Source of the DNA: Bacillota bacterium
GTDB lineage: Bacteria; Bacillota; Clostridia; Peptostreptococcales; Anaerovoracaceae
DNA length: 64,000 bases
Assembly (NCBI GenBank): GCA_017394515.1
Contig: JAFPXY010000029.1
Coordinates: 1-64,000 of the forward strand
Reading direction: 5' to 3'
Shown here: in pieces, positions 1 to 64,000 of the stretch
How the letters are laid out: each line of letters begins with the position of its first letter
How positions within the stretch are numbered: the stretch's first letter is position 1
Position numbers and translations under genes: made by a program
Notes under the pieces: generated by a model
Told to the model about the DNA's origin: nothing
Database searches by the model: none
Seen by the model: the letters and a program-made list of their open reading frames with translations, nothing else

Positions 1-27
1 ATTTAGTGTAATATTGAGTTGAGCCAT
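1..27 (-). CDS. IS256-family transposase, N-terminal fragment
   Basis: Only the first nine codons lie in the window (MAQLNITLN), read on the minus strand and cut by the left edge. A strong ribosome site (AAGGAGG, about positions 34-40) precedes the ATG at 25-27. The opening residues match the start I remember for IS256-family (mutator-type) transposases of Clostridia, and an IS256-like terminal repeat lies just upstream. The family call rests on nine residues plus that repeat, so it is moderate. Confidence 0.5.
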
Positions 28-140
28 TTGTTAGTCCTCCTTGGTATTATGTTGATTGTGGTGATCTAATTATACCTGAAGGATGAGCATTTGGCTCTAA
101 TTATTTAATTTTCAATTTTACACCATTATATGGGCGTAAC
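1..140 (-). mobile_element. End of an IS256-like insertion sequence with terminal inverted repeat
   Basis: Between the transposase start and about position 140 lies non-coding sequence ending in a motif that reads on the minus strand as GTTACGCCCATATAATGGTG followed by TAAAATTG. This resembles IS256-family terminal repeats as I know them. The element would extend left beyond the window. The outer boundary near 140 is estimated, because the other end and the target duplication cannot be seen. Confidence 0.5.
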
Positions 141-193
141 CTGCTTATTAGGGTGAAGGCCTTTCAAATATTGGAAGAAAGGAGATGAAAGCC

Positions 194-754
194 ATGGATG
201 ACAATCAAATCGTTGAGCTGTATTTACAACGTGATGAAACAGCCATCAAGCATTCAGCAATAAAGTATGGCATCCGTTTGCGCACGATAGCTAACAGAAT
301 CGTTAAAGATCAGCAGACAGCAGAAGAATGTGAGAACGACACTTACTTGGAAGCGTGGAACACTATTCCGCCACACGAGCCCGGAAACTATTTGTTTGCA
401 TTTCTTGCAAGGATCACTCGTCATTTATCTTTGAATTGTTGCCGCGACAGAAGCAGGTTAAAGCGCAGCGCATTTATTTGCGAACTTTCAGAAGAAATGG
501 AACAATGCATTCCTGCTCCGGACGATACCGAATGTCGGATCGACGAAATAGTGCTGAATGAAGCCATCAATGATTTTCTCGGTAATCTGAGCGAAGAAAA
601 GAGGAACGTCTTCCTTCGCAGATATTGGTATCTGGATTCCATCGCTGATATCTCCAAACGCTTTGCTTTATCTGAAAGCAAAGTGACTTCCATGCTTTTT
701 CGTTGCCGCAAACAGCTCCGGGAGCATCTCATAAAGGAGGGTTACACATTATGA
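194..754 (+). CDS. RNA polymerase sigma-70 family factor (ECF type)
   Basis: This 186-residue protein has the two-domain shape of extracytoplasmic-function sigma factors. Region 2 (about residues 20-85) carries the stretch DTYLEAWNTIPP, and region 4 (about residues 130-180) carries a helix-turn-helix with LSEEKRNVFLRRYWY. The start at 194 was chosen over an ATG at 185 because the AAAGGAG site at 178-184 sits 9 bases before 194 and directly against 185. Its stop overlaps the next gene's ATG by four bases (ATGA), the usual arrangement for a sigma factor and its membrane regulator. The insertion-sequence end lies about 50 bases upstream and may have replaced or altered its promoter. Confidence 0.88.
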   Translation: MDDNQIVELYLQRDETAIKHSAIKYGIRLRTIANRIVKDQQTAEECENDTYLEAWNTIPPHEPGNYLFAFLARITRHLSLNCCRDRSRLKRSAFICELSEEMEQCIPAPDDTECRIDEIVLNEAINDFLGNLSEEKRNVFLRRYWYLDSIADISKRFALSESKVTSMLFRCRKQLREHLIKEGYTL

Positions 755-2118
755 GAGGAAATGACTTACTGATCAAGATGGAGAATATTGATCCTGCATA
801 CATAGAAGCTGCAGATGTCTGCTCACGAAAGAGAAGCAATACTTGGGTGAAGTGGGGCGTACTGGCTGCCTGCCTGTGTTTGGTAATAGCCGGAACTTTT
901 ATCGGGCAAAAATCCGCAGCACCATCTGAAGATAACAATGATACCATTATTTCTGAAGATGGAGTGAATATACCTCAAATGGAAGTTTCACTGGCAAAAA
1001 TTGACGGTGCGAGCATGATAGGGTTTTTCATATATAACGGTAATTGCTATGTTGAATATGAACGGATCAATGGTGCAGATATATTAGGAGAATACATTGG
1101 AACCGCAACAGGTCTTATAGATGAATGGACTCCACAGGAAGGATATGTCGAATTTGCAGGAAGCGTTAAAGGCGACTTCTTTGCTGTGAAAGGCTATGAC
1201 CCTGAGTTTATGCTCTGCATGAAGGATGCGGCAGGTACTGTTTCGACCTATATTTGCAATAACGGTATCACCTTGAAAAATGGCGCGGATCTTTATGAAG
1301 ACCGGCTTCACCTTTCAGATAATTACAGCGCGGTCCAGTATGAGACCCGAGAGTCGTGGTTTAATAGCAAAAATGATCTTTACCAAATGAATGAAAATGA
1401 TGAAGTAATCAGTAACTTTATTGAGCAGATGGATAAGGCTGAGTTCATGCTTTGGGATGATGTCATCGAGAAAGAAGGTATGACAGAATCCACAATTTAC
1501 GATACTGAATTATACCATATATACTTTAAAATGGATAACGGAACGACCACGCATCTTAGGTTGTATGAGAACGGATATGTTCGTTTCGAAGGAATACTGG
1601 ACGTCTGTGTTCAGGTCCCGGAAGACAGTTTTAACTCCTTGGTAGACTTGATGAATACTCATACTGATTCGGAGCTGGTAGCTGTTATAGATCAAACCGA
1701 AGTAATGTTTGAGAAATGCAAAAATGATCCTGAGCTGGGTGCATACATTCCGAAATACGAAGTACCAGGATTTGCTTTGTCGGCCGCGTATATTTCCTAT
1801 TACATTGAACCCCAGACAGGTGCTGAAACAGGAACAAAAGAAATATGTTTGGAGTATGACAACCTGACAGACCATAAATTGTGGTATGGGATCACTATTA
1901 CTTGGAAAGATGAATATGGTATAAACGGTTGGGCCGGTCCAATGATCGATAATACTGAATTGAGCGTTGAAAAATTAAAAGATTATGAATATATCAAAGA
2001 ATCTATCGGGGCAACAGAGATCGATGTAGGAGTCTGGTTTGATGATGTCTCAGTGGTCCTTGGCGCTAGAGGAACGGATGCAGAATCAGCTTTTGATATT
2101 TTCAATTCAGTGTTATAA
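751..2118 (+). CDS. Membrane-anchored probable anti-sigma partner with large extracytoplasmic domain
   Basis: 455 residues from the ATG at 751, which follows AAAGGAGG and overlaps the sigma stop codon, so the two are probably translationally coupled. The N-terminus (about residues 1-32, with the short motif DPAYIEAAD) is cytosolic. One membrane helix spans about residues 33-52, and roughly 400 residues lie outside. I recognise the N-terminal motif and layout from sigma-coupled membrane proteins of Clostridia, but I do not recognise the outer domain. The likely role is to hold the upstream sigma factor until an envelope signal is sensed; this is inferred from position and topology. Earlier in-frame starts exist but lie inside the sigma gene. 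Confidence 0.65.
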   Translation: MRGNDLLIKMENIDPAYIEAADVCSRKRSNTWVKWGVLAACLCLVIAGTFIGQKSAAPSEDNNDTIISEDGVNIPQMEVSLAKIDGASMIGFFIYNGNCYVEYERINGADILGEYIGTATGLIDEWTPQEGYVEFAGSVKGDFFAVKGYDPEFMLCMKDAAGTVSTYICNNGITLKNGADLYEDRLHLSDNYSAVQYETRESWFNSKNDLYQMNENDEVISNFIEQMDKAEFMLWDDVIEKEGMTESTIYDTELYHIYFKMDNGTTTHLRLYENGYVRFEGILDVCVQVPEDSFNSLVDLMNTHTDSELVAVIDQTEVMFEKCKNDPELGAYIPKYEVPGFALSAAYISYYIEPQTGAETGTKEICLEYDNLTDHKLWYGITITWKDEYGINGWAGPMIDNTELSVEKLKDYEYIKESIGATEIDVGVWFDDVSVVLGARGTDAESAFDIFNSVL

Positions 2119-2403
2119 TTCTCCAAAATAAGCAACAACAAAACGTTGGTTTTTATTGGGTTTTCAAACGATGTGAAGACGCGATAAAGCCTTGAATTAT
2201 AAGGGATTACGAGAACTTCGTGCCCGTCCCTGCATTATGACGAGGTGCGAAACCGCCCTCCGCAACCAGACTTGAAATCTTCATCCCCCATTTATTTGTG
2301 GTTTTACCCCGGGGAGGACCCGAAGTTTCGAAGCCCAAATAGAATCATACATTATCATCTTCATTATATCTGATTTCATAAAACATGGAATCATGCGTTT
2401 ACG

Positions 2404-2435
2404 CCCGATTCGCATTATTGCGGACCGGGTTTTTT
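2404..2435 (+). terminator. Rho-independent terminator
   Basis: The stem is CCCG, one mismatch, then TTCGCA, closed by a TTAT loop and the matching TGCGGA...CGGG arm, followed by six T. It lies 286 bases after the nearest upstream stop, so it may end an untranslated RNA rather than the anti-sigma message. Confidence 0.75.
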
Positions 2436-2490
2436 AGTTTAGGCTATAAGACAGATGTAGAGATTGCAAAATTGTCTGCCCGAAAAGGCC

Positions 2491-2519
2491 TTTTGGTGGT
2501 TGAGAATATATGATATAAT
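2491..2519 (+). promoter_or_regulatory. Extended -10 promoter
   Basis: TATAAT at 2514-2519 preceded by TG one base away (TGATATAAT). The -35 region 17 bases upstream (TTTTGG) is weak, as is usual for extended -10 promoters. It lies about 40 bases before the start of the membrane-protein gene at 2562. Confidence 0.65.
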
Positions 2520-2561
2520 ATATTTGTGGAATTTGCTAAATGGTAATTTGGAGGAACGACA

Positions 2562-3479
2562 ATGGAGCAGAAAAAACTACCCGATGCTTTAAGAATCAAC
2601 AGAAACCGCTGCATACTGGCAATCGTTGTCTGCAGCATTCTTTGCTTTCTGGTATTTCTGGCAGTTACGGACCAGCTTCTGAGAGACCCGGACGTTCTGA
2701 TCAAAGAAGTGGGCTGGAAAGCATACCATATGTTTACTGTCCTTTCAAACATCCTGATGGCAGTTGCTGCTGCCATGTGCATACCATTTGCGGTCGATGG
2801 CATGAGATATCGCAACTATCATCTGCCAAGATGGTATGTAAACCTGATGTATATGGGAACTACAGGGGTCGCCATTACTTTTTTGATTGCGCTTACGGTG
2901 CTGGCTCCTGCAGCAGGATTCTACAGGGTAATGCTTTTTTCGAACAATATCCTTTTCCATCTGACCTGCCCGATACTGTCCATCCTGTTATTCTTCCTTA
3001 TCAATTCAGATCACCGTATCAAATGGCAGTCAACTTTTATTGCAATAATACCGGTAGTTCTGTATGCCCTCACTTATGTTCTGATGGTATTTGTCATCGG
3101 TGAGGAGGCAGGGGGCTGGAGGGACCACTACCAGATATACCGCATAGCTGAATATCTGCCTCTTCCTGTTATTCTTCTTATACTTTGTCTGATAAGCTTT
3201 GGTATCGCAACGGTTCTCAGACTGGTTCACAACGCTATCCACAAAAAGAGAAAAGCCGATATGGAGCGTTACTATCAGCAGGCAGAAGCCTTCTCCTATC
3301 CAGATCTTGAAACAGCCATAGGAGCATTGGCTGATCTGGACCGTCCGTATGACATGGGAGGTGAACTTACTGTTCCCCGCCGCATAATGAACATTATGGA
3401 GAGGAAATATCAGAGCGGCCTTTCTACTAAAGAAATGTGCATACGATATATAGAAGATTATTTCAAGGATGAAGAATAG
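2562..3479 (+). CDS. Multi-pass membrane protein, possibly Pr6Pr/FAR-17a-like
   Basis: 305 residues with about six hydrophobic helices between residues 20 and 225, then a basic cytosolic tail of about 80 residues. The ATG follows a good GGAGG site. The spacing of helices and the THLSN-like motif (FTVLSNILM near residue 62) recall the Pr6Pr/FAR-17a group of integral membrane proteins, but this is a weak family call and no function is assigned. The gene ends 11 bases before the next membrane-protein gene, so they probably form an operon. Confidence 0.55.
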   Translation: MEQKKLPDALRINRNRCILAIVVCSILCFLVFLAVTDQLLRDPDVLIKEVGWKAYHMFTVLSNILMAVAAAMCIPFAVDGMRYRNYHLPRWYVNLMYMGTTGVAITFLIALTVLAPAAGFYRVMLFSNNILFHLTCPILSILLFFLINSDHRIKWQSTFIAIIPVVLYALTYVLMVFVIGEEAGGWRDHYQIYRIAEYLPLPVILLILCLISFGIATVLRLVHNAIHKKRKADMERYYQQAEAFSYPDLETAIGALADLDRPYDMGGELTVPRRIMNIMERKYQSGLSTKEMCIRYIEDYFKDEE

Positions 3480-3490
3480 TAGGGATATTT

Positions 3491-4264
3491 ATGAGCGGAG
3501 ATTATACATATTACTGTGATGGATTTTTTGGCTTTGGACCTCCGGGGACTTTCAGGGCTTATAGCCTGATGCATTTTGCGCCTTTAGTTCTTTGCATCGG
3601 ACTGCTGATCCTGGTATGGTTCAGAAGGGATAAACTCCGTAAGTGGGAGGGTGAGACACACTTAAGGTTTGTTATGGCCTTTCTCATGTTTGTCATGGAG
3701 TTCGGGTTTTTCGTATGGCTCCTCTATGTGGGGGACACCAGCGGAAATAACAGCATGATGACGAAGCTTCCCCTTCACGTATGTGACCTGGGGCTCATCA
3801 TCTGCATGTTCATGGTGCCTAGCAAGAACAAGACCCTCTTCGGGATAAATTTCTTCGTGACTCTCTTCGGAGCCACTCTTGCCTGTATCATCCCGCAGAC
3901 GGTGCTTGACTGTGCAGATCCGTCATACTTCAGATATTATCAGTATTTCGGCGAGCATCTGATCCCCATCTTCGGCACAGTATATATGATCATTGTACAC
4001 AGGATGAGGCCGCGCTACCGGGATATCTGGGTAAGCACAGGAGTACTGGCTGCAATGCTTATTCCTGCCTTCTGGCTGAATGAAGCATTCCCCGGCTCTG
4101 ACTACATGTTTTTAAGACTTGATACGACACTGTTCCCGGAGAATCAGTATGTGAGAGCAGTAGTGTATACTGTACTTATAATTGTCATATTCCATCTGAT
4201 GTGGATCCTTTGGAAGTTGTTAATGAGGATCTTGCAGCAAAGAAATTCTGCGAGGAGTTTGTGA
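3491..4264 (+). CDS. YwaF/TIGR02206 family membrane protein
   Basis: 257 residues with about seven membrane helices. The segment LPLHVCDLGLIICMF in the middle and the following RYYQYFGEHLIPIFG pattern are typical of the YwaF/TIGR02206 family as I remember it; the family has no established function. It follows the preceding membrane gene by 11 bases and likely shares its promoter at 2491-2519. Confidence 0.75.
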   Translation: MSGDYTYYCDGFFGFGPPGTFRAYSLMHFAPLVLCIGLLILVWFRRDKLRKWEGETHLRFVMAFLMFVMEFGFFVWLLYVGDTSGNNSMMTKLPLHVCDLGLIICMFMVPSKNKTLFGINFFVTLFGATLACIIPQTVLDCADPSYFRYYQYFGEHLIPIFGTVYMIIVHRMRPRYRDIWVSTGVLAAMLIPAFWLNEAFPGSDYMFLRLDTTLFPENQYVRAVVYTVLIIVIFHLMWILWKLLMRILQQRNSARSL

Positions 4265-4294
4265 AATAAAAAAGAGTGGTACTGACTAAAGTAT

Positions 4295-4323
4295 TTGAAA
4301 ATAGTTAATATTTACAGTATAAT
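4295..4323 (+). promoter_or_regulatory. Sigma-A type promoter
   Basis: TTGAAA at 4295-4300, a 17-base spacer and a perfect TATAAT at 4318-4323, about 50 bases before the ATPase gene at 4376. Confidence 0.8.
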
Positions 4324-4375
4324 AAAAGAAATTTAAGTTAAAAGCAACCGAAATATCTTTTAGAAAGGCCTCGTT

Positions 4376-5635
4376 ATGGATATTGAAATCAAAAGAGATC
4401 ATTACCTCGAACAACTGATAAATCGCAAGCATAATGGACTGATAAAGGTTGTTACAGGAATAAGAAGATGTGGCAAGTCATATTTACTTAGAACTATTTT
4501 TAAAAGACATTTGATCGAATCCGGGATCGATCAGGAGCACATCATTGAAATGGCTTTTGATTTATATGACAATATTGATTACTTGGATCCGAAGGTGTTT
4601 TACACTTTTGCGAAGGAGAAGATCAAGGATAACAATAGATACTATTTCCTTCTTGATGAGATCCAGCTTATGGATAATTTTGTCAGTGTACTTAACGGAC
4701 TTGCTGACAGAAAGAACTGTGATGTTTATGTTACTGGAAGCAATGCTAAATTCCTTTCGAAGGATATTGTTACGGAATTTGGTGGAAGAGGTGATGAGAT
4801 CCATATGTACCCCTTAAGCTTCTCTGAATTCATGAGTGTATATAATGGGAATAAATATGATGGATGGAATGAATATATCACATATGGTGGAATCCCTATC
4901 GTTGTACTGGCTGATACTGAAGAACAAAAGATTAGTCTGCTAAGCAATCTTCTTTCGGAGACATATATCAGAGATATCGTACAGCGTAATAGCGTGCGTA
5001 ATATAGGCGAACTTGAAGCTTTAGTCGATGTTCTGGCCTCAAATATTGGCGCTCTCACTAACCCCAATAAATTAAGAAACTCTTTTAAGAGTGTTGGGAA
5101 ATCAAAAATAACTGCAACTACTATAACCAAATATATAGAGTACCTGAAGGATGCATTTGTGATCGAGCAGGCAAACAGATTTGATATCAAAGGGAAATCA
5201 TATATAGGAACTCCGATGAAGTACTACTTCATGGATATGGGAATCAGGAACGCAAGACTCAATTTCAGACAAAATGAGCCATCACATGCCATGGAGAATG
5301 TTATTTATAATGAAATGAGGGTGAGAGGTTTTTTAGTAGATACAGGTAATATCACTATTACAGAGAGAGGCAAAGATGGTAAAGCCGTAAAGAAGCATCT
5401 TGAGGTTGATTTTGTTTGCAGCAAAGGATCTCAGAAATACTATATCCAATCTGCATATTTAATGGAAACAGAAGAGAAAGAAAACCAAGAAGTACGCCCC
5501 TTTAAAAAAATTCCTGATTCTTTTAAGAAAATCATCATAACTTCAGATACCCCTAAACCATTTTATGATGAAAATGGATATTTAAGAGTAAATGTAAGGG
5601 ATTTTTTAATGGATCCAAGCTTGATGAGACTCTAG
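4376..5635 (+). CDS. AAA ATPase with DUF4143 domain
   Basis: 419 residues. A P-loop GIRRCGKS (about residues 28-35) and a Walker B segment YYFLLDE (about 89-95) form the N-terminal AAA_14-type ATPase, and the C-terminal half fits DUF4143. This is a large bacterial family with no settled function; members often stand alone, as here, and are common in accessory DNA. It has its own strong promoter at 4295-4323 and an AAAGG site before the ATG. Codon use is visibly more A+T-rich than the downstream metabolic genes, consistent with acquisition by transfer. Confidence 0.85.
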   Translation: MDIEIKRDHYLEQLINRKHNGLIKVVTGIRRCGKSYLLRTIFKRHLIESGIDQEHIIEMAFDLYDNIDYLDPKVFYTFAKEKIKDNNRYYFLLDEIQLMDNFVSVLNGLADRKNCDVYVTGSNAKFLSKDIVTEFGGRGDEIHMYPLSFSEFMSVYNGNKYDGWNEYITYGGIPIVVLADTEEQKISLLSNLLSETYIRDIVQRNSVRNIGELEALVDVLASNIGALTNPNKLRNSFKSVGKSKITATTITKYIEYLKDAFVIEQANRFDIKGKSYIGTPMKYYFMDMGIRNARLNFRQNEPSHAMENVIYNEMRVRGFLVDTGNITITERGKDGKAVKKHLEVDFVCSKGSQKYYIQSAYLMETEEKENQEVRPFKKIPDSFKKIIITSDTPKPFYDENGYLRVNVRDFLMDPSLMRL

Positions 5636-5865
5636 AAGAAATTTCAGTCAATAATAACCAAAATGTATTTTAGAATTAGAATTGAAACCAGTCTTTATGA
5701 TATTCAAATAAAGAATAATGCGATATTCGTTATAACCATTTGTGAGAAGTTGGGCAATCATTTAAACTGCAATTAGACCAGGAAGTGGTCCACACCTACT
5801 TAAACGATCAGAAGGACATCATTCCCTTTTGATAAGATTAAGAAGTTCTTTTAGGAGTATCTGAA

Positions 5866-6414
5866 ATGAAGATAATTGTTATGAACGGAAGTCCCAGACC
5901 GAATGGCAACACTGCTGCCATGATCAGGGCATACAAAGCAGGAGCCGAGAGAGCAGGCCATGAAGTTACCGTCTTCGACGTGTGCAGAATGAACATCAAA
6001 GGCTGCCTGGCATGCGAATACTGCCATACCAAAGATTTAAGAAATTGCATCCAAAAGGACGACATGCATAAGATATATCCGGTTCTGGATGAAGCGGAGA
6101 TGATAGTTCTGGCATCACCGATCTACTACCACGGATTTTCGGGACAGCTTCAGTGCGCTATCAACCGCATCTATGCCTTCGATCATCCGAAGAAGCTGAA
6201 GAGGGCAGCGCTTTTGCTCTCATCCGGAGACAAGGGCGTATACGACGGAGCGATCTTTGAATATAACAATTCTTTCCTGGACTATCTTCATCTGGAAGAC
6301 ATGGGCATATTCACAGCAGCAGGAGATGAAAACAAATCCGAAGACTTGCTTATAAGACTCACAGCCGCAGGCGAAGCGCTCACCGAGCCGGATGAGACCG
6401 AGAAGCTTTCTTAA
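5866..6414 (+). CDS. Flavodoxin-fold NAD(P)H-dependent FMN reductase
   Basis: 182 residues. The flavin phosphate-binding loop GSPRPNGNT lies at residues 8-16, and a cysteine set near residues 47, 50, 53 and 61 (CLACEYC then C) is typical of the iron-sulfur-flavoprotein-like branch of this family. Such proteins carry FMN and move electrons from NAD(P)H to small acceptors; the substrate cannot be told from sequence. A ribosome site (AGGAGT) precedes the ATG. It ends 23 bases before the lipoprotein gene, so both may be on one message. A second member of the family is at 49894. Confidence 0.85.
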   Translation: MKIIVMNGSPRPNGNTAAMIRAYKAGAERAGHEVTVFDVCRMNIKGCLACEYCHTKDLRNCIQKDDMHKIYPVLDEAEMIVLASPIYYHGFSGQLQCAINRIYAFDHPKKLKRAALLLSSGDKGVYDGAIFEYNNSFLDYLHLEDMGIFTAAGDENKSEDLLIRLTAAGEALTEPDETEKLS

Positions 6415-6437
6415 GATTCTTCAGGAAGGAGCAGTTG

Positions 6438-6914
6438 ATGAAAAAAATAATCGCTCTGATAATCATTATGATACTGATAATTTCGGGCTGCGGTGCGCAG
6501 GAAAGTGACCCTGTCGGATCACAGACAGCGCCGACTGAAACAACGCCGGCCGAAGACACCGAGAACACTGAAAAGGAGAACACCATGCAATTATTTATCG
6601 GAGAAACCGAAGTCCCCGTAACCTGGGAAGATAACGCATCCGTCGAGGAATTGAAGACGCTGAGACCTATCAGCATCCAGATGTCCATGTATGGCGGATT
6701 CGAGCAGGTAGGCCCCATCGGTCAAAGCATCGTGAGGGACGACAGACAGACTAGCACAAGTTTCGGAGACATCGTGCTCTATTCGGGAAACCAGATCGTA
6801 ATATTTTACGGTTCGAATTCCTGGAGCTATACGAGGCTTGGACACATCGAGCTTTCCCAAAAAGAGATGGAAGGGCTGCTGTCCAACGGAGATGTCACCA
6901 TTACAATCAAATAA
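6438..6914 (+). CDS. Lipoprotein with cyclophilin-like fold
   Basis: 158 residues from the ATG at 6438, chosen because GGAAGGAG lies 7 bases upstream; the TTG immediately before is less likely. An 18-residue lipoprotein signal ends at ISGC (Cys18). A Thr/Glu-rich linker of about 35 residues follows, then a cyclophilin-like domain with GDIVLYSGNQIVIFYG and SWSYTRLG, the hallmark of the PF18050-type family. It should be anchored on the outer face of the membrane. The domain usually occurs beside or fused to flavodoxins and oxidoreductases, which fits the flavin reductase gene just upstream. The ligand is unknown. Confidence 0.85.
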   Translation: MKKIIALIIIMILIISGCGAQESDPVGSQTAPTETTPAEDTENTEKENTMQLFIGETEVPVTWEDNASVEELKTLRPISIQMSMYGGFEQVGPIGQSIVRDDRQTSTSFGDIVLYSGNQIVIFYGSNSWSYTRLGHIELSQKEMEGLLSNGDVTITIK

Positions 6915-6925
6915 CCACGGAATTC

Positions 6926-6954
6926 AAGGAGCTGTTTTGAGACGGCTCCTTTTT
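6926..6954 (+). terminator. Rho-independent terminator
   Basis: AAGGAGC paired with GCTCCTT across a 12-base loop, running into a T-run, 11 bases after the lipoprotein stop. Confidence 0.85.
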
Positions 6955-7020
6955 AATTTGTACCCTACATGTGATGGCCTTTCAATTTCGTAATTACAGA
7001 AGGCGAATTGCATCGTGAGC

Positions 7021-7040
7021 CCTCCGGGTTATCCCGGAGG
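7021..7040. repeat. Perfect hairpin CCTCCGGG/CCCGGAGG
   Basis: An 8-bp perfect G+C-rich stem with a TTAT loop in an otherwise A+T-rich spacer. No T-run follows on either strand, so it is not a standard terminator. It lies about 36 bases upstream of the presumed -10 of the second sigma operon. Confidence 0.6.
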
Positions 7041-7075
7041 TTGGAAGCCTGTGGATAGACTATGCCAGTCCGCAG

Positions 7076-7084
7076 TGATATAAT
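7076..7084 (+). promoter_or_regulatory. Extended -10 element for the second sigma operon
   Basis: TGATATAAT, with only a partial -35 (TAGACT at 7056-7061, 17 bases upstream). It is the best promoter candidate in front of 7184, about 100 bases away. Confidence 0.55.
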
Positions 7085-7183
7085 CAATATATAAATATTT
7101 TGGATTTTCGGAAAAGATTATTAAAATTATTTGTCACAAATCCTGTCTTCGATTGTTAAGTAGTCAGAAGGGGGAACACAAAA

Positions 7184-7684
7184 GTGTCCGCAAAGAACAA
7201 AGATCTGATAACTGAATACTATCTGAAGTATCGGAAGTCGCTTATCGTTATAGCGGTGTCATACACTCATAATTTGAGCGATGCTGAAGATCTGGTGCAA
7301 GGAGCCTTCGTCAAAGCACTGATGTCATATGAGGGGACCGGAAGTTTTTTGTACTGGATCAACCGCGTGATAAGAAACGACTGGTATAACAATCAGAAAA
7401 GGCATTCCACAAAAACTGCAAATGATGAAATGCCTGATATAGCTGATCCTTCAGAGGGGTCGCTGGACATTCTGATAAAGGATGAGAACCGGCGAAGGCT
7501 TGCAAAGATGATAACGGAACTCCCGGATAAATATCGAGACATCATGATAGAGGCCGTATATTTGGGGCGTACCGATGAAGAGATAGCCAAAGACCATGAG
7601 CTTACAGCTGTAAACGTTAGGCAAATCAGATCAAGAGCAAAAAAACTCATTCAGGAAAGGGTGAAAAGGGATGATGACTATTAA
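7184..7684 (+). CDS. RNA polymerase ECF sigma factor
   Basis: 166 residues starting at a GTG preceded by AGAAGGGGG. Region 2 is at about residues 10-75 (with DAEDLVQGAFVKAL), and region 4 at about residues 105-160 (LPDKYRDIMIEAVYLG followed by a helix-turn-helix). It overlaps the downstream anti-sigma gene by 14 bases. The pairing with that gene is strong evidence for a membrane-controlled stress response; the signal is unknown. Confidence 0.88.
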   Translation: MSAKNKDLITEYYLKYRKSLIVIAVSYTHNLSDAEDLVQGAFVKALMSYEGTGSFLYWINRVIRNDWYNNQKRHSTKTANDEMPDIADPSEGSLDILIKDENRRRLAKMITELPDKYRDIMIEAVYLGRTDEEIAKDHELTAVNVRQIRSRAKKLIQERVKRDDDY

Positions 7685-8732
7685 CGATCGCGAAGAAAAA
7701 ACCAACATTAAAAACAATGAGACCATAGATAATTTACTGGGCGAAATGAAGTTTGAGGAAGAGCCCGACATCACCAAAGTGATAGAGCAGAAGATAAACC
7801 AGAGGATAAGAAAGATAGCATTAAAGACAGTTCTTTGTGTTCTTCTGGTACTGGCACTGATCTTTCTGGGAATAAGTCCGGTAATGAATACGATCTATAC
7901 AGATCCAGTGGGACTTAACTCAGATGTTCAAGTAGATGAAGACGCTCAGACTTACAGGCAAAGCACACTGTTCAATACTTTGGACGCCTGGATAGAGACC
8001 CAATGCCCATATTGCGAGCTGGATTATGTAGATATCGAAAAAGAGGGATTTGCAAAATATACGATCAAAGCCCACATATTTGACCTCAAAGATTCTATCT
8101 GGGTAGGAGCTGCTCCCAACGCAGTGTTCAGGATGGCCAGGGGAAAGATGAGCATTGAGCAGGATCCTACAGGCATGCTTTCTATGAGATGCAATGTACT
8201 CAGTAAGGGACGTGAAGAAGATATAAAAGAAGACAGAGACCTGATTGAGGGTCTGCCTGCCTCCACCAGGGTCTGTGCTGTGATCCATACTAAATCTCCT
8301 ATGGACATAGTGGAATTAAGAGATAACACGAATGACGATCTCTATGTAGACTGGGTAGAGGTGTTCAATTCAGGTTCGGATTTCAAAGGCGGCATCAATC
8401 TGAGACATGTATTAGGTACAGAACCTGAGACTAAAATCCGCACGATGAACAGCACGGAACTTAAGGAATACTATATTTCCAGACTGCAGCTTTTGGTGGA
8501 CAATCAGGATATCTGGGGGGATCTGGGTATCTCGTACAGCGAAGAAAACGCAATGTGGATCTCTAATACTGCCGAACCCATACTGGAAGCAATCGATAAT
8601 TTGCGCAGCAGCGACTCCTTCGAGACCGAATACTTCTGCGTAAGTGGAACCAGGGACGAACTCCTCAAATATATGGATTCGCATGACTTTGCCGGCGTCA
8701 ATCTGATCTCTGCGAAGCTGGCCACAAACTAA
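7671..8732 (+). CDS. Anti-sigma factor with Sigma_reg_N and Sigma_reg_C type domains
   Basis: 353 residues. A short acidic cytosolic N-terminus (about 1-45) and one membrane helix (about 51-69) precede a large outer region. The layout and the segment after the helix fit the paired Sigma_reg_N/Sigma_reg_C domains found in regulators encoded next to ECF sigma factors. The C-terminal part (SGTRDELLKYMDSHDF) fits the second of these. It starts inside the sigma gene (ATG at 7671 or 7674, indistinguishable from sequence). Likely role: sequesters the sigma factor encoded just upstream. Confidence 0.78.
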   Translation: MMTINDREEKTNIKNNETIDNLLGEMKFEEEPDITKVIEQKINQRIRKIALKTVLCVLLVLALIFLGISPVMNTIYTDPVGLNSDVQVDEDAQTYRQSTLFNTLDAWIETQCPYCELDYVDIEKEGFAKYTIKAHIFDLKDSIWVGAAPNAVFRMARGKMSIEQDPTGMLSMRCNVLSKGREEDIKEDRDLIEGLPASTRVCAVIHTKSPMDIVELRDNTNDDLYVDWVEVFNSGSDFKGGINLRHVLGTEPETKIRTMNSTELKEYYISRLQLLVDNQDIWGDLGISYSEENAMWISNTAEPILEAIDNLRSSDSFETEYFCVSGTRDELLKYMDSHDFAGVNLISAKLATN

Positions 8733-8843
8733 AAGTGGCATATGGGGTGACAAGAAAAATGTTAATCAATATACTTCTGGAAATTCTTGGGATTGGAAAG
8801 TGATGGAAAGCATTTACTGAAAGCTCTGCGAAATTGATAAAAT

Positions 8844-8878
8844 AAAGGAGATGTCTCATTTTGAGACATCTCCTTTTT
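8844..8878. terminator. Strong bidirectional terminator
   Basis: A perfect 15-bp stem (AAAGGAGATGTCTCA) with a TTT loop, flanked by T-runs in both directions. It sits between the convergent sigma operon and the minus-strand zinc-ribbon operon and can serve both. Confidence 0.93.
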
Positions 8879-8890
8879 CAGTGATCATAT

Positions 8891-9370
8891 TCAGTTGAAT
8901 ACTTTGTCCATATCCTCAGTCATGAAGGCCAGTTCACCGGCGCGGGACTTGGCATCCTCCATCTGCGACAGATAGGCAGAAGCCTTTTCTTCCAGCTGGG
9001 CCTTTTCGGTTTCATCCGTTGCGTTGGCTGCAGCTTTGGAATATCCCACATAAAGGGATTCTGCTTCATAATAATCCATAAGGGCATAGGGCATAGCGTA
9101 ATCCGCATTCTCGGATATGGTCTCGCCGTTTGCGATGTTGTATTTCACATCGGAGAGGGCAGTCTCGTAATGTCCGTTTCTTATGGTCATGAGGATCTCG
9201 TTAGGAGTAGAGGTGTATATGTAGCGGCTATGCCTCAGGCCGTAGCCCAGGATCATGAGCATAATGACCAGGACGATGGCAAGGATAACGATGAGGACCT
9301 TGAAAAGTTTATCGGACCCGGTGCCGGGAGTCCTGCCCTTAGGGCGCTTTGCATTAGTTTTGCTTTTCAT
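8891..9370 (-). CDS. Small single-pass membrane protein, unknown function
   Basis: 159 residues from the ATG at 9370, preceded by GGAGGA nine bases away; a TTG two codons earlier is less likely. The N-terminus is basic (residues 1-22), one membrane helix lies at about 23-45, and a helical outer region follows with two Ala/Glu-rich, possibly coiled segments. The ATG overlaps the upstream gene's stop as ATGA. No family recognised. Third gene of a three-gene minus-strand operon. Confidence 0.7.
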   Translation of the reverse strand: MKSKTNAKRPKGRTPGTGSDKLFKVLIVILAIVLVIMLMILGYGLRHSRYIYTSTPNEILMTIRNGHYETALSDVKYNIANGETISENADYAMPYALMDYYEAESLYVGYSKAAANATDETEKAQLEEKASAYLSQMEDAKSRAGELAFMTEDMDKVFN

Positions 9371-10113
9371 CGACAACTATCCTCCAACATTACACTTATT
9401 CTCGATGTGGTCATATTCCTCATGGCACGGGCTTCTTCGGTGGTGATGCCGAAGTAACCGGCTGTCATGGTCTCCATGTGTGCGACCAGATCCTCCATGT
9501 ATTCCATCTTCTCGCCCTCGGTCCTTTCGGGATGGTATTCATTGGGCTTGAGTTCTTCATAAATGCCTACGATATCTTTTGCGAGACCTTCTATTAGCTC
9601 GCTTTGAGTATAATATGCATACTTGTCCGGGAAGGCCTTCTTGGACTGGAGTATCATCAGATTTTCATAGAACATCCTGTATCTCTGAGACGAGCTGTAA
9701 ACATTATCGTATTCCTCCATGGAAGAAGAATAGGCTATGTGCTTCTCGGTGAAGTAATAGATGACGCCCAGGTAATCCCTGTCATCCATGAGCTGGTCGA
9801 TTTCGGCCTTGTACTGGGCGGAGTGAGCCTTTATATCCCGGTCTTCTTTCCAGTAGCGGATGTTGTCGACATTGAAGATCAGCACCATTACAGCGGCGAT
9901 CAAGGCGACCATGATTGCTATGATGGTCACTTTTACGGTCCTCCTGTTGAATCTTGAAGACTGCTCCAGAACGTCCCTCTTGGTTGCCTGATAGTCCTTT
10001 TTATATTTGTCCATCTCCTTCTGATGCAGTGTCGCATAAGGATTTGGTTCTCCGCAGTAAGGACAAAATTTGTCCTCGATATTAAGATTGCTTCCGCAAT
10101 GTTTACATTTCAT
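9367..10113 (-). CDS. Zinc-ribbon membrane protein
   Basis: 248 residues. The N-terminus is a zinc ribbon (CKHCG at residue 3, CPYCG at residue 17), followed by a charged linker, one membrane helix (about residues 58-81), and an outer helical domain of about 165 residues. No enzymatic motif is seen. It overlaps its neighbours by four bases on each side, so the three genes are tightly coupled. Probably a membrane scaffold or sensor whose ribbon lies in the cytosol; function unknown. Confidence 0.75.
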   Translation of the reverse strand: MKCKHCGSNLNIEDKFCPYCGEPNPYATLHQKEMDKYKKDYQATKRDVLEQSSRFNRRTVKVTIIAIMVALIAAVMVLIFNVDNIRYWKEDRDIKAHSAQYKAEIDQLMDDRDYLGVIYYFTEKHIAYSSSMEEYDNVYSSSQRYRMFYENLMILQSKKAFPDKYAYYTQSELIEGLAKDIVGIYEELKPNEYHPERTEGEKMEYMEDLVAHMETMTAGYFGITTEEARAMRNMTTSRISVMLEDSCR

Positions 10114-10598
10114 CGATCATTCCCCCACAATTCATCAGCTATTTCCGTGAACTCTTCATAGTGTTCCCAGCTCCAGACGTCATGCTCTTCGCCGTCATCA
10201 GCTATTCTTTCCATGAGCTCATCATACTTGCCGGCTTCCAGCAGCTCATCGTATTCAGCGTAGGCCGTGCGCTGCCAGATAAGTTCATCGGCATAGTTAC
10301 CGTCATAATCGGTATTTAAGAGGGCCTTTTCCAAGGCTATAAAGCCTCCGATAATGATTCCCAAAATGATAAAGACTATCACCACGGCCTTTACCGTTGA
10401 CTTGGCGCCTTTCTTCATTTCGGCCTTGTAATCCTCACGGACTTCGTCATCCACCACGTCCAATTCCTTCCTGGTGGTCTCCAGATCTCTCAGAAATTTG
10501 GCTTCCGCACCCAGAGGATTTATGTACCCGCAGTAGGGGCATTTATCTTCTCTTGCCGCGAAGACCGCACCGCAGTTCGGGCATTCGATCTCTTTCAT
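10110..10598 (-). CDS. Zinc-ribbon membrane protein
   Basis: 162 residues. A zinc ribbon (CPNCG at residue 5, CPYCG at residue 20) precedes a charged helical linker, a membrane helix at about residues 70-90, and a short acidic outer domain rich in Asp, Glu and Trp. The overall plan matches the next gene, so they may be diverged duplicates. First gene of the operon, with a recognisable promoter upstream. Confidence 0.75.
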   Translation of the reverse strand: MKEIECPNCGAVFAAREDKCPYCGYINPLGAEAKFLRDLETTRKELDVVDDEVREDYKAEMKKGAKSTVKAVVIVFIILGIIIGGFIALEKALLNTDYDGNYADELIWQRTAYAEYDELLEAGKYDELMERIADDGEEHDVWSWEHYEEFTEIADELWGNDR

Positions 10599-10611
10599 TT
10601 TGTCTCCATCT

Positions 10612-10626
10612 GCCGCATGATGCGGC
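10612..10626 (-). promoter_or_regulatory. Leader hairpin GCCGCA/TGCGGC
   Basis: A perfect 6-bp inverted repeat with a 3-base loop in the untranslated leader, between the minus-strand promoter and the start at 10598. It may stabilise the message or be an operator; nothing in the sequence decides. Confidence 0.45.
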
Positions 10627-10653
10627 TCAAATCTATTCGTAAACCAATTAATT

Positions 10654-10682
10654 ATTTTATCACAAAATGATCATCAGGTAAA
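10654..10682 (-). promoter_or_regulatory. Promoter of the zinc-ribbon operon
   Basis: On the minus strand: TTTACC at 10682-10677, a 17-base spacer, and TAAAAT at 10659-10654 with a TG one base before it. Confidence 0.7.
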
Positions 10683-10718
10683 CTGAATTTCAGGCGCAAA
10701 AAAATATAAGAACATATG

Positions 10719-10747
10719 TTTACATTCTGAAATGGCTGTGATATAAT
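10719..10747 (+). promoter_or_regulatory. Promoter of the small gene at 10799
   Basis: TTTACA at 10719-10724, a 17-base spacer ending in TGA, and a perfect TATAAT at 10742-10747. Divergent from the minus-strand promoter 37 bases away. Confidence 0.82.
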
Positions 10748-10798
10748 GGGTTTACGGGCAAGAACTAACGTTCTTTAATGAACCAGGAGGTAAGAGAT

Positions 10799-10987
10799 AT
10801 GAGACTTAATTATTTGGATTATCAGATAGTATATCTTGAGGATACCGGAGATGCATCCGTATACATGAAGAACAAGGAGATCGTCAGAGCTAACATTCCG
10901 GGAGATCTCAATAAGGAGAATTTGATCAAGAATCTTTCCATCATAATGACTCTTCCTGCAGTCATGTCAAAGTGCGCTGAAGCGTAA
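10799..10987 (+). CDS. Small protein of 62 residues, unknown
   Basis: The ATG at 10799 follows a perfect AGGAGG with 8-base spacing, and a strong promoter lies about 50 bases upstream, so the gene is probably real. The protein is soluble, with an N-terminal strand-rich part (about residues 1-32) and a helical, hydrophobic C-terminus ending CAEA. I do not recognise a family. It is followed by dinB after 78 bases with no terminator, so they may share a message. Confidence 0.7.
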   Translation: MRLNYLDYQIVYLEDTGDASVYMKNKEIVRANIPGDLNKENLIKNLSIIMTLPAVMSKCAEA

Positions 10988-11065
10988 TTGCGATGACATC
11001 ATTGTTGTGCTATATTGATTTATATTGAATGATAGAAGACTTGAAATTAATTGTGAGGTCGTACT

Positions 11066-12292
11066 TTGGATCAGGTGATCATACATGTGGATATGGACGC
11101 GTTTTATGCATCGGTGGAAATCAGAGACGATCCTTCTCTTACAGGGAAGCCGCTGATCATCGGTTCTCTTCCAAAGGAGAGGGGAGTAGTCGCCACTGCC
11201 AGTTACGAAGCGCGTAAATACGGAGTCCACTCCGGCATGAATATCAAGGAGGCATACAGACTCTGCCCTGGTGGGATATACATGCATCCTGACATGGATA
11301 AATACAAGGCGATCTCGGGACAGCTTCATGAGATCTGGAACAGCTATGCCACGGCGTTGGAGGGGGTGGCTTATGATGAAGCCTATCTTGACGTTAAGGA
11401 GCAGGCTGTGGATTTCGATGGCGCCAGACGGATCGCCTATGAGATAAAGCGCAGGACCCTTGAAGAACTGGGGCTAACCTGTTCTGTTGGCGTGGCTTAT
11501 TCCAAGACAGCAGCCAAGACTGCCAGTGAAGAAAAGAAACCTGACGGATATTTCGAGATCCGCACTCCCGAAGATTTCATAAATTTGGTCATAGACCGCG
11601 ACGTGCGTTCTTTGTACACTGTGGGTGCCATGACGGCGGAGAAACTGTATTCCTACGGGATTCACACCGTTCGTGATATCCAGGATAAAAAGGACATGGT
11701 CATAAGCCTGCTGGGTAAGCAGGGCAGGTGGATAACACAGCTGGCGTACGGTATAGATGATCGCGCAGTCACACCTTATCGCCCTGAAGATGCCAAGAGC
11801 ATAAGCAGAGAAGTGACCTTTCAGGAGGACGTCATGAGCTTCGAGTTCCTGAAGGACGTGCTGGTGCTTCTGGCTCTTTGCGTGGAGCACAGGGCTGACC
11901 GCTATGGCCTTCACGGAAACGGCGTGACCCTTAAGATCACTTATGGAGACATGAAGGGCATAACCCGTTCCAGGCTGGCACCGCATTGTGACTCAGCTGC
12001 TAAGATATATCAGAATGCAGCCCAGCTCCTGGATGGAGTGGAGAGAGGGCCTGTACGCCTTGTGGGAGCAGGTATATATAATCTGTCCGGTGAAGAGGAC
12101 AGACAGATGACCATCGAAGATCTCATCTCCGGAGATATTGACCATAATAACAGCATGACAGACCTCCTTCAGAGACTTCAGACAAGATACCATCTTGACT
12201 TTGCTGGAAATTTGGATAAAATTTATAAAGCGGATGTTTTGCACAGGACGGTGGAATACATGCGCAAGCATTTTGATCAGAACAGCAAGTAA
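11066..12292 (+). CDS. dinB: DNA polymerase IV (Y-family translesion polymerase)
   Basis: 408 residues from a TTG start, chosen because the family's conserved opening (HVDMDAFYASVE) begins seven residues in. The catalytic acidic residues are visible: Asp9 and Asp11 in the first motif, and Asp104-Glu105 in YDEAYLDV. Palm, fingers, thumb and little-finger regions appear in normal order and length. Near the C-terminus RQMTIED resembles a degenerate QLxLF beta-clamp binding motif. It copies past damaged bases with low fidelity. No SOS-type operator is obvious upstream. Confidence 0.93.
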   Translation: MDQVIIHVDMDAFYASVEIRDDPSLTGKPLIIGSLPKERGVVATASYEARKYGVHSGMNIKEAYRLCPGGIYMHPDMDKYKAISGQLHEIWNSYATALEGVAYDEAYLDVKEQAVDFDGARRIAYEIKRRTLEELGLTCSVGVAYSKTAAKTASEEKKPDGYFEIRTPEDFINLVIDRDVRSLYTVGAMTAEKLYSYGIHTVRDIQDKKDMVISLLGKQGRWITQLAYGIDDRAVTPYRPEDAKSISREVTFQEDVMSFEFLKDVLVLLALCVEHRADRYGLHGNGVTLKITYGDMKGITRSRLAPHCDSAAKIYQNAAQLLDGVERGPVRLVGAGIYNLSGEEDRQMTIEDLISGDIDHNNSMTDLLQRLQTRYHLDFAGNLDKIYKADVLHRTVEYMRKHFDQNSK

Positions 12293-12319
12293 GAGTTTGG
12301 AACTCTCCGGGAGAAGAGA

Positions 12320-12973
12320 ATGAATCGAAAAGACGTAATTCTCGGTTGGATAAAAATTATATTTGGATTGATCGTATTTTCATTGGGCGTGCACCTGACC
12401 ATCAGAGCGAACCTCGGCCTTGCGCCCTGGGATTGCCTGGGCATGGGCCTCGCCAATCAGACCCCGCTGAACTACGGTCTTTCCATGACCATAACGGCCA
12501 TAATCTGTTTGATAATAGACCTTCTCATGAAGGAAAAAATCGGCTTTGGCACCATCATCGACGCACTCTTTACGGGAAATTGCGTACAGGTATTCAATGA
12601 CCTTGATCACTTCCCGGAAACGACGAATGTCTTTATAGGAATATTGATCATAATTGCAGGTCTTACCCTCATGGCCGTCGGACAGTTCTTTTACATGTCT
12701 GCAGGCCAGTGCTGCGGTCCGAGAGACGCTCTGCTCGTGGGCTTAGGTAAACGCCTCAGCTTCCTTCCCATAGGGGCGGTGCTGGTCATACTTTATGGAA
12801 CTGTGCTCTTGATAGGCTGGCTCCTTAGTGGACCTGTAGGAATCGGCACCATCGTCACCACCTTTGGCTCAGGTGTAGTCATGCAGATGGTATTCAATGC
12901 TCTCAAGTTTGAGCCGAGAGATGTGAATCATCAGAGCGTGTTCCAGACCCTTAATAAATTACGTAGCAGATAA
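12320..12973 (+). CDS. YczE/YitT-type membrane protein
   Basis: 217 residues with about five membrane helices. The segments GVHLTIRANLGLAPWDCLG and GQCCGPRDALLVGLGKR, with paired Asp residues between helices, are typical of the YczE family, which has no established biochemical role. A GGAGA site precedes the ATG. It follows dinB by 27 bases and ends just before a terminator. Confidence 0.82.
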   Translation: MNRKDVILGWIKIIFGLIVFSLGVHLTIRANLGLAPWDCLGMGLANQTPLNYGLSMTITAIICLIIDLLMKEKIGFGTIIDALFTGNCVQVFNDLDHFPETTNVFIGILIIIAGLTLMAVGQFFYMSAGQCCGPRDALLVGLGKRLSFLPIGAVLVILYGTVLLIGWLLSGPVGIGTIVTTFGSGVVMQMVFNALKFEPRDVNHQSVFQTLNKLRSR

Positions 12974-13010
12974 TTAAGTTTTTTAGATAGTAAACATATA
13001 AAGATAACTA

Positions 13011-13035
13011 ACGGTCAGTTTTTACTGGCCGTTTT
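13011..13035 (+). terminator. Rho-independent terminator
   Basis: ACGGTCAGT paired with ACTGGCCGT (one G-U), TTTT loop, then TTT and ATT. It ends the dinB/YczE transcript. Confidence 0.85.
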
Positions 13036-13149
13036 ATTGTATAGAGAACACTTGCATCTAACGAGATAATGATTTTTAGACAAAACCGCTTTACTGATAA
13101 AAGAAGGCGTTCTTTTGTATATAATAACATAGATTGTTGTAATGAGTTG

Positions 13150-13178
13150 TTGACTAATAACAAATGGGGTTATATAAT
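13150..13178 (+). promoter_or_regulatory. Strong sigma-A promoter of moeA
   Basis: TTGACT at 13150-13155, a 17-base spacer and a perfect TATAAT at 13173-13178. It is the only clear promoter before the long molybdenum and peptide gene block. Confidence 0.88.
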
Positions 13179-13206
13179 TAAAAAAACAATAAAAAAGTTG
13201 TAAATC

Positions 13207-14427
13207 GTGAAAGTTATGAAAACAGGGATCAGTTATGAAGAAGCAAAACAAATACTTCTCTCACTTACTGAACCGGTCGAAGTCGAAACTATAGATTTGG
13301 ACCAGTGCTATGGCAGGGTCATTTCCGAGAATATCGTAGCTTTAGAGAATGTTCCGTCTTTCGACCGTTCGCCTTATGATGGGTATGCAGTGAGGGCCTG
13401 CGATACAGTTCGTGCTGATCAGAAACCTGTTGTTTTTAATATTAAGGAGTATATCGCCGCTGGGTATCATCCTGAGAAACTCATCGGTAAGGGCGAGGCA
13501 GCGAGGATCATGACCGGAGGGGAGATCCCTAAGGGAGCTGATGCGGTGATCATGCAGGAAAAGGTTTCAGCGGAGGAAGGAACAGTCACTCTTTTTAATG
13601 AACTTTCGCCGGGGGAAAATATCATCTACGCTGGTGAAGACGTTCATGCGGGAGAAATCCTCGCGAGTAAGGGAAGCATTATAGATCCCGGACTTGCAGG
13701 CGCCATGGCGGCACAGGGCATCACGAGCCCTAAAGTTTTCAGACGACCTGTCATAGGACTCATATCTGTCGGAAATGAACTTGTGGAACCTGAAGTAAAT
13801 GCTGAAGGTCCGATTATTCGTGACACGAACCGCACTATTTTAACCTCAGCCATATTGAAGAACCGCTGCATTCCTCGTTTTATCGGTACTGCCAAGGACG
13901 ATGTGGGCAGCATAGCAGGTCTTTTAAAAGAAGGCCTCAGGGATTGCGACATGGTGCTTTTGACCGGAGGTGTCAGCGTAGGAGATCTGGATCTGACTCC
14001 CACGGCCATGAAAAACATTGGCTGCCAGCTTCTGGTGAAGGGCATAAAGATCAAACCGGGCATGGCATGTTGCTATGGCATTTCAGAGAACAAGCTGGTA
14101 TGCGGGCTTTCAGGAAATCCCGCAGCGGCATTCACCAATTTCTGCATGGTGATCCTGCCGGTTTTAAGAAAGCTTGCGGGACAATATCCCTTTGAGACGG
14201 CTATGTTTCCCATCACTCTTATAAACTCGTTCCCGAAAGCGAGCGGATCTACCAGGATCCTCCGAGGGACTCTGGATCTGTCAGATGGAACCTGCCGTAT
14301 GAAGATCTTCGAAAACCAGGGAAACATTGTGATCCGAAGCGCCATAGGGTGCGACGTAATGGCTGAGATCCCTCCAGGCAGCGGTCCCATTAAGGCAGGA
14401 ACCGTCTTAAACGGATTTCTTATATAG
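13207..14427 (+). CDS. moeA: Molybdopterin molybdenumtransferase MoeA
   Basis: 406 residues. It inserts molybdate into molybdopterin-AMP. The N-terminal MoeA motif SPYDGYAVR is near residue 55, the MoCF domain carries LTGGVSVGD and GLSGNPAAAF, and a C-terminal MoeA_C domain is present. The start is uncertain between the GTG at 13207 and an ATG three codons later; no strong ribosome site marks either. It lies 35 bases upstream of mobB and 17 kb upstream of most other cofactor genes. Confidence 0.92.
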   Translation: MKVMKTGISYEEAKQILLSLTEPVEVETIDLDQCYGRVISENIVALENVPSFDRSPYDGYAVRACDTVRADQKPVVFNIKEYIAAGYHPEKLIGKGEAARIMTGGEIPKGADAVIMQEKVSAEEGTVTLFNELSPGENIIYAGEDVHAGEILASKGSIIDPGLAGAMAAQGITSPKVFRRPVIGLISVGNELVEPEVNAEGPIIRDTNRTILTSAILKNRCIPRFIGTAKDDVGSIAGLLKEGLRDCDMVLLTGGVSVGDLDLTPTAMKNIGCQLLVKGIKIKPGMACCYGISENKLVCGLSGNPAAAFTNFCMVILPVLRKLAGQYPFETAMFPITLINSFPKASGSTRILRGTLDLSDGTCRMKIFENQGNIVIRSAIGCDVMAEIPPGSGPIKAGTVLNGFLI

Positions 14428-14461
14428 AGTTGTTAAGATCATTTGATGCGCGGAGGGGTGC

Positions 14462-14932
14462 ATGTCAAAGATTATCGGCATTTCAGGATGGTCCGGAGCA
14501 GGGAAGACTACTCTGATAGAAAGACTCATCCCGGTGTTATTAAAAAAGGGTATCAGGACAGCTGTTATAAAACATGATGTCCATGGCATCGATGAAGAAG
14601 ACAGAGGTAAAGATTCAGCCAGATTCAGGGAAGCTGGAGCAGCTAAGTGCGTGCTTTGCGGTCCGGAAGGGCCATCCTTAGAAGAAGCGATAGATACTAT
14701 AGAAAATGTGGATCTGGTATTAGTCGAAGGTTTCAAGAACGCAGATATCCCACAGATCGGGGTGGCCAGAAAGGCCAACGGCAAAGGATTTGCAGCTCCG
14801 CTTAAACGCTATATGGCAGTGGTCACGGATCTTGATATCGATGAGCCTGTTACAAAATTTGAGATTGATAATATAGAAGTTATTGCAGATTACATCATTA
14901 GTGTAAAGTCCCTCAGAGATGAGGATAGTTGA
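14462..14932 (+). CDS. mobB: Molybdopterin-guanine dinucleotide biosynthesis protein B
   Basis: 156 residues. The P-loop GWSGAGKTT lies at residues 8-16, and the family's AVIKHDVHG motif follows near residue 38. MobB is a GTP-binding accessory that helps MobA attach GMP to molybdopterin, giving the bis-MGD cofactor used by DMSO-reductase-family enzymes. That matches the catalytic subunit encoded at 27685. A GGAGGGG site precedes the ATG. The gene runs straight into the dipeptide transporter genes. Confidence 0.92.
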   Translation: MSKIIGISGWSGAGKTTLIERLIPVLLKKGIRTAVIKHDVHGIDEEDRGKDSARFREAGAAKCVLCGPEGPSLEEAIDTIENVDLVLVEGFKNADIPQIGVARKANGKGFAAPLKRYMAVVTDLDIDEPVTKFEIDNIEVIADYIISVKSLRDEDS

Positions 14933-14967
14933 TTTCATCGTTGTTTGAACGAAGGAAGGAGGCACTT

Positions 14968-15942
14968 GTGAAGAGTTATCTAGGCAAGCGAATAGTGACA
15001 GCAGTGTTGTGTGTTTTTCTTGCGCTGCTGTTTAATTTTATCATCATTCATGCTGCGCCGGGCAATCCTATTCGTATCCTTGCCGGAACTGATTCCGTCA
15101 ATGAAGAAATGATAGCGGAACTTACTCAGAAATATGGACTGGATCAACCGGCATATATTCAGTTTTTCCGCTATGTAGGAAATCTTTTTAAAGGAGATAT
15201 GGGCGTTTCGATCTACACAGGTCAGCCTGTTGCTGATGAGATCATATCGAAGCTCGGGCCCACGCTCCTCTTGTGCCTGACATCCAGCATAATAGCGCTG
15301 ATACTGGGAACTCTGCTCGGTATATTTTGCGCACGGCATGTAGGTTCAGCTTTGGATTCTTTCCTGGGAAGTATCAGTTACTTATTCGACTCCACGCCGA
15401 GCTTCTGGCTGGGACTCATGCTGATCCTGGTGTTTGCGTCGACGCTGCATTTGTTCCCGACGGCGGGAATGTTTAACGTACGACAAAATGCGGAAGGATT
15501 TGCACGGGTAGTGGACGTGCTGTATCATCTGGTGCTTCCGTCCACGGCCTTGTCGCTGACCCTCATACCGTACTATTTCCGTATCGCGAGAACTTCTGTC
15601 ATCCAGGTGGGCAATGAGGACTTCATCACCACCTTGCGCGGCGCCGGTATGAGAGAAGATCGCATCTATAGAAAATATGTATTCCGCAACGCCATACTTC
15701 CTGTAGTAACGGTATTCGGAATCCAGCTTGCTTACATTGTCAGCGGTTCCGCCATCGTCGAGATCGTATTCTCGTGGCCGGGCATGGGCAGCTACATGAT
15801 GACTGCCATTTCCCGCCGAGATTATCCGACCCTGATGGGAATATACCTGGTCATCAGTATTTCGGTCGCAGTAATGATGATCGTTGTAGACGTGGTATAT
15901 ACCTATCTTGACCCGCGTATCAGCCGCAGCGAGGGAAAGTGA
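14968..15942 (+). CDS. dppB: Dipeptide/oligopeptide ABC transporter permease DppB
   Basis: 324 residues from the GTG at 14968, chosen because AAGGAGG sits just before it; an upstream in-frame ATG overlapping mobB lacks a site. It has the typical DppB plan: a first helix, an outer loop with PGNPIRILAG, five further helices, and a C-terminal EAA-like loop with DFITTLRGAGM. It forms the membrane channel with DppC for peptide import, driven by DppD and DppF. Confidence 0.93.
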   Translation: MKSYLGKRIVTAVLCVFLALLFNFIIIHAAPGNPIRILAGTDSVNEEMIAELTQKYGLDQPAYIQFFRYVGNLFKGDMGVSIYTGQPVADEIISKLGPTLLLCLTSSIIALILGTLLGIFCARHVGSALDSFLGSISYLFDSTPSFWLGLMLILVFASTLHLFPTAGMFNVRQNAEGFARVVDVLYHLVLPSTALSLTLIPYYFRIARTSVIQVGNEDFITTLRGAGMREDRIYRKYVFRNAILPVVTVFGIQLAYIVSGSAIVEIVFSWPGMGSYMMTAISRRDYPTLMGIYLVISISVAVMMIVVDVVYTYLDPRISRSEGK

Positions 15943-15953
15943 GGGATGGTCAG

Positions 15954-16793
15954 ATGAAGAAAAACTTTGAAAAATTCAAACAAGCACTTTACGGGAACAC
16001 ACAATTCAAAGTCGGACTGGTCATGCTTGCCATCCTGCTCTTCATAGCATTATTTGCAGGTGTGCTTTCTCCCTATGATCCCTACAAATTGTCAGAGGAT
16101 CTCCTGGTATCACCCTCATCATCCCACCCTTTGGGGACTGACAACCTTGGAAGAGACTTGCTTTCCATGCTGTTTTATGGCGCAAAAGTATCTCTTCTCG
16201 TAGGTACCATCTCAGCCCTGATCGCAGCCGTTATCGGTACGCTTCTCGGTGGAGTTGCAGGCTTCTTCGGAGGCAAGGTAGATATGATCTTCGGCGGATT
16301 CATCAACATATTCATGATGATGCCAACCTTCTTCCTTATCCTGATAGTAGTTGCGCTTTTCGGTTCCGGAATGCTAAAGGTCATGATAGTCATAGGTCTC
16401 ACCAGCTGGGTAGGTAACGCCAAGCTCATGCGAGCTCAGGCTCTTAGCATCAAGGAGAGAACCTACATCAAGTCGGCAGAGTCCATCGGTGAGAGCAAGC
16501 TAAAGATCCTCTTCAGGCACATCATACCCAATGGTATTTTCCCTATAATCGCCAATACCACCATGGGCGTTGCATCTGCCATTCTTACAGAATCAAGCCT
16601 TGCATTCCTCGGACTCGGAGATCCTAACATCATAAGCTGGGGCCAGATAATCCAGAACGGAAAGAGCTATCTGCTTACAGGTTGGTGGATCTGCGTATTT
16701 GCCGGACTTGCAATTATTTACACCGTTATTACCTTCTACCTTCTGGGCGATGGCATCAACAGGATCCTCTCCCCGAAGCTGCGCAGTAGATAA
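15954..16793 (+). CDS. dppC: Dipeptide/oligopeptide ABC transporter permease DppC
   Basis: About 279 residues. The ATG at 15954 has a GAGGGAT site; a GTG at 15939 inside the dppB stop region is an alternative. It has an N-terminal helix, the family motif SSHPLGTDNLGRDLLS near residue 60, and the permease loop with YIKSAESIGES. Partner of DppB. Confidence 0.93.
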   Translation: MKKNFEKFKQALYGNTQFKVGLVMLAILLFIALFAGVLSPYDPYKLSEDLLVSPSSSHPLGTDNLGRDLLSMLFYGAKVSLLVGTISALIAAVIGTLLGGVAGFFGGKVDMIFGGFINIFMMMPTFFLILIVVALFGSGMLKVMIVIGLTSWVGNAKLMRAQALSIKERTYIKSAESIGESKLKILFRHIIPNGIFPIIANTTMGVASAILTESSLAFLGLGDPNIISWGQIIQNGKSYLLTGWWICVFAGLAIIYTVITFYLLGDGINRILSPKLRSR

Positions 16794-16807
16794 AGGAGGC
16801 GGGATAT

Positions 16808-17782
16808 ATGGCTATACTTTCACTTCGTGATGTAAGCGTGACCTACCGTTCAAGCGGGAAGGAAGTACACGCTATAAACAATATAAGCCTCGACGTTGAA
16901 GAAAACGAATCTCTCGGCATTGTCGGCGAATCCGGCTCAGGCAAAACGACCCTTATCATGGCTGTTCTGAGACTGCTCAATACCAAGACCACCGATGTTA
17001 CAGGAGAAGCCCTTTTAAAGGGAGAGGATATTTTCCAAATGACTCCGGAGCGTTTGTCGGAGATCCGCTGGACCGAAATGGCCATCGTTTTCCAGAAGGC
17101 ACTTAACGCCTTGAGCCCGGTACATACGGTAGGCAGATTCATAGGCGATATTTACCGCGTTCACAAGCCGGAGGCTACCAAAGAGGAGATAAGAAGCGTT
17201 GTAGAGGAGACTTTCGAGCTGGTAAACCTGCCGAAGCGTATCTTCAAACTATATCCTCATGAGTTGTCCGGTGGAATGCTGCAGAGAGTATCCATCGCCA
17301 TGAGCCTTATTCTGGATCCTTCTCTTCTTATCATGGATGAGGCTACCACGGCTCTCGACGTAGTTACCCAGAACCAGATCCTTGAGGAAATAAAGCGCCT
17401 TGAGGAGCAGAAGGGAATAACCAGGATAATGATCACCCACGATATGTCAGTCGTGGCATCATCCTGTAAAAAAGTCGCAGTACTCTATGCGGGAAGTCTC
17501 ATGGAATCCGGCCCTACGGAAAAGGTTCTGGTAGAACCCATCCATCCGTATACACAGGGTCTGGTGGAGAGTTTTCCGACCTTCAAAACGGATACTCATG
17601 AACCACTTAAGAGCATACCCGGTTCATTGCCCGACCTGGCTAATCTGCCGGCAGGCTGTGTATTCGCTCCTCGCTGCCCGAAGGCCAGCGATATATGTTT
17701 TAACTCTAAGCCCGAGATGAAGGATTATCCCGGAAATCGTAAGGCTGCATGCTTCTTTGCAGGAGGATCGAACAATGAGTAA
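16808..17782 (+). CDS. dppD: Dipeptide ABC transporter ATPase DppD
   Basis: 324 residues. Walker A is GESGSGKTT, the signature is LSGGMLQR, and Walker B is LLIMDEATTALD. The C-terminal oligopeptide-transporter extension contains the cysteines CVFAPRCPKASDIC that bind an Fe-S cluster in some homologues. AAGGAGG precedes the ATG. It overlaps dppF by eight bases. Confidence 0.93.
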   Translation: MAILSLRDVSVTYRSSGKEVHAINNISLDVEENESLGIVGESGSGKTTLIMAVLRLLNTKTTDVTGEALLKGEDIFQMTPERLSEIRWTEMAIVFQKALNALSPVHTVGRFIGDIYRVHKPEATKEEIRSVVEETFELVNLPKRIFKLYPHELSGGMLQRVSIAMSLILDPSLLIMDEATTALDVVTQNQILEEIKRLEEQKGITRIMITHDMSVVASSCKKVAVLYAGSLMESGPTEKVLVEPIHPYTQGLVESFPTFKTDTHEPLKSIPGSLPDLANLPAGCVFAPRCPKASDICFNSKPEMKDYPGNRKAACFFAGGSNNE

Positions 17783-18782
17783 CTTGAAAGAAACGACTCC
17801 GGTACTCACCTGTGAAAATGTCAGCCGTTTTTACAGAAAGAAGGAGAAACTGGTCAAAGATGATGGAACAGTTACAAGGACCTCCATCGCTAAGGCGGTC
17901 AATGGAGTGAGTTTTGACCTGGCCCCGGGAGAGATACTGGGAGTTATCGGGGAATCCGGCTGCGGCAAGAGTACCCTGGGACGACTTATTGTAAGACTTG
18001 AGAAGACCAGCGGCGGGAATGTTTTGCTGCAGGGTAATAACGTAGAGGATCTGATCAAAAAAGATCGTCTCGGATTCCGCAAGCAGATCCAGATGGTCTT
18101 CCAGAATCCCTTCGACACCTTCGATCCTCGCTATACCGTAGAGAAGGCTTTAGTGGGCACTCTCAAATTGCACGGCATCGGCAGTTCCACAGCAGAAAGG
18201 CGTGATATGGTCCTTGAGAAGCTCAACGCATCCGGCCTGATCCCCGCAAAAGATTTTATGAAGCGTTTTCCCCATGAACTTTCAGGTGGACAGCTTCAGA
18301 GAATATCCATTTTGCGTTCCATGCTCCTTTCGCCAAAGGTGCTGGTAGCGGATGAACCGGTGTCCATGCTGGACATCTCCATTCGTGCTGATATCATAAA
18401 TCTCATTTATGATACCGCCAGGGCGGAGGGCACTGCTGCAGTATTTATCAGTCATGATATCACCACGACAAGGTATATCGCGGACAGGATCGCAGTTATG
18501 TATCTGGGAAGGATAGTTGAGCTGGGCAAAGCTGATGATATCGCGCTTGACCCCATGCATCCCTATACCAAGGCTCTCATTTCCAATTGTTCCAGCATAG
18601 ATCCGCGTGAAAAACGCGAGATAATCAAACTGGAGGGCGAACCGCCATCACCGGTAAATATTCCTAAAGGCTGCCACTTCGCGCCTCGTTGTCCATTTGT
18701 GAAACCCACCTGCTTCGAAGAAGAGAAGGAGCTCGTGGAGATCAACGGAAGGCTCGTTCGCTGTGGCTCAGCTATATGTTAA
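17775..18782 (+). CDS. dppF: Dipeptide ABC transporter ATPase DppF
   Basis: 335 residues from the ATG at 17775, which follows AGGAGG. Walker A is GESGCGKST, the signature is LSGGQLQR, and Walker B is VLVADEPVSMLD. The C-terminal motif CHFAPRCPFVKPTC matches the family. It pairs with DppD to power peptide import. An insert of charged residues (about 20-40) before the first strand is a little longer than usual. Confidence 0.93.
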   Translation: MSNLKETTPVLTCENVSRFYRKKEKLVKDDGTVTRTSIAKAVNGVSFDLAPGEILGVIGESGCGKSTLGRLIVRLEKTSGGNVLLQGNNVEDLIKKDRLGFRKQIQMVFQNPFDTFDPRYTVEKALVGTLKLHGIGSSTAERRDMVLEKLNASGLIPAKDFMKRFPHELSGGQLQRISILRSMLLSPKVLVADEPVSMLDISIRADIINLIYDTARAEGTAAVFISHDITTTRYIADRIAVMYLGRIVELGKADDIALDPMHPYTKALISNCSSIDPREKREIIKLEGEPPSPVNIPKGCHFAPRCPFVKPTCFEEEKELVEINGRLVRCGSAIC

Positions 18783-18842
18783 TTTTGGTTATTATATCCG
18801 CTTTGGGATCTATATAACAGTTAATTGAAAGGAGAAATTTAA

Positions 18843-20456
18843 ATGAACATCAAGAAATTCTTCTGTCTCTTCTTATGCATTGCATTGGCACTTTGCATGT
18901 TCACTGCATGCGGAGGAGACTCCACAGACAACACCGACACAGACAGTGGAGAAGGAGTTGAAAGTGAAGTTACACCCGGAGGCACAATGCTTATCGGTAT
19001 GGGAACTGAACCGATCACTCTCAATCCAAATGGTAAGGTAGACAGCAACATGGGTATCATCGCACCCTTGCTTTTCTCAAAGCTGATGACCGTTACCGCC
19101 ACAGGAAACATCGTCTGTGATCTTGCAGAAAGCTATGAGCTTTCAGAGGACAATCTGTCCTATACTTTCCATCTTCCTGAAAACGTAAAGTTCAGCGATG
19201 GAGAGCCCATGACTTCAAATGACGTAAAATTCTCATTTGAAGAGATCGTTAAGCAGGGAGGCCAGGCAGCTGGCGTATTTGCCGATGTAGCCTCCATTGA
19301 ATGCCCCGATGACAACACAGTTGTTATCACACTTAACAACCCTAACGCTGCCTTCCTTGGAAGTCTTGGATATGATGGCGTATACATTCTTCCTGAGCAT
19401 GTTTATGCCGGAAAGGATTGGCTTGGTGAAGACGGAATGCAGACTCCTGTAGGAACCGGACCCTTCGTATTCAATGAGTTCAACTCAGGCGTAAGCTTAT
19501 CTGTAGTAAAGAATGAAAACTATTACAAGGGACCTGATCTTCCTTATCTTGATGGTATTTCCTACAGCTTCATCGCTGACGTTGATACAGCTCTTCAGTC
19601 ATTCAAGAACGGAGAACTTGATATCATGGGACTTATCCCTTCAGAAGCATCCACAAAGGAACTGATGGCTGATCCCAACTACAATTGCTACGTCAACATG
19701 TATGCATCTCGTTTCTATCTTGGATTCAATCTTGATAAGGAACCTTTCAATGACATCAACTTCCGTAACGCTGTTGCAGTTGGTATCAACAAGGATGATC
19801 TGATCACCAAGGCTATGGAGACCTGCTGCGTAAAGGGCGAAAACTACTTCTCACCTCTGTTCAACTGGGCTAATGATCCTGCGGTTACACTTCCTGAATA
19901 TGACGCTGCTAAGGCAGCCGAATACATGGAAGCTACAGGACTCGAAAAGGATGCTGATGGCTTCTACTGCCACGTAGAACTGGCTACATATAACTATGAG
20001 CCGTTCCCGAGCATGAGCCAGGTACTCAAGTCACAGCTGGCTGAGATCGGTATCGATGTCAAGATCAACATGATGGAATACGCTGCATGGGATGAAAATG
20101 TAGCTCAGAACCATGACTTTGATATGACCGTTATCGGTACATATATCGGACCTGACGTATCCAACTTCTCACCTCACATCACAACAGGTGGTTACTTCAA
20201 CTTCATGAACTACTCCAATGAAAAGGTCGACGAACTTATGACAAGCGGAGCCGGTTTAGTAGCTGAAGAAGACAGAGCACCTTACTATCAGGAGGTTTGC
20301 GGAATCCTCGCTGAGGATCTTCCTATCGTGGTTATCGGTGAATGGGTAGCATATACACCTGTTCCTGCATACGTCCACAACTATCCTCTTTCCGACGAGG
20401 TAAAGGACAAGGTCGGAACATCCGATATGTCTGAAACTTGGATGGATCAGCAATAA
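18843..20456 (+). CDS. dppA: Peptide-binding lipoprotein (ABC solute-binding family 5)
   Basis: 537 residues. A lipoprotein signal ends at FTAC (Cys23), an acidic Ser/Thr/Asp linker follows, and the mature protein has the SBP_bac_5 fold (SYELSEDNLSYTFHLPENVKF near residue 105, a family hallmark). It captures peptides outside the cell for DppBCDF. A GAAAGGAGA site precedes the ATG. Codon choice is more uniform than its neighbours, as expected for a highly expressed binding protein. A weak promoter (TTATTA/TATAAC at about 18790-18820) may give it extra transcription. Confidence 0.93.
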   Translation: MNIKKFFCLFLCIALALCMFTACGGDSTDNTDTDSGEGVESEVTPGGTMLIGMGTEPITLNPNGKVDSNMGIIAPLLFSKLMTVTATGNIVCDLAESYELSEDNLSYTFHLPENVKFSDGEPMTSNDVKFSFEEIVKQGGQAAGVFADVASIECPDDNTVVITLNNPNAAFLGSLGYDGVYILPEHVYAGKDWLGEDGMQTPVGTGPFVFNEFNSGVSLSVVKNENYYKGPDLPYLDGISYSFIADVDTALQSFKNGELDIMGLIPSEASTKELMADPNYNCYVNMYASRFYLGFNLDKEPFNDINFRNAVAVGINKDDLITKAMETCCVKGENYFSPLFNWANDPAVTLPEYDAAKAAEYMEATGLEKDADGFYCHVELATYNYEPFPSMSQVLKSQLAEIGIDVKINMMEYAAWDENVAQNHDFDMTVIGTYIGPDVSNFSPHITTGGYFNFMNYSNEKVDELMTSGAGLVAEEDRAPYYQEVCGILAEDLPIVVIGEWVAYTPVPAYVHNYPLSDEVKDKVGTSDMSETWMDQQ

Positions 20457-20475
20457 TCAATAAGATCTGAATCTG

Positions 20476-20517
20476 GGGCAGGCAAACATAGCTTTGCCTG
20501 CCCTCTTGAGAGGGCAG
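20476..20517 (+). promoter_or_regulatory. Two mutually exclusive hairpins covering the ribosome site of the next gene
   Basis: Hairpin A pairs GGGCAGGCAAA (20476-20486) with TTTGCCTGCCC (20493-20503), an 11-bp perfect stem. Hairpin B pairs CTGCCCTC (20498-20505) with GAGGGCAG (20510-20517), an 8-bp perfect stem. They share 20498-20503, so only one can form at a time. Hairpin B buries the GAGGG ribosome site of the gene starting at 20520. No T-run follows, so this is not a simple terminator. It may set the ratio of dppA to downstream genes or act as a switch. Confidence 0.65.
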
Positions 20518-20519
20518 AT

Positions 20520-21896
20520 ATGAAAATCGAAGATATTCTTTTAAAGGTACCCGACTATAAAGTCTTTTACACAGTTGATGAGATGGATAGTCGGATAACT
20601 TTGCTTGAGGAAAAATATCCCGGAAGCATAGAAACTTTCGTTGCAGGGAATTCCCGTGAAGGGCACCCCATAAGATGCATGAAGATAGGGCGTGGAGAAA
20701 GAAATGCGCTCTGCTTTGCATGTCCGCATCCCAATGAACCCATCGGCGCCATGACGATCCTGACCCTGGCCGAGATTCTGGCAGGGGACGGTGAACTCGC
20801 GGATGAGCTCGGATTCACATGGTACTTCATACCATGCATAGACCCGGATGGAACGCGTCTCAACGAGGCCTGGTTCAAGGGCCCTTTTACCATTAAAAAT
20901 TACGCACTAAACTTTTATCGTCCTCCCGGATACAGGCAGGTGGAATGGACATTTCCCGTAGACATTCCCGGCTGGTATTTCAATTCTCCGATTCCAGAGA
21001 CTCAGATTCTCATGAAATACATGGAGGAACTGAAGCCGGAATTGCTGGTATCCTTACACAACTCTGCATACGGCGGGGCTTACTGGTATCTTACCAAAGG
21101 AGATCCGGTTCTTTGCGAAGCACTTGAGAACGCCGCAAAACGTCAAAACGTGCCTATCCACCTCGGTGAGCCGGAAGCGGAGTATATGAAAAACTATTCG
21201 GACGCAGTATTTCCCATGATGTCCATCAAAGAATTCGTGGCAAATATGCAGCCTGCGGAGGAAGTTACCGAAAAGGTAGAACAGTCCTGCGGCGGATGTT
21301 CAGGTGATTACATAGAGACCATCTGCGACTGCCAGACTGTGATAGCGGAACTTCCGTATTTCTATGATCCGCGCATTGAAGATAAATCCCCCAGCGACAT
21401 GACTCATGGGGAGGCAATGCGTGAGAATGCAAGATTGAAAAGAACAAGCTACGTCAAGCTTCTCGAGACATGGAACATGGTCAGCCATCTTTTCACCGAA
21501 GATAATCCTTTCCATGAATTCGTCAAGACTTGCATAGACGCTTTTGATATAACGGCAGAATCAAAATATCTGAACCCTGAAAACCAGGAAGGACAGGAGA
21601 AAGCCACGGTTTCCCAGGTCTTCGATAATATCTATGGCGCCCGCATCTTTGAGATAGTTAATTTCGGGCTCAGTGCCAGAGCATGCGAATATGAACTTAA
21701 GAAGCTGGGACCCAATGATAAGCATAAGGCGGAGATTTTGACCCAGTGCCGCAAGGAATTTCTGGATAATGCCGAAAGACTTTGCGCTTGGGTGGAAGAA
21801 AATGCCGCCACAGATGTAATACCCATCAGAAAACTCGTTTCCGTTCAGTTAGAGAGTGCTCTTCTGACGGCAAAATATGTAACAGGACAATTGTGA
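20520..21896 (+). CDS. M14-family zinc carboxypeptidase
   Basis: 458 residues, no signal peptide, so cytosolic. The zinc ligands of the M14 family are visible: His70 and Glu73 in HPNEP, and His180 in SLHNSAYGGAYW. A candidate catalytic Glu is in VIAELPYFYDP. The enzyme should trim residues from peptides brought in by the Dpp system encoded immediately upstream. Its translation start lies in the hairpin region at 20476-20517. The C-terminal 150 residues are helical and not recognised. Confidence 0.85.
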   Translation: MKIEDILLKVPDYKVFYTVDEMDSRITLLEEKYPGSIETFVAGNSREGHPIRCMKIGRGERNALCFACPHPNEPIGAMTILTLAEILAGDGELADELGFTWYFIPCIDPDGTRLNEAWFKGPFTIKNYALNFYRPPGYRQVEWTFPVDIPGWYFNSPIPETQILMKYMEELKPELLVSLHNSAYGGAYWYLTKGDPVLCEALENAAKRQNVPIHLGEPEAEYMKNYSDAVFPMMSIKEFVANMQPAEEVTEKVEQSCGGCSGDYIETICDCQTVIAELPYFYDPRIEDKSPSDMTHGEAMRENARLKRTSYVKLLETWNMVSHLFTEDNPFHEFVKTCIDAFDITAESKYLNPENQEGQEKATVSQVFDNIYGARIFEIVNFGLSARACEYELKKLGPNDKHKAEILTQCRKEFLDNAERLCAWVEENAATDVIPIRKLVSVQLESALLTAKYVTGQL

Positions 21897-21900
21897 TCGT

Positions 21901-23265
21901 ATGAGCAAAGTTAGAAAACAAAAGGATATTGATATGACTGTCGGCAAGCCCCTTGCGTCAGTCATACCCTTTGCGGTACCGATCCTGCTCGCAAATATTT
22001 TTCAACAGCTCTACTCCGTAGTAGACGGTATAGTGGTCGGAAAAAACATAGGCGACGCTGCGCAGGCGGCTGTCGGGGCATCATTTTCAGTGACATATAT
22101 GATGACCTGTGTTTTTCTCGGCCTGGGAATAGGAGCCTCCGTCCTCATGGGACAGTACGTAGGAGCAGGGGACAGGGATAACATGAAAAAATGCGTCATG
22201 ACCATGCATTCTTTTCTCATAGTCTGCTCCATACCTCTCGTGCTCATAGCCATATTTACGGCAGGTCCATTCCTTAAACTCTTAAGGGCAAACGACGAGA
22301 TCTTCGGTCTTGCAAAGACATATATGACCATATATTATCTGGGAATGCTGGGTCAGTTCGGATACAATGCCAACGCCGGAATCCTTCAGGGGCTGGGGGA
22401 CAGCCGTTCACCGCTTCTGATACTTGCGGCTTCCAGCACCTTGAATATTTTGCTGGATCTGGTCTTTGTGGTGGTCTTCGGCTGGGGAGTTGCAGGAGTT
22501 GCAACGGCCACGGTCATCGCCCAGTACACCAGCTGGATAATGAGCATGATCATATTAAAGAGAACACACCCCGAGCTGGAATGCCATTTCCTCGGCATAA
22601 GTTTTGATAAGACGGTGCTCAAGGAGATCCTGAGGATCGGCCTTCCCGCTGGCTTGCAGAATGCCCTTTATTCCATCGGTATTATGGTCATGCAGCCACT
22701 CATCAACAGCTGCGGAACCGTATTTATCGCAGGCTACAACGCGGCTATCAAGGTGGACGGCTTTGTGTTCATACCTTGTAACAGCATAGCTTCGGCAACC
22801 ACCACATATGTGGCTCAGAATTACGGAGCGAACAGGCCTGACAGGATAAGGAGCGGCGTAATGGACATCACTAAGGTGACCATCGCCATGTGCGTAGTTC
22901 TTTGCGCCATAGTGCTGCCACTCCGTTCGGTGCTCATGGGCATGTTCACCAACGAGCCTCAGGTCATTGCAGCAGGTAACGCATACCTTGTAAGGGTCAT
23001 ACCATTCTATGTCATTTCAGCCCTGCAGTACATCTTCATCGCGCTGCTCAGGGGAATGGGCATATCCATGGTGCCTACGCTGGCCGCCCTTGCAAGTCTT
23101 TGGATAGGAAGAGTTCCTTCTGCTTATCTTTTGACCAATTTGTTCGGCCAGAACAATATGCACTGGTGCTATCTGATCGGATGGCTCTTCGGCCTTGTGA
23201 TCATGGTGCCATATTATCTTATGAAAGTCTCCAAAGTAACCGCTAAAGCTGATGACGAGAATTAA
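21901..23265 (+). CDS. MATE-family efflux transporter
   Basis: 454 residues with twelve predicted helices. The N-terminal PFAVPILLANIFQQLYSVVD and GIVVGKNIG pattern is typical of the MATE family; such proteins export drugs or metabolites in exchange for Na+ or H+. It starts 4 bases after the peptidase stop with no strong ribosome site, suggesting coupling to that gene. The substrate is unknown; export of surplus amino acids or peptides would fit the context but is a guess. Confidence 0.9.
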   Translation: MSKVRKQKDIDMTVGKPLASVIPFAVPILLANIFQQLYSVVDGIVVGKNIGDAAQAAVGASFSVTYMMTCVFLGLGIGASVLMGQYVGAGDRDNMKKCVMTMHSFLIVCSIPLVLIAIFTAGPFLKLLRANDEIFGLAKTYMTIYYLGMLGQFGYNANAGILQGLGDSRSPLLILAASSTLNILLDLVFVVVFGWGVAGVATATVIAQYTSWIMSMIILKRTHPELECHFLGISFDKTVLKEILRIGLPAGLQNALYSIGIMVMQPLINSCGTVFIAGYNAAIKVDGFVFIPCNSIASATTTYVAQNYGANRPDRIRSGVMDITKVTIAMCVVLCAIVLPLRSVLMGMFTNEPQVIAAGNAYLVRVIPFYVISALQYIFIALLRGMGISMVPTLAALASLWIGRVPSAYLLTNLFGQNNMHWCYLIGWLFGLVIMVPYYLMKVSKVTAKADDEN

Positions 23266-23283
23266 TGACTTAGGAGAAGACCA

Positions 23284-24171
23284 ATGAACGAGAGCAAAGA
23301 ATTCAAAAAAGATGCTTCCATCGTTTCTGCAGTTGGCATATTCGGCAACCTGATACTGACCGTATTCAAGGCGGTAGCGGGTATTATCGGCCATTCCAGC
23401 GCCATGGTCAGTGACGCTGTACATTCCGCTTCGGACGTTCTGAGCAGCATAATAGCCATAATCGGCATAAGGATCTCAGTTCATCCTTCAGATGAATCCC
23501 ATCCCTACGGCCATGAGCGCTTCGAGCCAGTAGCGGCCATAATATTGGCGGTGATCCTGGCGGCCACCGGAGTATCCATCGGAACAGAGGTAGGGGAAAA
23601 GATATTTTCCGGCGACTATAACTCCCTTGAGACTCCTTCCCTGATCGCTCTGATCGCGGCCATCGTATCCGTGGTTTCCAAGGAAGCCATGTACAGATAC
23701 ACCAAACACTACGCTGATAAGCATGATTCCAGCGCTTTAAAGGCCAGCGCTTGGGATCACAGAAGCGACGCCTTCTCATCCATCGGCGCTCTGATCGGTA
23801 TCGCCGGTGCCAGACTGGGAGTCAAGGTTCTGGATCCCATAGCCAGTATCATCATCTGTCTCTTCATCTTAAAGGCAGCTTACAGCATCTTTATGGAAGC
23901 TGTCCAGAAGATGGTGGATCACGCCTGCCCGGAAGAAGTCCAGCAGGAGATCCGAGACTGCGTAAGTGCTCAGAAAGGAGTTGAGTCCATAGATGTTCTC
24001 AACACCCGCGAATTCGGGAACCGCATTTATGTGGATCTGGAGATAAGTGCTAACGGAAGTCTTTCCCTGAAGGAAGGCCATGAAATCGCTGAACGCGTTC
24101 ATGATGCGGTTGAAGAGACCTTCCCTAAAGTAAAACATATTACCGTACATGTAAATCCTGTGGAGGTATGA
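23284..24171 (+). CDS. Cation diffusion facilitator (metal efflux)
   Basis: 295 residues with six membrane helices and a C-terminal cytosolic domain of about 85 residues. The metal site in helix 2 (SDAVHSASD) and the helix-5 region (SAWDHRSDAFSS) are conserved, giving the usual two Asp pairs with His. It exports Zn2+, Mn2+ or Fe2+ against protons. The His-Asp combination is more usual for zinc transporters. Two zinc peptidases are encoded on either side, so a link to zinc balance is possible but inferred. Confidence 0.9.
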   Translation: MNESKEFKKDASIVSAVGIFGNLILTVFKAVAGIIGHSSAMVSDAVHSASDVLSSIIAIIGIRISVHPSDESHPYGHERFEPVAAIILAVILAATGVSIGTEVGEKIFSGDYNSLETPSLIALIAAIVSVVSKEAMYRYTKHYADKHDSSALKASAWDHRSDAFSSIGALIGIAGARLGVKVLDPIASIIICLFILKAAYSIFMEAVQKMVDHACPEEVQQEIRDCVSAQKGVESIDVLNTREFGNRIYVDLEISANGSLSLKEGHEIAERVHDAVEETFPKVKHITVHVNPVEV

Positions 24172-24174
24172 AGT

Positions 24175-25938
24175 ATGAGCAAGTTCCATATGACATGGGA
24201 CATAGACAATATATATAAAGGCTTTGAAGACAAGGAATTTAAAGGCGCAGTGGAGAAGGCCGGGGGAGAGTTTTTTGCGCTCTCCAAGAGCAAAGAAATT
24301 ACGGACGCTTCGGAACTGGCTGAGAAACTCGGCAGATTCCATGAGGCGGCGCTTTTGTTTTCAACGCCTGAGACCTACTTAAGCATGTGGAAGCGGACTC
24401 ATGAGTCCGATGATGGCTTAGGATCTGCGGAAAAGATCATCGGCGACACAGCCCTTTTAAAGCAAAAGGCTTTATCCAAAATAGAGCACGATCTGGCAAA
24501 CTTCGCTTTAACTAGACCCAGCGAAGAGGATCTTAAGGAAAGCGGACTCTTGCCCTATAGATACATGATAGAGGAGAGTATGAGGCTTGCCTCCCACAGA
24601 CCGGCGCCTGAGATCTGGGATATGATGCTCAGTAAGCGCGAAAAGGGAAGCAAAGTTTGGGCAGAACTCAGGAACACCCTGGATGCTAAAGCTGAGGTCA
24701 AAGTCCCGCTGCCTGAAGGGGAGAAGATACTTTCCCTTGCCCAGGCAAGAGCGCTCCAGTCTTCCGGCGATCCGGACATCAGGAGGATCGCCTATGAGGC
24801 CGAGATAGCCTCATACCCTTCATGGGAAGGTCCTATGGCGGACTGTCTGAACGGCATAAAGGGTGAAGCTATCGATGAATTAGCACCTAAAAAATACGAT
24901 TCCGTAAGGGACGAGATGCTGGATATCAACAAGATGAGCCAGGCCACTCTGGATGCTCTTCATGAGTCCATCGAGGCCCATCTGCCGTCCCTTAGAGATT
25001 ATCTTAAGACGAAAGCAAGGATCCTGGGATGTAAGAAGGGCTTACCTTGGTATGACCTGGGAGCACCGCTTTCAAGAGAAGAAAATAGTATTAGCTATGA
25101 CACCGCTCATGATATCGTAACGAAAGCCCTGGGGGACTTTTCCCATGAACTGGGGGAGCTGGCTGAGAGGGCCTTTGACTCTCGCTGGATCGACGCACTT
25201 CCGAGAAAAGGCAAATACAGCGGCGGCATCTGTTACGACATTCCTGCCTTAAAAGAAAACAGGATAATCGTCAATTACAATGGAAGTCTTCACGACGTGC
25301 TGACCGTGGCTCATGAACTGGGTCACGCGTACCACAACCGCCAGCTGGATGAGGCTCCTTTTATCCTGAGAGATGTGCCAACGCCCATCTGTGAAACGGC
25401 GTCTCTTTTCAATGAGACCATAGTTTCAGAGGCTCTCAGGAGGGAGCAGATCGACTCTGTAAAACTTCTGGATACGGAGCTCACGGAAGCTGTCCAGACG
25501 GTAATGGATATCTACAGCCGCTATCTCTTTGAGGACGCCTTCCTAAAGGAGAGGGCTTCCCGCAAACTTGCTTCATCTGAGATCTGCAGCCTCATGGTGA
25601 AGGCTCAAAAGAGAGTTTTCGGATATGCCCTGGACGCATCATGTCTCCATCCATATATGTGGATGAACAAGGTCCATTACTACATACCGGGATTTCACTA
25701 TTACAGTTATCCATACTATTTCGGAATGCTCTTATCCAAAGGACTGTATTCAAGTTATCTGAAGGATAAGGAACATTTCCCTCTCAAATACAAAGCTTTC
25801 TTAGAAGCCAGCTCAAGGGCTTCTATTGAAGACGTTGCTTCTTTTGCAGGAATAGACGTTACTTCGACGGAATTCTGGGACGGCGCATTATCACAGATCG
25901 ATGCCAAATGCGAGGAATTCTGCTCTAAGGCAATTTGA
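24175..25938 (+). CDS. M3-family oligoendopeptidase
   Basis: 587 residues, cytosolic. The zinc motif HELGH lies at residues 380-384, with the downstream Glu about 25 residues later in ETASLFNE. Length and the C-terminal HYYSYPYYFGMLLSKGLY fit the M3B/PepF group. It cleaves imported oligopeptides and begins 3 bases after the CDF gene, so it belongs to the same transcript as the peptide transporter. A second, only distantly similar M3 enzyme is encoded at 41786. Confidence 0.9.
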   Translation: MSKFHMTWDIDNIYKGFEDKEFKGAVEKAGGEFFALSKSKEITDASELAEKLGRFHEAALLFSTPETYLSMWKRTHESDDGLGSAEKIIGDTALLKQKALSKIEHDLANFALTRPSEEDLKESGLLPYRYMIEESMRLASHRPAPEIWDMMLSKREKGSKVWAELRNTLDAKAEVKVPLPEGEKILSLAQARALQSSGDPDIRRIAYEAEIASYPSWEGPMADCLNGIKGEAIDELAPKKYDSVRDEMLDINKMSQATLDALHESIEAHLPSLRDYLKTKARILGCKKGLPWYDLGAPLSREENSISYDTAHDIVTKALGDFSHELGELAERAFDSRWIDALPRKGKYSGGICYDIPALKENRIIVNYNGSLHDVLTVAHELGHAYHNRQLDEAPFILRDVPTPICETASLFNETIVSEALRREQIDSVKLLDTELTEAVQTVMDIYSRYLFEDAFLKERASRKLASSEICSLMVKAQKRVFGYALDASCLHPYMWMNKVHYYIPGFHYYSYPYYFGMLLSKGLYSSYLKDKEHFPLKYKAFLEASSRASIEDVASFAGIDVTSTEFWDGALSQIDAKCEEFCSKAI

Positions 25939-25969
25939 TCATATTTCACATGGATATATAAAGAGCATC

Positions 25970-26509
25970 ATGAAGAATATAGGTTTTACTTACAACAGTA
26001 CAATTTGCGTTTCCTGCGGAGGCTGCCAGGTGGCTTGTCAGTCGTCTCACGGCTTAAATGCCGATGAGTTCTACCGTCGTGTAGTTATCATCAGTGACGA
26101 AAAGGGCCAGTCCCACGCATACTCCGGAAGCTGCAATCATTGTGAAGAACCTGCCTGCGTTCAGGCCTGTCCCACAGGAGCCATGTATGTGGACGAAAAA
26201 GAAGGCGTGGTCCTCCACGACGATGGCATCTGCATAGGCTGTGGTTGCTGCGTCTGGAACTGTCCTTACGGCTCGGTTTCCATTAGCTTAAGCAGGGGTG
26301 TTTCCCAGAAGTGCAACAGCTGTATTGAGCGCCGTGCAGAAGGTCTCGCACCTTACTGCGTAGCTGCTTGCCCCATGAACGCTATAGGCTGGAGAGATCA
26401 CGAAGAAGGGGAAGGCTGGGAGAGACTTTCCGCATCCTTTTTACCTTCTCCGGATAAGACCCTTCCCACGACCCTCGGAAAGTTCAGAAGAGGAGGTGAG
26501 GAGGAATGA
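25970..26509 (+). CDS. Four-cluster ferredoxin-like electron-transfer subunit (DmsB type)
   Basis: 179 residues from the ATG at 25970, where the family's N-terminus begins. Four cysteine groups are visible in order: CVSCGGCQVAC (residues 13-23), CNHCEEPACVQACP, CIGCGCCVWNCP and CNSC...YCVAACP. These bind four 4Fe-4S clusters, as in DmsB-type subunits of molybdoenzymes. It has no Tat signal. It should pass electrons between the FAD oxidoreductase and the molybdenum subunit encoded next. The stop overlaps the following ATG by four bases. Confidence 0.92.
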   Translation: MKNIGFTYNSTICVSCGGCQVACQSSHGLNADEFYRRVVIISDEKGQSHAYSGSCNHCEEPACVQACPTGAMYVDEKEGVVLHDDGICIGCGCCVWNCPYGSVSISLSRGVSQKCNSCIERRAEGLAPYCVAACPMNAIGWRDHEEGEGWERLSASFLPSPDKTLPTTLGKFRRGGEEE

Positions 26510-27678
26510 AGAAACGCTACGTCATCATAGGTGCAGGCATCGCGGGTATCACCGCAGCAGAAACCATTAGGTCTCTGGATCAGGACGGAGAGATCATGAT
26601 CTTTTCAAATGAAAAGGAACTTCCATACTCCCGCCCCATGCTGAGCAAGTCGCCGCTTCTGTCCCTGGGGCTTAAATCTTTTGCGCTCCATGATGAGGAG
26701 TGGTACAGGGAGCAGAATATCGATCTTAGACTGGGCGTGAGCGTCGATAAGCTTGATGTGGAGGAGCAAAACATCCTCGCAGGAGGCCGATCCATAAGCT
26801 ACGACAAGTGCATCATCGCATCAGGCGCCTCCAACTTCATCCCGCCCTTTAAGGGAAGGGAAGAGGTGGATATCTGCGATATCCGTAAAATTTCCGACCT
26901 CAAGCATCTGAGAAGACTGGCTTTCCCGGGAGGAAAGGCCGTGGTCATCGGAGGCGGAGTAATAGGCCTTGAAATGGCAGCGGAGATAAGAAGATACGGC
27001 ATGGAGGTCACCGTGCTTGAAGCTATGCCAAGACTCATGCCGCGCTTAATAGATGAGAGAACATCAGACTTGCTTACTGAGAGACTTCCCTTTGAAGTGT
27101 TCACAGGAGTCAACATCCTTAAGCTGAGCCGAAAAGGTGAGGAAACGGTCATTGAAGATGATCAGGGCCGCAGCTGGAACTGCGATCTCCTCATAGTATC
27201 CTGTGGAGTGCGGGCAGACGTAAGCCTTGCACATGACGCGGGCATCGCATGTAACAGAGCCATCATGGTAAACCAGAAGATGGAGACCTCAGCCAAGAAC
27301 GTCTATGCCTGCGGAGACTGCGCGGAGTTCGAAGGTTTTAACGCTGCTCTTTGGGGCGAAGGCCTTGCTCAGGGCGAAGTTGCAGGACGAAATGCAGCAG
27401 GAGATGAGAGCATCTATACCGGATGCGACACTTCACTGGTGATGATGATGGACGATCTGGGACTCTTTTCCATGGGAGACCTGGGACAGACCGGCGAAGG
27501 TTATGTCATAGAAGAGAGAGAATGGCAGCCTGAAGCCAGACTTCTCATCGACCCCAGAAGGCCGGAGAAGGAGGGCTTCAGCCGCAAGATATTCAAGGAT
27601 GGCAAGCTTGTCGGAGCCGTTTTGATAGGAGATCTTACATCCATGAATGAGATCAAGGAAGAGATCTTAGGAAGGTGA
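26506..27678 (+). CDS. FAD-dependent NAD(P)H oxidoreductase
   Basis: 390 residues. An FAD-binding Rossmann motif GAGIAGITAAE begins near residue 8, an NAD(P)-binding motif GGGVIGLEMAAE near residue 147, and the second FAD motif VYACGDCAEF near residue 267. It is related to rubredoxin and nitrite reductase flavoproteins. Its overlap with the Fe-S gene and position before the molybdoenzyme suggest it feeds NAD(P)H electrons into that complex, in place of the quinol-linked membrane anchor (DmsC) of classical DMSO reductase. That role is inferred from context. Confidence 0.88.
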   Translation: MKKRYVIIGAGIAGITAAETIRSLDQDGEIMIFSNEKELPYSRPMLSKSPLLSLGLKSFALHDEEWYREQNIDLRLGVSVDKLDVEEQNILAGGRSISYDKCIIASGASNFIPPFKGREEVDICDIRKISDLKHLRRLAFPGGKAVVIGGGVIGLEMAAEIRRYGMEVTVLEAMPRLMPRLIDERTSDLLTERLPFEVFTGVNILKLSRKGEETVIEDDQGRSWNCDLLIVSCGVRADVSLAHDAGIACNRAIMVNQKMETSAKNVYACGDCAEFEGFNAALWGEGLAQGEVAGRNAAGDESIYTGCDTSLVMMMDDLGLFSMGDLGQTGEGYVIEEREWQPEARLLIDPRRPEKEGFSRKIFKDGKLVGAVLIGDLTSMNEIKEEILGR

Positions 27679-27684
27679 TTTGTG

Positions 27685-30471
27685 ATGACCAATGGTGAAA
27701 ATCTGATACGCTGGCATGCACTGCATGAGTTTTTCGAGGGCCTCCATGAGTGGAAGAAGGCTTCCGCCCTGGTGGGTCTTAACGAAGATATCAGTTTAGA
27801 AGAATACGAGCGCCTTCTCATGGGAACAGATGCGGACACCTACGTGCCTCTCTGGGCTTCAGCATGCCTTTCCGGAGAGGACATTCTTCTTAATGAGATC
27901 ACCCTGGAGGTGATCAAATACTACAAGCAGTTCGGCTACAGGCCTGTGCGCATGGATGGCAACCCTCCCGACTACATCGGCGAGCAGTGCCGCTTTATGG
28001 AGTATCTCTACGCTTCTTCGGAAGACATGGAAAGCTGTGAGAACCAAGAAGCCGAGGAATTCCTGGACAGGTTTCTAATGCCTTGCGCATACAAGCTGGC
28101 CGAATGCGCAAAAAACTACAAATTCGAAGATAATTTAATAAGCGTCGTCAATCTTTTGCTGGACTCAGCCAAAGGTAAAGACGTAGCTGTGTTTTATGAT
28201 GCAATAGATATTGAAGAGTTAAAGCGCAGGCGAGGAGAAGCTATACCTCTAGACTCTCTCCATACTGTAAGCCACGTGAGTTTCTGTGATTGCGGTAACA
28301 AGTGCAAGATGCTCTCCCAGGTCCAGGAGGGATGCGTATTATCCATTCTTCCAGACAAGGATTTCATGGGCAAGAGCTTTGCTGGCTGTCCCAGAGGACT
28401 GGCCTACCGCAGCACCTTCCTTTCCTCTCATCGCCTGCGCTATCCCATGATGAGAGTAGGGGAGCGAGGTGAGGGCAAATTCCGCAGAGTCTCATGGAGC
28501 ATAGCGGAAGACTATGTGGCCCGGGAGGTAAAGCGCACCCGCGAAAGCTACGGACCTGAATCCAGGTTCGTGCTTCCTGCTGCAGGAAACTGCGCGCTGA
28601 TCAGAGGAGACCGCCTCATCAAGCATCTCTTAAACATAGACGGAGGCTCTCTGGATTTCTATAATTTCTACAGTGCTTCATGTGCTGAGCATATTTTGCC
28701 CTACATTTACGGAACTTTATTCTGTGGATCTGCCGAAGAGCATCTTAAGGAGAGCAAGCTTCTGATCCTTTGGGGACATAATCCTGTGGCTACTCATTTC
28801 GGGGATCAACATGCTGAAAGTATAATAGCCGCCAAGGAAAAGGGCGCGAAGGTCATCGTCATCGATCCGAGACGTACGGATACGGCGGAGCTTTTCGCCG
28901 ATGAGTGGATTCCCATCAGACCAGCTACGGACGGTGCTCTGTCTGATGCCATGGCTTACGAGATACTGAGCCGCGGCCTGGAAGATCGAGATTTCATAGA
29001 CAAGTTCTGCATAGGTTTTGACGAGGAGCACATGCCGCCCGGCGTTCCCTATGGTGAAAGCTACAAAAGCTATCTCTACGGTGTCAAAGACGGAATCGTA
29101 AAGAACGCCAAGTGGGCTGAGCCCATAACAGGCATCCCCGAGAGCAAGATCATATCTCTTGCCATAGAATTCGCTACCACCAAACCTGCATGCCTGCTGC
29201 CCGGACTGGGTCCTCAGCGCACCCTCTCAGGAGAGCAGGCCACCAGAAGCCACGCCATGCTGGCCTGCCTTACCGGAAACGTAGGAAAGATCGGCGGCGG
29301 AGCAGGGGCTATAAACTATATCAAGGACGGATATCTTCCTGCCTTTAGCTTTGCATGGAAGGAAGTCGCCGATCAGGCGTCCATCCCAAGCTTTATCTGG
29401 ACCAGAGCCATCGAAAGCCCTGAGACCATCACACCCAAGGATGGCCTTCTCAATGCTGAGAAGCTCAGCACCGGAATAAAGCTCATATTCAGCCTGGCAA
29501 GCGGAATCCTCCTTAATCAGCATTCGAATATAAACGAAACTGCCAGAGTCCTTAAGGGGCCTGATCTTGAGACCCTCATAGTTTCAGATATACTGATGAC
29601 TCCGGGCTCGCGCTTCGCAGATCTGCTGCTTCCGGGAGTATCATTCTTTGAGACTGAGAACATCATGTTTTCCTGGTCCAGCGCAGACTACATGCTATAT
29701 AACAGGCAGGCCGTAGAGCCGCTTTTCGGAAGCCTTTCGGAGTTCTACTGGATCCAGGAGGTCGCAAGACGCCTCGGTCTTCAGGAGGAATTCAACGATG
29801 GAAGGACTGATTCCCATAACACTTGGATAGAGAAGCTCTACGAAGACCACAGAAAGGCCAACGAGGGATATTTTCCTGACTTCCATACTGTAAGAGAAAA
29901 TGGAGGTCTGGTACTTCCTGCCGTGGAGCGTGACGCTGCTTTTGCAAAAAATATCAAAGAGGGAATTCCCTTCGATACGCCCTCGGGCAAGATAGAGATC
30001 TTCTCCGAACGCTTATATAAAGGCGATCAGCTGCCGGGAATTCCTTGCTATACGCCAATCGAAGAAGGCGCGGAACAGGCCGGAAGCGGTCCATATCCAC
30101 TTCAGTTGATCGGCTATCATTCCAAGAGACGCTGCCACTCCATCGGTGAAGGTAATTCTTATCTGAATAAGCTGGAACCACCCAGAGTCTGGATCAATCC
30201 CCTGGACGCTTCTAAGAGGGGCATATCAAACGGCGAGATGGTGGAAGTCTACAACGCCAGAGGAACCGTCAAAATAGAAGCCTTAGTCACCGAAAACATA
30301 GTAAACGGCGTGGTGGCCATGAGCGAAGGCGCATGGTATGCACCGGACGAGAAAGGAAGAGATAAGGGAGGCTGCATCAACGTGCTCACCATGACCCACA
30401 GGAATACTCCTTTCGCTCACGCCAATCCACAGCACACCAATCTGGTGGAAGTGAGAAAGGCGGAAAACTGA
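27685..30471 (+). CDS. DMSO-reductase-family molybdoenzyme with N-terminal TorD-like chaperone domain
   Basis: 928 residues from the ATG at 27685, which follows GGAAGG by 8 bases; a GTG one codon earlier is less likely. Residues 1 to about 165 are helical and resemble TorD/DmsD maturation chaperones (PPDYIGEQCRFMEYLY, EEFLDRFLMP). The catalytic part begins near residue 190. Cluster cysteines are near 201, 203, 207 and 235; a YSASC segment near residue 330 aligns with the Ser that ligates Mo in DMSO/TMAO reductases. The C-terminus (GGCINVLTMTHRNTPF) is typical of the Ser-ligated branch. No twin-arginine signal is present, so it works in the cytosol, probably reducing an S-oxide or N-oxide. Substrate unknown. 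Confidence 0.85.
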   Translation: MTNGENLIRWHALHEFFEGLHEWKKASALVGLNEDISLEEYERLLMGTDADTYVPLWASACLSGEDILLNEITLEVIKYYKQFGYRPVRMDGNPPDYIGEQCRFMEYLYASSEDMESCENQEAEEFLDRFLMPCAYKLAECAKNYKFEDNLISVVNLLLDSAKGKDVAVFYDAIDIEELKRRRGEAIPLDSLHTVSHVSFCDCGNKCKMLSQVQEGCVLSILPDKDFMGKSFAGCPRGLAYRSTFLSSHRLRYPMMRVGERGEGKFRRVSWSIAEDYVAREVKRTRESYGPESRFVLPAAGNCALIRGDRLIKHLLNIDGGSLDFYNFYSASCAEHILPYIYGTLFCGSAEEHLKESKLLILWGHNPVATHFGDQHAESIIAAKEKGAKVIVIDPRRTDTAELFADEWIPIRPATDGALSDAMAYEILSRGLEDRDFIDKFCIGFDEEHMPPGVPYGESYKSYLYGVKDGIVKNAKWAEPITGIPESKIISLAIEFATTKPACLLPGLGPQRTLSGEQATRSHAMLACLTGNVGKIGGGAGAINYIKDGYLPAFSFAWKEVADQASIPSFIWTRAIESPETITPKDGLLNAEKLSTGIKLIFSLASGILLNQHSNINETARVLKGPDLETLIVSDILMTPGSRFADLLLPGVSFFETENIMFSWSSADYMLYNRQAVEPLFGSLSEFYWIQEVARRLGLQEEFNDGRTDSHNTWIEKLYEDHRKANEGYFPDFHTVRENGGLVLPAVERDAAFAKNIKEGIPFDTPSGKIEIFSERLYKGDQLPGIPCYTPIEEGAEQAGSGPYPLQLIGYHSKRRCHSIGEGNSYLNKLEPPRVWINPLDASKRGISNGEMVEVYNARGTVKIEALVTENIVNGVVAMSEGAWYAPDEKGRDKGGCINVLTMTHRNTPFAHANPQHTNLVEVRKAEN

Positions 30472-30472
30472 A

Positions 30473-31051
30473 ATGGATGTTTCCAAGGTGAGCGGATGCG
30501 TCCTGGCAGGAGGCTCTTCCAAAAGGATGGGCACCGATAAAGCCCTGCTGAAGCTTGGAGATAAGACCTTCCTGGAGATACAGATAGATAAGCTTAAGAG
30601 CATGGGCATCGAGGACATCCTCTACGTGAGAGGTGAAGATGTGGAGGTGCCGGGAGCCAGACGAGTGACCGATCTTTATCCTGAGAGAGGTCCCTTAGGA
30701 GGAATACACGCAGGACTTCAGGCCTGCGAGAACAATTGCTGTCTCTTCCTCGGAGTAGATGTGCCTCTGGTTCCGGAGGACTTTCTCAAGGAACTCATAG
30801 TACGACACGCATCAGGGATCACCATAGCTCAATCAGAAGGATACGACGAGCCCCTCATAGCCATCTATGACGCCGAACTTGCGGATGTGATACCGCCACT
30901 TATCAAGGATCACGGCGCGCCGGTGCGTGAACTGTTTAAATATGCGCCGCTCCGCCGGGTTCCATACACCGGGCCCGAAGGCCTTCTTAAAAACTGCAAT
31001 ACCCCAGAGGATTATGCTGAAACCTGTCAGACTTCCAAGCAATACTTATAA
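30473..31051 (+). CDS. mobA: Molybdenum cofactor guanylyltransferase MobA
   Basis: 192 residues. The nucleotide-binding start LAGGSSKRMGTDKALL (residues 11-26) and the GVDVPLV metal site identify MobA, which joins GMP to molybdopterin. It begins one base after the molybdoenzyme stop, so the enzyme and the last step of its cofactor are made together. MobB is encoded 16 kb upstream. Confidence 0.92.
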   Translation: MDVSKVSGCVLAGGSSKRMGTDKALLKLGDKTFLEIQIDKLKSMGIEDILYVRGEDVEVPGARRVTDLYPERGPLGGIHAGLQACENNCCLFLGVDVPLVPEDFLKELIVRHASGITIAQSEGYDEPLIAIYDAELADVIPPLIKDHGAPVRELFKYAPLRRVPYTGPEGLLKNCNTPEDYAETCQTSKQYL

Positions 31052-31057
31052 AACCAT

Positions 31058-31079
31058 AGCGCAGGCCTAAGCCTGCGTT
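31058..31079 (+). repeat. Intergenic hairpin CGCAGGC/GCCTGCG
   Basis: A 7-bp perfect stem extended by one G-U and one A-T pair, with a CTAA loop, in the 71-base gap between mobA and the next gene. No T-run follows. It is too short to be the known molybdenum-cofactor riboswitch. Possibly an mRNA processing or stability element. Confidence 0.5.
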
Positions 31080-31122
31080 AGCCACATTACAGATCTTTTA
31101 GGGAAAGTTCACGGGAGAAAAA

Positions 31123-32142
31123 ATGAAACTCATAGATACCAAAGATGCCGTAGGGCAGGTGCTCTGCCACGACATTACACAGATAATAAAGGACGTGAAG
31201 AAAGGCCCTGCCTTCCGCAAGGGACACGTCATAACCGAGGCTGACATAGACCTGCTGCTGTCCCTTGGGAAGGAGCACATCTACGTCTGGGAAAAGGACG
31301 AAACCATGCTTCATGAAGATGAAGCCGCCCAGATCCTGGCGAATATTTGCATGGGCCATAACACCTATCAGAATCTGCCTTCAGAAGGTAAGATCGAGAT
31401 CTTCAGCAACATGGATGGCGTGCTCAGAATAGACAGAGAGGCCCTTATGGCCGTAAACACCATGGACAGGATGATGATCGCTTCCCGCCATGGAGACCGA
31501 CCCATCAAGAAGGGCGACAAGATCGCAGGCACCAGGATAATTCCCCTGGTGATCGAAAAAGATGTCATGAATACGGTCAAGACCCGGGTCGGAAACCTTA
31601 AAATATTCAATGTCGAGCCTTACATCCCTAAGAAGGTAGGTATCGTTACCACGGGAAACGAGGTCATGTACGGAAGGATTGAAGATACCTTCACGCCGGT
31701 GGTAAGGGAGAAGGTCACCGAATACGGAGCGACCATCTTGGGAGAAAAGATCTCCGGAGACGATCCTGAGATGATCATCTCGTCCATCAGGGAGCTCCTT
31801 GATAAAGGCGCGGAGATGATTTTTTGCACAGGAGGCATGAGTGTGGATCCTGACGACAGGACGCCTCTTGCCATAAAGACAGTTGCAGATGAGGTGGTGA
31901 CCTACGGAGCACCTGTGCTTCCTGGAGCCATGTTCATGCTGGGATATATCGACGGGGAGATACCCATCATGGGACTGCCCGGCTGCGTAATGTACGCGGG
32001 CCGCACCATATTTGATCTGGTCCTTCCCAGGATCATGACGGGAGAGAAGATTACCAGAGAGATATTTGACTCATACGGTGAGGGAGGACTTTGCCTTGGG
32101 TGCAAAGTATGCAACTTCCCCAACTGCGGATTCGGAATATAG
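31123..32142 (+). CDS. MoeA-like molybdopterin-binding protein with C-terminal cysteine cluster
   Basis: 339 residues. The C-terminal half is a MoCF-type molybdopterin-binding domain (GIVTTGNEVMYG near residue 175, FCTGGMSVDPDDRTP, GLPGCVMYAG). The N-terminal 160 residues lack the MoeA motif SPYDGYAV seen in the 13207 gene. It ends with five cysteines in about 20 residues (CLGCKVCNFPNCGFGI is the last part), which looks like a metal or Fe-S site. It may be a cofactor carrier or insertion factor specific for this island; function is inferred. Confidence 0.8.
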   Translation: MKLIDTKDAVGQVLCHDITQIIKDVKKGPAFRKGHVITEADIDLLLSLGKEHIYVWEKDETMLHEDEAAQILANICMGHNTYQNLPSEGKIEIFSNMDGVLRIDREALMAVNTMDRMMIASRHGDRPIKKGDKIAGTRIIPLVIEKDVMNTVKTRVGNLKIFNVEPYIPKKVGIVTTGNEVMYGRIEDTFTPVVREKVTEYGATILGEKISGDDPEMIISSIRELLDKGAEMIFCTGGMSVDPDDRTPLAIKTVADEVVTYGAPVLPGAMFMLGYIDGEIPIMGLPGCVMYAGRTIFDLVLPRIMTGEKITREIFDSYGEGGLCLGCKVCNFPNCGFGI

Positions 32143-32145
32143 ATT

Positions 32146-33099
32146 ATGATCGATAACTTTGGGCGCAAAATAGAATATATGAGGATTTCTGTTACGGATC
32201 GGTGCAATCTTAAGTGCAGATATTGCATGCCCCATGGAATAAAAAAGATACCCATGAGGGATATTCTGACCTACGAGGAGATCATATCCATAGCTGAAGC
32301 GGCCGTGGACCTTGGCATAAACCGTTTCAAGCTTACAGGAGGAGAACCTTTGGCCAGAAAGGACATCGGAACTCTGGTGGAGGGTCTTAAAGGCATACCG
32401 GGGACTGAAGAGGTCACCCTGACCACCAACGGTGTAATGCTAATGGACCACTTGGACGAGCTCATAGAGGCCGGACTCAACGGGGTGAACATATCCATCC
32501 AGTCTACGGACTCTGACCGTTATGGTGGGATCACGGGCGGAGGCGACCTGGAGAAGGTACTGAGAGCCATAGTAGCGGCGTCAAGGAGTCCGCTCAAGGT
32601 CAAGCTGAACTGCGTTCTCCACAGGGACATAGAAGATGAGGATGTAACAGGTCTCATAGAACTTGCCAGCGCAAATAACGTTGACATTCGTTTCATCGAA
32701 ATGATGCCCATCGGCATGGGTAAGTCCTGGAGAGGGATGGATAGAGAGAAAGTCGTAAGAGTGATCGAAGATGAATTCGGGAAGCTGGAACCCTTAGACG
32801 GCCGAAGGGGAAACGGACCTGCCAGGTATTACGGCTTACCCGGAAAGGATATAGCCGTTGGCTTTATCCTTGCTTTAAGCGAGGGGTTCTGCGAGGAGTG
32901 CAACAGGGTCAGACTGGATTCCAAGGGGAAACTCAGGCCATGTCTTGGGTATTCAGAGGGCACGGACCTGAAACCCTATCTTAAGGCAGGCAAGGCTGAA
33001 CTCAGAGAAGCCATGAGAAAGGCTGTCTTAGAAAAGCCCGAGAGGCATTGCTTTAGTGAAAGGGATACTTCGGATAATATGATCTCCATAGGAGGATGA
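32146..33099 (+). CDS. moaA: GTP 3',8-cyclase MoaA (radical SAM)
   Basis: 317 residues. The radical-SAM cluster motif is Cys20, Cys24 and Cys27 in CNLKCRYC. The C-terminal second-cluster cysteines are in FCEECNRVRL and RPCLGY. The protein ends in the double Gly needed for activity in known MoaA. It carries out the first step of molybdopterin synthesis from GTP. Starts 3 bases after the preceding stop. Confidence 0.95.
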   Translation: MIDNFGRKIEYMRISVTDRCNLKCRYCMPHGIKKIPMRDILTYEEIISIAEAAVDLGINRFKLTGGEPLARKDIGTLVEGLKGIPGTEEVTLTTNGVMLMDHLDELIEAGLNGVNISIQSTDSDRYGGITGGGDLEKVLRAIVAASRSPLKVKLNCVLHRDIEDEDVTGLIELASANNVDIRFIEMMPIGMGKSWRGMDREKVVRVIEDEFGKLEPLDGRRGNGPARYYGLPGKDIAVGFILALSEGFCEECNRVRLDSKGKLRPCLGYSEGTDLKPYLKAGKAELREAMRKAVLEKPERHCFSERDTSDNMISIGG

Positions 33100-33100
33100 G

Positions 33101-34036
33101 ATGGGAAAACTTGCAGGTATAAATATAAGTGAAAGGCGAGGCATTGCCAAAAGACCCGTTGAGAGTGCGGAGCTTTTAGAAGCCCACGGACTCAAAGGAG
33201 ATGCCCACGCGGGAAACTGGCATAGACAGGTAAGCATCCTAGGCCTTGAGAACATAGAAAGATTCAGGGAGAAAGGCGGAAAGGTGGACTTCGGAGCCTT
33301 CGGAGAAAACCTCATCATAGAAGGTTTTGATCTGAACAGCATCCCCGTGGAGACCTTGATCAAAGTCGGAGAAACCGAACTTAAGATCACCCAGATAGGA
33401 AAGGACTGTCACACTCACTGCGCCATCTACGACATGGTGGGAGAATGCATCATGCAGAGGGAAGGGATCTTTGCTGAAGTGATCAAGGGAGGAACTATCC
33501 AGGTCGGAGATCCGGTGGAAATAGAGGTTCCTTCTTATGACAGACCCTTCAGAGCGGCCAGGATAACCATGAGTGACAAGGGCTCTAAGGGTGAGAGAGT
33601 GGACACCAGCGGACCTTTGGTGGATGAGATGCTTAGGGCCGCAGGATATGAAATGGTGGAGATGATCTTGATTCCCGATGAAGGAGAATTGATAGAGAAA
33701 GAACTGATCCGCCTGTCAGATCAGAGGCAGGTTGATCTCATAATAACCACAGGAGGTACGGGATTTTCTGTAAGGGATGTGACGCCTGAAGCAACCATAA
33801 AGGCATGCGACAGGATGGCCCCGGGAATATCCGAAGCCATAAGGGCATATTCACTTACCAAGACCATCCACGGCATGCTGAGCCGAGGAGTGTCAGGTAT
33901 CAGAGGAAGGACTCTCATCATCAACCTTCCGGGAAGCGAGAAAGCTGTAAGGGAATCTTTGGAATACATACTTCCTGCTCTTAAGCATGGGCTGGAAGTA
34001 TTAAGAGGATCCGCCACGGAATGCGGCTCCAAATAA
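33101..34036 (+). CDS. MOSC domain fused to MogA-type molybdopterin adenylyltransferase
   Basis: 311 residues. Residues 1 to about 145 form a MOSC domain (GLKGDAHAGNWHRQVS, then GENLIIEG and a cysteine near residue 106 in GKDCHTHC). Residues from about 150 form a MogA/MoaB domain (ITMSDKGSKGERVDTSGP, TTGGTGFSVRDVTPEA). MogA adenylylates molybdopterin before metal insertion; MOSC domains carry sulfur or bind the cofactor. This fusion is known in Clostridia. It provides the step between MoaA/MoaC and MoeA. Confidence 0.9.
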   Translation: MGKLAGINISERRGIAKRPVESAELLEAHGLKGDAHAGNWHRQVSILGLENIERFREKGGKVDFGAFGENLIIEGFDLNSIPVETLIKVGETELKITQIGKDCHTHCAIYDMVGECIMQREGIFAEVIKGGTIQVGDPVEIEVPSYDRPFRAARITMSDKGSKGERVDTSGPLVDEMLRAAGYEMVEMILIPDEGELIEKELIRLSDQRQVDLIITTGGTGFSVRDVTPEATIKACDRMAPGISEAIRAYSLTKTIHGMLSRGVSGIRGRTLIINLPGSEKAVRESLEYILPALKHGLEVLRGSATECGSK

Positions 34037-34047
34037 AGGAGAAAACT

Positions 34048-34890
34048 ATGAAAAAAATATACGCGATCATACTGGCTATAATTATTGTCATGGGCTTTAC
34101 GGCCTGTGGCACATCTCAAGAGGGCAGCTCTTCAGGTAAAATCGAAGTCAGCGTCTTTGTGGCAGCCAGCCTTAATTCTGTAATGGAAGAATTGAAAGCT
34201 GAGTTTGAAGCTGAGCATGAGGATGTAACCATTCTCATAAACGCAGACAGTTCAGGAGTCCTCATGACCCAGATTCAGGAAGGAGCGGCCTGCGATCTTT
34301 TCTTCAGCGCGTCCCAGAAGCAGATGAATATTCTTGAAGAAGAGGGCATGCTTCTTGAAGGGACCAGGAAGAACGTCTTAAATAATAAGCTGGTGGTTCT
34401 GACTCAGGCAGACTCAGATACAGAGGTCACAGGCATCACAACTTTGGGGAAAGCTTCAAGCATCGCCCTGGCAGGAGGCAGCGTGCCTGCGGGGGATTAT
34501 ACCAGACGAGCACTGGTCCATCTGGGAATGCTCGATGAAACTGACGAACCCGGGGCTTACACCACCCAGGAAGTTTCCGACGCTTTAGGCGGAGTTGAGA
34601 TCAGTGAACAGAGCAACGTCAGCAAGGTCCTAACAGCGGTGGTCGAGGGTTCCTGCGAGGTGGGCACCACCTATCTTTCGGACACATATGGCCAGGAAGA
34701 AAAGGTCAGGATCATCGAGGAAGTGCCCTACGAGGTGACAGGAAATATCATATATCCCGCAGCCCTGATAGCTAACCCGGACGCATCTGATGAGGAAGCA
34801 AGCGCTGCGGCGGAGTTTTTTGGATTTATTACAGGTGACAGAGCAAAAGAATTGTACGCGAAGCATCTCTTTGACCCGGATGTAGAATAG
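34048..34890 (+). CDS. modA: Molybdate-binding lipoprotein ModA
   Basis: 280 residues from the ATG at 34048, which follows AAAGGAG; an upstream in-frame ATG lies inside the previous gene. The lipoprotein signal ends at FTAC (Cys20). The mature part opens with VFVAASLNSVMEEL and contains ADSSGVLMTQIQEGAACDLFFSAS split by short gaps, a clear ModA pattern. It binds molybdate or tungstate outside the cell and delivers it to ModB. Confidence 0.92.
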   Translation: MKKIYAIILAIIIVMGFTACGTSQEGSSSGKIEVSVFVAASLNSVMEELKAEFEAEHEDVTILINADSSGVLMTQIQEGAACDLFFSASQKQMNILEEEGMLLEGTRKNVLNNKLVVLTQADSDTEVTGITTLGKASSIALAGGSVPAGDYTRRALVHLGMLDETDEPGAYTTQEVSDALGGVEISEQSNVSKVLTAVVEGSCEVGTTYLSDTYGQEEKVRIIEEVPYEVTGNIIYPAALIANPDASDEEASAAAEFFGFITGDRAKELYAKHLFDPDVE

Positions 34891-34902
34891 AATTAGAAGG
34901 CG

Positions 34903-35607
34903 ATGGAAGGCATCATGGATGTACTGAGGGAGCTGGATTGGAGCCCCCTCATCATATCTCTCAAAACAGGAATAGTAGCCACCATCATATCCTTTTTCTT
35001 AGGGATATACACGGCAAGGAAGGTCATCAGATTGAAGCCCGGGACCAAGGCTTTCGTGGATGGCCTGTTTACCATGCCCTTGGTGCTTCCGCCCACGGTG
35101 GCAGGCTTCATCCTGCTTCTGATATTTTCCAGAAGGAGGGCCTTTGGCATGTTCTTAGAGAGCACCTTCGACATCAGGGTGGTACAGACCTGGACAGGCT
35201 GCGTCATAGCTGCCATAGTTATAGCATTCCCACTCATGTACAGAAATGCTCGGGCAGCCTTTGAACTCGTGGATCCTGACCTGGTAAACGCGGGAAGGAC
35301 TTTAGGAATGAGCGAGACGTCCATATTCTGGAAGGTGGTCATGCCTACGGCGGGCCCCGGCATAGCCTCCGGGACTATCCTCACCTTTGCCAGAGCCATG
35401 GGCGAGTACGGCGCCACCTCCATGATCGCCGGAAACATCCCCGGGAAGACCGGCACCATTTCCCAGAGGATCGCCCTGGTCATTCAGGACGGAGACTTCC
35501 TGACGGCAGGCATCTGGGTAATCATAGTCATCGTCATAGCTTTTTTGATGATTTTTGCCATAAACCTTATCATCAGCAAAAAATCCAAGAACGTAAGGAG
35601 ATGGTAG
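34903..35607 (+). CDS. modB: Molybdate ABC transporter permease ModB
   Basis: 234 residues with five to six helices. The permease loop (ARTLGMSETSIFWKVVMPTA near residue 130) and AMGEYGATSMIAGNIPGKT are ModB hallmarks. An AGAAGG site precedes the ATG. It forms the channel for the ModA/ModC system. Confidence 0.93.
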   Translation: MEGIMDVLRELDWSPLIISLKTGIVATIISFFLGIYTARKVIRLKPGTKAFVDGLFTMPLVLPPTVAGFILLLIFSRRRAFGMFLESTFDIRVVQTWTGCVIAAIVIAFPLMYRNARAAFELVDPDLVNAGRTLGMSETSIFWKVVMPTAGPGIASGTILTFARAMGEYGATSMIAGNIPGKTGTISQRIALVIQDGDFLTAGIWVIIVIVIAFLMIFAINLIISKKSKNVRRW

Positions 35608-35609
35608 CG

Positions 35610-36788
35610 ATGAAACTGGATCTCAATATACGTAAAACCATAGGCGATTTCAAACTGAATATGGAGTTTTCAAGCGAGGCTGATAAGATAGGGATCTTAG
35701 GAGCATCCGGTTCCGGCAAGAGCATGACTTTAAGGTGCATCGCAGGCATAGAGACACCGGACAGCGGAGTGATCACCCTGGACGGCAGGACTCTCTTCGA
35801 TTCATCTAAGAAGATCAACGTGAAGCCTCAGGATAGGGAGATAGGCTATCTTTTCCAGAACTACGCTTTGTTCCCGGCCATGACCGTAAAAGAAAACATC
35901 AGATGCGGCATAAGAGATAAGGACAGAAAAACCGATAGCGAGGTGAATACATACATAGAGCAGTTCGATCTGAAGGGCCTGGAAGGACGCTATCCTCATG
36001 AGCTCTCAGGAGGACAGCAGCAGAGGGTGGCACTGGCCAGGATCATGGCGGGCAAGCCCAAGCTGGTCCTTCTGGATGAACCTTTTTCGGCATTGGATTC
36101 ATACCTAAAGGATAAGATAAGGAAGCAGACCGTTACAGCCCTTGAAGAATCAGGCATAAGTATAATTATCGTTTCCCACGATAAGGACGATCTCTTAAGC
36201 CTGAGCGATGAGATATTCATCATTCATGAGGGTGAGGTGGTGACTGACCCTAAGACCGAAGAAGCCGCTCAGCTCATGGGCTTCAGTGAATTAAACGAAG
36301 GAGATAAGATGGAATTTACACATTTTGACAGTGAAGGAAACGCCAGAATCGTCGATGTGTCCCAGAAGGAAGTGACCCACAGGGTCGCGGAAGCTGCCGG
36401 CATCATCAAAGTAAGCCAGGAGATCATGGATGCCATACTCGGCAAAAAACTCAAAAAAGGAGACGTGTTCACCGTGGCCCAGATCGCAGGCATTATGGCT
36501 GTGAAAAAGACGCCGGAACTCATACCTTTATGCCACAGCTTGGCCATTACCAACGTGGAAGTTAAATTTGAAGTGAATGAAGAACGAAGTGAGATCGAAG
36601 CCCGCTGCAAGGTGGAAACCGATGGCAAGACGGGAGTCGAAATGGAAGCCATGACGGGCGTATCCACGGCGCTCCTCACCATCTATGACATGTGTAAAGC
36701 CATAGACAAGGGCATGATCATCAGCGATGTGAGGCTTATCATGAAGTCCGGCGGTAAAAGCGGCCTCTATGAAGAAGGCCCGAAATAA
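35610..36788 (+). CDS. modC-moaC: ModC molybdate ATPase fused to MoaC cyclic pyranopterin synthase
   Basis: 392 residues from the ATG at 35610; an ATG nine bases earlier sits too close to the AAGGAG. Residues 1 to about 230 are an ABC ATPase with Walker A GASGSGKS (31-38), signature LSGGQQQRVA and Walker B LVLLDEPFSALD. Known ModC proteins continue with a Mop/TOBE molybdate-sensing domain; here it is absent, and from residue 234 a complete MoaC follows (MEFTHFDSEGNARIVDVS, LIPLCHSLAITNVEV, DGKTGVEMEAMTG). MoaC makes cPMP after MoaA. An internal in-frame ATG with a good ribosome site at the junction may also yield free MoaC. Confidence 0.9.
   Translation: MKLDLNIRKTIGDFKLNMEFSSEADKIGILGASGSGKSMTLRCIAGIETPDSGVITLDGRTLFDSSKKINVKPQDREIGYLFQNYALFPAMTVKENIRCGIRDKDRKTDSEVNTYIEQFDLKGLEGRYPHELSGGQQQRVALARIMAGKPKLVLLDEPFSALDSYLKDKIRKQTVTALEESGISIIIVSHDKDDLLSLSDEIFIIHEGEVVTDPKTEEAAQLMGFSELNEGDKMEFTHFDSEGNARIVDVSQKEVTHRVAEAAGIIKVSQEIMDAILGKKLKKGDVFTVAQIAGIMAVKKTPELIPLCHSLAITNVEVKFEVNEERSEIEARCKVETDGKTGVEMEAMTGVSTALLTIYDMCKAIDKGMIISDVRLIMKSGGKSGLYEEGPK
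36298..36311 (+). promoter_or_regulatory. moaC: Internal ribosome site and start for free MoaC
   Basis: AAGGAG at 36298-36303, five bases, then an ATG at 36309 in frame with the fusion and exactly at the first residue expected for MoaC (MEFTHFD). This would give a 159-residue stand-alone MoaC, the family's normal length. Confidence 0.6.
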
Positions 36789-36796
36789 AAAAACAC

Positions 36797-36825
36797 TTGG
36801 ATGTTTAAATTTTTTATGATATAGT
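36797..36825 (+). promoter_or_regulatory. Sigma-A promoter before the C69 dipeptidase
   Basis: TTGGAT at 36797-36802, a 17-base spacer ending in TGA, and TATAGT at 36820-36825. Confidence 0.7.
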
Positions 36826-36873
36826 CAAATGGGCAATTAGCCAAAAGTATTGATCGATAAAGGAGGCAAGTAT

Positions 36874-38337
36874 ATGTCTTGCACAACAGTTTTATTGGGT
36901 AAAAAAGCGACCAACGACGGTTCTACCATGATCGCCAGGACCGACGATGGCCATTTTGACGTGAAAAAAATGGTCGTAGTGGAGCCTAAGGACCAACCCA
37001 GAAAGTATAAGAACGTTAACGGACATCTGGAGATCACACTTCCGGATAATCCCATGAGATATACAGCATGTCCCAGTGTGGACCCTTCCAATGGCGTCTG
37101 GCCGGCTACGGGAATCAACGAAGCAAACGTTGGTATGACCGCCACCGAGACCATAACCACCAATCCCAGGGTACTTGCCGCGGATCCTCTGGTTCAGTAC
37201 GTCAAAGCTAAGAAAAGAGGAGAAAAGGACATTCCCGGAGGAATCGGTGAAGAGGATATTTTGCTCCTGGTGCTGCCGTATATCAGATCCGCCAGAGAAG
37301 GCGTGCTTCGCCTGGGCGAACTTCTGGAAACCTACGGAACCTACGAGAACAACGGTATTTGCTTCAACGATAAGGACGAGTGCTGGTGGCTGGAGACCAT
37401 AGGCGGACATCACTGGATCGCAAGAAGGGTAAAGGACGAGGAGATCGTCATCATGCCCAACCAGTTCGGCATGGACAGATTCGATTTCGACGACGCCTTC
37501 GGAGCTCAGAAGGAAAACCTTTGCTCCGCAGACCTCAGGGAATTCGTAAAGGATAACTTCCTGGATCGCGGCCTGGAAGGCGAGTTCAATCCCAGAGACG
37601 CCTTCGGTACCAGATCTTCTCACGACCACGTGTACAACACTCCGAGAGCGTGGTACATGGGAAGGGCCATTTGCCCTACCAAGTACAAATGGGACGGCGA
37701 GGATGCGGACTTCACGCCCGTAAGCGACAATATTCCCTGGTCCTTCGTTCCCGAGAGAAAATTCGCAGCTGAGGATGTGGCGGAACTTTTGTCATCTCAC
37801 TACGAAGATACGCCTTACGATCCTTTCTCAAAATACTCAACGAAGCCGGGCATCTACAGACCCATCGGCATCAACAGGACCGGCGTTACCTCCATCTGCC
37901 AGATCAGAGGCTACATGCCCGAAGAACTCATGGCAGTAGAGTGGGTATGCTTCGCATCCAGCACATACAGCGCCTTCGTTCCTCTCTATACCAACGTGAA
38001 GAAGGTTCCTAAATATTTCTCAGATGTCACCATGGACACCACCACTGAGAACCTCTACTGGGCAAGCAGACTCATCGGAGCTTTGGCAGATCCCTGCTAC
38101 GGACAGAGCATAATGTACGTAGCTGCATATAAGGATACTGTGGCAGCCAAGGGTCGCAAGCTGATCATGGAATATGATAAGAAGATGATGGATTCCGGCA
38201 AGTTCGATCTCTATGAAGAGGCCAACGAGAAGATCGCAAACATGACCAAGGAAGAGACCACCAAGTGCTTGAATTCAGTCCTTGGATTTGCATCCAACAT
38301 CATGAGAAACGGCTACAACAGAGCTGATAAGTGTTAA
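36874..38337 (+). CDS. C69-family dipeptidase
   Basis: 487 residues from the ATG at 36874, chosen for the AAAGGAGG just upstream. The N-terminus MSCTTVLLGKKATNDGST places the nucleophile at Cys3, to be exposed by removal of two residues as in the N-terminal-nucleophile dipeptidases. The following DGSTMIARTDDGH motif is typical of the C69 family. It hydrolyses dipeptides, completing the peptide-degradation set (Dpp, M14, M3). No export signal, so cytosolic. Confidence 0.9.
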   Translation: MSCTTVLLGKKATNDGSTMIARTDDGHFDVKKMVVVEPKDQPRKYKNVNGHLEITLPDNPMRYTACPSVDPSNGVWPATGINEANVGMTATETITTNPRVLAADPLVQYVKAKKRGEKDIPGGIGEEDILLLVLPYIRSAREGVLRLGELLETYGTYENNGICFNDKDECWWLETIGGHHWIARRVKDEEIVIMPNQFGMDRFDFDDAFGAQKENLCSADLREFVKDNFLDRGLEGEFNPRDAFGTRSSHDHVYNTPRAWYMGRAICPTKYKWDGEDADFTPVSDNIPWSFVPERKFAAEDVAELLSSHYEDTPYDPFSKYSTKPGIYRPIGINRTGVTSICQIRGYMPEELMAVEWVCFASSTYSAFVPLYTNVKKVPKYFSDVTMDTTTENLYWASRLIGALADPCYGQSIMYVAAYKDTVAAKGRKLIMEYDKKMMDSGKFDLYEEANEKIANMTKEETTKCLNSVLGFASNIMRNGYNRADKC

Positions 38338-38353
38338 AGCACAGGAGATATAC

Positions 38354-40066
38354 ATGTTATTCCCATTAAATAAGAAAATTATATCAAAAAAATCACTCGT
38401 GATCTTATTGATGATCCTGGTGGTATTGTGTTTTGCGGGTCGTGTGGACTGTGACAAAGCCTTTGCACAGGACAACACAGAAAGCGCAGAGATCAATGCT
38501 GAAGATCCGCCGGTGGAACCACCGGTAGACCCTGTAGAAGTCAAGAACGGCTGGGTCGAAGAAGACGGAGCCATGTACTACTATGTGGACGACGTAAAGG
38601 TCTTAGACGCCTGGGTCGACGACAACGGAGCCAGATACAGGGTGGACAAGGACGGCAAAATGATCAAAAGCGCCTGGTTCGATGAAAATGGCGACAGATA
38701 CAGACTGGGTAAAGACGGTAAGATGATCAAAAGCGCCTGGGTCACTGTCGATGGCAATCAGTACTGGATAGGCAAATACGGCAAACTTATAACTGACGCC
38801 TGGGTAAACTACAATGACGCCAAGTACCGTGTCGATAAAAACGGTAAAATGATCAAAAGTGCTTGGGTCACTGTCGGTAACGATAAATATTATTTAAAGA
38901 AAGACGGCAGGATGGCCACCAGCCTGTGGATCAAATGCGAAAACGGCTATAAACGTGTAGATGAAAATGGCAAACTCCTTACAGATCGCTGGATTAAGAG
39001 CAGAGGATACTGGTATCATTTGAAAGCCAATGGTTACAGATCTTACAGCTGCTTTGTAAAAGACAGTAAGGGAATATGCTGGGTTAATTCCAGCGGTAAG
39101 TCAGTCGCCAAGAAGTGGATCACCTACAAGGGAAACAAGTACTATATCGGTTCCGGACGACACCTGTTCACAAGTCAGTGGGTCAAGTGCGCCAAGGGAT
39201 ATAAATATGTGGACTCCAAGGGCAGACTCCTTACCAGCCGTTGGCTTAAGAAGGACGGACATCTGTATTACCTTAAATCCAGCGGCTACAGAGCTGTGAG
39301 CCAGTTCGCCAAGAATTCCAAGGGCTACCGCTATCTCAATAGCAAGGGCAGAGTAATCTATGATAAATGGATCACCCATAATGGCTATCGCTACTACATC
39401 AAGTCCAGCGGCTATAGAGCCGAGAGCCAGTGGATAAGCCTCAAGGCCGGCAAGCGCTGGGTGGACAGTAAGGGAAGAGTCGCAAAAAATAAGTGGGTCA
39501 AGATAAAGGGCAACACCTACTATTTCAACTCCAAGGGCTACATGGCAAAGAGCAGATGGGTCAAGAACGATAAGGGCAAGCGTTACGTGGACGAGAAGGG
39601 CAGAATGTACCACAGCAAGTGGACCAAGATGGACGGTCACTGGTACTATTTCCAGAGCGACGGATACATCTATGCTAAACCCTATGTCTTCATTAGCATC
39701 GGATCCCAGTACCTGCATTATTACAGCAAGGGTAAGCTGGTAATGAGCACTCCCATCGTAAGCGGCAGGCTGTATCCTAAGAGCCACGACACACCGAGAG
39801 GAACCTTCCATCTTAACGGCAAAGCCAAGGAAGTGCACCTCATCGGAATGGAAGATGACGGAGTCACCGAATATGATTCCTTCGTATACTACTGGATGCC
39901 TTTCAAAGGCCATGTCTTCGGAATTCACGACGCCACCTGGAGAGGTGCCTTTGGCGGAGACATCTACAAGTACAACGGTTCTCACGGATGCGTTAATCTG
40001 CCTCTGGGCAGCGCCAAGAGACTCTACGAACTCATTTCAGTAGGTACTTTGATCAGGATACATTGA
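38354..40066 (+). CDS. L,D-transpeptidase with eighteen wall-binding repeats
   Basis: 570 residues. A signal peptide (about residues 10-38) and a Pro/Glu-rich linker are followed by about eighteen 21-residue repeats of the choline/glucan-binding type, each with a leading Trp or Phe and Tyr pairs (residues about 65-440). The C-terminal YkuD domain has the catalytic motif SHGCVNL with Cys546 and an upstream His in GIHDATW. It should bind the cell wall through the repeats and form 3-3 peptidoglycan links or attach proteins. It starts 16 bases after the dipeptidase and ends before a terminator. Confidence 0.9.
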   Translation: MLFPLNKKIISKKSLVILLMILVVLCFAGRVDCDKAFAQDNTESAEINAEDPPVEPPVDPVEVKNGWVEEDGAMYYYVDDVKVLDAWVDDNGARYRVDKDGKMIKSAWFDENGDRYRLGKDGKMIKSAWVTVDGNQYWIGKYGKLITDAWVNYNDAKYRVDKNGKMIKSAWVTVGNDKYYLKKDGRMATSLWIKCENGYKRVDENGKLLTDRWIKSRGYWYHLKANGYRSYSCFVKDSKGICWVNSSGKSVAKKWITYKGNKYYIGSGRHLFTSQWVKCAKGYKYVDSKGRLLTSRWLKKDGHLYYLKSSGYRAVSQFAKNSKGYRYLNSKGRVIYDKWITHNGYRYYIKSSGYRAESQWISLKAGKRWVDSKGRVAKNKWVKIKGNTYYFNSKGYMAKSRWVKNDKGKRYVDEKGRMYHSKWTKMDGHWYYFQSDGYIYAKPYVFISIGSQYLHYYSKGKLVMSTPIVSGRLYPKSHDTPRGTFHLNGKAKEVHLIGMEDDGVTEYDSFVYYWMPFKGHVFGIHDATWRGAFGGDIYKYNGSHGCVNLPLGSAKRLYELISVGTLIRIH

Positions 40067-40096
40067 AAGTATGCGGCAAATTTTTTGCTGCATTAA

Positions 40097-40122
40097 AAAA
40101 GGCTGTCATGAGACAGCCTTTT
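40097..40122 (+). terminator. Rho-independent terminator
   Basis: AAAAGGCTGTC paired with GACAGCCTTTT, ATGA loop. It follows the L,D-transpeptidase stop by about 30 bases. Confidence 0.88.
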
Positions 40123-40206
40123 GTAGTATCCAAACAATTTTACGTAGTGACTGCTTTAGCACATCATGGTATAATAAACGAAGGTTGGAAAGGAGGCATA
40201 CTGATA

Positions 40207-41730
40207 ATGGAAGAAAAAATCAAATATACCGAATATATTAAGTCTATGGACACATCTGAGGTGAGCAGATGCTATATTTGTCACGACCCGGTATGTACCA
40301 AGGTATGTCCTCAGAAAGCTCCTGTCGGAGATATCTTAAGATCTTTCTATTTTGAAAACTATATCGGTGCCATCGAGAAGATAGGCAATACGGATTGTAC
40401 ATATTGCAATGCCCCTTGTGAGAAAGCATGCGTCCTAAAGAATGACGGTATTCCCATCAGGATAGGACGTTTGAACATGGAGCTTGCTGCCAGCAGTAAG
40501 TATCTGCCGGAGAAAAGAATCGAAGAAGTGGATCTGTCCGCGGAAATCTGCGGCATCAAACTTGATAATCCCTTCCTGCTTTCTTCTTCCGTCGTTTCAA
40601 GCACCTACGACATGTGCAAAAGAGCCTTTGAAGCAGGCTGGGCAGGAGCGTCCTTTAAGACCATCTGCAATTTCCCCCAGCATGAGGCTTCACCGAGGTT
40701 TTCGGCTATCAGGAGCCATGCCAATTCCTTCTGTGGATTTAAAAACATAGAGCAGCTCTCTGACCACAGCGTGGAGGAGAACATGGAGATCTTCAGGAAA
40801 CTCAGAGAAGAGTTCCCCACCAAGGTCATCGTAGCTTCTATCATGGGTCAGAACGAAGCGGAATGGACAACCTTAGCAGCTAAGTGCGAGCAGGCCGGAG
40901 CTTCGGTTATCGAGTGTAATTTCTCATGTCCTAACATGGAATCCGACAGCCTGGGAATAACCATAGGCCAATCCGAGGAACTGGTGGAGAAGTTCACCAG
41001 AGCAGCAAAGAAGGGCACGAGCCTTCCTGTCCTTGCGAAACTTACTCCCAACATTACGGATATGGTTCCTCTGGCATTGGCAGCCAAGCGCGGCGGTGCG
41101 GACGGCATTTCCGCCATCAACACCATAAATTCCATCACCGGCGTGGACATCGATACTCTGGTGGCCCAGCCGGCGGTGCAGGGCAAGTCCATAGTCGGCG
41201 GATATTCCGGACCGGCGGTCAAGCCCATAGCATTAAGGTTCATCTCGGACCTTAACGGATGTGAGGACTTAAAGGGCCTTCACATCAGCGGCATGGGAGG
41301 CATCGAGACTTGGAGAGACGCTCTGGAATTCATGCTTCTCGGAGCTGGAAGCGTTCAGATCACCACTGCTGTCATGCAGTACGGCTATAGGATCATCGAT
41401 GATCTTATCCAAGGCTTAGCAGAATATATGAAGCGCAAAGGAATCGCGTCCATCAAGGATCTCGTTGGCGGCGCCAGCAGAACCGTAGTCGACCATAGGA
41501 GCATTGAGAGAGACACCATAGTCTTCCCGGTGATCAATACTGATCTTTGCAATGGCTGCGGCAGATGCTATGTGTCATGCATGGATGGCGGTCATCAGGC
41601 TATAGAATTCGATCCTGAGACACGCAAGCCCAAACTGAACGGAAGCAGATGCGTGGGATGCCACCTTTGCAGGCTGGTTTGCAGGACAGGCGCCATAGGA
41701 GTAGCGCCTAAGGCTATCCACAGACCCTGA
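40207..41730 (+). CDS. PreA-like dihydropyrimidine dehydrogenase homologue with N-terminal Fe-S domain
   Basis: 507 residues from the ATG at 40207, which follows AAAGGAGG. Residues 1 to about 100 carry eight cysteines in the pattern of the helical Fe-S domain of GltD and animal DPD (CYICHDPVCTKVCP, CTYCNAPCEKACV). Residues from about 110 form the FMN barrel. NFSCPN near residue 241 matches the substrate loop with catalytic Cys (Cys671 in pig enzyme). Two ferredoxin motifs (CNGCGRCYVSC, CVGCHLCRLVC) end the protein. The FAD and NADPH domains that lie between these parts in full-length DPD are absent. Likely reduces or oxidises a pyrimidine-like ring; electron partner unknown. Confidence 0.8.
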   Translation: MEEKIKYTEYIKSMDTSEVSRCYICHDPVCTKVCPQKAPVGDILRSFYFENYIGAIEKIGNTDCTYCNAPCEKACVLKNDGIPIRIGRLNMELAASSKYLPEKRIEEVDLSAEICGIKLDNPFLLSSSVVSSTYDMCKRAFEAGWAGASFKTICNFPQHEASPRFSAIRSHANSFCGFKNIEQLSDHSVEENMEIFRKLREEFPTKVIVASIMGQNEAEWTTLAAKCEQAGASVIECNFSCPNMESDSLGITIGQSEELVEKFTRAAKKGTSLPVLAKLTPNITDMVPLALAAKRGGADGISAINTINSITGVDIDTLVAQPAVQGKSIVGGYSGPAVKPIALRFISDLNGCEDLKGLHISGMGGIETWRDALEFMLLGAGSVQITTAVMQYGYRIIDDLIQGLAEYMKRKGIASIKDLVGGASRTVVDHRSIERDTIVFPVINTDLCNGCGRCYVSCMDGGHQAIEFDPETRKPKLNGSRCVGCHLCRLVCRTGAIGVAPKAIHRP

Positions 41731-41785
41731 AGAGGATTTTTTGCGCAGATACGCAAATAACAAATAGAGAAAAGGAGAAATTAAT

Positions 41786-43597
41786 ATGGAATTATGTGCA
41801 CGTAAAGACGTACCCATTGAAGAAACCTGGGATCTGTCCCTGATCTTTGCTGATGAAAAGCAGATGTGGGACGCGCTTGAAGAACTGAAAAAAGCGGTCC
41901 AGAGACTGGTTGATACATATGCAGGTAAGCTGAATACTGCGGATAACATCGTTCAGTGCCTGGACGATATGGAAGCGATCCTTCCTGAGATGTCGCGCAT
42001 CTGGCAGTACTCCGGCCTTGCGGTGGAAACCGATTACACCGACAATAAGATCCGCGAGCGCGAAGAAAAAGTGGGCGATGAGATGACTCGCCTGTCCAAG
42101 GACATGTCTTTTGTGGACAGTGAGATAATTCTGGCTCCTGATGAGGAGCTGGAAGCAGCCGTTAAAAAGGCCAAGGGCTGCCGCAGATATCTGGAAGATC
42201 TCATTGCCAAGAAGGAGCACATGCTCTCTCCCGAGACAGAGAAGACTCTGGCTGCCTTGGGCAGATCCTTTGAGGTGCCCTATACCATTTACAATACCCT
42301 GAAACTGGCGGACATCGACTTCAAGCCCTTTACCGCAGGCGGCAAAGAATATCCCATGGGATACTCGCTCTTTGAGGACGATTACGAGTATGAAGAAAAC
42401 ACAGAGGTGAGAAGGGCAGCTTTCCGCAACTTCTATGACACTCTGAAGAAATACGAAAACACCACGGCAGCAGCCTATAACTCCCTGGTCAGCCAGGAAA
42501 AGGTCATGGCTGAGCTGCGCAAGTTCAACGACGTCTTCGACAGCCTGCTTTTCGAGCAGAAGGTGACGAGGGAGATGTACGATCGTCAGATAGACGTGAT
42601 CACAGAGCGTCTGGCTCCGCACATGCGCCGCTTCGCCAAGCTCCTTCAGAAAAAGCACGGCCTGGACAAGATGACTTTTGCTGATCTTAAGATCGCTGTG
42701 GATCCTGAGTACGATCCCAGAGTCACCATCGAAGAGTCCCACAAATACGTCCGCGAAGGCCTCTCCATCCTTGGCGAGGATTACGTGGAAATGATAGACC
42801 GCGCTTACAGAGAGCGCTGGATAGATTTCGCAAAAAACAAAGGCAAGAGCACCGGCGGCTTCTGCTCGGATATCTTCCGCCTCAATTCCTATATCCTTTT
42901 GAACTGGAATGACCGTATGGCAGACGTATTCACCGTAGCTCACGAGCTGGGACACGCAGGGCAGGGAATGTACAGCGATGAAGCACAGTCATATTACGAC
43001 TGCGAGCCATCCCTGTATCTCGTAGAAGCTCCTTCGACCATGAACGAGCTGCTTCTGGCCAATAGCCTTTTGAAGAGCAGTGAAGACAAGCGCTTCCGTC
43101 GTTGGGTGCTTTCCAGCATGATCTCCAACACCTACTATCACAACTTCGTGACCCACTTAAGGGAAGCCTGGTATCAGCGTGAAGTATATAAGATCATAGA
43201 TGCAGGCGGCAGCGTAAACGCAGACGTTCTTAACGACCTGTTCCGCAAGAATCTGGAACTTTTCTGGGGCGATGCCGTAGAGATTCCTGAGGGCGCTGAG
43301 CTCACCTGGATGCGCCAACCGCATTACTACATGGGACTCTATCCGTACACCTACAGCGCAGGCCTTACAGTTGCCACCCAGGCAATGCTTCGCATCAGAG
43401 AAGAGGGTGAACCTGCAGTTAAGGATTGGAAAGCATTCCTGGCTGCTGGCGGATCAAAGAATCCTGTGGACATGGCTAAGATAGCAGGCTTTGATATCTC
43501 CACGGACGGCCCGCTGAATGCTACCATCGACTATATCGGATCCATAATTGACGAGATCTGCAAACTGACAGAGGAGATAGACGGTATCACTATTTAA
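41786..43597 (+). CDS. pepF: Oligoendopeptidase F (M3 family)
   Basis: 603 residues, the normal length for PepF, with no signal peptide. The zinc motif HELGH is near residues 386-390 and the third ligand Glu lies about 25 residues later in VEAPSTMNE. The N-terminal helical lobe (ETWDLSLIF near the start) and the C-terminal YYMGLYPYTYSAGL match PepF. It cuts oligopeptides in the cytosol. AAAAGGAGA precedes the ATG. Confidence 0.93.
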   Translation: MELCARKDVPIEETWDLSLIFADEKQMWDALEELKKAVQRLVDTYAGKLNTADNIVQCLDDMEAILPEMSRIWQYSGLAVETDYTDNKIREREEKVGDEMTRLSKDMSFVDSEIILAPDEELEAAVKKAKGCRRYLEDLIAKKEHMLSPETEKTLAALGRSFEVPYTIYNTLKLADIDFKPFTAGGKEYPMGYSLFEDDYEYEENTEVRRAAFRNFYDTLKKYENTTAAAYNSLVSQEKVMAELRKFNDVFDSLLFEQKVTREMYDRQIDVITERLAPHMRRFAKLLQKKHGLDKMTFADLKIAVDPEYDPRVTIEESHKYVREGLSILGEDYVEMIDRAYRERWIDFAKNKGKSTGGFCSDIFRLNSYILLNWNDRMADVFTVAHELGHAGQGMYSDEAQSYYDCEPSLYLVEAPSTMNELLLANSLLKSSEDKRFRRWVLSSMISNTYYHNFVTHLREAWYQREVYKIIDAGGSVNADVLNDLFRKNLELFWGDAVEIPEGAELTWMRQPHYYMGLYPYTYSAGLTVATQAMLRIREEGEPAVKDWKAFLAAGGSKNPVDMAKIAGFDISTDGPLNATIDYIGSIIDEICKLTEEIDGITI

Positions 43598-43617
43598 CGC
43601 ATTAGGAGGACTTTCTT

Positions 43618-44391
43618 GTGAAAAACATTAAAGTGGACTATTTCAAGTTCGGACAGGGCGAGGAGACCTTTGTGATCCTGCCCGGTTTAAGCGTTCAGAG
43701 TGTCATGGGCTTCGCTGGTTTAGTGGCTGACGCATATAAGGTGCTGGGGGATAACTATACATGTTACCTCTTCGACAGAAACAAGGAACTGCCCGAAACC
43801 TATTCAATTCACGAAATGGCTGAGGATAGTGTTTCAGCAATTAAGGAACTTTGCCTTAAGAAGGTCAATCTCTTCGGCGCTTCCCAAGGCGGCATGATGG
43901 CCATGGATATCGCCATCAATCACCCTGAGCTTGTGAGTAAACTGGTGCTCGGTTCCACATCCGCCGCTTTAAATAGCGAGCAGTTCGAAACAATTGATAA
44001 GTGGATCGACCTTGCCAAGGCAGGGGACAGCGAAGGCTTGTACCTGGCTTTCGGAGAAAAGGTGTATCCGGAAGCGGTCTACGAGCAGTCTAAAGAACTC
44101 CTGGTGGGAGCAGCCAAGACAGTGACAGACGAAGATATGAGTCGCTTTGTGATCCTGGCAGAAGGCATGAGAGGATTCGATTTGAGCGGCGATCTTGGTA
44201 ATATTGAATGCCCCGCACTGGTCCTCGGTTCCAAGGACGACCAGGTGGTGGGAGCGGAAGCCTCGCAAAGTATGGCAGATAAGCTGAAGGACTGCGAACT
44301 CTACATGTACGAGGGCTTTGGCCACGCAGCCTACGATACCGCACCGGATTACAAAGACCGCATATTGGAGTTTCTTAAGAAGGAAAGATAA
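43618..44391 (+). CDS. Alpha/beta hydrolase
   Basis: 257 residues from a GTG start with AGGAGG upstream. The nucleophile elbow GASQGGM places Ser at residue 89. Asp in LGSKDDQVV and His in GFGHAAYDT complete a catalytic triad. The substrate is unknown. It follows pepF by 20 bases and is closed by a terminator, so it is the last gene of that operon. Confidence 0.88.
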   Translation: MKNIKVDYFKFGQGEETFVILPGLSVQSVMGFAGLVADAYKVLGDNYTCYLFDRNKELPETYSIHEMAEDSVSAIKELCLKKVNLFGASQGGMMAMDIAINHPELVSKLVLGSTSAALNSEQFETIDKWIDLAKAGDSEGLYLAFGEKVYPEAVYEQSKELLVGAAKTVTDEDMSRFVILAEGMRGFDLSGDLGNIECPALVLGSKDDQVVGAEASQSMADKLKDCELYMYEGFGHAAYDTAPDYKDRILEFLKKER

Positions 44392-44399
44392 ATGACTGA

Positions 44400-44425
44400 G
44401 GCTATCTTCAAATAGATAGCCTTTT
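44400..44425 (+). terminator. Rho-independent terminator
   Basis: GGCTATCT paired with AGATAGCC across a 6-base loop, then TTTT. It lies nine bases after the hydrolase stop. Confidence 0.85.
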
Positions 44426-44474
44426 CTGTTGTGAAAAAAGTGCCAGATACATGTAATCCGCCAAAACATTTGAT

Positions 44475-44508
44475 TTCAGAAATTTCTGAACATTCCGAAT
44501 GTTCTGAA
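44475..44508. repeat. Pair of overlapping palindromes
   Basis: TTCAGAAATTTCTGAA (44475-44490) is a perfect 16-base palindrome. It overlaps GAACATTC-C-GAATGTTC (44488-44504), an 8+1+8 palindrome. The heptamer TTCTGAA also recurs on both flanks of the second. This looks like a protein-binding site rather than a terminator, since no T-run follows. It is about 175 bases upstream of the XRE regulator. Confidence 0.55.
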
Positions 44509-44604
44509 TCCCCACTTTTCACTATGAAGGTTAGTTGTTTCAGTCGATATGAATACTGAATACGCACCAAAAATCAACCCCAGGTTGAGTTGGCTGTTAA
44601 AATA

Positions 44605-44657
44605 AGCGCTGGTCACAGGACAACAAATTTGCTATCATATACATGACAGCGCTGATC
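44605..44657 (+). promoter_or_regulatory. Promoter flanked by direct repeats AGCGCTGRTC
   Basis: AGCGCTGGTC (44605-44614) and AGCGCTGATC (44648-44657) match at 9 of 10 bases and sit 43 bases apart. Between them a plausible promoter reads TGGTCA (44610-44615), 17 bases, TATCAT (44633-44638). The first repeat overlaps the -35 and the second covers the early transcribed region, a layout that suits autorepression by the XRE protein encoded next. Confidence 0.5.
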
Positions 44658-44679
44658 TAAGCAAAAAAGGAGAAAAACA

Positions 44680-45702
44680 ATGGAACTTACAAATAAATTA
44701 CGCAGCCTGCGCACATCTCGCGGAATCACTCAGGAAGCTCTGGCCACAGCCATGGGAGTTACAGCTCAGGCGGTCTCCAAATGGGAGCGCGGAACCACAA
44801 TGCCGGACGTGAGTATTTTGCCGGAATTGGCGGTATTTTTCGGAGTGTCTCTGGACGAGCTTTTCGGCCTCACGGAAGAAAAAGAATTTGACCGCATCCA
44901 GAACGTGATCTGGGACAAAAGACTTTTATCTCACGATGAATTCGACCAGGCAGAACGTTGGATCGATGAAAAGATCGCAGCAGGGTACCGCACAGCGGAA
45001 TGCCACAGACTGAAAGCTGACCTTTACAATCATCAGGCAGACTTCCTCAAGGAAGCTGCAGCTGAAGAGGCCAAGGCAGCTCTTGCTATCGATCCGAACA
45101 ACAGGGATGCACTTTCAGAACTTAATGGAGCCATGAATGGTTTCATTCCTGACTGGTGCGTGAGAAATCACTATAAACTGATAGAATACTTACAGGACTT
45201 CATCAAGAAGCATCCTGAAAACAGGAGCGCACACATGTGGCTACTGGATAATCTGTTTGACGACAGACGCTTCGATGAAGCGGAAGCAGTACTTAAGAGC
45301 ATGGCGAAGGTGGATGACTCATACCGTACGAATTTTTACAGGGGATTGATCCTCTGGTATCAGGGAAAGGCTGATGAGGCTCACGCAATCTGGGAGAAGC
45401 TCCCTGAAGAATTCCCGGAGGATTGGCTTGTATATCTGAGCCTTGCTGACGTGGCTGTCATGGAACTCAGATATGATGACGCCGTCGAGTTGTATCGTCA
45501 GGCAAAGGAGCACCAGCAGTCACCTAAATTCGTGGACTGTCTGGAATCCATGGCCATGGTATATGAGATACAGGGTAAATACGACGAAGCAATAAAAGCC
45601 CTTGAAGAGGAACTTGAACTCCTGGCCAACGAATGGGACACCACAGAGGGAGAGACCGCAGATAAAATCAAACGCTGGATCAAAGAACTTAAGGCAAAAT
45701 AA
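44680..45702 (+). CDS. XRE-family transcriptional regulator with TPR-like C-terminus
   Basis: 340 residues. A helix-turn-helix at residues 1-65 (LRSLRTSRGITQEALA, QAVSKWERGTTMPD) is followed by about 270 residues of tetratricopeptide-like helical pairs. Such regulators often sense peptides or partner proteins through the repeats. AAAAAAGGAG precedes the ATG. The repeats flanking its promoter may be its own binding sites. No target gene is evident; the DUF4256 gene downstream could be one. Confidence 0.85.
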   Translation: MELTNKLRSLRTSRGITQEALATAMGVTAQAVSKWERGTTMPDVSILPELAVFFGVSLDELFGLTEEKEFDRIQNVIWDKRLLSHDEFDQAERWIDEKIAAGYRTAECHRLKADLYNHQADFLKEAAAEEAKAALAIDPNNRDALSELNGAMNGFIPDWCVRNHYKLIEYLQDFIKKHPENRSAHMWLLDNLFDDRRFDEAEAVLKSMAKVDDSYRTNFYRGLILWYQGKADEAHAIWEKLPEEFPEDWLVYLSLADVAVMELRYDDAVELYRQAKEHQQSPKFVDCLESMAMVYEIQGKYDEAIKALEEELELLANEWDTTEGETADKIKRWIKELKAK

Positions 45703-45744
45703 ATAAAAAAGGCGAAGCAATTAAGCATGAGATGAGGTGCAATT

Positions 45745-46260
45745 ATGATCGAGATACTCAAGAAAAGATTTGAAGACAACATGACACGCCATCCCGGTCT
45801 GAAGTGGGAGGACGTCGAGGCGCGCTTAAGCGAAGGCGCCCTTGAGATATTAAAAAAGATGGAAGAGACCGGAGGAGAACCTGACACCATCGGAGTTGAT
45901 GCAGAGACCGGAAAACTCATCTTTTGCGACTGTTCGAAGGAAACGCCGGAAGGCAGAAGAAGTCTTTGCTACGATGAAGAGGCTTTGATGAAGCGCAAAA
46001 AAAATCCTCCTTCAGGAAGCGCCATGAAGCAAGCTGAGGATATAGGTGTTAAACTTATGCCGGAAGAACTGTATCGCAGACTGCAGGAGGTCGGCGAATT
46101 CGACCTTAAGACATCCAGTTGGATCGAAACTCCTGTCGATATCAGAAAACTGGGCGGCGCACTTTTTTGCGAGAGGCGCTATGGCGCAGTATTTACCTTC
46201 CATAACGGAGCAGATTCATATTATTCAGTACGCGGTTGGAGAGGGTACGTTCTGCTTTAA
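45745..46260 (+). CDS. DUF4256 family protein
   Basis: 171 residues. The sequence closely follows the DUF4256 pattern: NMTRHPGLKW near the start, TGGEPD, GRRSLCYDEEAL, FDLKTSSWIETP and RRYGAVFTFHNGADSYY. The family has no known function and is soluble. It lies 42 bases after the XRE gene and before a terminator. Confidence 0.9.
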   Translation: MIEILKKRFEDNMTRHPGLKWEDVEARLSEGALEILKKMEETGGEPDTIGVDAETGKLIFCDCSKETPEGRRSLCYDEEALMKRKKNPPSGSAMKQAEDIGVKLMPEELYRRLQEVGEFDLKTSSWIETPVDIRKLGGALFCERRYGAVFTFHNGADSYYSVRGWRGYVLL

Positions 46261-46280
46261 AATATGCAAAAAATTAAATT

Positions 46281-46314
46281 ACTCCATGCCGAAAAATCGG
46301 TGTGGAGTTTTTTT
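46281..46314 (+). terminator. Rho-independent terminator
   Basis: ACTCCATGCCGA pairs with TCGGTGTGGAGT (two G-U pairs) around an AAAA loop, followed by seven T. Confidence 0.88.
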
Positions 46315-46323
46315 GAAACAAGT

Positions 46324-46378
46324 GGTTGACACGATGTCAACCAGGTGCTATAATACAAATAGTTGACACGGTGTCAAC
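46324..46378 (+). promoter_or_regulatory. Promoter with two TetR-type operators
   Basis: A perfect promoter reads TTGACA (46326-46331), 17 bases, TATAAT (46349-46354). Operator 1 is GGTTGACA-CGA-TGTCAACC (46324-46342), covering the -35. Operator 2 is GTTGACA-CGG-TGTCAAC (46362-46378), just after the start of transcription. The two share the same half-site. This is a textbook double operator for the TetR protein encoded next. Confidence 0.9.
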
Positions 46379-46401
46379 CAAAGTAAAAAGGAGATAACAC
46401 C

Positions 46402-47025
46402 ATGTTTAAAGGAACACCGGAAATCGTAGCACAGAGACGAGAGGAGATCGTCAATGCTTGCGAGAAGCTTTATCAGACCATGAGCTTCAAGGATATAAAA
46501 CTGAAGGACATCGGAACGGAGACGTCATTCTCCCGTCCGACCATATACAACTATTTCCAGACGAAGGAAGAGATATTCCTGGCGCTTTTCGAAAGAGAGT
46601 ACATAAGATGGAACGCTGATCTGGAGAGCATTCTTAACAGTGACCAAAGGTACACCAGAGATCAACTAGCCGAGCAGATCGCGAAAACTCTTGAGAAACG
46701 AGAACAGCTCTTGAAACTCCTTTCCATGAATACTTACGACATGGAAGCCGAGAGCCGCGAGGAACTGCTGGCAGACTTCAAGCACGCCTACGGAAAGTCC
46801 CTTGGGCTTTTCAGGGCGATCCTTAAGAAGCATTGCCCGGAGATAGCTGAAGCGGAATTGGAAGGAATCGTTTACGTGTTCTTCCCATTCATGTTCGGCA
46901 TCTATCCCTACTCGGAGGTGACTGAGAAACAGAAGAAGGCTATGGAAGCTGCCCAGGTAGGCTTCCGGAAGCACACGATCTACGAAATAACATATAACTG
47001 CTTAATCAAGCTTTTGAATAATTAA
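46402..47025 (+). CDS. TetR-family repressor
   Basis: 207 residues. The N-terminal helix-turn-helix spans about residues 10-55 (FKDIKLKDIGTETSFSRPTI, YNYFQTKEEIF). The C-terminal ligand domain is helical and of normal length. AAAAGGAG precedes the ATG. Its own promoter holds two palindromic operators, so it most likely represses itself and the flavodoxin and aldo/keto reductase genes that follow without a terminator. Confidence 0.92.
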   Translation: MFKGTPEIVAQRREEIVNACEKLYQTMSFKDIKLKDIGTETSFSRPTIYNYFQTKEEIFLALFEREYIRWNADLESILNSDQRYTRDQLAEQIAKTLEKREQLLKLLSMNTYDMEAESREELLADFKHAYGKSLGLFRAILKKHCPEIAEAELEGIVYVFFPFMFGIYPYSEVTEKQKKAMEAAQVGFRKHTIYEITYNCLIKLLNN

Positions 47026-47038
47026 TGAGGAGGACCAA

Positions 47039-47518
47039 ATGGCAAATAAGATATTAGTGGCGGTGTTTTCCGCCAGCGGAGTGACTAAGAAAGTAGGACA
47101 GGAGATCGCGAGGATTTCCGGAGGAGATTTCTTCGAGATCGAACCTAAAGAAAAATACACAAAGAGCGACCTTAACTGGCTCAGCAGAAAGAGCCGCAGC
47201 AGCGTGGAGATGAATGATCCATCCAGCAGACCGGAGATCGCAACAAGCGTTTCCAACATGGACGAATACGACACGGTAATCATAGGCTTTCCCATCTGGT
47301 GGGGCGTCGCACCCAGGATCATCGAGACCTTCCTGGAGAGCTATGATTTCTCCGGAAAGACCATCGTTCCGTTCTGCACCTCAGGCGGAAGCGGCGTAGG
47401 AAGCAGCGACATAGCGCTTCACAAGAATGTACGCGGAAACGTCAGATGGAAGGACGGCGTCCAAATCAACCGCCCCAACGAAAAGACCATTAAAAAGTGG
47501 CTTGAAGAAGTCCTTTAA
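47039..47518 (+). CDS. Flavodoxin
   Basis: 159 residues, cytosolic. The phosphate loop FSASGVTKKVG (residues 9-19) differs from the usual T/SxTGxT by having Val, and FPIWWGVAPRI is the tryptophan flavin-stacking segment typical of the flavodoxin_4 branch. It carries FMN and serves as an electron carrier. It follows the TetR gene by 13 bases. An exported version of the same fold is encoded at 49218. Confidence 0.9.
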   Translation: MANKILVAVFSASGVTKKVGQEIARISGGDFFEIEPKEKYTKSDLNWLSRKSRSSVEMNDPSSRPEIATSVSNMDEYDTVIIGFPIWWGVAPRIIETFLESYDFSGKTIVPFCTSGGSGVGSSDIALHKNVRGNVRWKDGVQINRPNEKTIKKWLEEVL

Positions 47519-47554
47519 AATAATTGAAACAATCAAATGGAAAGGAGTCATAAA

Positions 47555-48694
47555 ATGAAGAATTTAGGTTTTGGTATGATGAGACTGCCGGTCATCTCCG
47601 GCCCGACGGATTTTGACTATGAGCAGCTGAATGCTATGGTAGATGCTTTCCTGGAAGCAGGCTACACATACTTTGATACGAGTTTTGTATATCACGATGG
47701 CAAGAGTGAAGGGGCTACCCGCAAGGCCCTTGTGGAGCGCCACCCGAGAGATAGCTTCACTGTAGCCACCAAGTTCCCGACCTTCATGCTCATCCCCGAG
47801 GAGAAGATCGAGGAGACATTCCAGAGCCAGCTGGACAATCTGGGCGTGGACTATGTGGACTATTATCTTCTTCATAACATCCAGACCGTTTACTATGACG
47901 GATACGATGGAAAGGGCGGCATCGTCAAAACCACAAATCTCTTTGAACATGCAAAAAACTGGCTCGCTGAGGGTAAGATCCGCCACCTGGGCATTTCATT
48001 CCATTCCTCAGCTAAATTATTGGACCGCGTGCTTACCGAGCATCCCGAGATCGAATTCGTACAGATTGCCCTCAATCCCATCGATTGGGACAGCGAACTC
48101 GTACAGGCAAAGGCTTGCTACGATGTGATCCGCAAGCATGGTCGCAAGGTTGTAATCATGGAAGCCGTAAAGGGCGGCGGCCTTGCAAAGCTTCCCGAAG
48201 AAGCCGAAACCCTTCTTAAGGCAGCACATCCTGACTGGTCTATCGCATCCTGGTCTGTACGCTTCTGCCTCGAACTGGAAGATGTTATCGCAGTTCTTTC
48301 AGGCATGAGCACTTTAGAGCAGGTCAAGGACAACACAGCTACCAGCAATGCTGCAGAAAAGCTAACCGAAGAAGACCACAAAGTGCTGGCCGAAGCTATG
48401 CGCATTTATCGTGAGAGCGCGCCCATCAAGCAGAGCGAGATCGAACAGTACAAAGACCTCATGTATCACGGCGTTCCTGTAAGCGCTATCCTTCAGGCCT
48501 ACAGCATCTGCCAGATCCAGCCGGATCCCGGTTTCTCCGACGATAACAACTATCTGAAGAATGCTTTTGCTGAAGAAGAAAAGGTAGACTTCCACAATGG
48601 ACTGGAAAAGCAGGAAGTGATCACCGAGGACGGCAGAGACATCACTGAAATGGTTGAAAAGGCAGTCGCTTGGCTGACAGAGCACAGCTTCTAA
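47555..48694 (+). CDS. Aldo/keto reductase
   Basis: 379 residues from the ATG at 47555, which follows AAAGGAG. The family's catalytic residues are visible: Asp and Tyr in FDTSFVYHDG, Lys in ATKFP, and His in YYLLHNI. A helical extension of about 100 residues follows the barrel; unlike many clostridial homologues it lacks a C-terminal CxxCxxC ferredoxin-like motif. It uses NADPH to reduce carbonyls. It belongs to the TetR-controlled group with the flavodoxin. Confidence 0.9.
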   Translation: MKNLGFGMMRLPVISGPTDFDYEQLNAMVDAFLEAGYTYFDTSFVYHDGKSEGATRKALVERHPRDSFTVATKFPTFMLIPEEKIEETFQSQLDNLGVDYVDYYLLHNIQTVYYDGYDGKGGIVKTTNLFEHAKNWLAEGKIRHLGISFHSSAKLLDRVLTEHPEIEFVQIALNPIDWDSELVQAKACYDVIRKHGRKVVIMEAVKGGGLAKLPEEAETLLKAAHPDWSIASWSVRFCLELEDVIAVLSGMSTLEQVKDNTATSNAAEKLTEEDHKVLAEAMRIYRESAPIKQSEIEQYKDLMYHGVPVSAILQAYSICQIQPDPGFSDDNNYLKNAFAEEEKVDFHNGLEKQEVITEDGRDITEMVEKAVAWLTEHSF

Positions 48695-48710
48695 TAAATA
48701 AGGTATAAGC

Positions 48711-48789
48711 GGAAGAGGGCTATGAAAAGTATGAGTATTTCATTCCTTTCAATGGCCCTGAGAAAGTAGATTTGGAGGAAATAGAATAA
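48711..48789 (+). pseudogene. Possible remnant of a gene's 3' end
   Basis: From about 48711 to a TAA at 48787 one frame stays open without a start and reads as plausible protein (EGYEKYEYFIPFNG, then EKVDLEEIE). The stop overlaps the cupin ATG as TAATG. It may be the tail of a deleted gene that was once coupled to the cupin. The stretch is short and chance cannot be excluded. Confidence 0.3.
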
Positions 48790-49205
48790 TGGAAAAAGAT
48801 AAATATCAGGAGAGCATATTTTTCCCTATCGGAGAGCCCAATCCCTATGGAGAGTTTTTTGTGGGACAGAGCTATCTGGCACCGCTGACACTGGAGCAGG
48901 TGCCGGTATTCAACGTGACTTTTGAGCCCGGATGCCGCAACAACTGGCATATCCATCACGCCAAGTCCGGCGGCGGTCAGATGCTAATCTGCGTCGGCGG
49001 CAGAGGCTATTACCAGGAGTGGGGCAAGGAAGCAGTGGAGATGACTCCGGGAACCATAATCAACATTCCCGCGGAGGTCAAGCATTGGCACGGGGCAGCG
49101 CCTGACTCATGGTTCTCACATCTGGCCCTTGAGATCCCCGGTGAAGAGGGCAGCAACGAGTGGCTGGAAGCTGTATCAGATGAAGACTATAACAAGCTTA
49201 AATAG
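48789..49205 (+). CDS. Cupin-domain protein
   Basis: 138 residues forming a single cupin barrel. The metal-binding motif is in NNWHIHHA (His54, His56, His57) with a later His pair in VKHWHGA. An upstream TTGGAGGAAAT provides the ribosome site. Homologues often accompany carboxymuconolactone decarboxylase-like or reductase genes; the substrate is unknown. It lies between the aldo/keto reductase and an exported flavodoxin. Confidence 0.88.
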   Translation: MEKDKYQESIFFPIGEPNPYGEFFVGQSYLAPLTLEQVPVFNVTFEPGCRNNWHIHHAKSGGGQMLICVGGRGYYQEWGKEAVEMTPGTIINIPAEVKHWHGAAPDSWFSHLALEIPGEEGSNEWLEAVSDEDYNKLK

Positions 49206-49217
49206 CAGGAGCGCAGC

Positions 49218-49880
49218 ATGAAAAAACTTTTGGCAATAATATTAACACTTTTACTGGTTCTGGGGCTTGCGGCCTGCGGAGGAAGCAGCGAGGAGCCTGC
49301 TGAAGAAAGCACACCTGAAACCACAGCAGAAGCAGAAACTGAGACTCCGACAGATGATGCTGAAGAGGAGGGCACCGAGGCAACTGAGCCCGAAACTAGT
49401 GAAGAAGGCAAGACCCTGGTAGTATATTTTTCCGCCACCGGAACCACCAAGGGCGTCGCAGAAAAGATCGCAGCCATCACAGGCGCAGACATCTACGAGA
49501 TCGAGGCAGCCCAGGAATATACATCTGATGATCTGAACTATAACGATCCCAACAGCCGCACATCCATGGAGCAGGACGACTCAGATTTCAGAACTGAGAT
49601 CGGAAGCGACCCGGTATCCCTCGACGGATATACCACGGTCTACATCGGCTATCCCATCTGGTGGGGCGAGGAACCCAGAATCATGGACACCTTCGTTGAG
49701 AGCTATAACTTCGATGGAATCACCATGATACCTTTCTGCACATCAGGAAGCAGCGGCATCGGAAGAAGCAGTGAGCACCTTAAGACTAACGCCGGAACCG
49801 GCAACTGGCTTGACGGCCAGAGGTTCAGCGGAAGTACCACCGAAGATGAACTTCGTGAGTGGATCGAAGGCTTGCAGTAA
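49218..49880 (+). CDS. Exported flavodoxin lipoprotein
   Basis: 220 residues. A lipoprotein signal ends at LAAC (Cys20). An extremely acidic Glu/Thr linker (about residues 24-64) follows, then a complete flavodoxin domain with the FMN loop VVYFSATGTTKGVA and YPIWWGEEPRI. The protein should sit on the outer face of the membrane. Flavodoxins normally work in the cytosol, so this suggests electron transfer outside the membrane or flavin binding there. It is 12 bases after the cupin gene. Confidence 0.9.
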   Translation: MKKLLAIILTLLLVLGLAACGGSSEEPAEESTPETTAEAETETPTDDAEEEGTEATEPETSEEGKTLVVYFSATGTTKGVAEKIAAITGADIYEIEAAQEYTSDDLNYNDPNSRTSMEQDDSDFRTEIGSDPVSLDGYTTVYIGYPIWWGEEPRIMDTFVESYNFDGITMIPFCTSGSSGIGRSSEHLKTNAGTGNWLDGQRFSGSTTEDELREWIEGLQ

Positions 49881-49893
49881 GGGAGGAGATCAA

Positions 49894-50427
49894 GTGAAGA
49901 TAACGATACTTTTCGGAAGCCCTAACAGAAGAGGCTCCACCAGAATGCTCACGGATGAGTTTATCAAAGGCGCCGAAGAAGCCGGACACACCTGTGAAGT
50001 GATAGATGTGTGCCACGCCGATATACATCCTTGCATCGGATGCGTAGCCTGCGGTTATGAAGGCCCTTGCGTCCAAAAAGACGATGTGGAGATCATTCGC
50101 AAAAAACTCCTCCAAACTGATATGGTCGTCTTTGCAACGCCTCTTTACTATTACGGTATGAGCGCTCAGATGAAGACCATGGTGGATAGGTTTTGCGCAT
50201 TTAACAGCAGCCTGAACAGCAGACACCTCAAGTCGGCACTTTTGACGGTAGCGTGGAACGCAGACGACTGGACTTTTGAAGCCCTTGAATCACACTACAA
50301 AACTCTGGTCCGCTATATCAATTTCGATGACAAAGGTATGGTTCTGGGATATGGCTGCGGAGCCCCTGAAATGACGAGAAGGAGCCGCTACCTCAAGGAA
50401 GCATATCTTCTTGGAAAATCACTATAA
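49894..50427 (+). CDS. Flavodoxin-fold NAD(P)H-dependent FMN reductase
   Basis: 177 residues from the GTG at 49894, chosen because GGGAGGAG sits just upstream and the family's start (MKITILFGSPNRRGSTRML) follows. Cysteines in CIGCVACGYEGPC resemble those in the enzyme at 5866. It likely supplies electrons to flavins or small quinones in the cytosol. It begins 13 bases after the exported flavodoxin and is followed by a terminator. Confidence 0.88.
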   Translation: MKITILFGSPNRRGSTRMLTDEFIKGAEEAGHTCEVIDVCHADIHPCIGCVACGYEGPCVQKDDVEIIRKKLLQTDMVVFATPLYYYGMSAQMKTMVDRFCAFNSSLNSRHLKSALLTVAWNADDWTFEALESHYKTLVRYINFDDKGMVLGYGCGAPEMTRRSRYLKEAYLLGKSL

Positions 50428-50434
50428 AACATTC

Positions 50435-50460
50435 AAGCCACAGAATTTTCTGTGGCTTTT
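50435..50460 (+). terminator. Rho-independent terminator
   Basis: AAGCCACAG paired with CTGTGGCTT, AATTTT loop, then a T-run. It ends the TetR-flavodoxin group. Confidence 0.88.
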
Positions 50461-50483
50461 CTATACATAAAGCGCCGCTACTG

Positions 50484-50492
50484 TGATATACT
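50484..50492 (+). promoter_or_regulatory. Extended -10 promoter element
   Basis: TGATATACT about 45 bases before the gene at 50538. The -35 region is poor. Confidence 0.5.
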
Positions 50493-50537
50493 TATTATCA
50501 GAAAACCATAAGCAGAGCTTAAAGTAGGTGCAAAAAA

Positions 50538-51218
50538 ATGAAATTCAAAATTGATGAATCCATGAGAACCATAGGAATAACTGACGTGGTGTACGCCACC
50601 GCAAAAGGACTCGACGCCCATGCAATAATCCCAGAAGCTTTAGAGGACGAGATTCGGCAGATGGGCGAAGACGTGGTAAATGGCAAATACGACGACATAT
50701 ACAACAACGACGTGACGGAGGGCTACCGTGAGCTCATCAAGAAGGCAGGACGGTCGGTCAAGAAGAACCCACCAACAGCGCCGGGCTTCATCGATAACAT
50801 CAAGCACAGAGGCTCCATGCCGCGCATCAATTCCATCGTTGATGTGTATAACATCGAAAGCATCAGATCGTCACTGGCCATCGGTGGCCACGATCTGGAT
50901 TCAGTCCAAGGAGATATTATAGTCACGGTCTGCGGACAGGAAGACAGCTTCACAGCCATCGGAGGCAAGGAAAAGCATGTGGAGCCTATGGACTTTGTGT
51001 ATAGAGATGAAAAGGGCATACTGGCTTGGCTGGACGTGAGAGACAGCGAGTTCTATAAGATGTCGGATGAGACGAAGAACGTACTTTTCGTAATGCAGGG
51101 AAATGCCAACACCAGCGTGGAGTACAGACTAGAAGCCATGAAGCGCTTGGAGTGCGACCTTCGTCAGGTAAACCCGGGAATGGAATTCGAGGTCTGCGTG
51201 GCAAACCTAGATAAATAA
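50538..51218 (+). CDS. B3/B4 tRNA-binding-domain protein
   Basis: 226 residues. The central part (about residues 75-200) follows the B3/B4 domain of the phenylalanyl-tRNA synthetase beta chain (NPPTAPGFIDNIKHRGSMPR, then INSIVDVYNIES, and the ending LEAMKRLECDLRQ). Free-standing versions of this domain (COG3382) are widespread; related editing domains remove mischarged amino acids from tRNA, but the free-standing form has no settled role. It leads a small operon with the SRAP gene. Confidence 0.85.
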   Translation: MKFKIDESMRTIGITDVVYATAKGLDAHAIIPEALEDEIRQMGEDVVNGKYDDIYNNDVTEGYRELIKKAGRSVKKNPPTAPGFIDNIKHRGSMPRINSIVDVYNIESIRSSLAIGGHDLDSVQGDIIVTVCGQEDSFTAIGGKEKHVEPMDFVYRDEKGILAWLDVRDSEFYKMSDETKNVLFVMQGNANTSVEYRLEAMKRLECDLRQVNPGMEFEVCVANLDK

Positions 51219-51237
51219 GAGCAGGAGAGCATACAAA

Positions 51238-51846
51238 ATGTGCTACAGATTCTATATAGATCTATTTTTCAAAAGAAAAGTGAATAAGCTGATGGCGGAG
51301 AAGGGCATCTTTGTGCCTGACAGGGACCTGGGCAAGCTCATCCTTCCAAGGGACGTGCACCCTACGGAGACCGCCCTGGTTATCGCAGGAGTCAAGGATC
51401 AGTTGGCAGCAGGGCCCATGAACTGGGGCTTCGCAAGCCCGGTGGACAAGGGCGTTCTGGCCAACGCCAGAGCCGAATCCGTTAAGGAAAAGTACAGCTT
51501 CTCCGATAGCTTCATGAAGAGGAGATGCGTGATCCCTACAAGCGGCTTTTATGAGTGGAACGTCCACAAAGCCAGATTTAAATTCTTCAGAGAAGACGAA
51601 GAGCCTGTCATGCTGGCAGGCATCTACAGAGTGGAAAGCGGCATCAGTAAGTTCACGGTGCTCACCAGAGAGGCTGTGGGATCCATGATCGGCATTCACG
51701 ACCGCATGCCGGTGACCCTCACAGGAGAGGAGATCCACCAGTGGATCAGAGACGACGACTACGCCGCAGACTTCTATAAAAGAGAGCCCGGTGAGCTCAT
51801 GAGAGAGCAGGACGATGGGCAGATCAGCATGGATTTTGGAATATAA
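51238..51846 (+). CDS. SRAP-domain abasic-site protein (YedK/HMCES family)
   Basis: 202 residues. The catalytic Cys2 directly follows Met1, the Asn in LANARAES and Glu in SGFYEWN are present, and the active-site His is in GIHDRMPV. YedK/HMCES proteins form a stable thiazolidine link with abasic sites in single-stranded DNA and protect replication. A GAGCAGGAG site precedes the ATG. The C-terminus GQISMDFGI resembles a hexapeptide beta-clamp motif. Confidence 0.92.
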   Translation: MCYRFYIDLFFKRKVNKLMAEKGIFVPDRDLGKLILPRDVHPTETALVIAGVKDQLAAGPMNWGFASPVDKGVLANARAESVKEKYSFSDSFMKRRCVIPTSGFYEWNVHKARFKFFREDEEPVMLAGIYRVESGISKFTVLTREAVGSMIGIHDRMPVTLTGEEIHQWIRDDDYAADFYKREPGELMREQDDGQISMDFGI

Positions 51847-51848
51847 AA

Positions 51849-52115
51849 ATGACAGATAAAAGTATAGAATTATACAATTTAATGGTGCAGCGCGGCTATC
51901 CCGAGGAGTTTTCGGAGCTCATCGCCAAGGAACTCAGCACGGAATATACCGCAGATCGCATGATGCGATACATAGGGCGCGAGCCGCATAGCCTTGTGGA
52001 CGTGGCCGACGAGATGCTTGCAATACTAAGCGATCGCGACCGCATCCGAGAGAAGCATGAGGCTGAGTACGCCCAGCAAAAAATCAACGAGCTCTACCGC
52101 GATATAAACGAGTAA
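51849..52115 (+). CDS. Small conserved protein, unknown function
   Basis: 88 residues, helical and charged. The pattern LYNLMVQRGYPEEFSELIAK followed by VDEMLAILSDRDRI-like text recalls hypothetical proteins I have seen in other Clostridia (here VADEMLAILSDRDRIREKHE). It begins two bases after the SRAP stop and ends before a terminator. No function can be given. Confidence 0.75.
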   Translation: MTDKSIELYNLMVQRGYPEEFSELIAKELSTEYTADRMMRYIGREPHSLVDVADEMLAILSDRDRIREKHEAEYAQQKINELYRDINE

Positions 52116-52122
52116 ATATAGT

Positions 52123-52156
52123 AAAGCTCTCACGACGGATAGTTATGAGGGCTTTT
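52123..52156 (+). terminator. Rho-independent terminator
   Basis: AAAGCTCTCA pairs with TGAGGGCTTT (one G-U), loop of 13 bases, then a short T-run. Confidence 0.8.
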
Positions 52157-52164
52157 GTTTTGCC

Positions 52165-52206
52165 TTGAAGCCATAGATAAACAGGTGTATAATTAGCCTA
52201 TAAACC
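52165..52206 (+). promoter_or_regulatory. Sigma-A promoter of the activator with overlapping regulatory repeat
   Basis: TTGAAG (52165-52170), 17 bases, TATAAT (52188-52193). The element GTATAATTAGCCTATAAACC (52187-52206) covers the -10 and start region. A near-identical copy lies at 54036-54056 ahead of the sigma-54 promoter. TATAAA and TTTATA arms around CCCA form a small palindrome just downstream. The activator binding here would block its own promoter. Confidence 0.7.
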
Positions 52207-52259
52207 CATTTATAACATTGATTTTTAAGCGCTGACTTGAGAATGAAAGGAAAACCAGT

Positions 52260-54041
52260 ATGAAAACCATCGCCGTCATAGCAAATGAAAAATCTTTTGC
52301 TGAGTATATAAAAGATAATTTGGCTGAATACCTTGAAACAAAAGCTAAAATACGGAGTTACTCTGTAAAGGAATTGGAAACCATTCCTATGCTCAGAGAG
52401 GATATGGTTTTGCTTTCAGCAAATACTATATTTCTTAAGGTTATCCCAAAACTATCAGAGGATACGGTTATCATCAACTATGATCAGGCACTATCGACTG
52501 ATAATGCTGAAGCCTTAAGAGAAGCATACGATGCTGAGCCCTTTGATAGAGCTTATCTGGTAAACATTGATTACAGGCTTTGTACAAATGTCATAAGAGA
52601 ACTATATGACGCAGGCTTCCAGCATATTGAGTTTATTCCGTTTTCAGGAAATTTTGATGAAGTAGACAGTAGCATTAAAGTAGCTGTTACTCCCGACGAA
52701 CAGAAGCTGGTTCCACCTGGAATTGAGCGAGTCATTAACATTGGACAGAGAGTCATTAACTCAGAATGCGTCGTAGAGATATGTGACAAATTAGGCTTTG
52801 ACACAAATGAGGTCTTTAGTTCTGAAAGTGCAAAAAAAGCTTTAGATCACATATCAGATAAAAGCAAAGCTTTCAAACCCCTGAGAAGTTTCAGAACCGA
52901 TAAAGGTAGGCGTGTATATAGTGGAAGTCACGACGCCAGGTTCCATTTCAGAAACATAATCGGAAGCAGTGAAATCATGAAAAATAAGATCGAGATCGCT
53001 AAAAGAATGGCAGCGACCGACGCATCTGTTTTAATCACGGGCGAATCCGGCACGGGCAAAGAAGTATTTGCCCAAAGTATCCATAACAGTTCCGGCAGGA
53101 AAGATTATAATTTTGTCGCGATCAACTGTGCTGCTATTCCGGAGAACTTATTCGAAAGCGAATTGTTCGGTTATGATGAGGGCGCTTTTTCAGGTGCAAA
53201 AAAGAATGGCAAGGCAGGATACTTCGAGCTGGCACATAAAGGCACGCTATTCCTTGATGAAATAGGCGAAATGCCGCTTCTCCTTCAGGGCAAACTTTTG
53301 AGAGCCATTGAAGAGAGAAGGATCGCTCGAGTCGGATCCTCAAAGTTGATAGATGTAGACGTAAGGATAATTGCAGCGACTAATCAAGATCTGGAGGACC
53401 TGGTCCTTGAAAAGAAGTTTAGATCCGATTTATATTTTAGGCTTAATGTACTTCCACTCATTATCCCTCCATTAAGAGACCGAAAGGAAGACATACTGGA
53501 GATCATGTATTACCTGAGAGATATGGATGGAGGAGAATGGGAGTTGGAAGAGACTGCAGAATCTTTTTTGAAGGAATATTCATGGCCGGGCAATATTCGT
53601 GAACTTCGAAATGTGGTTCAGTATCTGGACAGCCTAGGCCTCAATCGCATAGAAAAGTCGGACCTTCCACCCCTTATTGGTGAAAGGATCAAAGCAAAGA
53701 AGCCAGCGCCCATTGACATGCCTTCATTTACTAAGCGTCAGTTGACGGATCAAGGATTTATGGACTTCATATTACTGGAGGGCAAAAATCTTGATCTTAT
53801 CGAAATGATTCTGACAGTCATGGAGGCTGCAGCAGAAGCAGGAGTTAAAATGGGAAGAACTCAGATAACAGATAGGATCAGATCTATGGGTGAGAACTAT
53901 ACGGAAACAGAAGTCAGGACCGCCATGAGGAAATTGTCTGAACAAGGTTTTATTCGGTCTGACAGAGGTAGAGGCGGCAGCAAGATTTTGGAAAAGGGCA
54001 AAGGGTTATTAGAGGAAATAAAAGGAGTAAAAGGGGTATAA
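52260..54041 (+). CDS. Sigma-54-dependent transcriptional activator
   Basis: 593 residues. Residues 1 to about 225 form a sensory region that I do not place firmly, though its layout resembles PrpR-type receptors. The AAA+ domain follows with Walker A GESGTGKE (about 261-268), the sigma-54 contact loop as GAFSGA (about 308-313, a usual variant of GAFTGA) and Walker B LFLDEIGEM. WPGNIRELRN precedes a C-terminal winged-helix-like domain instead of the usual Fis-type helix-turn-helix. It is encoded directly upstream of a perfect sigma-54 promoter, which is its obvious target. Its likely inducer is the substrate of the downstream operon. Confidence 0.92.
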   Translation: MKTIAVIANEKSFAEYIKDNLAEYLETKAKIRSYSVKELETIPMLREDMVLLSANTIFLKVIPKLSEDTVIINYDQALSTDNAEALREAYDAEPFDRAYLVNIDYRLCTNVIRELYDAGFQHIEFIPFSGNFDEVDSSIKVAVTPDEQKLVPPGIERVINIGQRVINSECVVEICDKLGFDTNEVFSSESAKKALDHISDKSKAFKPLRSFRTDKGRRVYSGSHDARFHFRNIIGSSEIMKNKIEIAKRMAATDASVLITGESGTGKEVFAQSIHNSSGRKDYNFVAINCAAIPENLFESELFGYDEGAFSGAKKNGKAGYFELAHKGTLFLDEIGEMPLLLQGKLLRAIEERRIARVGSSKLIDVDVRIIAATNQDLEDLVLEKKFRSDLYFRLNVLPLIIPPLRDRKEDILEIMYYLRDMDGGEWELEETAESFLKEYSWPGNIRELRNVVQYLDSLGLNRIEKSDLPPLIGERIKAKKPAPIDMPSFTKRQLTDQGFMDFILLEGKNLDLIEMILTVMEAAAEAGVKMGRTQITDRIRSMGENYTETEVRTAMRKLSEQGFIRSDRGRGGSKILEKGKGLLEEIKGVKGV

Positions 54042-54056
54042 TTAGCCTATTAAACC
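54036..54056 (+). promoter_or_regulatory. Probable upstream activator site
   Basis: GTATAATTAGCCTAT (54036-54050), then TAAACC, repeats the element at 52187-52206 with one inserted T. It overlaps the last codons and stop of the activator gene and lies about 55-75 bases before the -24 box. It has no matching -35, so it is not a promoter here. Confidence 0.65.
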
Positions 54057-54109
54057 TATAAATTTAAACAATACTCGATCTAAACACCTAAAATCAGCCC
54101 TAAAACCGT

Positions 54110-54125
54110 TGGCACGGCATTTGCT
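54110..54125 (+). promoter_or_regulatory. Sigma-54 (-24/-12) promoter
   Basis: TGGCAC, five bases, TTGCT, with GG (54111-54112) and GC (54123-54124) at the required spacing, an exact fit to the sigma-54 consensus. It lies about 57 bases before the transporter start, and the activator is encoded immediately upstream. Confidence 0.93.
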
Positions 54126-54181
54126 TTTGATATAGGCAAAGATACAACATATCAAATGCAATTATTTAACAGGAGGAAAAA

Positions 54182-55729
54182 ATGGAGCCGAGTATTCTTT
54201 CAATCATTCCCATCATCCTGACCATCGGTCTGGCAGTGTGGACAAGAAACGTTATTTTATCATTATTCGTCGGTGTTTTATCCGGAGTGCTTATCATTCA
54301 CGGTGGACATCCTATTGAATCCATTCAGTCGCTGTTCTCAGATTATGTTCTTACAAACATGATGGACAGCTATAACGCAGGTATCTGTTTGCTTCTCGTA
54401 TTCATCGGAGGATTTGTAACCCTCATTGAGAAGTCAGGTGGAGCTGAAGCTTTTGCCAGAAGTGTGGCAAAGTTTGTAAACACAAGACACAAAACACAGA
54501 TCGCAGCCTGGATCGGCGGAATTCTGGTATTCTTCTCAGAACTGGGAACACCGCTTATCGTCGGCCCCATCTTCACACCTATATTTGAAAAGATGAGAAT
54601 ATCTAAGGAAAAGCTTGCGTGGGTACTTGATACCACAGCTTCTCCTGTATGCGTACTTATCCCTTTCATCGGCTGGGGCGTATACTCAATGGGTCTCATC
54701 CAGACAGAGTTTGATAACCTGGGCATAACTGATGTGAATGACTGGACAGCATTCATCAAGGCTATTCCCTTCCAGATCTATCCTATCCTTTGCCTGATCA
54801 TGGTACCTCTTGTAGCTATGAGCGGCAGAGAATTCGGAGCTATGGCAAGAGCGGAAAAGAAAGCCATGAAGGGTGTCTTCTCAGAGCTTGGAGGAGAGGA
54901 ACTTGATAGAAAGAACATGATCCTCAACAACAATGTAAGCCCTCTCGTAGCACTTATCCCCCTGGCAGTTCTCTTTGTAACACTGTTTGGAATCCTCATC
55001 CCTCTTGGATTCCCCACAACTCCAGTTCCCGGAGGACAGTTCAGGATCGCTCTGATCACCGGATATCTCTTTGCAGCTATCACAATGATCATTCTCATGA
55101 AGTACTATAAGGTCAACACTATTAAAGGTGGCCTTGGAATATATCTCAAGGGCTGTGGCAAGCTTTTCGACTGCATCATGATGCTCATGCTGGCATGGTC
55201 ACTTTCAACCGTAGGCAGCGAACTTGGAACATCAGCTTACATCGTAGGCCTTGCAAAAGATACTATTCCCGCATGGTCCGTACCTGCGATCATTTTCCTG
55301 GTAGGAGCGATCATGTCATTCGCTACAGGCACATCCTGGGGAACCTTCGCTATCGTAATGCCTATCGCTATCCCCATGGCATATGCGCTTGGAGCACCTT
55401 TATACGTAACTATCGCAGCGGTTCTCTCAGGTGGACTTTTCGGAGATCACTGCTCACCTGTATCCGACACTACTATCCTTGCAGCTACCGGAGCGGGATG
55501 CGGACTCATGGAACACATGTGGACACAGCTTCCTTATGCACTTATAGTAGCAGGCATTTCACTGGTTGGATTCGTAATTGCCGGACTTGTTAACAACGTT
55601 ATCGTTACAGTTCTTTGCGCAGTTGCTCTTGTAGCAGTATATCTCCTGGTATCAAAGGCAAAGGGCGAAAAGATCGAGAACCTCACTGCAGAAGATGTTG
55701 AGAAACTCGATGCAGAACTTGCAGTTTAA
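54182..55729 (+). CDS. NhaC-type Na+/H+ antiporter-family transporter
   Basis: 515 residues with about eleven helices in the Na_H_antiporter (NhaC) superfamily. Motifs include FIGGFVTLIEKSGGAEAF, FFSELGTPLIVGPIF, and GDHCSPVSDTTILAATGAGC near the end. Members of this superfamily include amino-acid and dicarboxylate exchangers as well as proton antiporters. Its control by sigma-54 and its place ahead of three fumarate and malate enzymes suggest uptake of the operon's substrate, or malate/lactate-type exchange. AGGAGGA precedes the ATG. Confidence 0.88.
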   Translation: MEPSILSIIPIILTIGLAVWTRNVILSLFVGVLSGVLIIHGGHPIESIQSLFSDYVLTNMMDSYNAGICLLLVFIGGFVTLIEKSGGAEAFARSVAKFVNTRHKTQIAAWIGGILVFFSELGTPLIVGPIFTPIFEKMRISKEKLAWVLDTTASPVCVLIPFIGWGVYSMGLIQTEFDNLGITDVNDWTAFIKAIPFQIYPILCLIMVPLVAMSGREFGAMARAEKKAMKGVFSELGGEELDRKNMILNNNVSPLVALIPLAVLFVTLFGILIPLGFPTTPVPGGQFRIALITGYLFAAITMIILMKYYKVNTIKGGLGIYLKGCGKLFDCIMMLMLAWSLSTVGSELGTSAYIVGLAKDTIPAWSVPAIIFLVGAIMSFATGTSWGTFAIVMPIAIPMAYALGAPLYVTIAAVLSGGLFGDHCSPVSDTTILAATGAGCGLMEHMWTQLPYALIVAGISLVGFVIAGLVNNVIVTVLCAVALVAVYLLVSKAKGEKIENLTAEDVEKLDAELAV

Positions 55730-55765
55730 TTAATAGATCAAAACATTTGTACAGGAGGAACTATT

Positions 55766-57145
55766 ATGGCACTTTGGGGCGGAAGATTCGAAAAAGATAT
55801 GGACATGATCGTTAAAGAATTCAATGCGTCCATAGGATTCGACCAAAGAATGTATAACGAAGATATTAATGGTAGCATCGCTCACGTCAGAATGCTTGCC
55901 AAGTGCGGCATAATATCCGAAGAAGAGCGAGACAAAATCGTCAGCGGTCTTAATACGATAAGAAATCAGATCGAGACAGGTGAGACCGTCTTCGATGTAG
56001 AGGACGAAGACATCCACATGGGAGTTGAGTCCAGACTTATAAAGGAAATCGGAGACACCGGCAAAAAACTTCACACAGCTCGTTCCAGAAATGACCAGGC
56101 ACAGTTAGATGTAAGACTCTATACCAGAAAAGAGATCGTTGCAATGCTTGAAGAACTGATAGAACTTGAAGAAGTCATTCTGAGAAAAGCCGAGCAATAT
56201 AAAGACAAAATCACTGTAGGGTACACGCATATACAACACGCTCAGCCCATCACCATAGGGTTCTGGTTTATGGCATACTTCCAGATGTTCAGAAGGGATA
56301 TTACAAGACTGAAGGACTGCTATGACAGAATGAACTGGAGCCCGCTGGGATCATGCGCTATGGCTGGCACCACCTTTCCGACAGATCGTCACATGACTGC
56401 TGAGGAGTTGGGATTTTATGGACCTACTGAAAACGCCATGGATTCAGTAAGTGATAGAGATTACGTGATTGAATTTCTTTCAGCAGCATCCACATCCATG
56501 ATGCACGTTTCCAGATGGGCTGAGGAGTTTGTATGGTGGAACAGCTCAGAGTTCGCTTTCATCGACATAGATGATAGCTTCTGCACAGGTTCCAGCATTA
56601 TGCCTCAGAAGAAAAATCCGGACATCGCAGAACTCTTAAGAGGAAAGTGCGGCAGGGTATATGGACACCTCATGGGAATGCTTACAGTAATGAAGGGAAC
56701 ACCTATGTCCTTTAACAAGGATTATCAGGAAGACAAAGAAGGTCTCTACGACACTGCTGATACCTGGAGAGCAAGCGTAAAGATCCTTACTAAAATGCTG
56801 GACAAGACTGAATTTAGAATGGACAAGATCAATGAGCAGCTGTCAAAGGGCTTCCTCAACGCTACAGACGTTGCTGAACATCTGGCTAAGCAGGGCATTC
56901 CTTTCCGTGAAGCTCACAACATCGTAGGACGTATGGTCAAAGCGGCAGAAGTTAAAGGTTGTCAGCTTGAAGAACTTGATGCAGAGACTCTCAAAGAAGT
57001 TGATGAGAGACTTACCAAGGAAATGCTTGGTGACATTAGCATCCCTGCCTGTGTAGAGGCAAGAAAGAGCTTTGGAGGCACTTCACCTGTAGAAGTTGAA
57101 AGACAGATCAAATCTGGCCGCGAATGGCTTGAAAGCGTTAAATAA
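55766..57145 (+). CDS. argH: Argininosuccinate-lyase-family enzyme
   Basis: 459 residues, full family length. Signature segments are all present: KLHTARSRNDQAQLD (about residue 98, with Ala where many have Gly), YTHIQHAQPI, the catalytic loop GSSIMPQKKNPD near residue 275, and NKDYQEDKEG. ArgH splits argininosuccinate to arginine and fumarate; close relatives cleave other N-substituted aspartates such as EDDS. No argG or other arginine gene is nearby, and the neighbours process fumarate, so a catabolic role on an imported substrate is plausible. ACAGGAGGA precedes the ATG. Confidence 0.88.
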   Translation: MALWGGRFEKDMDMIVKEFNASIGFDQRMYNEDINGSIAHVRMLAKCGIISEEERDKIVSGLNTIRNQIETGETVFDVEDEDIHMGVESRLIKEIGDTGKKLHTARSRNDQAQLDVRLYTRKEIVAMLEELIELEEVILRKAEQYKDKITVGYTHIQHAQPITIGFWFMAYFQMFRRDITRLKDCYDRMNWSPLGSCAMAGTTFPTDRHMTAEELGFYGPTENAMDSVSDRDYVIEFLSAASTSMMHVSRWAEEFVWWNSSEFAFIDIDDSFCTGSSIMPQKKNPDIAELLRGKCGRVYGHLMGMLTVMKGTPMSFNKDYQEDKEGLYDTADTWRASVKILTKMLDKTEFRMDKINEQLSKGFLNATDVAEHLAKQGIPFREAHNIVGRMVKAAEVKGCQLEELDAETLKEVDERLTKEMLGDISIPACVEARKSFGGTSPVEVERQIKSGREWLESVK

Positions 57146-57162
57146 AGACATATCTAATAGGG

Positions 57163-57191
57163 GAGGAGGCGGCTGTTTTGGCCGTCTCCTT
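57163..57191 (+). terminator. Hairpin between argH and malic enzyme, possible partial terminator
   Basis: GGAGGCGGC pairs with GCCGTCTCC (one G-U) across a 7-base loop, followed only by TTTC. It is too weak in T for full termination and may reduce read-through into the last two genes or protect the upstream message. Confidence 0.55.
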
Positions 57192-57210
57192 TCATGAATA
57201 AGGAGAGAAC

Positions 57211-58374
57211 ATGGATTACAGCAAACTGGCTCTTGAAAAACATGCTGAATGGAGAGGTAAACTCAGCGTGGAGAGCAAAGCACCTATAACAAATCGCGAA
57301 GAACTTTCAGTCGCATATACACCCGGAGTCGCAGCACCTTGCCTTGAAATCGAAAAAGATGAAAACCTGGCATACACCTATACCGGCAAGGGAAATACTG
57401 TGGCTGTAATCACGGATGGCACAGCAGTCCTTGGCCTTGGCGATATCGGTCCATCTGCAGGTATGCCTGTAATGGAAGGTAAGTGCGCCTTATTCAAGGC
57501 TTTTGCAGGTATTGATGCGGTACCGATTTTGATAGATTCAAAAGATCCCGATGAGATCGTAAGGACAGTACAGTTGATTTCAAAGAGCTTTGGAGGAATC
57601 AATCTGGAAGATATTTCTGCGCCTAGATGCTTTGAAATAGAAAGAAGACTTATAGATCTTTGTGACATCCCCGTGTTCCACGACGATCAGCATGGAACAG
57701 CTATAATTGCATCTGCTGCTATTCTCAATGCGGTCAAAGTCACTAAAAGAACACCCGGGGATCTCAGACTGGTTATAAACGGAGCAGGTGCTGCGGGAAT
57801 CTCCATTGCTAAAATGCTCATGAGATTTAATTTGGGAGATATCATCCTGGTTGACAAAGAAGGTACCATCTATGAGGGATCACCATATAATAACGAAGAG
57901 CAGGAAAGAATGGCTAAGATTACAAACAAAAATAATGTAAAAGGCAGCCTTAAAGATGCCATGAAGGGCGCGGACGTGTTCATCGGAGTGTCCAGACCTG
58001 GCCTTGTGACCCAGGAGATGGTCCGCTCCATGGCCAAGGATCCTATAGTCTTTGCCATGGCAAACCCGGTACCTGAGATCATGCCTGATCTTGCTAAAGA
58101 AGCCGGAGCTTGCGTTGTAGGAACCGGAAGATCGGATTTCCCTAATCAGGTAAATAATGTTATCGCTTTCCCGGGAATATTCAGAGGAGCTTTGGACTGC
58201 AGGGCTGAGCGTATAACTGAAGAGATGAAGGAAGCTGCAGCCAGAGCGATAGCAGGAGTAATTCCTGAAGATGAACTTTCGCCTGAATATGTTTTGCCAG
58301 ATGGATTTAACCCGCTGGTGGTGGAAAGAGTTGCAGCAGCAGTTAAAGAGGCTTGGCTAAATAGGGAGAAATAA
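57211..58374 (+). CDS. NAD(P)-dependent malic enzyme
   Basis: 387 residues, the short bacterial form. The N-terminal malic domain has YTPGVAAPC and the catalytic Lys region in [11 protein letters not shown]; the metal site is in [10 protein letters not shown]; the Rossmann motif is [14 protein letters not shown] near residue 190. It converts malate to pyruvate and CO2 with reduction of NAD(P)+. In this operon it would finish the path from fumarate. AAGGAGAG precedes the ATG. Confidence 0.95.
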
Positions 58375-58375
58375 C

Positions 58376-59755
58376 ATGGAAGATATGAGATACAGAATAG
58401 AGCATGATACTATGGGTGAAGTGCAGGTACCGGCAGATAAATACTGGGGCGCTCAGACTCAAAGAAGTTTCAATAATTTTGATATTGGAAGAGATCACTC
58501 ATTAATGCCGAAGGAGATAATAAGAGCTTTTGCAGTTCTTAAAATGGCAGCTGCTAAAGCCAACAATGACCTTGGTGTACTTAGTGACCGCAAAAAAGAG
58601 ATCATCTGTGAAGTCTGCCACGAAATACTGGAAGGCAAGCTAGATGAGCATTTCCCTTTGGTCGTATATCAGACTGGAAGCGGCACGCAGTCAAATATGA
58701 ATGTGAACGAAGTGATAGCGAATCGCGGAAATGAGATAGCAGGAGAGAAATTGCTTCATCCAAATGATGATGTCAATAAATCCCAGAGTTCCAATGACAC
58801 TTTCCCTACAGCAATGCATATCTCAGCAAATGAGGCTATACGGAATAAACTTATTCCAGCGCTGAATATAATGAAAGATCAGCTGATTGCCCTTGAAAAG
58901 GAGAATGCTGATGTGGTCAAAACAGGAAGGACACATCTACAGGATGCTGTGCCCCTTACTTTGGGGCAGGAGATCAGTGGCTGGAGATCCATGCTGGAGC
59001 ACAGTGAGGAGATGATTCTCGGTTCAGCAGCTCCACTGGAAGAGATGGCATTGGGAGCTACTGCGGTTGGCACCGGACTTAACGCACCGGAAGGATTTGA
59101 TGTTCTGGCAGCCAAATATATCAAAGAAAAGTTGGATGGAAACTATATTACCGCAAAGAATAAATTCCATTCTCTGACTTCCAAAGACGGACTTGTTTTC
59201 GCGCATGGTGCCATGAAAGCTTTAGCAGCAGACCTGATGAAAATAGCCAACGATGTCAGATGGCTTGCCTCCGGACCAAGATGTGGTATCGGAGAACTGA
59301 TCATTCCGGAGAATGAACCCGGAAGTTCCATCATGCCAGGTAAGGTCAATCCAACACAGTGCGAGGCACTGACCATGGTTTGCGCTCAGGTCATGGGAAA
59401 TGATGCGACCATAGGTTTCGCTGCATCCCAGGGCAACTTCGAACTGAACGTATTCATGCCTGTAATGGCATACGATTTTCTGGAAAGCGCTGACCTATTG
59501 GCAGGTGCTATGAGATCTTTCACTGCAAACTGTCTTTCAGGACTTAAACCCAATAAGGAAAAGATAGCAGAAAATCTGGATAAAAGCCTTATGCTTGTAA
59601 CCGCGCTCAACACTCATATCGGTTACGAAAACGCAGCTAAAATCGCAAAAAAAGCTCATAAAGAAGGATCAACTTTGAAAGAAGCTGCATTGGCTCTGGG
59701 GCTTGTAAGTGAAGCAGATTTTAATGCATGGGTAGACCCGGCTAAAATGGTATAA
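58376..59755 (+). CDS. fumC: Class II fumarate hydratase
   Basis: 459 residues. It has [35 protein letters not shown], and the catalytic loop [15 protein letters not shown], which together favour fumarase over aspartase. It hydrates fumarate to malate. It begins one base after the malic enzyme stop. Being oxygen-stable and iron-free, it differs from the two-subunit fumarases common in anaerobes. Confidence 0.93.
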
Positions 59756-59815
59756 AAAATTTTTAAAAAATTTAAAATTTTGTGTTTAAAACATTTTTGG
59801 AGGGGTATATAACAA

Positions 59816-59855
59816 TTGTCAGCGGGAGTGATGACCCCGATGACAACTCCTTTTT
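59816..59855 (+). terminator. Terminator hairpin with AGTGATGAC loop
   Basis: TTGTCA-G-CGGG, loop AGTGATGAC, CCCG-A-TGACAA, then CTCC and five T. It lies 60 bases after fumC. The loop and its GG/CC closing pairs recur in the next terminator. Confidence 0.75.
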
Positions 59856-59953
59856 AAAACCGAAAAGAAAAGAATAAAGATAAACCAAAGCAGCTAATTA
59901 CAATTTTTTATAAAAATCCTTTCCAAACAAATAACAAATAACGATAATAACCT

Positions 59954-59993
59954 AAAAATCCCTCCGGAGTGATGACCCGGAGGGATTTTTTTT
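59954..59993. terminator. Strong bidirectional terminator with the same loop
   Basis: AAAAATCCCTCCGG pairs perfectly with CCGGAGGGATTTTT around the loop AGTGATGAC, and T-runs flank it in both directions. It separates the fumC operon from the convergent minus-strand genes. The region between the two terminators (59856-59953) is A+T-rich and holds no gene. Confidence 0.9.
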
Positions 59994-60010
59994 GCTCATT
60001 TATTCAGATG

Positions 60011-60580
60011 TTAAGCGTCCATACGATATTCGTAAGTTAATTTGTCATAGACTTTGTCGCCGACTGTGAGGCCATCCTTTTCGGTACGAACGAGCTTCAT
60101 GCCGGACTTCTCCATGGCTTTAAAGGATCCGGCGTTGTCCGAAGCACACCAGGCGGTCACGCAGGGGATACCTTCATTTACAGTCAGATACTCCAGAACC
60201 TTTCTAAGAGCTTCCGTGGCATAACCTTGCCCCTGCCAAGCCGGCAAGACGCTTAAGCCCACCTCGATCTGGTCGCCCTTGTAATCATAGGCTCCGACAG
60301 TACCGATGAGTTCACCATCCACGTCCAAAACCCAGGAATAGCAGTGCTCATCATCGTAACTGTCGATGAATCTTTGCACGGTCTCCTGAGCCATCTCCAG
60401 AGTCGCGTAGGGATTCCATCCGGAGTACTCGTACATAGCAGGATCCGTGCCCATGTGCTGGTACAAAGGCTCCGCATCTTCAGTGCGGTATCTGCGCAAA
60501 ATCATGCGCTCCGTGGGTAATTCAGCCGTGCCGTGAGATAATGTGGGGCAGGCGTTTTTTGCATTTCCGGTATTAGCCAT
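60011..60580 (-). CDS. GNAT-family N-acetyltransferase
   Basis: 189 residues in the RimJ/RimL-like branch. LPTERMILRRYRTEDAEPLY opens the domain, and the acetyl-CoA loop lies in LPAWQGQGYATEAL near residue 115. It transfers an acetyl group to an amine, often a ribosomal N-terminus or an antibiotic; the target is unknown. The start follows the upstream gene's stop by one base with a weak ribosome site, suggesting coupling. Confidence 0.9.
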   Translation of the reverse strand: MANTGNAKNACPTLSHGTAELPTERMILRRYRTEDAEPLYQHMGTDPAMYEYSGWNPYATLEMAQETVQRFIDSYDDEHCYSWVLDVDGELIGTVGAYDYKGDQIEVGLSVLPAWQGQGYATEALRKVLEYLTVNEGIPCVTAWCASDNAGSFKAMEKSGMKLVRTEKDGLTVGDKVYDKLTYEYRMDA

Positions 60581-60581
60581 A

Positions 60582-61148
60582 TTATTTCTTAAGTTTCAGA
60601 CCGTCCTTGAAGGCTTCGCCGACGCGCTCGGTCACCTTGTAATAGCCGTGTGTGTAAGGATCAAAAGCGATAGCGTTCACTAGGGACATATCCAGCTTGC
60701 CATCAACCATGACGCTCTCATCTGCGGTGACGTTTACAACCTTGCCGATGACGCCTACGCCATATTCGTTGTTCTGATATTCGACGAATTCGCACTCCAG
60801 GCACAGAGGGAATTCATTGATGACAGGTGCATCAACCATCTCTGCCTTAGTAGCGGTCAGGCCGCTTCTGGCAAACTTATCAGGCACCTTGTTACCGGTC
60901 TCGACGCCGAAATAGTCCGCTTCCACCACGTGAGTAGCATCAGCGATACTCACGGTAAAAGCACCTCTGGCCTTGATATTAATAACGGTCTTGTGAGACT
61001 CTGTCAGGTTCAGAGCGACGTGGTCTCTCTCCTGCATGGTTCCCCAAGCTGCGTTCATGACGTTTACGCTGCCATCTTCATTATATGTTGCCACCATCAG
61101 CACCGGCATCGGAAAAATGCCTTCTGTAATCTTAAGTTTCTCTCTCAT
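60582..61148 (-). CDS. Flavin reductase-like FMN-binding protein
   Basis: 188 residues from the ATG at 61148, chosen for the GAGGAAAC site; an earlier in-frame start has none. The split-barrel motif PMPVLMVATYNEDGSVNVMNAAW, broken into family blocks, and FTVSIADATHV identify the flavin reductase-like (flavoredoxin) family. It binds FMN and may reduce small molecules or supply reduced flavin. First gene of a two-gene minus-strand operon with the acetyltransferase. Confidence 0.9.
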   Translation of the reverse strand: MREKLKITEGIFPMPVLMVATYNEDGSVNVMNAAWGTMQERDHVALNLTESHKTVINIKARGAFTVSIADATHVVEADYFGVETGNKVPDKFARSGLTATKAEMVDAPVINEFPLCLECEFVEYQNNEYGVGVIGKVVNVTADESVMVDGKLDMSLVNAIAFDPYTHGYYKVTERVGEAFKDGLKLKK

Positions 61149-61201
61149 AAATGTTTCCTCGTTTCTTAAATTGATCGTCAAAATAATGCGTTCTGCATTT
61201 A

Positions 61202-61229
61202 ATTATAATCAGAATGCGCAAAAAATCAA
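61202..61229 (-). promoter_or_regulatory. Promoter of the flavin-reductase operon
   Basis: On the minus strand: TTGATT (61229-61224), 16 bases, TATAAT (61207-61202). Confidence 0.7.
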
Positions 61230-61284
61230 GGGTGGAGGAGGGGGCTGTAGGGGTTAGATTTGTTAATAACATAACTGATAATAA

Positions 61285-61313
61285 TTGTAAGTATAGAGCA
61301 AAGATGATATAAT
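61285..61313 (+). promoter_or_regulatory. Promoter of the type I restriction-modification genes
   Basis: TTGTAA (61285-61290), 17 bases ending in TGA, TATAAT (61308-61313), about 50 bases before hsdM. Confidence 0.82.
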
Positions 61314-61362
61314 ATACTATGTATAAGTCTAGGCTTAATTAACCTAAGAACAGGAGATTAAT

Positions 61363-62940
61363 ATGGCAGATCTTAAAAAGGAACAGGAGCGCGAGGAACT
61401 GCATCGCGCCATATGGGCAATAGCAGATGAACTCAGAGGTTCTGTAGACGGATGGGACTTCAAGAACTATGTTCTTGGCACAATGTTCTATAGATATATT
61501 TCAGAGAACCTTGCGAATTATATAAACGTGGGCGAGTGGGAAGCAGGCAATGTAGGCTTTGATTATTCACAGCTTCCGGACAGTGCCATCAGCGATGATA
61601 TTAAGGCAGATCTCATCAATGAGAAAGGCTTCTTTATGCCGCCATCGGAGCTTTTCTGTAATGTCAGAGCCAGGGCTCCAAAAGATGAAAACCTGAATGA
61701 GACTCTTGAAAGGATCTTTAATAATATTGAGAACTCAGCCAAAGGCAGCACTTCTGAAGGGAGTTTTGCCGGACTTTTTGATGACTTCGATGTAAACTCC
61801 AACAAGCTCGGGGCAACTGTAGCAAAGAGAAATGAAAAGCTTGTCAAGCTGCTTAATGGCGTTGGTGATATGGATCTTGGAGATGTGAAGAACCATGATA
61901 TCGATGCCTTTGGTGATGCATATGAATACCTTATGACTATGTACGCTTCCAATGCAGGTAAGTCTGGTGGAGAGTTCTTTACTCCTGCGGATGTTTCAGA
62001 GTTGCTTACCAAACTTGGAACAGTGGGCAAGACTGAAGTCAATAAGGTTTATGATCCGGCCTGCGGTTCAGGATCTCTTCTTCTCAAGGCAGAAAAGGTT
62101 CTTGGAAGAGAAGGGGTCAGAAATGGCTTCTTCGGCCAGGAAATCAATATTACTACATACAACCTTTGTCGAATCAATATGTTCCTCCACGATGTTGGAT
62201 TCGATAAATTCAATATTGCTTGTGAGGATACTTTGATCAGTCCTCAGCACTGGGATGATGAGCCTTTTGAACTCATTGTTTCCAATCCGCCATATTCAAT
62301 CAAATGGGCAGGGAATGAGAATCCACTTCTGATAAATGACCCCAGGTTTTCGCCTGCCGGAGTGCTTGCCCCGAAGAGCAAAGCCGACCTTGCATTTATT
62401 ATGCATGCGCTTTCATGGCTCGCACCTAACGGAACTGCTGCAATAGTATGCTTCCCCGGAATCATGTACCGCGGAGGAGCAGAGCAAAAGATCCGTAAAT
62501 ATCTCATCGATAATAACTTTGTAGACTGTGTGATTCAGCTTCCAAGTAATCTGTTCTTCGGCACTTCCATAGCTACATGTATTATGGTGATCAAGCGTAG
62601 TAAAGCTGACAGCAAAACACTTTTCATAGATGCCACCAAGGAATGCATTAAAGTTACTAATAACAATAAACTTACACCCGAAAACATCGATCATATTGTC
62701 GATATTTATGCAAAACATGCTGAAGAGGAACATTTCTCACATCTAGCTGCATATGATGAAATAGCAGAGAATGATTATAACCTTTCAGTTTCAACATATG
62801 TAGAAGCAGAGGATACAAGAGAAAAAATAGACATTGTAAAGCTCAATGCTGAAATAAGGGAGATCGTTGCACGCGAGCAAGTCCTCCGTGATGAAATAGA
62901 GAAAATCATCGCAGAAATTGAAGGAGGGCAGGATGCATGA
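61363..62940 (+). CDS. hsdM: Type I restriction-modification DNA methyltransferase subunit
   Basis: 525 residues. An N-terminal HsdM_N helical domain (about 8-150, with [20 protein letters not shown] in two blocks) precedes the N6-adenine methyltransferase domain: SAM motif [11 protein letters not shown] near residue 232 and catalytic NPPY near residue 308. It methylates adenine in the sequence chosen by HsdS and is needed by HsdR for cleavage. ACAGGAGA precedes the ATG. It overlaps hsdS as ATGA. Confidence 0.95.
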
Positions 62941-64000
62941 ACAGATTAGAAGAATTAATTGCTGAGCTTTGCCCAGATGGAGTGGAATATAGACCAATTG
63001 GCGATTTGACATATTATGAACAACCAACTAGTTATATAGTAAGGGATACAAAATATGATAATACCTTTGCTATTCCAGTTCTAACAGCCGGGCAAACCTT
63101 TATATTAGGATATACAAATGAAACTGATAATGTTTATGCTGCTTCAAAAGATAATCCAGTAATAATATTTGATGATTTTACAGGAGCTTTTAAATGGGTT
63201 GACTTTCCTTTTAAGGTCAAATCATCAGCTATGAAGATGATAAAGGCAAATGAGAAGCTGACATCCATTAGATATCTGTTTCATCTTATGGGTTGGCTTA
63301 ACTTTACTTCATCAGAACACAAAAGATTATGGATTAGTATATACTCAGAGTTCAAAGTCCCTGTACCTCCACTGGAGGTACAACGTGAAATCGTTCGGAT
63401 TCTGGACAATTTCACGTTCCTTTCAGCGGAGCTTTCAGCGGAGCTTTCAGCGGAGCTTCAAGCTCGCAGAAAGCAGTATGAGTATTACCGAGAAAAACTG
63501 TTAACATATGGAGAAGATATTCCGTACAGGTCGCTGGATGAACTGTGTGATATTTCCGCAGGCAGTGATGCACCAAAGGAACAAATGTCTAAGGAAAAAA
63601 CAGAACAGTACACGTTTCCAGTTATAAGCAACGGTATTGGCTCCAATGCATTATATGGCTATACCAACGAGCCGAGGATTGATAAACCTGCTGTAACGGT
63701 TGCCGCCAGAGGGACTATAGGATATGCGGAATACAGAGACTATCCTTATTTTCCTATTATTAGATTGCTTTCTGTGATTCCTAAAGATAAAGCGATACTT
63801 AATACGAAGTATCTCTATTATTGCCTTCAGGGAAAACAATATAGTGTTCCAACCAGTGGAATACCTCAGCTGACCGCTCCTATGCTAAAAAAAGAAACTA
63901 TACCTGTTCCAACGATAGATATTCAAGAGAGTGTTGTCAGTATTCTGGATATCTTTGATGTTATCTGTTCCAACCTGTATACTGGTCTGCCTGCCGAGAT
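62937..64000 (+). CDS. hsdS: Type I restriction specificity subunit, cut by the window edge
   Basis: At least 354 residues, open to the right edge. The frame begins [18 protein letters not shown] and continues through a first target-recognition domain (about residues 15-140), a conserved helical spacer ([17 protein letters not shown], then the LSAE repeats and [13 protein letters not shown]), and a second recognition domain from about residue 195 ([14 protein letters not shown]). It determines which DNA sequence is methylated. Three perfect 12-base repeats lie in the spacer. hsdR is expected beyond the window. Confidence 0.93.
63420..63455 (+). repeat. Three tandem 12-bp repeats in hsdS
   Basis: CTTTCAGCGGAG occurs three times in a row without a change, encoding LSAE three times in the helical spacer between recognition domains. 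The unit length is a multiple of three, so gain or loss keeps the frame. This is the same position and size as the TAEL repeats of EcoR124I. Confidence 0.95.

Follow-up and report, generated by a model that had tools for sequence, protein, structure and literature searches.

Fused chaperone and catalytic domains in the three-gene locus

The catalytic ORF of the locus described here carries, in residues 1-185, a NarJ/TorD/DmsD-type domain in frame with a DmsA/YnfE-type catalytic domain. The best explanation for this ORF and its neighbours, and in our judgement the probable one, is that they encode a molybdenum reductase of the DmsA/YnfE branch which stays in the cytosol, is fed by NADH and has its maturation chaperone built in. 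The initial annotation of the window (the whole stretch of DNA analysed, 64,000 nucleotides) had given three ORFs, Fe-S (25,970-26,509), FAD (26,506-27,678) and catalytic (27,682-30,471), all three confirmed here, and had taken the last as a catalytic subunit, which describes its DmsA/YnfE-type domain but overlooks the chaperone formed by the first ~185 residues. The altered FS0 cysteines and the adjoining molybdenum cofactor cluster, which begins directly after the catalytic ORF, had been overlooked as well. The features are as follows:

25,970-26,509, + strand: Fe-S gene, DmsB/HydN-like electron-transfer subunit (179 aa, four [4Fe-4S] motifs)
26,506-27,678, + strand: FAD/NAD(H) oxidoreductase of the NirB/rubredoxin-reductase/AorC type (390 aa)
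27,682-28,236, + strand: NarJ/TorD/DmsD-type maturation chaperone domain, fused in frame (residues 1-185 of the catalytic ORF; PF02613)
28,249-30,468, + strand: DmsA/YnfE-type Mo-bisPGD catalytic domain (residues ~190-929; TIGR02166, PF00384, PF01568)
28,291-28,389, + strand: predicted FS0 cysteines C204, C208, C236 and, at a new position, C218; the first Cys of the classical set is missing
28,672-28,674, + strand: Ser331, the predicted Mo ligand as in DMSO reductases, which lines up with the YS of R. sphaeroides DMSOR
30,473-36,788, + strand: molybdenum cofactor and molybdate uptake genes (mobA, moeA-like, moaA, MOSC-moaB fusion, modA, modB, apparent modC-moaC fusion; Pfam/NCBIfam matches)

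The Fe-S gene start was placed at the ATG at 25,970 in preference to an upstream ATG at 25,901 by homologue alignment, in which the start and the Cys motifs were kept in relatives; 16 of the 17 cysteines lie in four ferredoxin-type motifs. Its product matched PF13247 (E = 1.8e-19), and its best NCBIfam match was TIGR02951 (DMSO_dmsB) with 130.6 bits, below the cut-off of 214.1. The FAD gene shares four bases (ATGA) with the end of the Fe-S gene, an overlap already reported in the initial annotation, and encodes Pyr_redox_2 (PF07992, E = 2.4e-58) and Rubredoxin_C (PF18267) domains; a score of 174.2 bits against the PadH model NF045765 (cut-off 475) indicated a homologue but not an equivalog.

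Three bases separate the FAD gene from the catalytic ORF (GTG start at 27,682, next ATG at 27,685, end at 30,471; 929 aa), whose catalytic domain had dmsA_ynfE as by far its best family (TIGR02166, 721.7 bits, E = 1e-216), narrowly missing the cut-off of 777.7 and thus a near neighbour; the BisC/TorA family TIGR00509 gave 367.1 bits (cut-off 1017.55). In the full model (pLDDT 86, pTM 0.88), residues 190-929 fitted TorA, MtsZ and DMSOR (Z 36-40, rmsd 2.4-2.7), and the best Foldseek match was the methionine sulfoxide reductase MtsZ. The Mo-ligand position was Ser in all of the aligned sequences (n = 96/96), ruling out an unusual ligand. This ORF was the only PF01568 protein in the genome bin.

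Residues 1-185 matched PF02613, the nitrate-reductase-delta/TorD chaperone family, with 37.6 bits against a cut-off of 22.2, and a profile built from 26 such domains matched the DmsD family when run against the PDB (E = 4.5e-4 to 1.4e-3). Foldseek and VIA searches with the full-length model gave no information on the first 190 residues, and for this reason the chaperone domain was modelled alone (AlphaFold, pLDDT 93.8). In VIA this model fitted DmsD with Z 14.4 and an rmsd of 2.8 over 158 residues; the top 11 matches all belonged to the same chaperone family (DmsD, TtrD, YcdY, NarJ and kin), and the next were unrelated helical proteins (Z 6.3). The domain has both the above-cut-off PF02613 match and the all-helical fold of NarJ/TorD/DmsD chaperones, but it is not free-standing as these are, being fused in frame in 38 distinct proteins. 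Open full-length frames free of stops in many independent assemblies excluded a fusion by chance or by assembly artefact.

A whole-bin search found no PF02613 protein besides the fused ORF. The fused domain probably still works as a chaperone; a point against this is that the conserved D-H pair of DmsD is D-Y in it. A literature search of partial coverage turned up no earlier description of a NarJ-family chaperone joined to a molybdoenzyme, a weak sign of novelty: the words 'fused' and 'fusion' are absent from a paper on NarJ-family evolution (PMC4464133), and in a review (PMC10609526) 'fusion' denotes experimental constructs only.

Probable cytosolic location

No twin-arginine motif was found in the N-terminus of the catalytic ORF, and a whole-genome search of the bin found no TatC; DmsC (PF04976) was detected neither in the bin nor among the annotated neighbour genes. 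The lack of a Tat signal and of DmsC had both been pointed out in the initial annotation. With the bin 94% complete these absences are strong, not absolute, and the bin-wide ones hold only if the contig belongs to the bin. The locus thus lacks both the Tat signal and the DmsC anchor that define membership of DmsABC, and a Tat-exported DmsABC was ruled out (no RR motif, TatC or DmsC). Among the homologues, none of the 38 fused proteins had a genuine Tat signal, whereas 50 of 58 unfused ones did. A lax hydrophobicity rule flagged two of the fused proteins (L060 and L069), neither convincingly; the start of L060 lies in a possibly over-extended ORF.

Predicted electron input from the FAD and Fe-S proteins

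The three-gene neighbourhood is conserved in relatives: among the fused loci surveyed, 17 have the Fe-S and FAD genes directly next to the fused gene. About eleven fused loci, a few of them near contig ends, had no adjoining Fe-S or FAD genes, and the input partner is therefore not obligatory in cis; in genera holding both kinds of locus, the paralogues that have no adjacent partners could draw on a triad encoded at another site. Relatives carry the modules in further natural fusions, namely FeS-chaperone-catalytic (1172 aa, L059), FAD-chaperone-catalytic (1325-1356 aa, L064, L065 and L066) and FeS-FAD (597 aa, L062), so that the four modules very probably form a single complex.

In the NAD domain of the FAD protein (GGGVIGLE...VTVLEA), the acidic residue that closes the second strand is conserved; by general rule such a residue favours NADH, suggesting NADH rather than NADPH as the donor. 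Solved relatives of the FAD protein include AorC (8c0z_E, E = 1e-26), and the Fe-S protein also matched a chain of 8c0z. The AorABC complex, whose structure is solved, is a precedent for the input half: it uses NAD, and a row of four clusters leads from its NAD-binding FAD subunit to FS0 and the tungsten (PMC10413684). A cytosolic chain from NADH over FAD, four Fe-S clusters and FS0 to molybdenum, with the electrons presumably passing in that order, is well supported by the absence of a Tat signal, TatC and DmsC, by the conserved three-gene neighbourhood and by the natural module fusions. On the same grounds the chain from NAD(P)H over FAD and four Fe-S clusters to Mo proposed in the initial annotation stands, except that it left out the FS0 cluster.

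A relocated cysteine in the FS0 region

Classical DmsA relatives hold FS0 with one leading Cys, a CG-x2-C motif and a last Cys farther along the chain. In the 18 aligned fused proteins C204, C208, C218 and C236 were invariant. C218, the Cys after an EG turn, was present in 37 of 38 fused proteins and in none of 58 unfused ones, whereas the classical first Cys was missing in 32 of 38 fused proteins and present in 55 of 58 unfused ones; the fused proteins being one clade, these counts represent few evolutionary events, and the scoring of one protein (L047) as having the first Cys hinges on the exact position allowed. Both residues occurred together in Acetitomaculum and four Synergistaceae, as would be expected of an intermediate state. 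The window protein carries a further Cys, C202, which is not conserved. The pattern suggests that C218 is a ligand of FS0, very probably a fifth cluster in the catalytic subunit besides the four in the B subunit.

Distribution and phylogeny

Within the taxonomic family, a sample of 197 genomes yielded 14 with fused relatives (~44-53% identity), the genome that holds the window not counted. A wider scan added other Clostridia, Erysipelotrichaceae (Solobacterium), the cultured Acetitomaculum ruminis DSM 5522 (L078), Synergistaceae and one bin labelled Planctomycetaceae. In a catalytic-domain tree of 92 sequences built with a quick method, all of the distinct fused homologues (n = 38/38) fell in a single clade of 40 (SH-aLRT 100), whose other two members (L081 and L098) had neither a chaperone domain nor a Tat signal. 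Bacillaceae relatives outside this clade carry the Tat signal, and at least eight of their loci have a free chaperone gene directly upstream of dmsA, often overlapping it; from this gene order the fusion could have arisen in a simple way, once the stop codon and the signal peptide had been lost. We lean towards regarding the fused proteins as a distinct, unnamed molybdoenzyme subfamily: a non-exported DmsA-type reductase with a permanent N-terminal chaperone, a relocated FS0 Cys and, as input module, an FAD/Fe-S pair fed by NADH and fused to it in several orders.

The bin labelled Planctomycetaceae holds a full triad with a fused protein (L060) that branches among Bacillota sequences, pointing to transfer or contamination.

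Cofactor genes and genomic surroundings

Two composite ORFs were observed in the cofactor cluster. One of 311 aa (33,101-34,036, + strand) combines a MOSC domain with a MoaB/Mog-type molybdopterin-binding domain, and another of 395 aa (35,601-36,788, + strand) joins ModC, the molybdate ABC ATPase, to MoaC. Among the 198 family genomes, the matches listed span only the ModC part or the MoaC part, with neighbouring matches in one genome (G050); the ORF may be a true fusion, or an indel may have joined two genes. MoaE was not found in the bin, though moaA and moaC are in the cluster, and was detectable in only 19 of the 198 family genomes, apparently fewer than have MoaC matches; molybdopterin synthase may be supplied in some other way, or MoaE may be too divergent for detection.

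Six other genomes of the genus had neither the enzyme nor MoaC, indicating that the enzyme and the cofactor pathway come and go together. The initial annotation had put the enzyme forward as a possible sink for NADH from amino-acid fermentation; since it is absent from these congeners, a core step in fermentation is unlikely. The M3 peptidase gene flanking the locus (24,175-25,938) was also absent from the six, and GC was 0.50-0.52 across 26-36 kb against ~0.40-0.47 near the window ends; a larger region may have been acquired or, less probably, the contig may be misbinned.

Some fused paralogues lacking the Fe-S and FAD genes had metabolic genes as neighbours. Next to three of them (L033, L034 and L037) are a ketol-acid reductoisomerase-like gene and the genes of a glycyl-radical enzyme and its activase; the glycyl-radical enzyme is of the PFL2/dehydratase group and scores below every equivalog cut-off. 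Others (L044 and L057) lie beside an L-serine ammonia-lyase gene.

Proposed mechanism and alternatives

In the proposed mechanism the N-terminal NarJ/TorD-like domain would hold the nascent apo-enzyme and aid, in cis, the insertion of the Fe-S cluster and of Mo-bisPGD. As the enzyme would never be exported, the domain would stand in for a Tat signal, which in an exported enzyme would be guarded by a free DmsD. The FAD protein would be reduced by NADH, and the Fe-S protein would relay the electrons through its four clusters to FS0, whose predicted ligands are CG-x2-C, C236 and C218 in its new position, and on to the serine-ligated Mo centre, where a small oxidised substrate would be reduced. 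Judging from the nearest families, this substrate would most likely be an S-oxide or N-oxide.

The same enzyme could instead serve detoxification or salvage in the cytosol, acting on methionine sulfoxide, biotin sulfoxide or oxyanions such as selenate, and not as an energy-relevant electron sink. The inclusion of the selenate/tellurate reductases YnfE/F in TIGR02166, the structural match to MtsZ and the patchy presence within the genus are consistent with such a role, but no neighbourhood gene indicates a given substrate, and we hold it as a serious though less probable possibility.

It is unlikely that the fused domain has given up its chaperone function for a structural or docking one, such as an interface to the Fe-S/FAD input module, in an enzyme otherwise as described. 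The E-x-P-x-D-H region of canonical DmsD is altered to N-P-x-D-Y in the fused family, and the domain is retained even in proteins additionally fused to FAD or Fe-S modules, both in favour of such a role. Against this, the entire fold is kept (Z 14.4 to DmsD), no second NarJ/TorD-family protein is present in the bin that could mature the one molybdoenzyme of this type there, and the related Bacillaceae retain a free chaperone gene, which lies immediately upstream and in many cases overlaps. Least probable is an oxidative direction, in which the Mo centre would oxidise an organic substrate and the FAD protein would reduce NAD+, on the pattern of AorABC or of formate dehydrogenases linked to NAD: the two partner proteins do resemble AorC and AorA of such an NAD-reducing system, but the catalytic domain is serine-ligated and its nearest relatives (DmsA/YnfE, DMSOR, MtsZ and TorA) are all reductases.

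Comparison with known systems and significance

The cytosolic, NADH-fed reductase favoured here shares with DmsABC or YnfEFGH and DmsD the DmsA/YnfE-type catalytic domain, an apparently DmsB-like subunit with four cluster motifs and a NarJ-family chaperone, but differs in the fusion of the chaperone, the lack of a Tat signal and of DmsC, the FAD/NADH protein in its stead and the relocated FS0 Cys. With the tungsten aldehyde oxidoreductase AorABC of Aromatoleum aromaticum it has in common a four-cluster Fe-S and an NAD-binding FAD subunit on a soluble pterin-metal enzyme, whereas the catalytic subunit of AorABC is an unrelated AOR-family tungsten enzyme with no chaperone domain. Cytoplasmic NarGHI likewise is a Mo-bisPGD enzyme of the cytoplasm helped by a NarJ-family chaperone, and NasBC-type NADH nitrate reductases have in NasB a NirB-type flavoprotein donor; in these systems, however, the chaperone is separate, the substrate is nitrate and the catalytic subfamily is another. 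The S- and N-oxide reductases BisC, which is cytosolic, TorA and MtsZ have the same fold and serine-ligated Mo, but to our knowledge they lack an FS0 cluster and have no comparable Fe-S or FAD partner.

Work on NarJ/TorD chaperones deals with free-standing proteins, which tie the insertion of cofactors to export by Tat, and a natural fusion in a non-exported enzyme separates these two roles. It would also let the chaperone-client complex, hard to trap so far, be studied at a fixed 1:1 ratio, while the cysteine swap is a natural experiment on FS0 ligation. The arrangement is common to a whole overlooked branch of DMSO-reductase-kind enzymes, and its presence in a gut-type anaerobe suggests how fermenters of the gut and rumen that have no Tat system or DmsC anchor could reduce S- or N-oxides with NADH.
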